Assembly: GCA_013001705.1 (NCBI GenBank)
Contig: JABDLZ010000293.1
Span: forward strand, 1-34,005
DNA from: Flavobacteriales bacterium
GTDB taxonomy: Bacteria > Bacteroidota > Bacteroidia > Flavobacteriales_D > JABDKJ01
DNA: 34,005 nt
Direction: 5' to 3'
This document shows positions 1 through 34,005 of the stretch, in pieces; positions within the stretch are counted from its first letter, which is position 1; each line of letters begins with the position of its first letter. The notes under the pieces were generated by a model, which saw only the letters and a list, made by a program, of their open reading frames with translations, did no database searches and was not told the DNA's origin. The position numbers and the translations under genes were made by a program.

Positions 1-652
1 TGGTCTGAACGATCTCCTTAAAGCCCATACACTGGGGTCCTCTTAGTATCATCATATAATCTGGGTGGCTTTCTTGAAGGATGATCTCTTCCATATTATC
101 CACTAGATCCTTGACATGGATAGGGCACAGTGGAGTCCCTACTCCTCCTGGATATACGACCAGCCGTTTTTGAAGAACGGTTCTGATCAATGATTCGATC
201 CCTTCTTCTTTGCCTCCCCCGAATACCTCACTGGGTCTGAGGATAAGATGGTCGGGGCAATGTGATCGTATGTACTCCTCCGCACGGAACTTACTGACCC
301 CATAGGCACCCGAATGCATACCAGCTACACGACTGCTGATGAATACAAAGCGTTGGCCTGGATCACAGGCATCGACCAGTGCACGAGTGGCGAGGTGATT
401 GACCTGCTCGTAGAGATTCTCATCGTGAGAATGGGTGATAGCCGCTCCATGAATGACCATATCACATGTAGCCAAGTGATCACGCCATGTATCTGGCTGC
501 AATAGATCCCCGTGTATCAGTTCTATCCCCTCCATGGAAATCGACTGTCTGCTAAGTCCTATGCAGGTATTCCCTCTGTCTCGGAGTCGAGTTGCCAGAT
601 CGCGAAGTAGGAATGATGTGATACCGGTGATGAATATCCGTTGGTCTGTCAT
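1..652 (-). CDS. NAD-dependent epimerase/dehydratase-like protein (partial, 3' end beyond the window)
   Basis: The reading frame opens with ATG at 652 and runs off the left edge, giving 217 visible residues. It reads as an extended short-chain dehydrogenase: an N-terminal Rossmann-like strand, HGAA near residues 68-71, an SSR segment near 106-108, and a Tyr117-x3-Lys121 catalytic pair in AYGVSK. Oddly, the nucleotide-binding loop is GITSFLL (residues 10-16), so the second and third glycines of GxxGxxG are Ser13 and Leu16. The start overlaps the stop of the upstream glycosyltransferase by four bases (ATGA), which implies coupled translation and a shared role in polysaccharide or nucleotide-sugar metabolism. 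The substrate cannot be told, and the altered loop leaves catalytic activity uncertain. Confidence 0.8.
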   Translation of the reverse strand, partial: MTDQRIFITGITSFLLRDLATRLRDRGNTCIGLSRQSISMEGIELIHGDLLQPDTWRDHLATCDMVIHGAAITHSHDENLYEQVNHLATRALVDACDPGQRFVFISSRVAGMHSGAYGVSKFRAEEYIRSHCPDHLILRPSEVFGGGKEEGIESLIRTVLQKRLVVYPGGVGTPLCPIHVKDLVDNMEEIILQESHPDYMMILRGPQCMGFKEIVQT

Positions 653-1377
653 TTACGCTTGCCGTACTCTCTGAATCTATAAGCGACCAGGTTCTTCATG
701 AACTCGAAGATGGCGGCTATCTTGACAAAACTCTGCCTTCCTTCCAATTCTTCGAAGACTACTGGAAACTCGTAGAAGGGGATCCGATGACGCCCTACCT
801 GTATCATGATCTCTGCATCGATGAACCAATCATCGGAGTGCAGATCCAAGCGCTGATAGGCCTCACGCGTGAGCATTTTGGGTTTGCTGTTGACATCTTT
901 GGACCGTATGCTGCTGAATAGCGCTTTGAAGAGGAGGTTATAGCCTCCGCTGATGAGTCTGCGATAGAAACCATCGTTCCGTTGTTCGCGATAGGTCTTG
1001 ACCAGTCCGAACTCCCCTTTCTTGATGATTTCGAAACAGTGGGCGATACTCTCTATCGGAAACTGCCCGTCCCCGTCTATCACACAGATATATCGTCCTG
1101 ATGCATGCTCCAGTCCCATGCGCATATCCCAGCCCATCATGCCTTCTTTGGGTTTGCAGATGGCCTTGAACATGGGGTCTTCAGCAGCAATCTTCTCTAC
1201 TACCTGCTGTGTGCGATCTCCACTACCTTCCCAATAATTCCCCACCAATACGATCTCACTCTGTGGACTGAGAGAAGTGATGAGTTCCTTGGTCTTCTGT
1301 GCAAAAGGGATGATGGACTCCTCAGAACGATAGCAGAGGATGACCACAGATAGTTCGATGTCTGTTGGGATCGACAC
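649..1377 (-). CDS. Family 2 glycosyltransferase (DPM1-like)
   Basis: A 242-aa GT-A fold glycosyltransferase. The N-terminus ELSVVILCYRSEE is the usual first beta strand of GT2 enzymes, and DGDGQFP (Asp101, Asp103) is the DxD-type metal and nucleotide-sugar site typical of polyprenyl-phosphate sugar transferases. No C-terminal membrane segments are seen, so it is probably cytosolic or peripheral. The start is GTG: the frame has an upstream stop at 1399-1401 and no ATG before residue 80. It overlaps the epimerase-like gene downstream by four bases. It lies beyond the tRNA terminator, so it needs its own promoter; weak TATCTTAC and TACCTTCA matches sit at 1387-1394 and 1382-1389. The sugar donor and acceptor are unknown. 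Confidence 0.85.
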   Translation of the reverse strand: MSIPTDIELSVVILCYRSEESIIPFAQKTKELITSLSPQSEIVLVGNYWEGSGDRTQQVVEKIAAEDPMFKAICKPKEGMMGWDMRMGLEHASGRYICVIDGDGQFPIESIAHCFEIIKKGEFGLVKTYREQRNDGFYRRLISGGYNLLFKALFSSIRSKDVNSKPKMLTREAYQRLDLHSDDWFIDAEIMIQVGRHRIPFYEFPVVFEELEGRQSFVKIAAIFEFMKNLVAYRFREYGKRK

Positions 1378-1424
1378 CGCGTGAAGGTAAGATAGAGATC
1401 AAGAATTCGATTTCTTGCTGAGCC

Positions 1425-1442
1425 GGATTGTTTTAACAATCC
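1425..1442. repeat. Perfect 8-bp inverted repeat in the leader of the GT2 gene
   Basis: The arms GGATTGTT (1425-1432) and AACAATCC (1435-1442) are separated by TT. The element lies between the tRNA terminator and the GT2 start. It has no adjacent T tract on either strand, so a terminator is unlikely; an operator dyad or an RNA hairpin is possible. Confidence 0.4.
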
Positions 1443-1470
1443 TCATTCTCAGTGAAAGCTTGTAGTCCGG

Positions 1471-1503
1471 AAAAAAAGAACGCGTTGTCTTCACAACGCG
1501 TTC
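1471..1503 (-). terminator. Rho-independent terminator of tRNA-Gly
   Basis: An 11-bp perfect stem (1478-1488 with 1493-1503) closes a four-base loop. On the minus strand it is followed directly by seven T residues (1477-1471). It starts seven bases after the tRNA 3' end, so it ends that transcript before the GT2 gene. Confidence 0.9.
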
Positions 1504-1510
1504 CGCTTTG

Positions 1511-1583
1511 AGCGAGAGACGGGATTCGAACCCGCGACCCTAACCTTGGCAAGGTTATGCTCTACCAACTGAGCTACTCTCGC
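1511..1583 (-). tRNA. tRNA-Gly (anticodon GCC)
   Basis: A 73-nt cloverleaf on the minus strand. The 7-bp acceptor stem GCGAGAG pairs with CTCTCGC, with discriminator T. The D arm GCTC..GAGC, the anticodon loop TTGCCAA on stem TAACC/GGTTA, and the T arm GCGGG-TTCGAAT-CCCGT are all intact. The anticodon GCC reads GGC/GGU glycine codons. CCA is not encoded and must be added by the CCA enzyme. Confidence 0.97.
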
Positions 1584-1604
1584 TTATCCCGTATAAACGG
1601 GCGG

Positions 1605-1639
1605 CAAATATAAACGATTCTTGATTTAGAAAAAGTCAA
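1605..1639 (-). promoter_or_regulatory. Promoter of tRNA-Gly
   Basis: TATATTTG (1612 to 1605, minus) matches the Bacteroidota -7 element TAnnTTTG. It lies 21 bases before the tRNA 5' end. A TTGAC box (TTG at 1639-1637) sits 24 bases further upstream, slightly longer than the usual spacing, and overlaps the stop codon of waaA. Confidence 0.7.
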
Positions 1640-2889
1640 CTAGGGAGTGTTTCTCGTACGTAGGAGATGACTTCTTGACTGGCACCCTGATTGGCCGCGC
1701 AGTAGCGCCAAGCCTGCTGGCCGGCCGACTCTTTCAGTTCTTCGTCCTCAAAGAGAAGCTTGTTCAGCATCGCGTTCAGTTCTTTCTGCGTCTCTACAGA
1801 GAAGGCCGCGCCATTCTCTACTAGGTCCACTGCTTCTTTGAACATCTGATATCTGGGTCCGAAGAGTATCGGCCTGGACCACACGGCTGCTTCTAGCGTA
1901 TTATGGATTCCAGCACCGAATCCTCCCCCTATCAAGGCGACTGTAGCGTACTTGTATAGGTATGAAAGCATACCTATGCTATCTACGAAAAGCACCTTTT
2001 CATTTCCGGAAGACTCTTCCATTTCAGAGTATCGGATGGCCGGTGACCTGCACTTATTGATGAATTCTGAGATCCGCTTCTGATCGATCTCATGTGGGGC
2101 GAAGATCACCTTGAAGTCACGCTCTGGATGGCTATTGATATACTCCATCATCAGGATCTCATCATATGGCCAACTGCTACCCACCACGATCACTGGAAGG
2201 TCTCTACAGAAGCGTTCGATCTTCTCAAGAGATCGTTCCTCATTCTTCATCTCCATCACCCGGTCGAAACGCGTATCTCCATTGACCGTGTAGTTGGTGA
2301 AACCGATCTCTTCCAACAGTCGAGCACTCTCTTCATTCTGGAGAAAGAAATGACTGAAGGCTTCAAGTCCTTTCTTGAAAAAACCTCCCCAAGGCTTGAA
2401 GAATCCCTGTTTAGCATGCAACCTTCCAGATACCAGTATGGTCGGAATCTGATTGCGCTTAAGTTCATTCAGGTGATTGAACCAGAATTCATACTTGATG
2501 AACAAGGCTATTGTTGGATCGAGGATCTCGATGAATCTTTTGGCATTCTGTTTTGTATCGAGGGGCAAGTAGGTCACCAGATCCACTTTATCATAGTCCT
2601 TCCTGATCGTATATCCGGAGGGAGAAAAAAAGGAAAGGACCAGTTGGGCATGAGGAAACTCCTTGCGTAATGCTTCTATGATCGGTCTCCCCTGTTCGAA
2701 TTCGCCCAAGCTGGCAGCATGGATCCAGATCACCGGACCTCCACGATCCTGCATTACCTGCTGAAGGCGTTCGGCCCAATTCTTACGTCCTTGTAACCAG
2801 AGTCGTGCTTTTTCCTTGAAAGGATATGCGAGACGGATTCCCAGCACATACATACGCATCATCAGGTCATAGAGGGCCTGCTGCACCAT
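1636..2889 (-). CDS. waaA: 3-deoxy-D-manno-octulosonic acid (Kdo) transferase
   Basis: A GT30 enzyme of 417 aa that transfers Kdo from CMP-Kdo to lipid IVA at the cytoplasmic face of the inner membrane, an essential step of lipopolysaccharide synthesis. The N-terminal domain holds WIHAASLGEFEQ, where Glu63 is the family's catalytic base, and LVLSFFSPSGY. The C-terminal domain shows GGGFGAGIHNTLE and PILFGPRY, the nucleotide-binding half. An open frame extends to 2955, but that part overlaps the upstream gene; the ATG at 2889, one base after that gene's TGA, gives the family's normal membrane-associated N-terminus (YDLMMRMYVLGIRLAY). It is probably cotranscribed with the barrel-like gene before it. 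Confidence 0.95.
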   Translation of the reverse strand: MVQQALYDLMMRMYVLGIRLAYPFKEKARLWLQGRKNWAERLQQVMQDRGGPVIWIHAASLGEFEQGRPIIEALRKEFPHAQLVLSFFSPSGYTIRKDYDKVDLVTYLPLDTKQNAKRFIEILDPTIALFIKYEFWFNHLNELKRNQIPTILVSGRLHAKQGFFKPWGGFFKKGLEAFSHFFLQNEESARLLEEIGFTNYTVNGDTRFDRVMEMKNEERSLEKIERFCRDLPVIVVGSSWPYDEILMMEYINSHPERDFKVIFAPHEIDQKRISEFINKCRSPAIRYSEMEESSGNEKVLFVDSIGMLSYLYKYATVALIGGGFGAGIHNTLEAAVWSRPILFGPRYQMFKEAVDLVENGAAFSVETQKELNAMLNKLLFEDEELKESAGQQAWRYCAANQGASQEVISYVRETLPS

Positions 2890-2890
2890 A

Positions 2891-3661
2891 TCATCTATAG
2901 AATTTTCCTGCTGATCTGCGGTAGATGGGAAAGGACCAAGAGACCTTGACTCCATATAGGGAATCCAGTCGCTTGCTATCGTCCTTGCGCATGAGGTCGA
3001 AATTGAAATCCCTACGACTTTGCGTCCAGGCTTGATAGCCTTCCAGTCCGATGGTCAAATTGACCAATCGATTATTGCTCAACAGTTGATAGCCGATGAA
3101 CTGATAGGCTGAGAATCCATTACTCAATCGATCATACCCTTTGAGGTATTCACCTTCCAACTGGGGAACATCATTATTCCGCGTCTCCAGTCGGATATTA
3201 TGCTGAAGCATACCGCCTCCTAGTCGCACTACCAGTCCGCTGTTGTCATTGGGACCGAAGAGTGGTATGACCCGACCCACAGTCCCGACCAATGTCATAC
3301 CTCTTTCCAGCAACAACAACTCGGTGAATCCTCCTTCCTGATCGATCACAAAGCCCTCCGATGTGCGGATGTTGACAGCCACATCCTCCTTGACCTTGTT
3401 TCCGAAGATGAAACCACCCTCGAGACCGAAGACCCAATTGCTGCCCGTTTTGTAGTGATAAGAAGCTCCTAGAAATCCATTCTCACCGAATCGTTCGCTG
3501 ATATCCCCTGCTGGGATATGCGCTCCCAGACTGAAATCTATCATGGACATGGAGATGATGGAATCCTGAATGTTCCGCTGAGCTGCCAACTGCGATATGC
3601 CTAGGCCTATGGATATTCCCAGAAGAGTCAAGGAAAGTCGTAACATCTCGTTCTTACGCAT
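2891..3661 (-). CDS. Outer-membrane beta-barrel-like protein, uncharacterised
   Basis: An approximately 256-aa exported protein. The N-terminus carries a signal peptide (hydrophobic LRLSLTLLGISIGLGI, ending LAAQ). The mature part is rich in alternating amphipathic strands and glycine turns (LGASYHY, WVFGLEGGFIFG, LVVRLGGGML, NLTIGLEGY, KVSWSFP), typical of small outer-membrane barrels of Bacteroidota. The ATG at 3661 is used here. The frame also opens with TTG at 3679, and a second ATG at 3646 would still leave a signal peptide; a TACCTTTG promoter element at 3668-3675 argues against the TTG and fits 3661 or 3646. Its stop lies one base from the waaA start, suggesting a link with LPS or envelope assembly. 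No specific function is recognised. Confidence 0.75.
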   Translation of the reverse strand: MRKNEMLRLSLTLLGISIGLGISQLAAQRNIQDSIISMSMIDFSLGAHIPAGDISERFGENGFLGASYHYKTGSNWVFGLEGGFIFGNKVKEDVAVNIRTSEGFVIDQEGGFTELLLLERGMTLVGTVGRVIPLFGPNDNSGLVVRLGGGMLQHNIRLETRNNDVPQLEGEYLKGYDRLSNGFSAYQFIGYQLLSNNRLVNLTIGLEGYQAWTQSRRDFNFDLMRKDDSKRLDSLYGVKVSWSFPIYRRSAGKFYR

Positions 3662-3667
3662 AGAGCG

Positions 3668-3675
3668 CAAAGGTA
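3668..3675 (-). promoter_or_regulatory. Probable -7 element before the barrel/waaA operon
   Basis: TACCTTTG on the minus strand fits TAnnTTTG exactly. It lies only seven bases before the ATG at 3661, so transcription would start at or just inside the annotated start. The mRNA would be nearly leaderless or use the ATG at 3646. No clear TTG -33 box is seen at normal spacing. Confidence 0.5.
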
Positions 3676-3750
3676 TCAAACGCTTTTCTCGATTGCCCTG
3701 AGCGATAGGAGCGAGATGCTCAGAAGCATGATTTCGAGGGCATGATTCTC

Positions 3751-3758
3751 TATCTTCG
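3751..3758 (+). promoter_or_regulatory. Candidate promoter of the nucleotide-sugar operon
   Basis: TATCTTCG differs from TAnnTTTG at one position and lies 24 bases before the first ATG of the operon. The same octamer stands the same distance before the gene at 23475. No TTG -33 box is apparent. Confidence 0.45.
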
Positions 3759-3782
3759 CAGCCCTAATCCAAGTATGATTTC

Positions 3783-4910
3783 ATGAGACCCATCCAGATG
3801 GTCGACTTGCTCGGTCAGTATGATAAGATTCAAGAAGAGATCGATCAAGCCGTGACCGATGTCATCAGAAGCTCAGCCTACATCAATGGCCCAGAAGTCA
3901 AAGCCTTCCAAAAGGAACTGGAAGAATACCTGGATGTGGCCCATGTGATCCCTTGTGCCAACGGTACAGATGCTTTGCAACTCTGCATGATGGCGCTCGA
4001 CCTGAAACCCGGTGATGAAGTGATCACGGCTAGCTTCACTTATGTGGCAACTGCTGAAGTCATAGCTCTTCTAGGTCTCACACCTGTACTGGTCGATGTG
4101 GATCCAGATACGTTCAACATAGACCTGGACGCGATCAAGGACGCCATTACAGAAAAGACCAAGGCCATCGTTCCCGTACATCTATTCGGACAGTGCGCTG
4201 ATATGGAACCGCTGATGACCCTGGCACAAGAGCATGGTCTCTATGTGATCGAGGATACGGCCCAAGCGATCGGAAGTACATACACTTACGCCAACGGCAC
4301 TTCTAGAAAAGGTGGTTGTATGGGTGATTTCGGTACGACTTCGTTCTTCCCTTCAAAGAATCTCGGATGCTTCGGGGATGGTGGTGCCATATTCACCAAC
4401 GATGATGATCTGGCCAGCAAAGCACGCATGATGGCGAATCACGGGCAGACCAAGCGCTACTACCATGACATGATAGGTGTCAATAGCCGCTTAGATAGCA
4501 TACAGGCCGCGATTCTCCGCATCAAATTGAGACATTTGGATGACTACATCGCAGCGCGGCAGCGTGCGGCCGAATATTACGATGAACGATTTGCTTCGGT
4601 CGAGAGGATCCTCACTCCGGTGAGAGCGTCCAACAGCGACCATGTATTCCATCAATATACCTTGAAGACCAATGGAACTTCTAGGGATGAGATCGTAGAG
4701 CATCTGACCAATAAAGGTCTGCCGGCCATGATCTACTACCCGGTGCCCTTGCACATGCAGAAGGCCTATCTCGACCCCAGATATTCAGAAGGCATGTTCC
4801 CAGTGACCGAGAATCTATGTGAGCGCGTATTCTCGCTTCCGATGCACACGGAATTGACCCATGAACAACAGGACCTACTGGTCGACTCGGTCCTAGAAGC
4901 CATTTCATAA
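3783..4910 (+). CDS. wbpE: WbpE-like sugar aminotransferase (DegT/DnrJ/EryC1/StrS family)
   Basis: A 375-aa PLP-dependent aminotransferase predicted to convert UDP-2-acetamido-3-keto-glucuronate to the 3-amino sugar using glutamate. CANGTDALQL (58-67), the PLP-ring aspartate in EDTAQA (Asp158) and the Schiff-base lysine in FFPSKNLG (Lys192) are all present, and the sequence around them (FTYVATAE, FGQCAD, FGDGGAIFTND, VNSRLDSIQAAIL) resembles WbpE of Pseudomonas closely. It is the first gene of the operon, 18 bases before ugd, and is separated from its presumed partners wbpD and wbpB by ugd and uxs. The alternative is a 4-aminotransferase acting on the RmlB product; context and motif similarity favour WbpE. 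Confidence 0.85.
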   Translation: MRPIQMVDLLGQYDKIQEEIDQAVTDVIRSSAYINGPEVKAFQKELEEYLDVAHVIPCANGTDALQLCMMALDLKPGDEVITASFTYVATAEVIALLGLTPVLVDVDPDTFNIDLDAIKDAITEKTKAIVPVHLFGQCADMEPLMTLAQEHGLYVIEDTAQAIGSTYTYANGTSRKGGCMGDFGTTSFFPSKNLGCFGDGGAIFTNDDDLASKARMMANHGQTKRYYHDMIGVNSRLDSIQAAILRIKLRHLDDYIAARQRAAEYYDERFASVERILTPVRASNSDHVFHQYTLKTNGTSRDEIVEHLTNKGLPAMIYYPVPLHMQKAYLDPRYSEGMFPVTENLCERVFSLPMHTELTHEQQDLLVDSVLEAIS

Positions 4911-4928
4911 AAAGACTATTTCTACCCT

Positions 4929-6242
4929 ATGAGAATCGCAGTGATCGGAACCGGATATGTAGGCCTGGTAACAGGTACTTGCTTTGCTGAAACAGGCAAT
5001 GATGTCATGTGCGTGGACATCGATGAGGCCAAGGTGGAGCAGATGCGTCAAGGGGAGGTACCTATCTATGAACCTCATCTGGATGTGCTCTTCGAACGGA
5101 ATATCAAACAAGGCCGACTGAAGTTCACGACCGACCTGGCCGAAGGTATTGAAGGTGCAAAAGTCATCTTCCTTGCACTTCCGACCCCTCCGGGTGAGGA
5201 TGGTTCGGCCGATCTCTCCTATGTACTAGGAGTAGCCGAAGAACTTGGCCCGATGCTCAAGGAATTCACAGTAGTCGTAGATAAGAGCACGGTCCCTGTG
5301 GGGACGGCCGAAAAAGTGCGCGCAAAGATCGCTGAGAATGCACACGAGCAGTTCGCAGTGGTCTCCAATCCTGAATTCTTGCGAGAAGGCTTTGCGGTGG
5401 ACGACTTCATGAAACCCGATCGGGTTGTAGTCGGTACCTCATCCGAATCGGCCAAGAAGGTGATGGAAGAACTTTACAAACCCTTCATCCGACAGGGGAA
5501 TCCGTTGATCTTCATGGATGAGAAATCTGCAGAACTGACCAAGTATGCAGCCAATGCGTTCCTGGCGACCAAGATCACCTTCATGAATGAGATCGCCAAC
5601 TTCTGTGAAGCGGTCGGGGCTGATGTGGACAAGGTCAGACTCGGTGTGGGAACGGATACACGTATCGGAAAGCGATTCCTCTTTCCCGGGATCGGATATG
5701 GTGGAAGCTGCTTTCCCAAAGATGTCCAGGCCCTTCATCGATCCGGAAAGGAAGAAGGAATGGATTTCAAGATCCTGCAATCGGTGTTGGATGTCAATGA
5801 TCAGCAAAAACTCCGCCTGGTCGATAAGCTCAAAGCACATTTCGATGGCGACCTCAGCGGAAAGCACTTCGCTCTCTGGGGACTTGCCTTCAAGCCGGAT
5901 ACCGATGACATACGCGAGGCGCCTGCCTTGTACATGATCGATGCCCTGATCGAAGCAGGTGCCAGCATTACGGCTTTCGATCCAGAGGCCATGGACAATG
6001 TCCGATCACGCATCGGAAACCGGATATCTTATTCAGAGAATGGGTATGGAGCGCTGGTAGATGCAGACGCACTGCTCATCGCTACTGAATGGGCCGTATT
6101 TCGAAATCCGGATTTCAGTAAAGTGGCAGATGCTTTGAAGAACAAACTCATCTTCGATGGTCGTAACCTGTATGACCTCGATGCGATGCGTGACCAAGGA
6201 TTCACCTATTACAGTATCGGAAGAGAGACCGTGGGCGCATGA
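4929..6242 (+). CDS. ugd: UDP-glucose 6-dehydrogenase
   Basis: A 437-aa cytosolic enzyme that oxidises UDP-glucose to UDP-glucuronate with two NAD+. The N-terminal Rossmann motif is GTGYVGL (7-13). [22 protein letters not shown] and SNPEFLREG are family signatures, and [10 protein letters not shown] holds the catalytic Cys261, with Lys205 and Asp265 also in place. The C-terminal UDP-binding domain has [16 protein letters not shown]. Length is normal. It overlaps uxs by four bases (ATGA), so its product should feed straight into UDP-xylose formation as well as glucuronate incorporation. Confidence 0.95.
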
Positions 6243-7225
6243 AAAGAGTACTCATCACCGGTGCAGCAGGATTTCTTGGATCACACCTCTGTGATAGATT
6301 CATCGCAGAAGGGCACTTCGTGATGGGCATGGATAATCTCATCACGGGTAATCTCAAGAACATCGAACACCTTTTCGGGCAGGATCGATTCGAGTTCTAT
6401 CATCACGATGTCTCCAAATTCGTGCATGTCCCGGGTGACTTGGATTATATACTGCATTTCGCTTCCCCCGCCAGTCCCATCGATTATCTCAAGATACCTA
6501 TCCAGACCCTCAAGGTGGGCTCACTGGGTACACACAACCTGCTCGGTCTGGCAAAGGCCAAGGGAGCGCGTATGCTCATCGCCTCTACCTCTGAAGTCTA
6601 TGGTGATCCTCAGGTGCATCCGCAGCATGAAGACTATTGGGGCAATGTCAATCCGGTAGGGCCACGTGGGGTCTATGATGAGGCCAAACGCTTCCAAGAA
6701 GCCATCACCATGGCCTACCATCGTTTCCATGGATTGGAGACACGTATCGTACGTATATTCAATACCTATGGCCCACGGATGCGACTCAATGACGGTCGCG
6801 TGCTGCCTGCATTCATTGGTCAAGCCCTACGGGGTGAGGATCTTACCGTATTCGGAGACGGCTCCCAGACCCGTTCTTTCTGCTATGTAGATGACCTCAT
6901 CGAAGGGATCGTACGTCTCTTGAACAGCGATTACACTCAGCCGATGAACATCGGCAACCCGGATGAGATCAGCATTCTGGATTTTGCTCAGGAGATCGTA
7001 GAACTCACCGGTACCGATCAGAAAGTCACCTTCAAAGACCTTCCAACGGATGACCCCAAACAACGAAGGCCCGATATCAGTCGTGCACGTGAGATCCTGG
7101 ATTGGGAACCTCGCGTTTCACGCAGTGCTGGACTCCAGACCACATTCGAGTACTTCAAATCCTTGAGTGAAGAGGAACTGAACCATAAGGAGCATATGGA
7201 CTTTGAGAAATATATCATCCGATAA
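6239..7225 (+). CDS. uxs: UDP-glucuronate decarboxylase (UDP-xylose synthase)
   Basis: A 328-aa extended SDR that converts UDP-glucuronate to UDP-xylose through a 4-keto intermediate. [10 protein letters not shown] (7-16) binds [12 protein letters not shown] supplies Glu119; [14 protein letters not shown] gives the Tyr146/Lys150 pair in the UXS-specific context; and [15 protein letters not shown] is the nucleotide-sugar loop shared by UXS enzymes. Gene order supports the call: it overlaps ugd by four bases, and its stop overlaps the next start by one base (TAATG). General epimerase activity is less likely given the NPxGPR-YDE-KR motif. Confidence 0.92.
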
Positions 7226-7800
7226 TGGACTATTTCGCGCATGAAACGGCCGTGATCGATGAGGGATGCTCTATCGGAAAGGATACCAAGATCTGGCATT
7301 TCAGTCATATCATGACCGATTGTAGTATCGGTGAGAAATGCAATCTGGGACAGAACGTGGTGATCTCACCGCAGGTCCGATTGGGGGACAATGTCAAAGT
7401 ACAGAACAACGTATCGATCTACACCGGGGTCATCTGTGAGGACGATGTCTTTCTCGGTCCATCCATGGTATTTACCAATGTGACCAATCCACGCAGCGCG
7501 GTCAACCGCAGAGGACAATATGCCCGCACTCTGGTCAAGCAAGGAGCAAGCATCGGTGCCAATGCGACCATCATCTGTGGTCACGACATCGGTCGTTTCG
7601 CTTTTATCGGAGCGGGAGCCGTAGTGACCAAGGATGTTCCTGACTACGCCTTGGTGGTCGGTAATCCGGCCAAGCATATCGGTTGGATGAGCGAGTATGG
7701 CCACCGCTTGCAATTCGATGCAGATGGCTGGGCCACCTGTCCCGAAGGTGGAGAGCGCTACCGTTTGGAAAATGAAAAAGTTCAAAAAATAGATGGCTGA
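7225..7800 (+). CDS. wbpD: WbpD-like UDP-sugar N-acetyltransferase
   Basis: A 191-aa left-handed beta-helix acyltransferase expected to acetylate the 3-amino group of UDP-GlcNAc3N-uronate with acetyl-CoA. Hexapeptide repeats run from about residue 10 to 150 (IGKDTKIWHFSHI, IGEKCNLGQNVVI, LGDNVKVQNNVSI, IGANATIICG, IGAGAVVTKDV). The FTNVTNPRSAV loop and the VGNPAKHIGWMSEYG end are typical of WbpD/WlbB enzymes. The final approximately 30 residues hold a CPEGGERY motif that is also usual in this group. It overlaps uxs by one base and wbpB by eight bases, so the order wbpD-wbpB matches the known pathway partnership. Confidence 0.9.
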   Translation: MDYFAHETAVIDEGCSIGKDTKIWHFSHIMTDCSIGEKCNLGQNVVISPQVRLGDNVKVQNNVSIYTGVICEDDVFLGPSMVFTNVTNPRSAVNRRGQYARTLVKQGASIGANATIICGHDIGRFAFIGAGAVVTKDVPDYALVVGNPAKHIGWMSEYGHRLQFDADGWATCPEGGERYRLENEKVQKIDG

Positions 7801-8836
7801 ACAGAAAATAGGATTTGCCGTACTCGGCTGTGGTCACATCGGTAAGCGACACGCACAGATGATCCTGAATCATCCTGAGGCTGAACTCATTGCCTTGTCC
7901 GATGTCGCTTCTCCAGATGGACTGGACATCGACCATTTGAATGTCCCGTTCTATTCCTCCTTTGAAGAGATGCTTGCGAAGGAGGAGAACATCGAAGTCG
8001 TATGTATCTGTACTCCTAATGGCCTTCATTCCGATCAGGCCATCCTGGCATTGGAAGCTGAGAAGCACGTGGTCTGTGAGAAACCCATGGGATTGACCAA
8101 GAGCCGATGTGAAGAGGTCATCTACAAATCCTTACAACGCAATAAACGCGTGTTCTGTGTGATGCAGAATAGGTATAGCCCGCCTTCCGTTTGGCTCAAG
8201 GAGATGATGGAGAGCGGTCGCTTGGGGGACATCTATATGGTACAGGTGGATTGTTACTGGAACCGGGATGCACGCTATTACAAAGCGGGTGGATGGAAAG
8301 GGACTCCCGATCTGGACGGTGGAACCCTATTCACCCAATTCTCGCATTTCATCGATCTCATGTATTGGGTCTTTGGAGATATCGAGCATATACAAGGGAA
8401 GTTCAGGGACTTCAACCATGAGGAGCTGACCGCATTTGAAGACTCCGGATTCGTCAGTTTCGATTTTGTGAATGGCGGTATGGGAGCCATCAATTACAGC
8501 ACGGCCGTCTATGATAAGAACTTCGAAAGCAGCATGACCATCATCGCTGAGAACGGTACCGTCAAGGTAGGTGGACAGTATATGAACGAAGTCATCTATT
8601 GCCATGTCAAAGACTATGAGATGCCTGAACTTCCCGAGGGCGCACCTCCAAATGATTATGGAGCGTACAAAGGCAGTGCCGCCAACCACCATTTCATCAT
8701 CGAGAATGTGGTAGAGACATTGAAAGAACGGGGTACTGCCACGACCAACGCATTGGAGGGACTCAAAGTGGTGGAGATCATCCAGCGCATCTATGAAGTA
8801 AGGGACGAACAAGAAAAAAGTAGCAAGAAGAAATGA
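7793..8836 (+). CDS. wbpB: WbpB-like UDP-GlcNAc-uronate 3-dehydrogenase (Gfo/Idh/MocA family)
   Basis: A 347-aa NAD-dependent oxidoreductase predicted to oxidise C3 of UDP-GlcNAcA, working in tandem with the WbpE aminotransferase. The N-terminal Rossmann motif is GCGHIGKRH (about 13-21), CEKPMGL is the conserved Gfo/Idh lysine motif, and QNRYSPP, YWNRDARYY and GGWKGTPDLDGG are features of the WbpB/WlbA subgroup. The C-terminus ends in a lysine-rich tail (EEKSSKKK-like). It overlaps wbpD by eight bases and the following dehydrogenase by four bases. Confidence 0.9.
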   Translation: MAEQKIGFAVLGCGHIGKRHAQMILNHPEAELIALSDVASPDGLDIDHLNVPFYSSFEEMLAKEENIEVVCICTPNGLHSDQAILALEAEKHVVCEKPMGLTKSRCEEVIYKSLQRNKRVFCVMQNRYSPPSVWLKEMMESGRLGDIYMVQVDCYWNRDARYYKAGGWKGTPDLDGGTLFTQFSHFIDLMYWVFGDIEHIQGKFRDFNHEELTAFEDSGFVSFDFVNGGMGAINYSTAVYDKNFESSMTIIAENGTVKVGGQYMNEVIYCHVKDYEMPELPEGAPPNDYGAYKGSAANHHFIIENVVETLKERGTATTNALEGLKVVEIIQRIYEVRDEQEKSSKKK

Positions 8837-10125
8837 TCTACGAAGAGCTGAAGAATAAGGAAGCAAAACTGGCCCTCATCGGATTGGGCTATGTCGGATT
8901 GCCGATCGCTCTGGAATTTGCACGTGACTTCTCGGTGATCGGATTCGATATCAATGCCCAGCGCGTGGACCTGATGCGACAGGGAATAGACCCGAGCAAT
9001 GAATTACCGGCTGAAGCATTCGATGGATGTGATATCCACTTCACAGCCGACCCGGAAGAGTTGAAGGAAGCCAAATTCTTCATCGTGGCCGTACCTACAC
9101 CCATCGATGAGTCCAAGATGCCCGATCTAGGCCCTGTACTCTCGGCCTCGAGAGCTGTGGGTAAAGCATTGAAGAAAGGGGACTACGTGGTCTATGAGTC
9201 CACCGTATATCCCGGATGTACCGAGGAGGATTGTATCCCGGTGCTCGAAGAAGAATCCGGTTTGGTGTGGAAGCAGGACTTCATGGTGGGCTATAGCCCG
9301 GAGCGTATCAACCCTGGGGACAAGGAGCACACCATACGCACCATCCTCAAGATCGTATCCGGATGCTGTGAAGAATCATTGGATCAGATCGCCAAGGTCT
9401 ACGAGACCGTAGTAGATGCCGGTATCCACAAAGCCCCCACCATCAAAGTGGCAGAGGCTGCCAAGATCATCGAGAACACGCAACGGGATGTCAACATCGC
9501 CCTCATCAATGAACTCTCGATCATCTTCGGGCGCATGGGTGTCAATACCTATGACGTGCTGGAGGCGGCCGGTACCAAGTGGAATTTCTTGAATTTCAGG
9601 CCCGGGCTTGTAGGAGGTCACTGTATAGGTGTCGATCCCTATTACCTGACCCACAAGGCCAAGCAGTTGGGCTATCACGCCAAGATCATCAACTCTGGAC
9701 GTTATGTGAACGATACTATGGGATTCTATGTCGGTAAGCAGACCGTCAAGATGATCATCAAGAACGGTATCGATGTCATGAATGCCAAAGTGCTTATCAT
9801 GGGAGCCACTTTCAAGGAGAATGTCTCGGACATACGCAATAGCAAGATCGTGGATGTGGTCAAGGAATTCGAATCCTTTGGTGTACAGGTGGATGTCATC
9901 GATCCGCATGCTGACAATGATGAACTCATGCAGGAATATGGATTCGGTCTGGTGACAGAACCCAGCTCCGATTACGCAGCAGTCATTGTAGCCGTCAATC
10001 ATGATGAATACCAGAATCTACAGGAGAATTATTTCAAGAACCTGATGCACCCGGATGGCATTTTCGTGGATCTGAAAGGCATCTACAAAGACCGTATCAA
10101 GGACTTCGATTACTGGAGTTTATAA
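8833..10125 (+). CDS. UDP-N-acetylhexosamine 6-dehydrogenase
   Basis: A 430-aa nucleotide-sugar dehydrogenase that oxidises C6 of UDP-GlcNAc or UDP-GalNAc to the uronate. GLGYVGLP (17-24) binds NAD, VPTPID and YESTVYPGCTE are conserved, GYSPERINPGDKEHT marks the HexNAc branch, and the catalytic Cys264 lies in VGGHCIGVDPYYLTHKA. GHCIGVDP and FRPGLVGGH resemble the TviB/WbpO branch more than the GHCIPVDP of classical WbpA. Gene context (wbpB, wbpD, wbpE) nevertheless indicates that it supplies UDP-GlcNAcA as the first step of the diacetamido-uronate pathway. It is only about one third similar by eye to the Ugd at 4929, so the two are not recent duplicates. Confidence 0.88.
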   Translation: MIYEELKNKEAKLALIGLGYVGLPIALEFARDFSVIGFDINAQRVDLMRQGIDPSNELPAEAFDGCDIHFTADPEELKEAKFFIVAVPTPIDESKMPDLGPVLSASRAVGKALKKGDYVVYESTVYPGCTEEDCIPVLEEESGLVWKQDFMVGYSPERINPGDKEHTIRTILKIVSGCCEESLDQIAKVYETVVDAGIHKAPTIKVAEAAKIIENTQRDVNIALINELSIIFGRMGVNTYDVLEAAGTKWNFLNFRPGLVGGHCIGVDPYYLTHKAKQLGYHAKIINSGRYVNDTMGFYVGKQTVKMIIKNGIDVMNAKVLIMGATFKENVSDIRNSKIVDVVKEFESFGVQVDVIDPHADNDELMQEYGFGLVTEPSSDYAAVIVAVNHDEYQNLQENYFKNLMHPDGIFVDLKGIYKDRIKDFDYWSL

Positions 10126-10133
10126 GCAAGCGC

Positions 10134-11186
10134 ATGAAAAAAGTACTCATCACCGGAGGAGCAGGATTCATTGGAAGTCATGTGGTACGCCTTTTCGTAA
10201 CGCGCTATCCCGAGGTGCATGTCCTCAACCTGGACAAGCTTACCTACGCAGGGAATCTGGAGAACCTGAAGGACATTGAAGATGCTTCCAATTACAGGTT
10301 CATCAAAGGGGATATCACGGACAAGGATTTCCTGAATGAACTCTTCAGTCAACATGACATCCAAGGGGTGATCCATCTAGCGGCCGAGTCCCATGTGGAC
10401 CGTAGCATCTCTGGCCCTGATGAATTCGTTCTGACCAATGTGATCGGCACGGTCAACCTGATGAATGCAGCCCGAAAGGCCTGGGGGGATGACATGGATT
10501 CGCGCAGATTCTACCACATCTCTACAGACGAGGTCTATGGATCATTGGGTGATACCGGACTCTTTACCGAAGAGACTCCCTATGACCCACGTAGCCCATA
10601 CTCGGCCAGTAAGGCCTCCAGCGATCATTTCGTACGGGCCTTCTACCATACTTATGGACTACCGGTCGTGCTATCCAATTGCTCCAATAACTACGGCCCC
10701 TATCAATTCCCAGAGAAACTCATCCCATTGATGATCCACAATATCAAGCACAATAGACCCCTACCGGTCTATGGGGAGGGAATCAATGTGAGGGATTGGC
10801 TCTGGGTAGTGGATCACGCTCGGGCCATCGATGTCATCTACCACGAAGGAAAAGTAGGTGAGACCTACAACATCGGTGGGAACAATGAGTGGAAGAATAT
10901 CGACCTGGTCAAGAAACTCTGTGAGATCATGGACCGGAAACTCGGTCGCGAGATCGGCACCTCTGAGCAGTCGATCACCTTTGTCAAGGACCGTGCAGGG
11001 CACGACCTCCGCTACGCGATCGATGCCAATAAGATCAAGGAAGAACTGGCTTGGGAGCCGAGCATCAGCTTCGATGAAGGCTTCGAGCAAACAGTCGATT
11101 GGTATCTGGAGAACGAGGACTGGCTGGAGCATGTGACTTCTGGAGCCTATCAGAATTACTACAAGGAACAATACGCAGAACGTTGA
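10134..11186 (+). CDS. rfbB: dTDP-glucose 4,6-dehydratase
   Basis: A 350-aa extended SDR that converts dTDP-glucose to dTDP-4-keto-6-deoxyglucose. TGGAGFIGSH (7-16) binds NAD; LDKLTYAGNLENL, HLAAESHVDRSI, the Thr131-Asp132-Glu133 triad in STDEVYGSLG, and Tyr156/Lys160 in YSASKASSDH are all diagnostic of RmlB. NCSNNYGPYQFPEKLIP and the NVRDWL-VDHARA segment confirm it. It starts eight bases after the preceding gene, and its TGA overlaps the next ATG by one base. RmlA, RmlC and RmlD are not in the window, so the product may go to L-rhamnose or to a different deoxy or amino sugar made elsewhere. Confidence 0.95.
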   Translation: MKKVLITGGAGFIGSHVVRLFVTRYPEVHVLNLDKLTYAGNLENLKDIEDASNYRFIKGDITDKDFLNELFSQHDIQGVIHLAAESHVDRSISGPDEFVLTNVIGTVNLMNAARKAWGDDMDSRRFYHISTDEVYGSLGDTGLFTEETPYDPRSPYSASKASSDHFVRAFYHTYGLPVVLSNCSNNYGPYQFPEKLIPLMIHNIKHNRPLPVYGEGINVRDWLWVVDHARAIDVIYHEGKVGETYNIGGNNEWKNIDLVKKLCEIMDRKLGREIGTSEQSITFVKDRAGHDLRYAIDANKIKEELAWEPSISFDEGFEQTVDWYLENEDWLEHVTSGAYQNYYKEQYAER

Positions 11187-11941
11187 TGGGGATATTCGGC
11201 CGCCTATTCGGTAAACGCGAGAAGCTCATCGAGCCGGCTGACATCTCTTCATTGAAGGTGGACATCCATTCGCATCTCATCCCCGGCATAGATGATGGGG
11301 CGCAGGATATGGAAGAGAGCCTGGCCTTGCTGCGAAGATTCGAAGCATTGGGATTCCAGAAGGTCATCACTACCCCGCACATCATGGCGGACTATTACCG
11401 TAACACTCCGGATATCATACTAGGGGGCTTAGAGAAAGTACGTGCCGCCATCAAGAAGGAAGGCATGGAGATCCAGATCGAAGCTGCAGCCGAATATTAC
11501 CTGGATGACCGGTTCGAGCAATTGCTCGATGATGAGGATCTCTTGACCTTCGGTTCCAAGCGCTATCTGCTTTTCGAACTTCCATTTGTGGCCGAACCTT
11601 TGAACCTGAACAGTGCCATTTTCAACATGCAGCTCAAGGGCATCAAACCCGTTCTAGCCCATCCGGAACGCTACGGATTCTGGTCACGCGATCTGGAGAA
11701 ATACGAGGAACTTCACGATAAAGGAGTTATCCTACAGATCAATCTCAACTCTCTGGGTGGATACTACGGTCCAGAAGTGAAGAAAGTGGCCGATCATCTG
11801 GTCGAGCAAGAGCTCATCGGGCTGGTAGGCACGGACTGCCACCGGAGTGATCACTTGGACGCTCTAGAGCAGGTCACATTGCGTGTCCCCTCATTCCATC
11901 GTCTTCTAGAACAAGGAAAGCTCATCAATTCGACCCTTTGA
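11186..11941 (+). CDS. CpsB/YwqE-type tyrosine-protein phosphatase (PHP fold)
   Basis: A 251-aa metal-dependent PHP-fold phosphatase. In encapsulated bacteria this family dephosphorylates the bacterial tyrosine kinase that controls polysaccharide chain length. Metal ligands are visible: His28 and His30 in VDIHSHLIPGIDDGA, His65 in TPHIMADYY, His159 in AHPERY, and Asp217/His219 in GTDCHRSDHL. The frame is open back to 11099, but the ATG at 11186 overlaps the rfbB stop by one base and gives the normal family N-terminus. It is the last gene of the operon; the tyrosine kinase (Wzc-like) partner is not in the window. Confidence 0.9.
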   Translation: MGIFGRLFGKREKLIEPADISSLKVDIHSHLIPGIDDGAQDMEESLALLRRFEALGFQKVITTPHIMADYYRNTPDIILGGLEKVRAAIKKEGMEIQIEAAAEYYLDDRFEQLLDDEDLLTFGSKRYLLFELPFVAEPLNLNSAIFNMQLKGIKPVLAHPERYGFWSRDLEKYEELHDKGVILQINLNSLGGYYGPEVKKVADHLVEQELIGLVGTDCHRSDHLDALEQVTLRVPSFHRLLEQGKLINSTL

Positions 11942-11963
11942 TCTGGGATTCTTGACCGATCCT

Positions 11964-12845
11964 TCAGACTACGGCAGAGCGGGTGTTCAATTGGCGGTCT
12001 ACTTTCTTGAATAGACCTTGAAGTACTTTTCCGGGGCCGACTTCTATGATCTCTTCTGCACCTTCGGTCAGCATATTCTGCATGGTCTGGGTCCATCGCA
12101 CCGGAGCGGTGAGTTGAGCTATCAGGTTCTCCTTGATGGTCGAAGCATCTGTCACTGGAGCTGCGGTCACATTCTGATAGATTGGGCACATGGGTGATTG
12201 CAGATCGGTACGAGCAATGGCCTCGGCCAATTCTTCTCGGGCCGGCTCCATGAGAGGGGAATGGAAGGCTCCACCTACCGGAAGCATCAGTGCTCTGCGC
12301 GCTCCCGCTTCGGTCAATTTCTCACACGCACTCTGTACGGCAGGTACCGCACCTGAGATGACCAATTGGCCCGGACAATTATAGTTGGCTGCCACTACTA
12401 CCCCGTCCACTTCTTGACATACGTTCTCCACTACCTCATCATCCAATCCCAATATGGCTGCCATGGTGGATTCCACCGCTTCACATGCCTTCTGCATGGC
12501 CATGGCCCGCTTGGACACCAAAGTGAGACCATCGGTGAAGTTCATACTTCCAGCCGCTACCAACGCAGAGAATTCACCGAGTGAATGCCCTGCGACCATG
12601 TCCGGTCTGAAATCATCTCCCAAGGCCTTGGCCAAGATGACCGAGTGCAGGAAGATGGCCGGTTGGGTCACTTTGGTCTGCTTGAGTTCCTCATCCGTAC
12701 CGCTGAACATGATATCGGTGATCCGGAATCCCAATAGTTCGTTGGCCTGCTCGAATAATTCCTTCAGTTCACCTCCTTGCTCATAAAGGTCCTGTCCCAT
12801 TCCAATGAACTGGGACCCTTGCCCTGGAAATACGTATGCTTTCAT
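11964..12845 (-). CDS. fabD: Malonyl-CoA:ACP transacylase
   Basis: A 293-aa enzyme that loads malonyl groups from CoA onto acyl carrier protein for type II fatty acid synthesis. FPGQGSQFIGMG opens the protein, the nucleophile Ser88 sits in GHSLGE, Arg113 in the SKRAMAMQ segment positions the malonyl carboxylate, and His195 in GAFHSPLM completes the active site. VGPGKVLQGLFKK near the C-terminus is typical. It converges on the sugar operon with only 22 bases between stops and no visible terminator, and it has its own promoter at 12865-12872. Confidence 0.97.
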   Translation of the reverse strand: MKAYVFPGQGSQFIGMGQDLYEQGGELKELFEQANELLGFRITDIMFSGTDEELKQTKVTQPAIFLHSVILAKALGDDFRPDMVAGHSLGEFSALVAAGSMNFTDGLTLVSKRAMAMQKACEAVESTMAAILGLDDEVVENVCQEVDGVVVAANYNCPGQLVISGAVPAVQSACEKLTEAGARRALMLPVGGAFHSPLMEPAREELAEAIARTDLQSPMCPIYQNVTAAPVTDASTIKENLIAQLTAPVRWTQTMQNMLTEGAEEIIEVGPGKVLQGLFKKVDRQLNTRSAVV

Positions 12846-12864
12846 GTCGGTCTATTTTGAGGGG

Positions 12865-12872
12865 CAAATCTA
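12865..12872 (-). promoter_or_regulatory. fabD promoter -7 element
   Basis: TAGATTTG on the minus strand fits TAnnTTTG exactly. It lies 19 bases before the fabD ATG and just downstream of the terminator of the preceding transcript, so fabD is transcribed independently. Confidence 0.6.
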
Positions 12873-12883
12873 TTACAACTACT

Positions 12884-12910
12884 AAAGAAAAAGGCCTCGG
12901 ATGAGGCCTT
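12884..12910 (-). terminator. Rho-independent terminator after the Bax-inhibitor-1 gene
   Basis: An 8-bp GC-rich stem (12891-12898 with 12903-12910) has a four-base loop and is followed on the minus strand by TTTTTCTTT. It lies 23 bases past the stop of the gene at 12934, and separates that operon from fabD. Confidence 0.88.
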
Positions 12911-12933
12911 GTAGTTCTTTTCGTCACAAAAGG

Positions 12934-13668
12934 TCAGTCCCTTCCTCCGAAGAGTCGCAAGAGCATCAAGAAGAGATTGATGAAGTCCAGATAGAGACTC
13001 AAAGCCCCCATGATGGCCGCTTTACCCGCTATCTCTGTGCCGCCCGGAATGGAAAGACCGATACGCTTGAGTCGCTGAACATCATAGGCCGTAAGCCCGG
13101 TAAATACCAGTACTCCTATGATGCTGATGATGTAGTCCAATTGAGAACTGCCCAAGAACCAATTGACCACCATGGCCAAAATGATCCCGATAAGCCCCAT
13201 GAACAACAACCTGCCGAACTTGGTCAGATCGGTCTTGGTGGTATAACCCAGTACAGCCATGGTACCGAATGTCGCGGCCGTGATAAAGAAGGTCTGATAG
13301 ATGGTACTGGCCGCATAGGTATAGAAGATGTAGCTCATGCTGATACCCATGATCACCGAGAAACCGATGAAGAGCAGCATCAAACTCATATAGGATAAGC
13401 GTTGCAGAGCCGCACCCATGGCAATGACGATTCCTAAAGGTGCGAGCATGGCCACCCAGCCTAGGACAGAATGACCTCCTGTGGGGGTATAAAGCAGACT
13501 GAAGAGGGACTCCTGACTGGCAAAACCGTAGGCAGTGAATGCCGTGATCATCAATGCCCCGGTCATCCAACTGAACACATTGGTCATAAAGGCCTGCAGG
13601 TCGGTGCCCGTAGCTTCTGCAGACGTGATAATGGGTCCTTGATATCCTCTTTCTTCCAAATTATCCAT
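12934..13668 (-). CDS. Bax inhibitor-1 / YccA family membrane protein
   Basis: A 244-aa polytopic inner-membrane protein with about seven hydrophobic segments between residue 30 and 240. The family motifs GLTAYDVQRLK (with Asp196) and ALSLYLDFINLF (with Asp228) are present; this aspartate pair forms the pH-sensitive calcium-leak gate in the characterised Bacillus homologue. Bacterial members are also linked to membrane-protein quality control. The gene starts 20 bases after the cysteine desulfurase stop and is followed by a terminator, so the two probably form one transcript. Why they are coupled is not clear. Confidence 0.92.
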   Translation of the reverse strand: MDNLEERGYQGPIITSAEATGTDLQAFMTNVFSWMTGALMITAFTAYGFASQESLFSLLYTPTGGHSVLGWVAMLAPLGIVIAMGAALQRLSYMSLMLLFIGFSVIMGISMSYIFYTYAASTIYQTFFITAATFGTMAVLGYTTKTDLTKFGRLLFMGLIGIILAMVVNWFLGSSQLDYIISIIGVLVFTGLTAYDVQRLKRIGLSIPGGTEIAGKAAIMGALSLYLDFINLFLMLLRLFGGRD

Positions 13669-13688
13669 TGAAAATCTCGTTTTGCGGT

Positions 13689-14828
13689 TCAGACTGTAGC
13701 GGTCATCAATTGTGCCAATTTCTCGACACAGGACAGGATGTCAGCTTCGGTATTGTATCGGCTGAAACTGAATCGAATGGAGGGACCATCGTTCTTCTTC
13801 TCGATCTCTGCCAATACATGTGAACCCAGATTACTCCCTGAAGAACAGGCACTCCCTCCCGAGCATGCAATTCCCTCGATATCCAATCGGAATAGCATCA
13901 TGGAAGCGATATCACTATCGGGGAAGTTGACGTTGAGTACGGTATACAGACTGTCTTCCTCACCGCTCATGCCATTGAACTCCACTTCGGGGATGGCCTG
14001 CTTCAATTCGGATTTCATCAATTCTTTCAAGCCGCGGATGTGCTGCTCATGCTCCTGCATGTGATCATGGGCCATTTGCAGGGCCTTGGTCAATCCGATG
14101 ATGCCATAGACATTCTCGGTACCAGCCCTGCGATTGCGTTCTTGTCCGCCCCCATGGATGAGAGGAATGACTCCCAGACTCTTTCTGTGATAGAGGAAAC
14201 CGATCCCCTTAGGACCGTGGAATTTATGGGCCGACCCGGTAATGAAATCCACAGGCAACTCGGACAGGTCAAAGGGATAATGGGCCATGGTCTGCACCGT
14301 ATCGCTGTGGAAATAAGCTTCATGTGCCTTACACATTTCTCCAACGACCTTGAGGTCGAGCAGATTCCCGATCTCATTGTTACCATGCATCAGGGATACC
14401 AGAGCGCCTTCGTGGTGATGCAGTAGGTCTTCCAGATGATCCAGATCCACTCGTCCCCTCTCATCGGTCTTCACATAATGCACACGCGCCAGGTCGATCC
14501 TATCCACATGTTCTACGCAATGCACCACAGCATGATGCTCGATCTTGGTGGTAATGACATCCTTGACACCCAATTTCCTTACTGCGGTATAGATGGCCAG
14601 ATTATCGGCCTCGGTCCCGCCTGAGGTGAAGCATATCTCGGCCGGACTGCAATGGAGCATCTTGGCCACATCTCTCCGGCAGGTCTCTATGGCATCCTTG
14701 ACCTTACGTCCGAAGGCATGGGTAGAGGAGGGATTCCCATAGTGCTCGCGCATGAAGGGGATCATCTCATCCACCACTTCAGGGGCCATGGCCGTGGTGG
14801 CCGCATTATCCAGATAGATTCTTTCCAT
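13689..14828 (-). CDS. Cysteine desulfurase (IscS/NifS family)
   Basis: A 379-aa PLP enzyme that takes sulfur from cysteine for iron-sulfur clusters or tRNA thiolation. YLDNAATTAM and YGNPSSTHAFG are the N-terminal signatures, His98/His99 lie in the KIEHHAV stack over the PLP ring, Lys202 in GSAHKFHGPKG binds PLP, and the persulfide Cys328 lies in SGGSACSSGS. This active-site loop and the length match the IscS-like class I group. No IscU, SufB or MnmA gene is adjacent, so its sulfur acceptor cannot be assigned. A TACATTTG promoter element stands upstream. Confidence 0.95.
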   Translation of the reverse strand: MERIYLDNAATTAMAPEVVDEMIPFMREHYGNPSSTHAFGRKVKDAIETCRRDVAKMLHCSPAEICFTSGGTEADNLAIYTAVRKLGVKDVITTKIEHHAVVHCVEHVDRIDLARVHYVKTDERGRVDLDHLEDLLHHHEGALVSLMHGNNEIGNLLDLKVVGEMCKAHEAYFHSDTVQTMAHYPFDLSELPVDFITGSAHKFHGPKGIGFLYHRKSLGVIPLIHGGGQERNRRAGTENVYGIIGLTKALQMAHDHMQEHEQHIRGLKELMKSELKQAIPEVEFNGMSGEEDSLYTVLNVNFPDSDIASMMLFRLDIEGIACSGGSACSSGSNLGSHVLAEIEKKNDGPSIRFSFSRYNTEADILSCVEKLAQLMTATV

Positions 14829-14845
14829 GATTCAGGGTCAAAGGA

Positions 14846-14853
14846 CAAATGTA
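14846..14853 (-). promoter_or_regulatory. Promoter -7 element of the cysteine desulfurase operon
   Basis: TACATTTG on the minus strand fits TAnnTTTG exactly, 17 bases before the ATG at 14828. A TTG lies 26 bases upstream, a little beyond ideal spacing. Confidence 0.6.
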
Positions 14854-14899
14854 AATATCTAGCATCTCCACCTAAGTAACAACGGTCATTCATGATTCA

Positions 14900-14907
14900 T
14901 ACATTCG
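14900..14907 (+). promoter_or_regulatory. Candidate promoter of the fatty acid transporter gene
   Basis: TACATTCG differs by one base from TAnnTTTG. It lies downstream of the first in-frame ATG (14892) and 23 bases before the second (14931), so if real it makes 14931 the true start. Confidence 0.4.
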
Positions 14908-14930
14908 TCATCCTAGCATTCCATGCTTCC

Positions 14931-16304
14931 ATGAACTCTTTGTTGCAACGTCTGGGGGATTTCTTTGCCATACAGGTACGCAAGGTCCTGCCTGATTCTT
15001 TTGTTTTTGCCATCATCCTGACCTTGGTCACGATGGGACTGGCCCTAGGGCTGACCGATACCGGAGCGCTGGAACTCATGGGACAATGGATAGGAGGGCT
15101 CTACAGCCCCAAGATCCTCACTTTTGGATTCTTCATGATGATGATCCTCTGTTTTGGATATACCATGGGGGATAGTCGGGTCATGCGGAATTTCTTTCAT
15201 GCCCTCAGCAAACGTATCCATCGCCCTACACAGGTGTATCTGGTGATCACCTTGAGCTCATTGATACTCAATCTCATCAATTGGGGCCTCGCCCCGGTCA
15301 CAGCCTTGTTCACGGTAGAACTGTGCAAACGGGTCAAAGGCGTGGATTTCAGACTGGCCTGTGCCGCACTGTATTCTGGGATGTTGGTATGGCATGGGGG
15401 ACTTTCCTCTTCAGCCGCCATCATGATGGCCTCGGAGAGCACGGCTTCGGTATTCATAGATGCGGGCTTGATCGAGGATGTCATCCCTGTCACGGAAACC
15501 TTGCTGCACCCTTTGAATATCGCGCTCATCGGATTCACCCTTTTCATCCTGCCTATGATGATACTGTGGATCAGACCGGCCTATGACCCACATTTCGATG
15601 CGGCTTTGAGAATCCAAGGAGAACAGGATAATGAGGAGGTCCTTGATGCTGCCACTCAGGAAGAGGAATCCCATCCCACCTGGGCCGATCGGCTGAACAG
15701 AGCCTATATCATCAACATCATTTTGGCTGTGCTCTGTGTAGTGGGACTGGTCCTTTCTGTTCAGAATAAGGGCTTCGATCTCACCGCCTTGACCTTGCTG
15801 ATGCTCACTGGAGCACTTCTTCTACAAGGAAGTCCGATACGATTTGTCCATGTGATGAAGGATGCCATCAAAGGAGCAAGTGATATCGTAGTACAATTCC
15901 CTCTCTTCGGAGGAATCATGGGCATCTTCATCGGATCGGGCCTGGCCGTCATATTTGCCGATCAATTGCTCAGCATCGGGGATGGACAAAGCCTCCCGTG
16001 GCTTGCTTTTGTATGCTCTTCTGTGGTCAATCTCTTCATTCCCTCAGGTGGAGGTGAATGGCTGGTACTGGGGCCTCCCCTGCTGGAAGCTGCCGGACGT
16101 TCTGGAGCTGACATAGGCAAGACCATCATCGCCTTTGCTTATGGGGACTCGCTGACCAATCTGATGAATCCATTCTGGACGTTGACCTTCCTACCTATCA
16201 TGGGGCGCTTGATCAAGATGGAGACCCGGGATTTCATGGGCTATACCGTTTTTCTCTGTTTGGTATTCTTCGTTTTCGAGTCCCTTATCATCTGGTTGGT
16301 CTGA
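14931..16304 (+). CDS. Short-chain fatty acid transporter (AtoE family)
   Basis: A 457-aa polytopic inner-membrane protein with roughly ten to twelve hydrophobic segments. The opening RLGDFFAIQVRKVLPDSFVF and the segments NWGLAPVTALF, WHGGLSSSAAI and IPSGGGEWLVLGP are typical of the AtoE/short-chain fatty acid transporter family, which imports acids such as butyrate or acetoacetate. The frame is open from an ATG at 14892, but family members begin at about the ATG at 14931, and a candidate promoter lies between the two. No catabolic genes flank it. It converges on the gene ending at 16309 with four bases between the stops. Confidence 0.88.
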   Translation: MNSLLQRLGDFFAIQVRKVLPDSFVFAIILTLVTMGLALGLTDTGALELMGQWIGGLYSPKILTFGFFMMMILCFGYTMGDSRVMRNFFHALSKRIHRPTQVYLVITLSSLILNLINWGLAPVTALFTVELCKRVKGVDFRLACAALYSGMLVWHGGLSSSAAIMMASESTASVFIDAGLIEDVIPVTETLLHPLNIALIGFTLFILPMMILWIRPAYDPHFDAALRIQGEQDNEEVLDAATQEEESHPTWADRLNRAYIINIILAVLCVVGLVLSVQNKGFDLTALTLLMLTGALLLQGSPIRFVHVMKDAIKGASDIVVQFPLFGGIMGIFIGSGLAVIFADQLLSIGDGQSLPWLAFVCSSVVNLFIPSGGGEWLVLGPPLLEAAGRSGADIGKTIIAFAYGDSLTNLMNPFWTLTFLPIMGRLIKMETRDFMGYTVFLCLVFFVFESLIIWLV

Positions 16305-16308
16305 GTGA

Positions 16309-16788
16309 TCAACCAGGGGGCATCACCTTCCAATCACTATCGAGATAGTGCCGTTTACCTTCGGTAAGGAGCGGAATGGATATCGCACTCATACCTAGAC
16401 CGGCCCCCGTGATGAGTCCGGTACTTAAGAATCCCAATCCTCCTGCAGAAGCCACATAGATGATACCCGCAGTCGTCAAGCAAAGCCCCGCTGTGGCCAA
16501 GGTGATACCCAATACCTTGGTCCATTTGGTACGTACACCTATCCACGTGATGTCACGAAGACGGTAACGGGTGCCATCAACAGAAATCTCTTTTTCTCCC
16601 ACCCCATCCAAGACGCCCTTGACCTTCTCCCCCTCGATGGAAAGTACCACCTTGGCTCCTACAGGAATCACCTTGGTGTCCCTTTTCAATCGGTGCAACA
16701 GATGTATTCCATCCTGTTGAAGATCTGCAGTCTGGGCAGAAGAACCAATGAACAGAAAGGCAAGAGCTATGGTCAGGATATATCTCAT
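16309..16788 (-). CDS. Small exported/membrane protein, uncharacterised
   Basis: A 159-aa protein with an N-terminal signal peptide (ILTIALAFLFIGSSAQ). A beta-rich segment follows (about 40-85; VGAKVVLSIEGEKVKGVLDGVGEKEISV..) that looks like a small SH3/Sm-like barrel, and then two closely spaced hydrophobic helices (about 92-135) rich in glycine. The C-terminus ends GKRHYLDSDWKV, a pattern I associate with small Bacteroidota envelope proteins. The start overlaps the glmM stop by four bases (ATGA), so it is translated with a peptidoglycan precursor enzyme. No function is recognised. Confidence 0.7.
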   Translation of the reverse strand: MRYILTIALAFLFIGSSAQTADLQQDGIHLLHRLKRDTKVIPVGAKVVLSIEGEKVKGVLDGVGEKEISVDGTRYRLRDITWIGVRTKWTKVLGITLATAGLCLTTAGIIYVASAGGLGFLSTGLITGAGLGMSAISIPLLTEGKRHYLDSDWKVMPPG

Positions 16789-18176
16789 ACCGCTACCGTG
16801 CGAATCTCATCCATGATGCGTTCGGCCAATTCATCGGCCTGGGCTTGGCTCTGGGCCTCGGTGTAGATGCGTATGATGGGCTCGGTATTGGATTTACGCA
16901 TGTGCACCCATCGATCAGCAAAGTCCACCTTCACACCATCGATGGTGCTGATCTGCTCAGTAGCATACTTGCTGCTCATTTGTTCCAAGATGGCATCCAC
17001 ATCGATATCTGGAGTGAGCTGGATCTTGTTCTTGGACATGAAGTAGGCCGGATAACTGGACTTGAGCTCGGTCATGCTCATTCCCTTCTTCACATAGTGC
17101 GTCAAAAAGAGCGCGATACCCAGCAGAGCATCCCGACCGTAGTGCAGGGCAGGGTCGATGATACCTCCATTGCCTTCACCTCCGATAGTCGCACCTACAT
17201 CCTTCATGGTCTGGACCACGTTGACTTCCCCAACTGCCGAAGCATGGTAGGTCTGTCCATGTTTCTCGGTCACATCTCGCAAGGCGCGACTGGAAGAGAG
17301 ATTGCTCACTGTGGGTCCAGGTGAATAGCTGAGTACATGGTCGGCTACGGCCACGAGCGTGTATTCCTCTCCGAACATGTCCCCGTTCTCGCAGATCAGG
17401 GCCAAGCGGTCCACATCGGGATCCACCACTACTCCCAGATGAGCTCCTTCTTTGACGATGCGATCTGAGATCTCGGTGAGGTTCTCTTTCAAAGGTTCGG
17501 GATTGTGCGGGAAATCTCCTGAAGTCTCACAATACATCTCCACTACTTCTCTGACCCCCAACCGATGCAGGATATTCGGAACGCTGATCCCACCCGTGCT
17601 ATTGACGCAATCGCATATGACCTTGATTCCGGCAGATCGGATGGCTTCGACATCCACACCTTCCATCTGAAGTATGGCATCGATGTGCTTCTCGATCCAG
17701 GAGTCATCGCTCCGCACCTGCCCTAGATCATCTACCTCTACATAATCATAGGTCTGCGACTCGATCATCTGTAGCAACTGCTGGCCGTCAGCCGCTGAGA
17801 TGAATTCGCCTTTCTCGTTGAGCAGTTTGAGGGCATTCCATTGCTTGGGATTATGACTGGCCGTGAGTATGATTCCCGCTTGTGCTCCTTCTGATGCAAC
17901 AGCCACTTCTACAGTGGGGGTGGTACTCAGTCCGAGATCCAGTACATCGACTCCCGAACCCAGCAAGGCCCCTAGGACCAATCGATGGACCATGGGTCCC
18001 GAGATACGCGCATCTCTACCCAGGACCACAGTAGGTCGCGCCACCTGAGGATGGCGTTTCTTGACCCAGGCTGAAAAGGCTGAGCTGAATTTGACGATAT
18101 CCAGAGGGGTCAAGGATCGGTCGGGCTCTCCGCCAATAGTCCCTCGGATACCAGAAATAGATTTGATAAGTGTCAT
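16785..18176 (-). CDS. glmM: Phosphoglucosamine mutase (phosphohexomutase superfamily)
   Basis: A 463-aa enzyme that interconverts glucosamine-6-phosphate and glucosamine-1-phosphate, on the route to UDP-GlcNAc for peptidoglycan, LPS and the diacetamido sugar encoded at 3783-11941. The phosphoserine is Ser107 in TASHNP, the metal-binding loop is DPDVDR (Asp252, 254, 256), the sugar loop is GEGNGG (333-338) and the phosphate loop is RKSNTEPIIRIY near the C-terminus. Phosphomannomutase/phosphoglucomutase activity is the alternative; the GISGIRG-type start and the link to ddl favour GlmM. It overlaps ddl and the small membrane protein by four bases each. Confidence 0.88.
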   Translation of the reverse strand: MTLIKSISGIRGTIGGEPDRSLTPLDIVKFSSAFSAWVKKRHPQVARPTVVLGRDARISGPMVHRLVLGALLGSGVDVLDLGLSTTPTVEVAVASEGAQAGIILTASHNPKQWNALKLLNEKGEFISAADGQQLLQMIESQTYDYVEVDDLGQVRSDDSWIEKHIDAILQMEGVDVEAIRSAGIKVICDCVNSTGGISVPNILHRLGVREVVEMYCETSGDFPHNPEPLKENLTEISDRIVKEGAHLGVVVDPDVDRLALICENGDMFGEEYTLVAVADHVLSYSPGPTVSNLSSSRALRDVTEKHGQTYHASAVGEVNVVQTMKDVGATIGGEGNGGIIDPALHYGRDALLGIALFLTHYVKKGMSMTELKSSYPAYFMSKNKIQLTPDIDVDAILEQMSSKYATEQISTIDGVKVDFADRWVHMRKSNTEPIIRIYTEAQSQAQADELAERIMDEIRTVAV

Positions 18177-19162
18177 TTCTTCTGAAATTGTTCCATGTCG
18201 TTGATGATCATGCGGCTGAGAAGTTCTGTCAGATCCAGTCCTTCTGCACGCAGTTCTTTGGGTATCAGACTCTCTGGGGACATACCCGGTATGGTATTGA
18301 TCTCCACAAAGTACAATCCATCTTCACAAAGAAAGAAATCGGCTCGGGCGATACCCCTGCAATCGGTGATGTCATAGATACGCTTGGAGAGTTCTTGACA
18401 TTTCTTGAATGCTGCTTCGGGAATAGGAGCCGGGACGATCTCTTCCGTCTCAGCATCATCGTACTTCGCAGTATAGTCGAAGAACTCACGGGTAGACCTG
18501 ATCTCGATCACGGGTAAGGCACGTATTGCCCCTTCATCCCTGAAAACCCCGCAGGCCAACTCCTTGCCGGTGAGTAGCGACTCGATGATGACCTCAGGAT
18601 GTATGGCCAAGGCCGTATCGATGGCTGCCTCTAGAGCATCGATGGTCTTCACCTTGGTGACTCCGATACTCGAGCCGGATTCGGTAGGCTTTACAAAACA
18701 GGGAAGGCCTAGCCGATCGACCACTTGCTGAGCATCGGGACGATCATCTGCTCGGAATATGATGTGATCGGCCACGGGTATATCGTGGAGTTTCATCAAC
18801 ACCTGGGTATGCGCTTTATTGAAGGTCAGTGCCATATTCAATAGAGACCCCGTGTTGTAGGGAATACGCATCATATCCAGATAGCCTTGGACTTTCCCAT
18901 CCTCTCCAGGCGTACCGTGTATGATGATATAGGCGTAGTCGAATTGTTTCTTCTGACCTCCCAAGTCGAAGGAAAAGGTATTCAGGTCGAGTGGCTGATC
19001 CCCGGCCGAGGTCTTGGCCACCGAGCCCTCTTCACTCATGACCACCAGATAGGACTCGAACCGCGCTTGATCCAGATGATCCATGATGGTGCCGGCACTC
19101 TTTATGGAGACTTCATACTCTCCACTGAATCCTCCAGCCAATACCGCAATGATGGGTCTCAT
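18173..19162 (-). CDS. ddl: D-alanine--D-alanine ligase
   Basis: A 329-aa ATP-grasp enzyme making D-Ala-D-Ala for the peptidoglycan stem peptide. GGFSGEYEVS opens the protein (with the conserved Glu15), HGTPGEDGKVQG (82-93) is the D-Ala-binding loop, KPTESGSSIGVTKV is the ATP-grasp loop, and ARADFFL and EINTIPGMSPESL carry the metal and active-site residues near the C-terminus. Length is standard. It heads the ddl-glmM-small protein operon, with a TAATTTTG promoter element 20 bases upstream, and is divergent from the PASTA gene. Confidence 0.96.
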   Translation of the reverse strand: MRPIIAVLAGGFSGEYEVSIKSAGTIMDHLDQARFESYLVVMSEEGSVAKTSAGDQPLDLNTFSFDLGGQKKQFDYAYIIIHGTPGEDGKVQGYLDMMRIPYNTGSLLNMALTFNKAHTQVLMKLHDIPVADHIIFRADDRPDAQQVVDRLGLPCFVKPTESGSSIGVTKVKTIDALEAAIDTALAIHPEVIIESLLTGKELACGVFRDEGAIRALPVIEIRSTREFFDYTAKYDDAETEEIVPAPIPEAAFKKCQELSKRIYDITDCRGIARADFFLCEDGLYFVEINTIPGMSPESLIPKELRAEGLDLTELLSRMIINDMEQFQKK

Positions 19163-19182
19163 TTCCTTTTAGCTCTGTGTCT

Positions 19183-19190
19183 CAAAATTA
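19183..19190 (-). promoter_or_regulatory. Promoter -7 element of the ddl-glmM operon
   Basis: TAATTTTG on the minus strand fits TAnnTTTG, 20 bases before the ddl ATG, in the divergent gap (19163-19314). No plus-strand promoter for the PASTA gene is obvious in that gap. Confidence 0.55.
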
Positions 19191-19314
19191 TCCCTGTGCA
19201 TTCACATTGCCGTTCTTCAAGGCTACACTTATGAACAGCAAACGTGCAACAAGGGAGAAGTCTGACCGTTGAGGATCGGTAGAAGCAGAATATCTCAGAT
19301 ATTTGCTCGATCCA

Positions 19315-20136
19315 ATGGCAGACCTGGTAAAGTATATCTTCAGTAAAACCTTTGTCAAGCATGTGGTGATCGCCTCGGCCAGCCTACTCTTGGCGATATT
19401 CCTACTGTTCGTTCTGATGCGGTTCTACACCTCTCATGGGGAGACCCGTCCGATCCCCGATCTGGTGGGGATGCACATCGATGACGCTGCACAGATGGTG
19501 GATGAACAAGGATTACGTATCACAGTAGAAGATGAGGCCTATATAGAAGATGCTCTTCCGGGAAGTGTGATTTCCCAGAATCCCAGCCCCACGTATATGT
19601 TGCCGGACAGTTCTGGCGTGGAACCGCGGATGGTAAAGGAGAATCGGAGGATCTACGTGACCATCGCCTCGAAGAATGCCCCTCAAGTGGAATTCCCAGA
19701 CCTCAAGGGTAAATCCAAGCGGATCGCTCTGAGCCTACTGGAGATCACCGGAATAGAGATCGAGACCATCGATTACGTTCCAGACCGGGTATGCACCGAT
19801 TGTGTGCTAAAAGTCCTGTACAAGGGCAAGGAGATAGAACCCGGTACCAAATTGCGCAAAGGCGATCAGGTCACTTTGGTTCTCGGAAAGAAGAATTCCC
19901 AGTATGTCAGCATTCCAAAGATCAGCGGGTATACCTATGATGAGGCACAGACTATTCTGAACCGTGTTTCGTTGAATCTGGGTCGGGTAGTCGGAGGATG
20001 TCATGATTGTGCTAGCGAGCGTGACACCTTATCTGCATTTGTACTCAAGCAATTCCCTGATTTCGGCAACAGTGTGGAGATGGGTACAGAAGTGGATGTA
20101 CATCTGACCACCGATGAACGACTGTTGGACCAATAA
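19315..20136 (+). CDS. Membrane-anchored PASTA-domain protein
   Basis: A 273-aa protein with a short cytosolic N-terminus, one transmembrane helix (about 17-36) and three periplasmic PASTA domains (about 46-119, 126-192 and 199-266), each with the PDL/PxI-G-x-A start and a hydrophobic end strand (IYVTIA, VTLVLG, VDVHLT). PASTA domains bind peptidoglycan fragments or beta-lactams in other bacteria, but here there is no kinase domain. Domains two and three each contain a CxxC motif (CTDC at 160-163, CHDC at 229-232). The ATG at 19315 is preferred over an in-frame TTG at 19303. It is divergent from ddl and starts the operon with the T9SS protein and rluD. Confidence 0.88.
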   Translation: MADLVKYIFSKTFVKHVVIASASLLLAIFLLFVLMRFYTSHGETRPIPDLVGMHIDDAAQMVDEQGLRITVEDEAYIEDALPGSVISQNPSPTYMLPDSSGVEPRMVKENRRIYVTIASKNAPQVEFPDLKGKSKRIALSLLEITGIEIETIDYVPDRVCTDCVLKVLYKGKEIEPGTKLRKGDQVTLVLGKKNSQYVSIPKISGYTYDEAQTILNRVSLNLGRVVGGCHDCASERDTLSAFVLKQFPDFGNSVEMGTEVDVHLTTDERLLDQ

Positions 20137-20146
20137 TCCGCCCTCA

Positions 20147-22003
20147 ATGCGCAAGACCCTTCTATCTTCCTTCGCAATCATAGTGATGAGCCTAAGTGCT
20201 TTTGCACAGGAGTATACGATACCTCTACGGGAAGACTTGGCCAAGAAGCAGGATACAGAGGAGCGGCTGTCTCAACCCGCCATGCGCGGACAGAATATGG
20301 TGGAACTTCCTTTCATCGATGATTTCTCCCAAGATCATTTTCCTGGAAATGCCGATGGGAACACCGTTCTCTGGGAAGACATGTTCACTACTATCCATAC
20401 AAGTTTCGGAATCGCTCCACCATCCGTGGGCGTAGCGGTTTTCGATGGGATGAATGAATTCGGTCAAGCGTATGATCCCGATAATGGGAACACCAATGGA
20501 CATGCCGATGTGCTCACGTCCATGCCATTGGATCTGGAAGGCAAGGTCAATGTGGTCTTGAGTTTCTTCTATCAGCCTGAAGGCTATGGTGAAGCTCCTG
20601 AACCTGCCGACTCCCTGGTCCTACAGTTCTATGATCCCGGACTGGACCAATGGACCAATAGATGGCATGCGACCGGATCGGGCCTTATCCCATACGTTCC
20701 GGTATTTCTCACGGTACAAGAACAGTTTCTCCAGAACGGTTTCCAGTTCCGTTTCAGGAATTACGGTCGATTGACAGGAGCGCTAGATCAGTGGTCCATC
20801 GATTGGGTCTACTTGGACGAGAATCGATCAGTTGATGACGAGGCTATCACCGATGTGGGTTTCGCAGAACCGGTCTACAGCTTCCTCTCCTCGGATTATG
20901 TCTCTATCCCCTGGGACCATTATACTCCCAGCGCGAGTGAGAATACCATCATACAAAAGGATGTGGTCCTCAGGAACAATCGCATACAAGGTGCCTTGAT
21001 ATCCGAGTCGGGATATAGCGTGGATTTCAACGGTGCTGAGATCGCTTCATTCATCGATTCCCAATCCCCTTCTATCCCGGCCGAAAGCAATGAGGCCATC
21101 ACCCAAGAAGTGAATCAATCTCCCAATTCCTTTGTCTTTCCCACATCGGTCAGTGATACCACAGCCCAATTCGAAGTGGAGTTCTACTTCCAGACCTCAC
21201 CTGACCTACATGATGATAATAACCACCTCTCCTTCACCCAGGTCTTCTCCAATTACTACGCCTTTGACGATGGACAGGCTGACAATGCCTATGGCATACA
21301 GAACTTCAACGGGAGCGGCAAGGTCGCCTTCCAATTTGACATCTTTGAAACGGACACGGTCAAAGCGGTAGACATGTTCTTCCTCTACCAAGGAGGAGCT
21401 GCTTTGGAGGATCAACTCTTCTTCCTCACCATTTGGGAAGAGAACAACGATGCTCCAGGGGAGATCCACTACCAAGACCTCACCTCCAGATTGGTCGATT
21501 TCGATGATCAGGGTGGATTTGTTCGCTATGCGCTTCAGGACACGGTGATCCTAGAGGCCAATACCAGCTACTTCTTCGGCTGGGTGCAGCCCGATGCCAT
21601 TTCACTCAATATCGGTAATGACCTATCCGCCATGCTGAATAGTCAGCGTCTCTACTTCGACATAGGGTCGGGATGGCAGCCATCGTCTTACGAAGGGACC
21701 ATCATGCTCCGTCCAGTTTTCCCTCCAGTGGAAGAACTCATGGTAGGGCTGGAAGAAGCCCAACTCGAGCAACTCGACATCTGGCCCAATCCCGCACAGA
21801 ACACTTTCCAGATCTCAGGTGAGATCCCGAGAGGAGCAGTGGCCCGCCTCATGGATTTACAAGGAAGGGTGGTATCTAGCGAGCAACTCTTCACCTCCCC
21901 ACACCTACTGGATGTCTCATTTACATCGGAAGGGCTTTATCTTGTGGAGATAACCACCCCTAGTGGGTCACGAAGCATCAAGAAAATTGTCATCGACCGA
22001 TAG
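20147..22003 (+). CDS. Secreted protein with T9SS C-terminal sorting domain
   Basis: A 618-aa exported protein. The signal peptide is RKTLLSSFAIIVMSLSAFA, with cleavage likely before Gln21. The central part is beta-rich with many Asp, Asn and aromatic residues, and contains segments such as LPFIDDFS and FDDGQADNAYGI that recur in cell-surface proteins of Bacteroidota. The last approximately 80 residues form a type A type IX sorting domain: LDIWPNPAQNTFQISG, then ARLMDLQGRVV, LLDVSF, EGLYLVEI and a final KKIVID. The protein should thus be moved across the outer membrane and anchored or released. No catalytic motif is seen. It starts ten bases after the PASTA gene and its 3' end overlaps rluD. 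Confidence 0.88.
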   Translation: MRKTLLSSFAIIVMSLSAFAQEYTIPLREDLAKKQDTEERLSQPAMRGQNMVELPFIDDFSQDHFPGNADGNTVLWEDMFTTIHTSFGIAPPSVGVAVFDGMNEFGQAYDPDNGNTNGHADVLTSMPLDLEGKVNVVLSFFYQPEGYGEAPEPADSLVLQFYDPGLDQWTNRWHATGSGLIPYVPVFLTVQEQFLQNGFQFRFRNYGRLTGALDQWSIDWVYLDENRSVDDEAITDVGFAEPVYSFLSSDYVSIPWDHYTPSASENTIIQKDVVLRNNRIQGALISESGYSVDFNGAEIASFIDSQSPSIPAESNEAITQEVNQSPNSFVFPTSVSDTTAQFEVEFYFQTSPDLHDDNNHLSFTQVFSNYYAFDDGQADNAYGIQNFNGSGKVAFQFDIFETDTVKAVDMFFLYQGGAALEDQLFFLTIWEENNDAPGEIHYQDLTSRLVDFDDQGGFVRYALQDTVILEANTSYFFGWVQPDAISLNIGNDLSAMLNSQRLYFDIGSGWQPSSYEGTIMLRPVFPPVEELMVGLEEAQLEQLDIWPNPAQNTFQISGEIPRGAVARLMDLQGRVVSSEQLFTSPHLLDVSFTSEGLYLVEITTPSGSRSIKKIVIDR

Positions 22004-23030
22004 ACCGAGCGACCCCGATTCTTTAGAGGAACAAGAAGACCTCTACGAACATCACCGATTCGTGGCCGACCCCGGACAGGAGGCCTTACGTATCGATCGA
22101 TTCCTGATGGATCGAGTTCCCAATACGAGCCGGACCAAACTACAAGCAGCCGCACTCAACGGTCATATCAAGGTCAATGATCAGATGGTCAAGCCCAACT
22201 ACAAGGTCAGACCAGGCGATGATATCTCTATCGTGCTCCCCTATCCGGTGCGTGAGATCGAACTCATAGCAGAAGACATCCCGCTAGAAATCATTTACGA
22301 GGATGATGACCTGGTAGTGATCGACAAGCAGGCGGGTATGGTCGTGCATCCTGGCTACGGGAATTATACAGGGACCCTGGTCAATGCACTGATGTTCCAT
22401 TTCGGAGAACTGCCCTCAGCTGAGGGCTCGCCTGAGCCCCGTCCCGGTCTTGTACATCGCCTGGACAAGAACACTTCGGGAGCGATGGTGGTCGCCAAGA
22501 CCGAGGAGGCCCTCACACACCTGGCCGGGCAATTCTATGACCGTAGCTCGGACCGTAGATACACGGCCTTAGCATGGGGTGATCTGGATGAGGACGGCAC
22601 TATCACCGGAAACATCGGTCGAAGTCTGAAGAACCGCAAGGTGATGGATGTATTCCCTGATGGGGAGTATGGCAAGCATGCGGTGACCCACTACAAGGTG
22701 CTCGAACGATTGGGCTACGTCACTGTGGTAGAGTGCAAACTGGAGACCGGACGCACCCATCAGATACGCGCCCATATGAAACATATCGGACACCCACTCT
22801 TCGGGGATCATGAGTATGGAGGCGATAAACTATTGAAGGGCACCTCATTCACCAAGTACAAGCAATTCGTGGATAATTGCTTCAAGATGCTTCCGAGACA
22901 GGCCCTCCACGCACGGACGCTTGCCATCACACATCCCCGCTCCGGTGAACGTCTGGAGTTCGAGTCTCCTCTGCCTGAGGATATGAAGAGTGTGATCGAT
23001 AAATGGAGGAATTACATCGCAAGTAGATGA
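21963..23030 (+). CDS. rluD: RluD-type 23S rRNA pseudouridine synthase
   Basis: An approximately 355-aa enzyme of the RluA/RluD family that makes pseudouridines in helix 69 of 23S rRNA. An S4 RNA-binding domain spans about 42-95 (RIDRFLMDRVPNTSRTKLQ..), followed by the catalytic domain with the nucleophile Asp168 in GLVHRLDKNTSGAMVVAKT, RRYTALAWG and LETGRTHQIRAHMKHIGHPLFGD-type motifs. No ATG stands before the S4 domain; GTG at 21963 or TTG at 21987 are the possible starts, both inside the 3' end of the T9SS gene. Its stop overlaps the next start by four bases. Confidence 0.93.
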   Translation: MGHEASRKLSSTDRPSDPDSLEEQEDLYEHHRFVADPGQEALRIDRFLMDRVPNTSRTKLQAAALNGHIKVNDQMVKPNYKVRPGDDISIVLPYPVREIELIAEDIPLEIIYEDDDLVVIDKQAGMVVHPGYGNYTGTLVNALMFHFGELPSAEGSPEPRPGLVHRLDKNTSGAMVVAKTEEALTHLAGQFYDRSSDRRYTALAWGDLDEDGTITGNIGRSLKNRKVMDVFPDGEYGKHAVTHYKVLERLGYVTVVECKLETGRTHQIRAHMKHIGHPLFGDHEYGGDKLLKGTSFTKYKQFVDNCFKMLPRQALHARTLAITHPRSGERLEFESPLPEDMKSVIDKWRNYIASR

Positions 23031-23437
23031 AAGACTATCCCGATAAGGTACTGGTGGCCTGGGGAGAGGCGATGCGGGACAATGAGGATATCTCCAAATG
23101 GCTCCATAAGAATGGATTTGGCGAATTGGTCTATTTCATTCTTTCATTGCGCGGAAGCACACAGGCCGATAAGTGGCTCTTCTCCCATGGACACCCTGAA
23201 ATGGTCGCTCTGGTGGATTTCATCAATGATAAGCCGATAGCTGGTCAATGGTTGGAAAAGCACGGATTCATCCCCCTCAAACGACTGGCAGAAGCTGCTC
23301 TGGATGAACCCGGGGCCGCACAGTGGCTGGCTGCACATGACTACCGCTCCTTGCTACTGATCGTTCCGCGATTGCGAAAACTCATAGAAGACGTGGACTT
23401 CGATACCAATGATGTGCACAAGAGTCCCTGGCGCTAA
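23027..23437 (+). CDS. Small protein of four 25-residue repeats, uncharacterised
   Basis: A 136-aa soluble protein with no signal peptide or membrane segment. Residues 21-120 are four contiguous repeats of exactly 25 residues, beginning DISKWLHKNG, QADKWLFSHG, IAGQWLEKHG and GAAQWLAAHD. The shared pattern is xAxxWLxxHG followed by about 15 helix-favouring residues, which suggests a small alpha-solenoid. A short tail (DVDFDTNDVHKSPWR) follows. Repeat proteins of this type usually bind another protein, but that is inference. It overlaps rluD by four bases (ATGA), which points to coupled translation. I do not recognise the family. Confidence 0.8.
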   Translation: MKDYPDKVLVAWGEAMRDNEDISKWLHKNGFGELVYFILSLRGSTQADKWLFSHGHPEMVALVDFINDKPIAGQWLEKHGFIPLKRLAEAALDEPGAAQWLAAHDYRSLLLIVPRLRKLIEDVDFDTNDVHKSPWR

Positions 23438-23450
23438 GGCTCATACGGAG

Positions 23451-23458
23451 TATCTTCG
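23451..23458 (+). promoter_or_regulatory. Candidate promoter element (TATCTTCG)
   Basis: The octamer stands 24 bases before the ATG at 23475, the same element and spacing as before the sugar operon. It differs from TAnnTTTG at one base. No TTG -33 box is seen. Confidence 0.45.
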
Positions 23459-23474
23459 ATCCCTCTGACGAATC

Positions 23475-24305
23475 ATGCGACCCCTGCTCCTCCTCTGCTG
23501 CCTGACCTGTGCTACGCTGGTCCTTGCTCAAGACCACATTCGGGCCAAGAGCTTCTATGTGCATTGGGGATACCATCGCTCCCATTATCAACAGAGTGAT
23601 ATCCACTTCAAAGGAGATGACTTCGATTTCAGGCTCTTGGATGTGCGCGCACATGATGATCCCTCGGAGTTCGAGGCCGATGTCTATCTGCATTGGCAGA
23701 AATTCACCGTACCACAATTCAATTTCCGATTTGGCCACTTCATCACCGAGAACAGCAGCATCTCCATCGGCTGGGATCACATGAAATATGTCATGCAACG
23801 CTACCAACGCGTACGTATCGAGGGTACGGTGAGCGCCTCATTCTCCGAAGAACGTGCGAGACAGTGGAATGGAGAGCGTATCGACCTGAACCCCTCCTTC
23901 TTGAAATATGAACACACCGATGGACTGAACTACGTACGAGCAGCCTATGAGCGTCACATCCCCTTCTGGCAGGACAAAAGGGAGCGATTCTACCTCTACG
24001 CACTGGTGGGATTGTCCGGTGGACCTGTTTTCACTTGGTCGGATGCTACGGTCGCTCAAGTACGCTATCGCAATTGGATCCACCTGGCCGGATGGGGTGT
24101 TTCAGGCCAATTGGCCTTGCGACTCAGATGGAAGCATGGTCTCTATCTCCAGTATCAACACCACACCGGATTCATCGGTCTGCGTGATGTCATCTTCATG
24201 GAGAATCAGAACAGGGCGAGTCAGAATATCCGATTCAATGAGCAGAGTATCGTGCTGGGTGCTGAGCTACCCTTTTTCATCGGAGGCAATCCGAACAAGG
24301 AGTGA
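23475..24305 (+). CDS. Outer-membrane beta-barrel-like protein, uncharacterised
   Basis: A 276-aa exported protein with a signal peptide (RPLLLLCCLTCATLVLAQ, residues 2-19). The mature part alternates charged and aromatic residues in strands (SFYVHWGYHRSHY, FDFRLLDVRAHDD, VPQFNFRFGHFI, SISIGWDHMKYVM, LYLQYQHHTGFIG) and ends in SIVLGAELPFFIGG, as expected of a small to medium outer-membrane barrel. Histidine and tyrosine are unusually frequent in the first third. It follows the rluD cluster but probably has its own promoter. No family is recognised with confidence; transport, adhesion and lipid modification are all open. Confidence 0.72.
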   Translation: MRPLLLLCCLTCATLVLAQDHIRAKSFYVHWGYHRSHYQQSDIHFKGDDFDFRLLDVRAHDDPSEFEADVYLHWQKFTVPQFNFRFGHFITENSSISIGWDHMKYVMQRYQRVRIEGTVSASFSEERARQWNGERIDLNPSFLKYEHTDGLNYVRAAYERHIPFWQDKRERFYLYALVGLSGGPVFTWSDATVAQVRYRNWIHLAGWGVSGQLALRLRWKHGLYLQYQHHTGFIGLRDVIFMENQNRASQNIRFNEQSIVLGAELPFFIGGNPNKE

Positions 24306-24410
24306 TCCTTGCCCTCTATTTTCATTGATATCCTGATCTATATTGTAAGTCCGTAAATACCTTACGTAGGCACCTCTTTTCTTGCAGGCTCAACAATAAG
24401 AACACATGCC

Positions 24411-24683
24411 ATGAGCCCGATACACAGCTTACAAGAACTGACCATAGACTTCTCCCGACTGGGAGCCGTAGAACTACAAGGCGAACCCATGCAGAAGCGA
24501 TCCAGTGCGGTCACACTCAGTTTTCATCCCGATGCCGATCGCGGTTTCCATCGGATACGATTCAAGAAGTACAGCGATGCACGCAAACTTTACGATCAGG
24601 TGATCGATCGCTGGATGAAGTATGAGCGCGCCAAAGAGCGCAGTCAGTTGATTCAGGCAGCTGAACGGGAATTATATTTCTGA
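24411..24683 (+). CDS. 90-aa basic protein, uncharacterised
   Basis: A small soluble protein without signal peptide or membrane helix. The first half looks beta-rich (LQELTIDFSRLGAVEL, AVTLSFHPD), and the second half is a strongly charged helix (about 55-88; KKYSDARKLYDQVIDRWMKYERAKERS..). The C-terminus is ELYF. The upstream gap (24306-24410) shows a TATATTGT sequence that resembles the -7 element only weakly. I do not recognise the family. The charged helix would suit nucleic-acid or protein binding, but nothing in the sequence proves it. Confidence 0.6.
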   Translation: MSPIHSLQELTIDFSRLGAVELQGEPMQKRSSAVTLSFHPDADRGFHRIRFKKYSDARKLYDQVIDRWMKYERAKERSQLIQAAERELYF

Positions 24684-24736
24684 GGAGACCTTCTGCCGCC
24701 TTTCACGTGCGTGTATGACCTTCCGTCCCAGCGGTC

Positions 24737-24767
24737 TTGGTGATGGGCCTACTGAGAACTATCTTCA
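24737..24767 (+). promoter_or_regulatory. Promoter of the AIM24-family gene
   Basis: TTG (24737-24739), a 20-base spacer and TATCTTCA (24760-24767) fit the Bacteroidota TTG-N17..23-TAnnTTTG arrangement apart from two bases in the -7 box. The ATG lies 34 bases downstream. Confidence 0.5.
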
Positions 24768-24801
24768 TGTGCTCACTCACCCATAAAGACCGATACAGCA
24801 T

Positions 24802-25596
24802 ATGAAAGCCCACGAGATAGATTACACCATTGCCGGAGATGACATGCAGATCGTCTCCATCCACCTAGACCCCAATGAGACGGTAGTGGCCGAGGCTGGA
24901 GCCATGAACTGGATGCAGGACGGCATCAGTTTCACCACACGTACCGGGGATGGATCCAAGCCTGACCAAGGATTCTTTGGAAAGATCCTGGATGTGGGAA
25001 AACGCGTCATCACCGGAGAGTCCATCTTCATGACCCACTTCACCAACACAGACACGGGACAGAGGGAAGTGAGCTTTGCTGCTCCCTATCCGGGTAAGAT
25101 CATCCCGCTGGAAATGAGTGAACTGGGCGGGGAGATCCTGTGTCAGAAGGACGCCTTTCTCTGCGCAGCACATGGCACCGAGATCAGCGTAGCTTTCAAT
25201 AAGCGACTAGGCAGTGGATTCTTCGGTGGAGAAGGATTCATACTCCAGCGATTGCGCGGTGACGGCAAGGCCTTCTTGCATGCAGGAGGTACCGTGGTGA
25301 AGAAGGAATTGAACAATGAGATCATCCGTATCGATACAGGATGTATCGTAGCCTTCAGCCCGAACCTGGATTATAGTATCGAGCGTGCGGGGAATCTACG
25401 CTCTATGATCTTCGGTGGAGAAGGTCTCTTCTTGGCCACCTTGAAGGGAACGGGCACCATCTATCTGCAGAGTCTCCCCTTCTCCCGCTTGGCAGACCGC
25501 ATCCTGATGCGCGCCCCTAAAGCCGGTGGCAAGGCCAAGGGCGAAGGATCCGTATTGGGTGGATTGGGACGCATGATCGATGGAGATAATTTTTGA
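24802..25596 (+). CDS. AIM24 / TIGR00266 family protein
   Basis: A 264-aa beta-rich protein of the AIM24 family, widespread in bacteria and also found in yeast mitochondria, with no known biochemical activity. Family features include the [21 protein letters not shown]-like opening, [11 protein letters not shown], a glycine-rich turn with [29 protein letters not shown], THINGs such as VKKELNNE and [17 protein letters not shown], and the closing [23 protein letters not shown] run. No signal peptide or membrane helix is visible. It has a good candidate promoter and is followed after 31 bases by a glycine-zipper membrane peptide, which may be cotranscribed. Confidence 0.9.
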
Positions 25597-25627
25597 GCTT
25601 CTTCTATCAATCAAGAGTAGGGAACGG

Positions 25628-25825
25628 ATGAAAAAAGATCGAATGATCGGACTGGGAATTGCTTTTGGCACTGCCTTCGGAGCAGGCATAGGCGCGGCAA
25701 CTGATAATCTCGCGCTGTGGATCAGCCTCGGAATCGCTATCGGTGCAGCCTTGGGCTTCGCTCTACAGAATAAGGCGCAAGCTCATGAATCAGATTCCCA
25801 TACGGATGATTCTTCCATAGAATAG
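25628..25825 (+). CDS. 65-aa glycine-zipper membrane protein
   Basis: A small protein with two hydrophobic glycine-rich helices: MIGLGIAFGTAFGAGIGAA (about 6-24) and LWISLGIAIGAALGFAL (about 29-45). GxxxG-like spacing within them favours tight helix packing. The hydrophilic C-terminus is rich in Ser, Asp and His. The ATG at 25628 is preferred to an earlier in-frame ATG at 25580, which would overlap the AIM24 gene by 17 bases. It is probably an inner-membrane protein; no function is known. Confidence 0.65.
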   Translation: MKKDRMIGLGIAFGTAFGAGIGAATDNLALWISLGIAIGAALGFALQNKAQAHESDSHTDDSSIE

Positions 25826-25848
25826 TTCGAATCTTGATCAAAGGCCGT

Positions 25849-27588
25849 ATGTCAAAATCTATTCTTCTCTTCCTCTTGCTACTGAGTGGCCTTAGCTGCC
25901 AAGCACAGTCTTCACATATTGTGCGATCCGGTGATGTGGACATCCACTATGAGACCTTCGGTGAAGGCCCGCCTGTATTGATCATCAATGGGGGTCCGGG
26001 ATTCAATAGTCAGGGCTTTTCATCAATGGCTGAGAAGATCCAAGCAATGGGCTATCAGCCTATCCTCTTCGATCAACGAGGGACAGGACTTTCTCCAGTC
26101 ACAGAACGGAATGCCTCGACCATCAGTATGGATCTCATGGTACAGGACATGGAAGCCATCCGTCAAGATCTGGAACTGGACGAGTGGACCGTGCTCGGTC
26201 ACTCATTCGGAGGTATTCTGGCCAACTACTATGCATCCATACATCCGGAAGTATTCACCGCCATGATCCAGTCTGCATCTGGAGGCATCGACCTCAGTCT
26301 GTTGCAAACGGCCCAAAGGGATATCACGAGACACTTCACTCCATCCGAAATGGATTCTTTGAATCGTTGGAGACGGCAATTCAGAGAGGGGGATGACCTT
26401 GGGGCTCGGAGGAAATACAATCAGCTCTTTGCCAAGGCCTATGTGTATGATGAGAAGTTCATTCCTCAGGTAGCTGATCGACTGATGGAGGGGGACCTCG
26501 ATCTCAATCGCATGGTCTGGAGCGACCTCCGATCCATACCCTACGATTGCAAACCAACCTTGCAAAGTTTCTGCCGACCTGTCCTGGTCATTCAAGGCAT
26601 ACAGGATATCATCCCCCAAGCGTTGGCCTACAAGGCGGATAGCGTCTACTGCAACTCCCGCATTGTCTTTCTGGACCAATGCGGTCACTATGGCTGGCTG
26701 GACCAAGAAGAACAGTATTTCCAGTCTATCGAGACCTTTCTGGATCAGGTACATGCCCCACCATGCAGTATCTCCGAAGTCCATCCTGAAAGATTTGGAG
26801 AAGGGCTCTTGGAAGGCGATGTATTTCGAGGCTCATTCTCACCTGGCGACAGCATATTCTACTTCTTCAAAAAACTGGACCCTGTGAAGGAAGAGTATGG
26901 GATCTTTACTTCCGAGCGAACAGCTGAAGGATGGTCTACGCCTGAGCGATTGATCCTAGGCAATCCCCACTCCGACCTCTATCCCAGTCTTTCGAGAGAT
27001 GGACAGCGGATGGTCTTTACTTCCTATCGTCCACTTCCTGATTCCATGGCCCAAGAAGAGAAACCCCAGGCCTATCTCTGGTATGTGGATAAGCAAGACG
27101 GCACTTGGGGAGAACCTGTTTTCATGCATCAGGCCAATACGCTCGGTCACTACCATTCCTGGGCGGAATTCGGCTGGTACGACCGCATCTACTTCAGAAG
27201 GACCACCCCTGACTGGAGGTCACGCAGCACCCTCTTTGTACGCTGGGAGGATGGGAATTATTCCCGCCCCGAAGCTTTTAAAGAGGTCGATGTATGGATA
27301 GATCAGATGGATTCGGTTCAAGTAGTGGGTGGTTCTCCCGGTCCAAGTAGGGATTTGATCTTTCTGGATGTGGCCACACGAGACCCCGAAACAGGAAGAC
27401 GCGGTTCGGATATCTGGGTCTCTCAGAAAGTCGATGGTGAGTGGCAGGTTCCCCGGGTTCTCGAAGGAGGATTAAAAACGGATGGATACGATGTCTTTCC
27501 CTTCTATTCATCCGATGGCTATTCGCTCTACTTCAACAGGGATTTCGATGTCCTTTATTCGATTCCTCTTCGTTGTGTGTATGAGTAA
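25849..27588 (+). CDS. Secreted alpha/beta-hydrolase fused to a PD40/TolB-like beta-propeller
   Basis: A 579-aa protein. A signal peptide covers about 1-20 (SILLFLLLLSGLSCQAQ). The alpha/beta-hydrolase domain (about 25-302) has the oxyanion-hole segment NGGPGFNS (47-54), FDQRGTG, the nucleophile Ser119 in GHSFGG, Asp253 in IQGIQDIIP and His280 in CGHYGW, all as in proline iminopeptidase-like enzymes. Residues about 310-579 are beta-rich with propeller blade motifs such as DLYPSLSRDGQRMVFTSYR, GPSRDLIFLDVAT, DIWVSQKVDGEWQ and VFPFYSSDGYSLYFNRDF. The ATG at 25849 is used rather than an in-frame TTG at 25834. In prolyl oligopeptidases the propeller precedes the hydrolase; here the order is reversed. 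A peptidase role is plausible but unproven. Confidence 0.85.
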   Translation: MSKSILLFLLLLSGLSCQAQSSHIVRSGDVDIHYETFGEGPPVLIINGGPGFNSQGFSSMAEKIQAMGYQPILFDQRGTGLSPVTERNASTISMDLMVQDMEAIRQDLELDEWTVLGHSFGGILANYYASIHPEVFTAMIQSASGGIDLSLLQTAQRDITRHFTPSEMDSLNRWRRQFREGDDLGARRKYNQLFAKAYVYDEKFIPQVADRLMEGDLDLNRMVWSDLRSIPYDCKPTLQSFCRPVLVIQGIQDIIPQALAYKADSVYCNSRIVFLDQCGHYGWLDQEEQYFQSIETFLDQVHAPPCSISEVHPERFGEGLLEGDVFRGSFSPGDSIFYFFKKLDPVKEEYGIFTSERTAEGWSTPERLILGNPHSDLYPSLSRDGQRMVFTSYRPLPDSMAQEEKPQAYLWYVDKQDGTWGEPVFMHQANTLGHYHSWAEFGWYDRIYFRRTTPDWRSRSTLFVRWEDGNYSRPEAFKEVDVWIDQMDSVQVVGGSPGPSRDLIFLDVATRDPETGRRGSDIWVSQKVDGEWQVPRVLEGGLKTDGYDVFPFYSSDGYSLYFNRDFDVLYSIPLRCVYE

Positions 27589-27748
27589 GGTCCAAGCCAT
27601 CCTGAATAGTCGATCCAGCACATAAAGCCTAGCACGGTATTTGTGCCGATGTGCCTCCCTGATCATTTTGGTTCCAATGGAAGGAGAAATCCATCCTAAA
27701 CACCATCGATCCTCTATCGCGATTCATTCTCAATAACAAGACCTATCT

Positions 27749-28522
27749 ATGAAACTGATCTCCCATGCATGCCTCATACTCCTCATACTGAGTAGCTGCG
27801 GACAGAACACCAACGAAACACGAACAAGCGAAATGAACGAAACGAAAACAAAATCTGAAGACATCCAGTACGACTCGAGCCAGCCACTTCAGGAGTTGCT
27901 CGATGAGCGGAAAGCCAACTTTAACCGCAAGGCCAGCGATGAGAAGAAGCGGATATATGCTGAAGGAATACGATCGGTAGAGAACAGTGGAATCACACAA
28001 TCGGCCAAGCAGGTGGGTGATCAAGCCCCAGATTTCACCTTGTCCAATGCCACAGGCAAAGAAGTAACACTGAGCGAGCTCTTGAAGAATGGTCCCGTGA
28101 TCCTGACTTGGTATCGTGGAGGATGGTGCCCCTATTGCAATATCACCTTACACCGTCTCCAAGAAGAGCTTCCCCATTTCAAAGCAGCCGGTGCAGAGCT
28201 CATCGCCTTGACACCTGAGCTACCTGATAGCTCCATGAGCACAGCCGAGAAGAACGACTTGGAGTTCACCGTACTGAGCGATGTGGGCAGCCATGTGGCC
28301 CGTGACTATGGCGTACTCTTCAAACTGACCGATGAAGTGGCAACGATCTACAATGAGAGTTTCGACCTGGATAATTACAATGGGGATACAAATAGCGAAC
28401 TGCCTTTAGCAGCCACCTATGTCATCGATACCGATGGCGTGATACGCTATGCGTTCTTGGATGCAGATTACCGCAACCGCGCTGAACCCAGCGTGATACT
28501 CGAGCATTTGAACGAACTCTGA
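27749..28522 (+). CDS. Peroxiredoxin-like (AhpC/TSA) lipoprotein
   Basis: A 257-aa thioredoxin-fold protein. The N-terminus is a lipoprotein signal with lipobox LSSC (Cys17), so the protein is anchored in the periplasm or at the cell surface. After a polar linker (18-85) the redoxin domain starts at VGDQAPDFTLSNATG, and its active site WYRGGWCPYC carries Cys127 and Cys130. This CxxC form is typical of the peroxiredoxin-like family, whose members reduce peroxides or act as disulfide reductants. The upstream gap (27589-27748) shows no clear terminator or promoter. The next gene begins ten bases after its stop. Confidence 0.9.
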   Translation: MKLISHACLILLILSSCGQNTNETRTSEMNETKTKSEDIQYDSSQPLQELLDERKANFNRKASDEKKRIYAEGIRSVENSGITQSAKQVGDQAPDFTLSNATGKEVTLSELLKNGPVILTWYRGGWCPYCNITLHRLQEELPHFKAAGAELIALTPELPDSSMSTAEKNDLEFTVLSDVGSHVARDYGVLFKLTDEVATIYNESFDLDNYNGDTNSELPLAATYVIDTDGVIRYAFLDADYRNRAEPSVILEHLNEL

Positions 28523-28532
28523 AGCACAGTAG

Positions 28533-29207
28533 ATGAAAGTCATTATCACAGGTTCCACGGGAATGGTCGGCAAGGGAGTCTTGCTCGAGTGCATGGATGA
28601 TGCGCAAGTAAAAGGCATCTTGCTCATTAACCGGAATCCGCTCGGAATCGACCACCCAAAGGTCAAAGAGGTCATCCATAGGGACTTTTCGGAGTTCGAG
28701 TCGATCAAAGACCACCTCAGCGGATACGATGCCTGCTTCCATTGCATGGGAGTCTCATCTGCGGGAATGAACGAAGAGAAGTATACCGAACTTACCTATG
28801 GAGTCACCGAAGCTCTGGCTCGGACACTATATGGTCTAAATCCGCACATGGTCATGAACTATGTTTCTGGCACTGGGACGGATAGCACCGAGCAGAGTAT
28901 CACGATGTGGAAACGGGTCAAGGGGCGGACCGAGAATATGATACTGAAGATGGGATTCAAGGATGCCTATATGTTCCGTCCGGGGGCTATTATTCCTAAA
29001 CGTGGGATAAAGAGCAAGACACCCCTTTACAACATACTCTACATCATCACGCGTCCCATCTTCCCTTTACTCGAACGTATGCAGTCGGTGACAAGCACCA
29101 CGGCCATGGGAAAGGCCATGATCAATAGCGTCAACTATCCCCAAGAACTGAAACACCTGGAAGGCAAGGATATCAATGTTCTGGCCAGTAAGAGTGAAGC
29201 GATATAA
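28533..29207 (+). CDS. NAD(P)-binding epimerase-like protein (atypical SDR)
   Basis: A 224-aa Rossmann-fold protein with TGSTGMVGKGVLLE (residues 6-19) as the dinucleotide loop, RDFSEFES, CFHCMGVSS and VSGTGTDSTEQS. The usual Tyr-x3-Lys pair is absent: the corresponding region reads MWKRVKGRTE. This is the pattern of the HTATIP2-like atypical SDRs, in which the catalytic role is often unclear. It probably shares a transcript with the peroxiredoxin-like lipoprotein and converges on the gene ending at 29216 with eight bases between the stops. Confidence 0.82.
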   Translation: MKVIITGSTGMVGKGVLLECMDDAQVKGILLINRNPLGIDHPKVKEVIHRDFSEFESIKDHLSGYDACFHCMGVSSAGMNEEKYTELTYGVTEALARTLYGLNPHMVMNYVSGTGTDSTEQSITMWKRVKGRTENMILKMGFKDAYMFRPGAIIPKRGIKSKTPLYNILYIITRPIFPLLERMQSVTSTTAMGKAMINSVNYPQELKHLEGKDINVLASKSEAI

Positions 29208-29215
29208 GAATCGAG

Positions 29216-30163
29216 TTACAGTCCTAGGCTTTCTCTCAACTCGGCATCTGCCTTGTTGTTCTGCCCCCAATAGCTGCTCTTGATACTCTTATCCATGGTG
29301 GCTTTGGTGGTCAACCATTGGGCTTCTGTCCCAAAACCGCTCTTGACCTTCTCTTCCCAGCCATAGATTCGATAGGGGAATACAGATTGCATGAAGATCT
29401 TGAGTTGGCGACCAGATTCGAAGTCAACGGTATAGATGTACTGTTCGGAACTGTCATCCCTGACTTGAAGGGTCATCTTGGCCTCAGCCTCCACAGGGGC
29501 GAGCGGCTGATGGCGCAGCCGGAATTGCTGACTGGAGGGAATGATGGTAATGTCTCCCTGAGGTAAGGCCATAGGGTCCAGTCGAGCGAGCGTCCAGATC
29601 TCGTCCTCCAGCAGGCTGCTATCCAAAATCACATTCTTATCTCCTTCGGCCTCGAAATAACTTCGTACCAGGGCCTGGTAGCCCTCTCCTCTCCTATTGA
29701 CCTGCATGAAGCTCTGCCCACACCAGTCCTGAGAACTGAAAGTGGTCTTAAGAGAGAAAGGATAACTATACCGATCCACCGGAGTGAAGGTGGAGAGCAT
29801 GGTACTGTAATCATATATACCCGTGGTGAAGCGATCGATCTTATTGAGTTTGATCACAGAAGTGGCCGGCTTGTCCGATACCTGCTCTTTCTTCACCTGC
29901 TCATTGATGAGGAAATCCTCGGTGACAAAGACCATCACACTCTTCCCCGGATGAATCTCTCCATATCTGGCCTGTTCTAAGTCGTAGGTGGTGATCTCAG
30001 CTTTACCTGCATACCAATAGGCATTGAATTCCTTCCGACTATTCGGAGTACTTAGCTCTTCTGTCCCCTTATCTGCTTCAGGAGCCAAGCAGAATCCCAA
30101 TAAAGAGATCGTGAAGATGGCCAGCACAGGAATCCAGAATGCTCGGTGTGTATTATGACTCAT
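29216..30163 (-). CDS. Exported protein of a Flavobacteriia-type family, function unknown
   Basis: A 315-aa protein with an N-terminal hydrophobic segment (about 9-27) acting as a signal peptide or anchor. The mature part starts with FNAYWYAGKAEITTYDLEQARYGE, a motif of a family often labelled septum formation inhibitor Maf in flavobacterial genomes; I see no Maf pyrophosphatase motif, so that label should not be used. Later segments (YPFSLKTTFSSQDWCGQSF, EDEIWTLARLDP, YPYRIYGWEE-like) suggest a beta-rich periplasmic or surface domain. It lies 14 bases after the CPBP protease gene and is probably the last gene of an SDR-CPBP-orphan operon. Confidence 0.75.
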   Translation of the reverse strand: MSHNTHRAFWIPVLAIFTISLLGFCLAPEADKGTEELSTPNSRKEFNAYWYAGKAEITTYDLEQARYGEIHPGKSVMVFVTEDFLINEQVKKEQVSDKPATSVIKLNKIDRFTTGIYDYSTMLSTFTPVDRYSYPFSLKTTFSSQDWCGQSFMQVNRRGEGYQALVRSYFEAEGDKNVILDSSLLEDEIWTLARLDPMALPQGDITIIPSSQQFRLRHQPLAPVEAEAKMTLQVRDDSSEQYIYTVDFESGRQLKIFMQSVFPYRIYGWEEKVKSGFGTEAQWLTTKATMDKSIKSSYWGQNNKADAELRESLGL

Positions 30164-30177
30164 TTGTAAAGGTTTTT

Positions 30178-30756
30178 TCAGTCCATTTCAGGCATAGGCA
30201 CATGTGGTCCTTGGTCCTGAACACGCATCAAGAGGACAAAGTCTATCATGACATGCGCTGCCACTGCTGCCCAAATTCCATACCACTCGTGCATATAGCC
30301 CATGATGGCAATGAAAATAGTCATCACAGTGCCGTATATGCTTATGCGCCAATCTTTTATGTTCAAGTACCCGTGGATAGCCACGAAGAACACTGCCGTA
30401 ATCCAAATACCCCAGAAATACTGGATGGCACCGCGGAAAAGGAGTTCTTCTCCAAAACCCGCACATACCGATATCAGTGCTTTTTCTGTGGTGCTTAGCC
30501 GGAGAGAACCCAGCATGCGCGCATACTTACGGGTGCTTGGTTTCAGTATGGGTTGCTCGGTCAACCAGTGCGCGATGAGTCCCATCAGTGTTCCTACAGG
30601 TACACCTATGGCGAATTGCTCCCATACAGGAGCCGTCTGTCGGATCATGATCTGGATAGGCTGGTCGGAGAATATCTTGACGATGGCCATTCCCAGCAAG
30701 GGAAATCCGATCAAGGTCAATAGGCCGAGACTGAGGATGACGCGCTTGTCGACCAT
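30178..30756 (-). CDS. CPBP-family intramembrane metalloprotease
   Basis: A 192-aa polytopic protein with about five to six membrane helices. All active-site motifs of the CPBP/ABI (type II CAAX-protease-like) family are present: Glu103-Glu104-x3-Arg108 in GFGEELLFRG, His128 in FFVAIHGYLN, and His168 with Asp172 in AAHVMIDF. Bacterial members act in protein maturation, immunity to bacteriocins or signalling, and the substrate here is unknown. The start overlaps the stop of the upstream SDR by one base, and the next gene follows after 14 bases, so an exported neighbour could be a substrate, though this is only inference. Confidence 0.88.
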   Translation of the reverse strand: MVDKRVILSLGLLTLIGFPLLGMAIVKIFSDQPIQIMIRQTAPVWEQFAIGVPVGTLMGLIAHWLTEQPILKPSTRKYARMLGSLRLSTTEKALISVCAGFGEELLFRGAIQYFWGIWITAVFFVAIHGYLNIKDWRISIYGTVMTIFIAIMGYMHEWYGIWAAVAAHVMIDFVLLMRVQDQGPHVPMPEMD

Positions 30757-31514
30757 CAGATCATGAAGCTTCCATTATTGATGTCCAATCCTTGGCCGGT
30801 GATCGACCGTTGATCCGGGCTGAAGAGATAGGCGACCAAGGCTGCAATTTCCTGCGGATCGGACATCTTCTGAAGCGGGACCATCTTCATCTGCTCGAGA
30901 TAGGTCTGATCATAGGATTGCCCCAGATCATCTGCGAGCAGTTGGATCCCCGCTCGTGCCATCTCGGTATCCACCCATCCGGGAAGTACGGCATTGACCA
31001 GGATACGGTCATTGGCCCACTCTACTGCCAAGGCCCTGACCAGCCCGGTGACCCCGCTCTTGCTCGCGCAATAGGCCGTGTAGTAAGGCACTCCGAATCG
31101 GGCCAGACATGAACTGGTGATTAGCACATGACGGTACTCGCTTTTTGAAGCCTTGAGAAAGGGATAACATTCCTTGACGGTGTAGTAGGCCCCGCTGAGA
31201 TTGATGTCGATGATCTGTTCCCATCGATCCTCTTCTCCGTATTCATTGGGTCCACCGATCCCCGCATTGGCATAGACCCCGTGTAGGCTGCGCCCATCCA
31301 TGACTCCTGAATTCAAGGCCTTGTGCAAAGCCGCTTTATCCGATACATCGACAGAAAGAATGAGATGCCCTTCACCCTGGAGGCCTTCATAGACCGCTTC
31401 CAAAGGCTCTCTTCGCCTCCCGACCAGGATGATCGCATAACCCTCAGAGGCCAGCCTGATAGCACTTGCCTTCCCGATTCCTGTTCCTGCACCTGTGATC
31501 AATACAGTCTTCAT
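30756..31514 (-). CDS. Short-chain dehydrogenase/reductase
   Basis: A 252-aa classical SDR. TGAGTGIG (7-14) binds the cofactor, and RRR at 33-35 suggests a preference for NADP(H). NAG (83-85), Ser135, and Tyr148-x3-Lys152 in YCASK form the catalytic set, and LPGWVDTEM and GQGLDINNG are the usual C-terminal features of 3-oxoacyl-ACP reductase-like enzymes. The substrate is unknown. It heads a minus-strand operon, with its stop overlapping the CPBP gene by one base, and is divergent from the thioredoxin-fold gene at 31634. No convincing promoter was found in the gap on its strand. Confidence 0.93.
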   Translation of the reverse strand: MKTVLITGAGTGIGKASAIRLASEGYAIILVGRRREPLEAVYEGLQGEGHLILSVDVSDKAALHKALNSGVMDGRSLHGVYANAGIGGPNEYGEEDRWEQIIDINLSGAYYTVKECYPFLKASKSEYRHVLITSSCLARFGVPYYTAYCASKSGVTGLVRALAVEWANDRILVNAVLPGWVDTEMARAGIQLLADDLGQSYDQTYLEQMKMVPLQKMSDPQEIAALVAYLFSPDQRSITGQGLDINNGSFMI

Positions 31515-31598
31515 ATTCCCTTGGATATATAGTGGCCAAAGTTCTCATTTCAATCGGATTCGGGACCATCGGGGCCCTTTCTCTTGGGGTCTATTGAG

Positions 31599-31606
31599 TA
31601 GATTCG
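31599..31606 (+). promoter_or_regulatory. Candidate promoter of the thioredoxin-fold/nitroreductase operon
   Basis: TAGATTCG differs by one base from TAnnTTTG and lies 27 bases before the ATG at 31634. The nearest TTG upstream is only 12 bases away, so the -33 box is uncertain. Confidence 0.4.
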
Positions 31607-31633
31607 CAGTCCATCTCAAAAATTCTTCAAGTC

Positions 31634-32188
31634 ATGGCTCTTACACCTACTACGAATATCCCTTTAGGCTTTCAAGCGCCTCCTTTCTCACTACCAGATG
31701 TGGTCAGCGGACAGCACCTAGAATTCGAGGATATCAAGGGTGAAAAAGGCACCTTGGTCATGTTCATCTGCAATCACTGCCCCTATGTGATCCATGTCCG
31801 CGAAGAGTTGATCAATATCGCTAGAGAATATTCAGAAAAAGGTGTCGGATTCGTGGCCATTTCGAGCAACGATGTCGAGAACTATCCGCAGGATGGGCCG
31901 GAGAAGATGAAGGAGCTGGCCTTGGAGCTGGACTTCCCTTTTCCCTATCTGTATGATGAGACACAGGAAGTGGCCAAGGCCTATGATGCCGCCTGCACCC
32001 CTGATTTCGATCTCTTCGATAGCTCGGATAAATGCGTGTATCGAGGTAGACTGGATGACAGTCGTCCGGGCAAGGACATCCCCGTGACAGGTAGGGATAT
32101 GCGCGCGGCTTTGGACGCACTGATAGAGGGTCGGTCCATTCCTGAAAAACAGATTCCGAGTATGGGATGCAACATCAAGTGGAAGTAG
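31634..32188 (+). CDS. Thioredoxin-fold redoxin (AhpC/TSA-like)
   Basis: A 184-aa cytosolic thioredoxin-like protein. The N-terminus GFQAPPFSLPDVVSG is the usual redoxin start, the active site is Cys46-Asn-His-Cys49 in FICNHCPYV, and CTPDFDLFD gives the cis-proline-type loop. The C-terminal PSMGCNIKWK is a hallmark of this bacterial subfamily and supplies a third conserved cysteine (Cys180). It probably works as a disulfide or peroxide reductant, but its partner is not known. It is the first gene of a plus-strand operon; the nitroreductase begins two bases after its stop. Confidence 0.9.
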   Translation: MALTPTTNIPLGFQAPPFSLPDVVSGQHLEFEDIKGEKGTLVMFICNHCPYVIHVREELINIAREYSEKGVGFVAISSNDVENYPQDGPEKMKELALELDFPFPYLYDETQEVAKAYDAACTPDFDLFDSSDKCVYRGRLDDSRPGKDIPVTGRDMRAALDALIEGRSIPEKQIPSMGCNIKWK

Positions 32189-32190
32189 AA

Positions 32191-32775
32191 ATGAGGCACA
32201 ACCTCAGTGAGATAACGGCCATCATCCGTGACCGGAGGACCATCTATCCCGAGTTCTTCAGTGATAGGAAGGTACATCACGAGCAGATAGAATTATTGCT
32301 CAACAACGCCATTTGGGCTCCAACACATGGCATGACCCAACCCTGGAGATTCAAAGTCTACATGGGTGAATCCCGGTCCCGAGTGGCCGAATTTCTCAGC
32401 AAAACCTATGTGCAATGGGCCGGAGAGGATGTCAATGAGATGAAGGCGGAGCGCATGCGTGTCAGACCCATGAAGGCTTCTGCTGTGATGGTGGTGGGTA
32501 TCACCCCTGATCCCAAAGAGCGCATACCGGAGATCGAGGAGATGGGTGCTGCTGCCTGCGCCATACAGAACATGCACTTGACGGCTACAGCTGCCGGATT
32601 AGGATTCTTCTGGAGTACACCTAAATTCATCTATACTGGAGAATGCAATGCATTCTTCGGCTTCGAGGAGAAGGACAGCATACTGGGCCTTATCTATATC
32701 GGCTATCCGGAAGGTGAATGGCCCAAAGGACAGCGTAGACCCATCGAATACCTCACCGAGTGGCATGACGACTGA
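32191..32775 (+). CDS. Nitroreductase family protein
   Basis: A 194-aa FMN-dependent oxidoreductase. RDRRTIYPEF near the N-terminus binds the FMN phosphate, NNAIWAPTHGMTQPWRF is the signature of the family, and AAGLGFFWSTP with LGLIYIGYPEGE forms the C-terminal FMN site. The substrate may be a nitro or quinone compound, or an unsaturated metabolite. An earlier in-frame ATG at 32167 lies within the preceding gene; the ATG at 32191, two bases after that gene's stop, is preferred. The next gene starts three bases after its stop. Confidence 0.92.
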   Translation: MRHNLSEITAIIRDRRTIYPEFFSDRKVHHEQIELLLNNAIWAPTHGMTQPWRFKVYMGESRSRVAEFLSKTYVQWAGEDVNEMKAERMRVRPMKASAVMVVGITPDPKERIPEIEEMGAAACAIQNMHLTATAAGLGFFWSTPKFIYTGECNAFFGFEEKDSILGLIYIGYPEGEWPKGQRRPIEYLTEWHDD

Positions 32776-32778
32776 CCC

Positions 32779-33117
32779 ATGGAATCTCTTATCCAGCTCC
32801 ATAACTATCGCCCTCATCCGACCGATCGGAAATACATGGTGTTCGTCTATCACGACTATGAGATGGCCTGTAGTTTTGAAGATGCATTGGTCGAACAAGA
32901 GATCCAATTCGAGAAGGATGTCACCGAGTCCGGGCCCAATAAGCGCTGGTTATACGCCATAAGGAAGCGGGATATGGAACAGGCTAAAAAATGCAACAAC
33001 CTAGCGATCGGCCTACATCGCAAACCCTTCATCTCGGACCCCGTTCTCCGCTATTTCGTCATAGGGATCTTTCTCCTGCTCATGACATTGGTCATCATCG
33101 GATATATCAATTCCTGA
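32779..33117 (+). CDS. Small C-terminally membrane-anchored protein, uncharacterised
   Basis: A 112-aa protein. The N-terminal approximately 80 residues form a soluble alpha/beta domain (YMVFVYHDYEMACSFEDALVEQ, then a strand WLYAIRKRD and a helix MEQAKKCNNLAIG), whose pattern resembles the small ACT-like DUF2007/signal-transducing domain, though I am not certain. A single hydrophobic helix (about 92-110) close to the C-terminus would anchor it in the inner membrane with the domain in the cytosol. It sits three bases after the nitroreductase and one base before the ABC-F gene. Function unknown. Confidence 0.7.
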   Translation: MESLIQLHNYRPHPTDRKYMVFVYHDYEMACSFEDALVEQEIQFEKDVTESGPNKRWLYAIRKRDMEQAKKCNNLAIGLHRKPFISDPVLRYFVIGIFLLLMTLVIIGYINS

Positions 33118-33118
33118 T

Positions 33119-34005
33119 ATGGTATCAGTCAATGAACTCAGTGTGATCTACGGTGATCGGGCGCTTTTTGATAAGGTGTCCTTCTTCATCGGTGAGAAAG
33201 ACCGCATCGGACTTACAGGGAAGAACGGAGCGGGTAAGTCCACTCTGATGAAGTGCATCATCGGAGAGGTCAATCCTACTTCAGGCAACATCGCTATTCC
33301 CAAGGGACGTACTGTGGGTTATCTGCCACAGCAGATGAAACACAATGAATCGGCATCGGTGATCGAGGAGGCTTCCAAGGCCTTTGACGAAGTCAATCGG
33401 ATCCAAGACAGACTGGATGAGATCGGGATAGAATTGGGTCAAAGGGAGGACTACGAATCCCAAGAATACTTACGTCTGATCGAAGAGCTCAACGAGCTCA
33501 ATGACCGCATCACGCTTATAGGCGGGGATAACACGGTGGAGAAAGCAGAGCGTGTATTGAAGGGACTCGGATTCGAGCAGGAAGAACTCGAGCGAGCGAT
33601 GTCCACCTTTTCCGGAGGTTGGAAGATGCGTGTGGAATTGGCCAAGATCCTGCTGGGATCACCGGACCTGATCCTGCTCGATGAGCCTACCAATCACCTC
33701 GACATAGAAAGCATCGAGTGGCTGGAAGGATTCTTGATCGACTATCCGGGAGCCGTGATGCTCATCTCCCACGACCGGGATTTCTTGGATAACATCACCA
33801 AGCGCACCATCGAGATATCCAATGGGAAGGTCTACGATTATAAATTCTCCTATTCAAAATATCTCATCCAGCGTAGAGAGGAGCTCGATCGTCAGAAACA
33901 GGCTGCACTGAACCAGCAGAAGTACATCGAGGACACCCAGAAACTCATCAATAAATTCAGGGCCAAGAAGAACAAAGCGGCCTTTGCCCAAGGGCTGATC
34001 AAGAA
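33119..34005 (+). CDS. ABC-F family ATPase (partial, 3' end beyond the window)
   Basis: The first 295 residues of a soluble twin-ATPase. Walker A is GKNGAGKST (34-42), the signature is FSGGW (164-168) followed by KMRVELAKILL, Walker B is LILLDEPTNHLD (184-195), and the H-loop His218 lies in ISHDRDFLD. The visible part ends in the charged helical linker (about 250-295) that in ABC-F proteins reaches towards the ribosomal peptidyl-transferase centre. No transmembrane segments occur. ABC-F proteins act in translation rescue or antibiotic resistance; which subgroup this is needs the missing half. Confidence 0.93.
   Translation, partial: MVSVNELSVIYGDRALFDKVSFFIGEKDRIGLTGKNGAGKSTLMKCIIGEVNPTSGNIAIPKGRTVGYLPQQMKHNESASVIEEASKAFDEVNRIQDRLDEIGIELGQREDYESQEYLRLIEELNELNDRITLIGGDNTVEKAERVLKGLGFEQEELERAMSTFSGGWKMRVELAKILLGSPDLILLDEPTNHLDIESIEWLEGFLIDYPGAVMLISHDRDFLDNITKRTIEISNGKVYDYKFSYSKYLIQRREELDRQKQAALNQQKYIEDTQKLINKFRAKKNKAAFAQGLIK

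What the first reader, a model, noticed from the sequence alone, without database searches (positions are those of the whole stretch)
25849..27588. Alpha/beta-hydrolase followed by a C-terminal beta-propeller
A complete Ser119/Asp253/His280 triad is followed by about 270 residues of propeller-like repeats. Prolyl oligopeptidases and DPP-IV have the opposite order. A secreted enzyme with this layout could have a substrate-gating or binding propeller that evolved independently.
Basis: partly seen in the sequence, partly recalled or inferred. Interest (0 to 1): 0.5.

Follow-up and report, generated by a model that had tools for sequence, protein, structure and literature searches.

The report
Hydrolase fused to C-terminal propeller
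A bacterial enzyme of a common type carries, at its tail end, a propeller-like module that usually exists as a separate protein; this rare combination seems to have arisen at least twice, and the module probably helps the enzyme bind or dock rather than gating its active site.

Summary
Window 25849-27588 (+) is one frame of 579 residues: an alpha/beta-hydrolase (residues 1-300, Ser119/Asp253/His280), then a PD40 (WD40-like) domain with five propeller-type repeats (from 309). The order is the reverse of prolyl oligopeptidase and DPP4. The parts are ordinary. The hydrolase is 53% identical to its nearest relative found and 38-46% to ten more, all without PD40; it resembles proline iminopeptidases but misses the curated score and lacks the two glutamates thought to hold a peptide's free N-terminus. 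The PD40 half is 33% identical to a separate exported protein. Six overlapping genome surveys (79-399 genomes each) showed the full arrangement in one other genome (G418), and trees of both halves reject one origin for the two fusions. The same PD40 module is also joined to amidohydrolases and ankyrin repeats, and stands beside hydrolase genes in some genomes, so it looks like a reusable accessory module. Gating is unlikely, because the hydrolase keeps the region expected to form its own cap. No confident structural model could be made; 'propeller' rests on sequence. Verdict: a rare, recurrent combination of known families; modest interest.

The parts
25849..27588 (+). whole gene, 579 aa plus stop (ATG start; a TTG 15 bases upstream in frame is the longest-ORF start)
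25849..25908 (+). likely signal peptide, residues 1-20 (MSKSILLFLLLLSGLSCQAQ); Cys18 is not in a standard lipobox, so signal peptidase I is more likely than lipoprotein processing
   Evidence: read from the sequence; no predictor was run; lipobox rule recalled
25909..26748 (+). alpha/beta-hydrolase domain, residues 21-300, with GGPG at 48-51 and the triad Ser119 (26203-26205), Asp253 (26605-26607), His280 (26686-26688)
26272..26559 (+). region expected to form the helical cap, residues about 142-237
   Evidence: lies between Ser119 and Asp253 and aligns with relatives and with F1 iminopeptidase; that it is a cap is inferred from passages of PMC3430648
26749..26772 (+). linker, residues 301-308
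   Evidence: separate hydrolases end at residues 298-301 of the query; the PD40 profile match starts at 309. The profiles were built from pieces that I had cut at 300 and 303
26773..27570 (+). PD40 domain, residues 309-574, five repeats at 326-368, 376-426, 436-477, 492-538, 548-574
   Evidence: Pfam PD40; family profile match 309-565; family alignment; repeats placed by eye and tested

Best explanation
An exported (probably periplasmic) serine hydrolase of the iminopeptidase-like alpha/beta type, to which a five-repeat PD40 propeller, otherwise mostly a separate exported protein, was joined at the C-terminus. Shown by sequence: both domains, the intact triad, separate relatives of each half, the rarity of the fusion in the surveys, and separate origins of the two fusions found. 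Inferred: Ser119 attacks an ester or amide bond of a small substrate reached through the enzyme's own helical cap; the propeller does not cover the active site but binds a partner (protein or envelope polymer) and holds the enzyme at its place of work. The substrate is not known; a peptide with a free N-terminal proline is unlikely.
For: Both domains pass Pfam cut-offs. The hydrolase is 38-53% identical to 11 hydrolases without a PD40 domain, and no PD40 gene was found in the fetched surroundings (up to about 5 kb on a side, less where the contig ends) of the 15 single-hydrolase loci L106, L111, L112 and L114-L125. The PD40 half is 33% identical to the separate protein of L051. The same module is C-terminal to amidohydrolases (two proteins of G1114) and to ankyrin repeats (G823 and G276). 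It lies just downstream of alpha/beta-hydrolase genes in G028 (gap 186 bases) and G094 (gap 10 bases with the start taken at L060:1484). The two fusions do not share an origin: AU test p 6e-69 for the hydrolase, p 0.004 for the propeller. Neither of the glutamates E213/E245 of F1 iminopeptidase has a counterpart.
Against: No structure: both models were of low confidence. No ortholog of the fused protein was found, so conservation of the joint cannot be tested; the two held genomes of the same genus gave no match at E <= 1e-15, which would also fit a young and unimportant fusion. The neighbour evidence has no control and was hand-picked. No binding partner or substrate is known. The PD40 half is on a long branch with odd letter make-up, its third repeat is not recognised by profiles of the other repeats, and its codon use and third-position GC (0.513 against 0.573) differ somewhat from the hydrolase half; this also fits loosened constraint.
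Confidence: 0.6

Rival explanations
1. The propeller is a substrate-gating or substrate-selecting lid, as in prolyl oligopeptidase and DPP4, reached by convergent evolution with the domains in the opposite order.
For: Alpha/beta-hydrolases with propellers are known to use them so (passages of PMC3430648, and PMC11878206); the joining of PD40 to such a hydrolase happened at least twice.
Against: The region between Ser119 and Asp253 that forms the cap is retained as in 11 relatives without a PD40 domain. Most frames of this PD40 family found here are separate proteins, and others are joined to unrelated domains. A tether by one short C-terminal linker differs from the S9 layout.
Confidence: 0.15
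2. A proline iminopeptidase or other aminopeptidase of family S33 with a decorative C-terminal domain.
For: Best NCBIfam match is TIGR01250; the best profile matches to solved structures are proline iminopeptidases of the F1 type, E 1.6e-37; GGPG motif and triad are present.
Against: 92.6 bits against a cut-off of 167.65. The loop with E213 of F1 is an insertion against this family, and the residue after the catalytic Asp, Glu245 in F1, is Ile or Val in 14 of 14 rows (Ile254 here).
Confidence: 0.12
3. A chance read-through fusion, or an assembly error, without function of its own.
For: Found in one draft genome (314 contigs), with no match in the two congeners at E <= 1e-15. Third-position GC is 0.573 in the hydrolase half and 0.513 in the PD40 half, and the codon-use distance of the PD40 half (0.243) equals the highest of 13 other ORFs of the window (0.137-0.243).
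Against: Family-invariant residues are kept in both halves; GC is 0.506 and 0.507; no stop at the joint; a separate case of the same order exists in G418. The codon-use distance of the hydrolase half (0.187) lies within the range of the other ORFs.
Confidence: 0.08

Closest known systems
Prolyl oligopeptidase / DPP4 family (MEROPS S9)
   Same: alpha/beta-hydrolase and beta-propeller in one chain; serine triad
   Different: there the propeller is N-terminal with seven or eight blades and covers the active site (passages of PMC11878206 and PMC3430648); here the PD40 domain is C-terminal with five repeats, and the Pfam S9 score is 15.9, below the cut-off of 22.6
Proline iminopeptidases, F1/PIP type (MEROPS S33, TIGR01250; 1MT3, 1XRQ)
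   Same: GGPG motif, triad, cap region; the best profile match among solved structures
   Different: below the curated score; no counterpart of the two glutamates; extra PD40 domain
Separate exported PD40 proteins of about 300-340 aa (L051, L007, L066 and others)
   Same: same domain, five repeats; 18-33% identical to the window's PD40 half over 13 such proteins
   Different: stand alone with their own signal or lipoprotein peptide (as read from the sequence)
PorE of the type IX secretion system
   Same: contains a domain described as a five-bladed propeller (passages of PMC7463736); weak NCBIfam match, 25.0 bits
   Different: PorE has TPR and OmpA-like domains and no hydrolase; the cut-off of 600 bits is not reached
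Amidohydrolase-PD40 proteins of G1114 (L170, L171) and ankyrin-PD40 proteins (L130, L196)
   Same: same PD40 module at the C-terminus
   Different: different N-terminal partner

Membership tests
Prolyl oligopeptidase family S9 | N-terminal propeller before the catalytic domain | tested here: not met
   order is hydrolase, then PD40
Prolyl oligopeptidase family S9 | Pfam Peptidase_S9 gathering score | tested here: not met
   15.9 against 22.6 bits
Proline iminopeptidase family (TIGR01250) | curated score | tested here: not met
   92.6 against 167.65 bits
Proline iminopeptidase family (TIGR01250) | GGPG motif and Ser-Asp-His triad | tested here: met
Proline iminopeptidase family (TIGR01250) | glutamates that anchor the substrate N-terminus (F1 E213, E245; numbering and role recalled) | tested here: not met
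   E213 lies in a stretch that is an insertion against this family; at E245 the family has Ile or Val in 14 of 14 rows
Proline iminopeptidase family (TIGR01250) | release of N-terminal proline | not testable with these tools
   needs an assay
Alpha/beta-hydrolase superfamily (Pfam Abhydrolase_1) | gathering score and triad | tested here: met
   76.3 against 25.8 bits; triad invariant in 14 of 14 rows
PD40 / WD40-like propeller (PF07676) | gathering score | tested here: met
   35.0 against 20.9 bits
PD40 / WD40-like propeller (PF07676) | five repeats that resemble each other | tested here: met
   met across the family for part of the pairs; in the window protein itself for repeats 1, 2, 4 and 5, while repeat 3 is found only by the profile of its own position
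PD40 / WD40-like propeller (PF07676) | closed propeller fold | tested here: inconclusive
   pLDDT 45, no Foldseek match at E <= 0.001; profile search of solved structures gave nothing at E <= 0.001
PorE of the type IX secretion system (NF052230) | curated score | tested here: not met
   25.0 against 600 bits

The most novel reading that the evidence does not exclude
A hydrolase-propeller enzyme that reached a propeller-assisted active site by a route separate from prolyl oligopeptidases, by adding a five-bladed PD40 module at the opposite end of the chain, at least twice in one phylum, with the propeller selecting or presenting the substrate to the hydrolase.
Probability: 0.13. Interest if true: 0.6.

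Novelty: new variant of a known kind. Interest (0 to 1): 0.3.

Why it matters
It shows the PD40 propeller as a module that is joined again and again to the C-terminus of other exported proteins, enzymes among them. If its role were measured here, it would say what the many separate PD40 proteins of these bacteria bind, since the fused forms name enzymes that they work with.

Tried and rejected
Structure: a single-sequence job of the whole protein and of the PD40 half gave no usable model. The Foldseek search lists many propellers among the 50 of 668 matches shown, S9 peptidases and sialidases among them, but with E of 0.0069 or more and TM-scores of 0.24 or less, and is not used as evidence. 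A profile search of solved structures with the PD40 family gave no match at E <= 0.001 (best 0.1, an S9 peptidase).

Shared operon as the source of the window's fusion: not supported. None of the 15 single-hydrolase loci L106, L111, L112 and L114-L125 had a PD40 gene in the stretch fetched, and the PD40 gene of the G094 pair is not the nearest relative of the PD40 half of G418, although the hydrolases are neighbours.

Conserved place in congeners: of 13 window proteins tested, only the upstream AIM24 gene matched in G002 and G001 (76 and 78% identity), apart from a 58-residue PD40 match to an unrelated place in G002. So no empty site was shown; the G001 contig ends about 1 kb after AIM24.

Long frames that looked like fusions but are not hydrolase-PD40: L107, L108, L109 (N-terminal extensions); L148 (DUF1028) and L077 (Lumazine_bd_2); L130 and L196 (ankyrin), L170 and L171 (amidohydrolase); L172, L173 and L225 (PD40 profile only, no match to the hydrolase profile; not scanned with Pfam), and L226, L227, L228 (hydrolase at the C-terminal end of the frame). 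Not opened: other long frames in the lists, for example those of G447 (467 aa) and G257 (430 aa).

Literature: searches 'beta-propeller, proline iminopeptidase, Bacteroidetes', 'PD40, hydrolase, Bacteroidetes, propeller' (39), 'C-terminal beta-propeller, hydrolase fold, N-terminal' (75), and 'WD40-like beta propeller, PD40, periplasmic, fused' with three of four (73); also on PorE and on iminopeptidases. I saw no description of this layout in the listings or in the passages read of PMC11878206, PMC3430648, PMC7522609 and PMC7463736. I read passages only, no whole paper. The library lacks most subscription journals, so this is weak evidence of absence.

Full report
Observation. The frame at 25849-27588 (+) encodes 579 residues. 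Pfam finds Abhydrolase_1 at 41-282 (E 3.8e-21) and PD40 (E 1.3e-8, best stretch 373-395). Residues 309-565 match a profile built from PD40 relatives and the window itself. Five repeats can be placed. In cross-searches between repeats over 15 family rows, with 300 shuffles per pair, 10 of 20 ordered pairs exceed the best shuffle in more than half of the rows, 14 of 20 in at least 5 rows, and 3 in none. For the window's own repeats, with profiles that leave the window out, repeats 1, 2, 4 and 5 are found by profiles of other repeats with 0 of 1000 shuffles as high, repeat 3 only by the profile of its own position. The fold is inferred from family membership only, since the two structure jobs gave pLDDT 38 and 45.

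The hydrolase half. It is 53% identical to a hydrolase of G527 and 38-46% to ten others, all 11 without a PD40 domain; the last two rows of the alignment, from G418 and G094, are 24 and 23% identical. In a tree of 55 rows it lies inside a supported set of 14 (SH-aLRT 97) in which it alone has a PD40 domain; in a tree of 83 rows it pairs with G527 (86). The G527 protein bears another C-terminal extension, a Lumazine_bd_2 domain (25.0 bits, cut-off 22.1). The nearest solved structures are proline iminopeptidases, entry set 1MT3/1MTZ/1XRQ (E 1.6e-37); 1MTZ is named F1 aminopeptidase in PMC3430648. But the curated iminopeptidase score is missed. In the printed alignments the F1 stretch with NEF is an insertion against this family, and the residue after the catalytic Asp, Glu in F1, is Ile or Val in 14 of 14 rows. 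That these two glutamates (E213, E245) hold the substrate's N-terminus is recalled; the paper was not held. The three printed chains carry Gln for Glu at one or the other of these places, and Phe for Tyr at a third, as if mutated to test them.

The PD40 half. Its nearest relative found is a separate protein of G350 (L051), 33% identical. In a tree of 40 rows it pairs with it (99), on two long branches that the program flags as a possibly false join. Of 44 distinct PD40 frames listed (profile E under 1e-45 and under 520 aa), 41 have 244-342 residues. Some are in tandem (L132, L133, L136, L138, L140, L146). The same module is C-terminal to an amidohydrolase in two proteins of G1114, to ankyrin repeats in G823 and G276, and to stretches without a Pfam match in L073 and L206.

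How rare is the fusion? Surveys with P0001 or with the profile of the two fused proteins (A2): 395 genomes of the phylum, 399 of the order, 79 of the family of G418, 395 of the class, 114 of the order of G350, 391 of the class of G418. They overlap. A listed match that spans both domains in one frame was seen only in the window's genome and in G418 (594 aa, 22% identical over 583 columns). Limits: three candidates per genome were scored, thresholds ran from 1e-12 to 1e-40, the list is cut, and a distant hydrolase joined to PD40 would show as one half only; I opened the long frames that I noticed, not every one (Tried and rejected).

One origin or two? For the hydrolase the tree that holds the two fused proteins together is rejected (AU p 6e-69, 83 rows). 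For the propeller likewise, less strongly (p 0.004, 40 rows, with long branches in play). Both are quick trees. The G418 hydrolase pairs with the separate hydrolase of G094 (90), whose gene is followed after 10 bases by a PD40 gene, but the G418 propeller pairs with the ankyrin-PD40 protein of G823 (97). The fusions are thus separate events, and with the neighbouring pairs of G028 and G094 the two kinds of gene met more often than twice.

Neighbours. Of 44 PD40 frames listed with their neighbours, I scanned the upstream neighbour of 13 chosen by hand: L007, L008, L014, L051, L066, L067, L071, L072, L080, L131, L147, L176, L177. Three are alpha/beta-hydrolase types (L007 Abhydrolase_1/Hydrolase_4, L014 Esterase_PHB, L066 Esterase), and two are other hydrolases (L147 S41 peptidase, L176 beta-lactamase type); the other eight are not. 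L060 is left out of this count because it was found through its hydrolase. There is no control for this count, so it is a lead only.

Mechanism. Most likely an exported serine hydrolase with its own cap, acting on an unknown small ester or amide, carrying a C-terminal propeller that docks it to a partner. Shown: domains, residues, relatives, rarity in these surveys, separate origins. Inferred: export, activity, cap, docking. Gating after the manner of S9 peptidases is possible but less likely: in iminopeptidases a helical cap between strands 6 and 7 takes the place that the propeller has in DPP4 (passages of PMC3430648), and that region is present here.

Novelty. The parts are known and the arrangement is a rare variant. 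The superfamily survey PMC11878206, in the passage read, lists N-terminal propellers for the S9 clusters and a C-terminal beta-sandwich for S15, and no C-terminal propeller there.

Noticed in passing
L170:516-2792 (+), L171:810-3065 (+), genome G1114: Two amidohydrolases (759 and 752 aa) with the same PD40 module at the C-terminus; a second enzyme class with this add-on.
   Followed up: partly
L130:1477-2811 (-) in G823; L196:646-2391 (+) in G276: Ankyrin repeats followed by the PD40 module; in G823 the next gene looks like a beta-lactamase-type serine hydrolase with a C-terminal sorting tail (read by eye).
   Followed up: partly
L148:628-2592 (-), genome G142: A related alpha/beta-hydrolase fused at its C-terminus to DUF1028 (E 3.3e-72).
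   Followed up: no
L077:1066-2427 (-), genome G527: The nearest relative of the window hydrolase has a C-terminal Lumazine_bd_2 domain instead of PD40.
   Followed up: partly
L146, L140, L133, L147 (genomes G825, G791): Tandem PD40 genes; in G791 another PD40 gene (L147) lies between two S41 peptidase genes.
   Followed up: no
24802-25596: AIM24-like gene, the only one of 13 window proteins matched at its place in the congeners (76-78% identity).
   Followed up: partly
27749-28522: AhpC/TSA-Redoxin gene downstream without a match at E <= 1e-20 in G001, G002 or G003 (the tool warns that an empty answer alone shows nothing).
   Followed up: no
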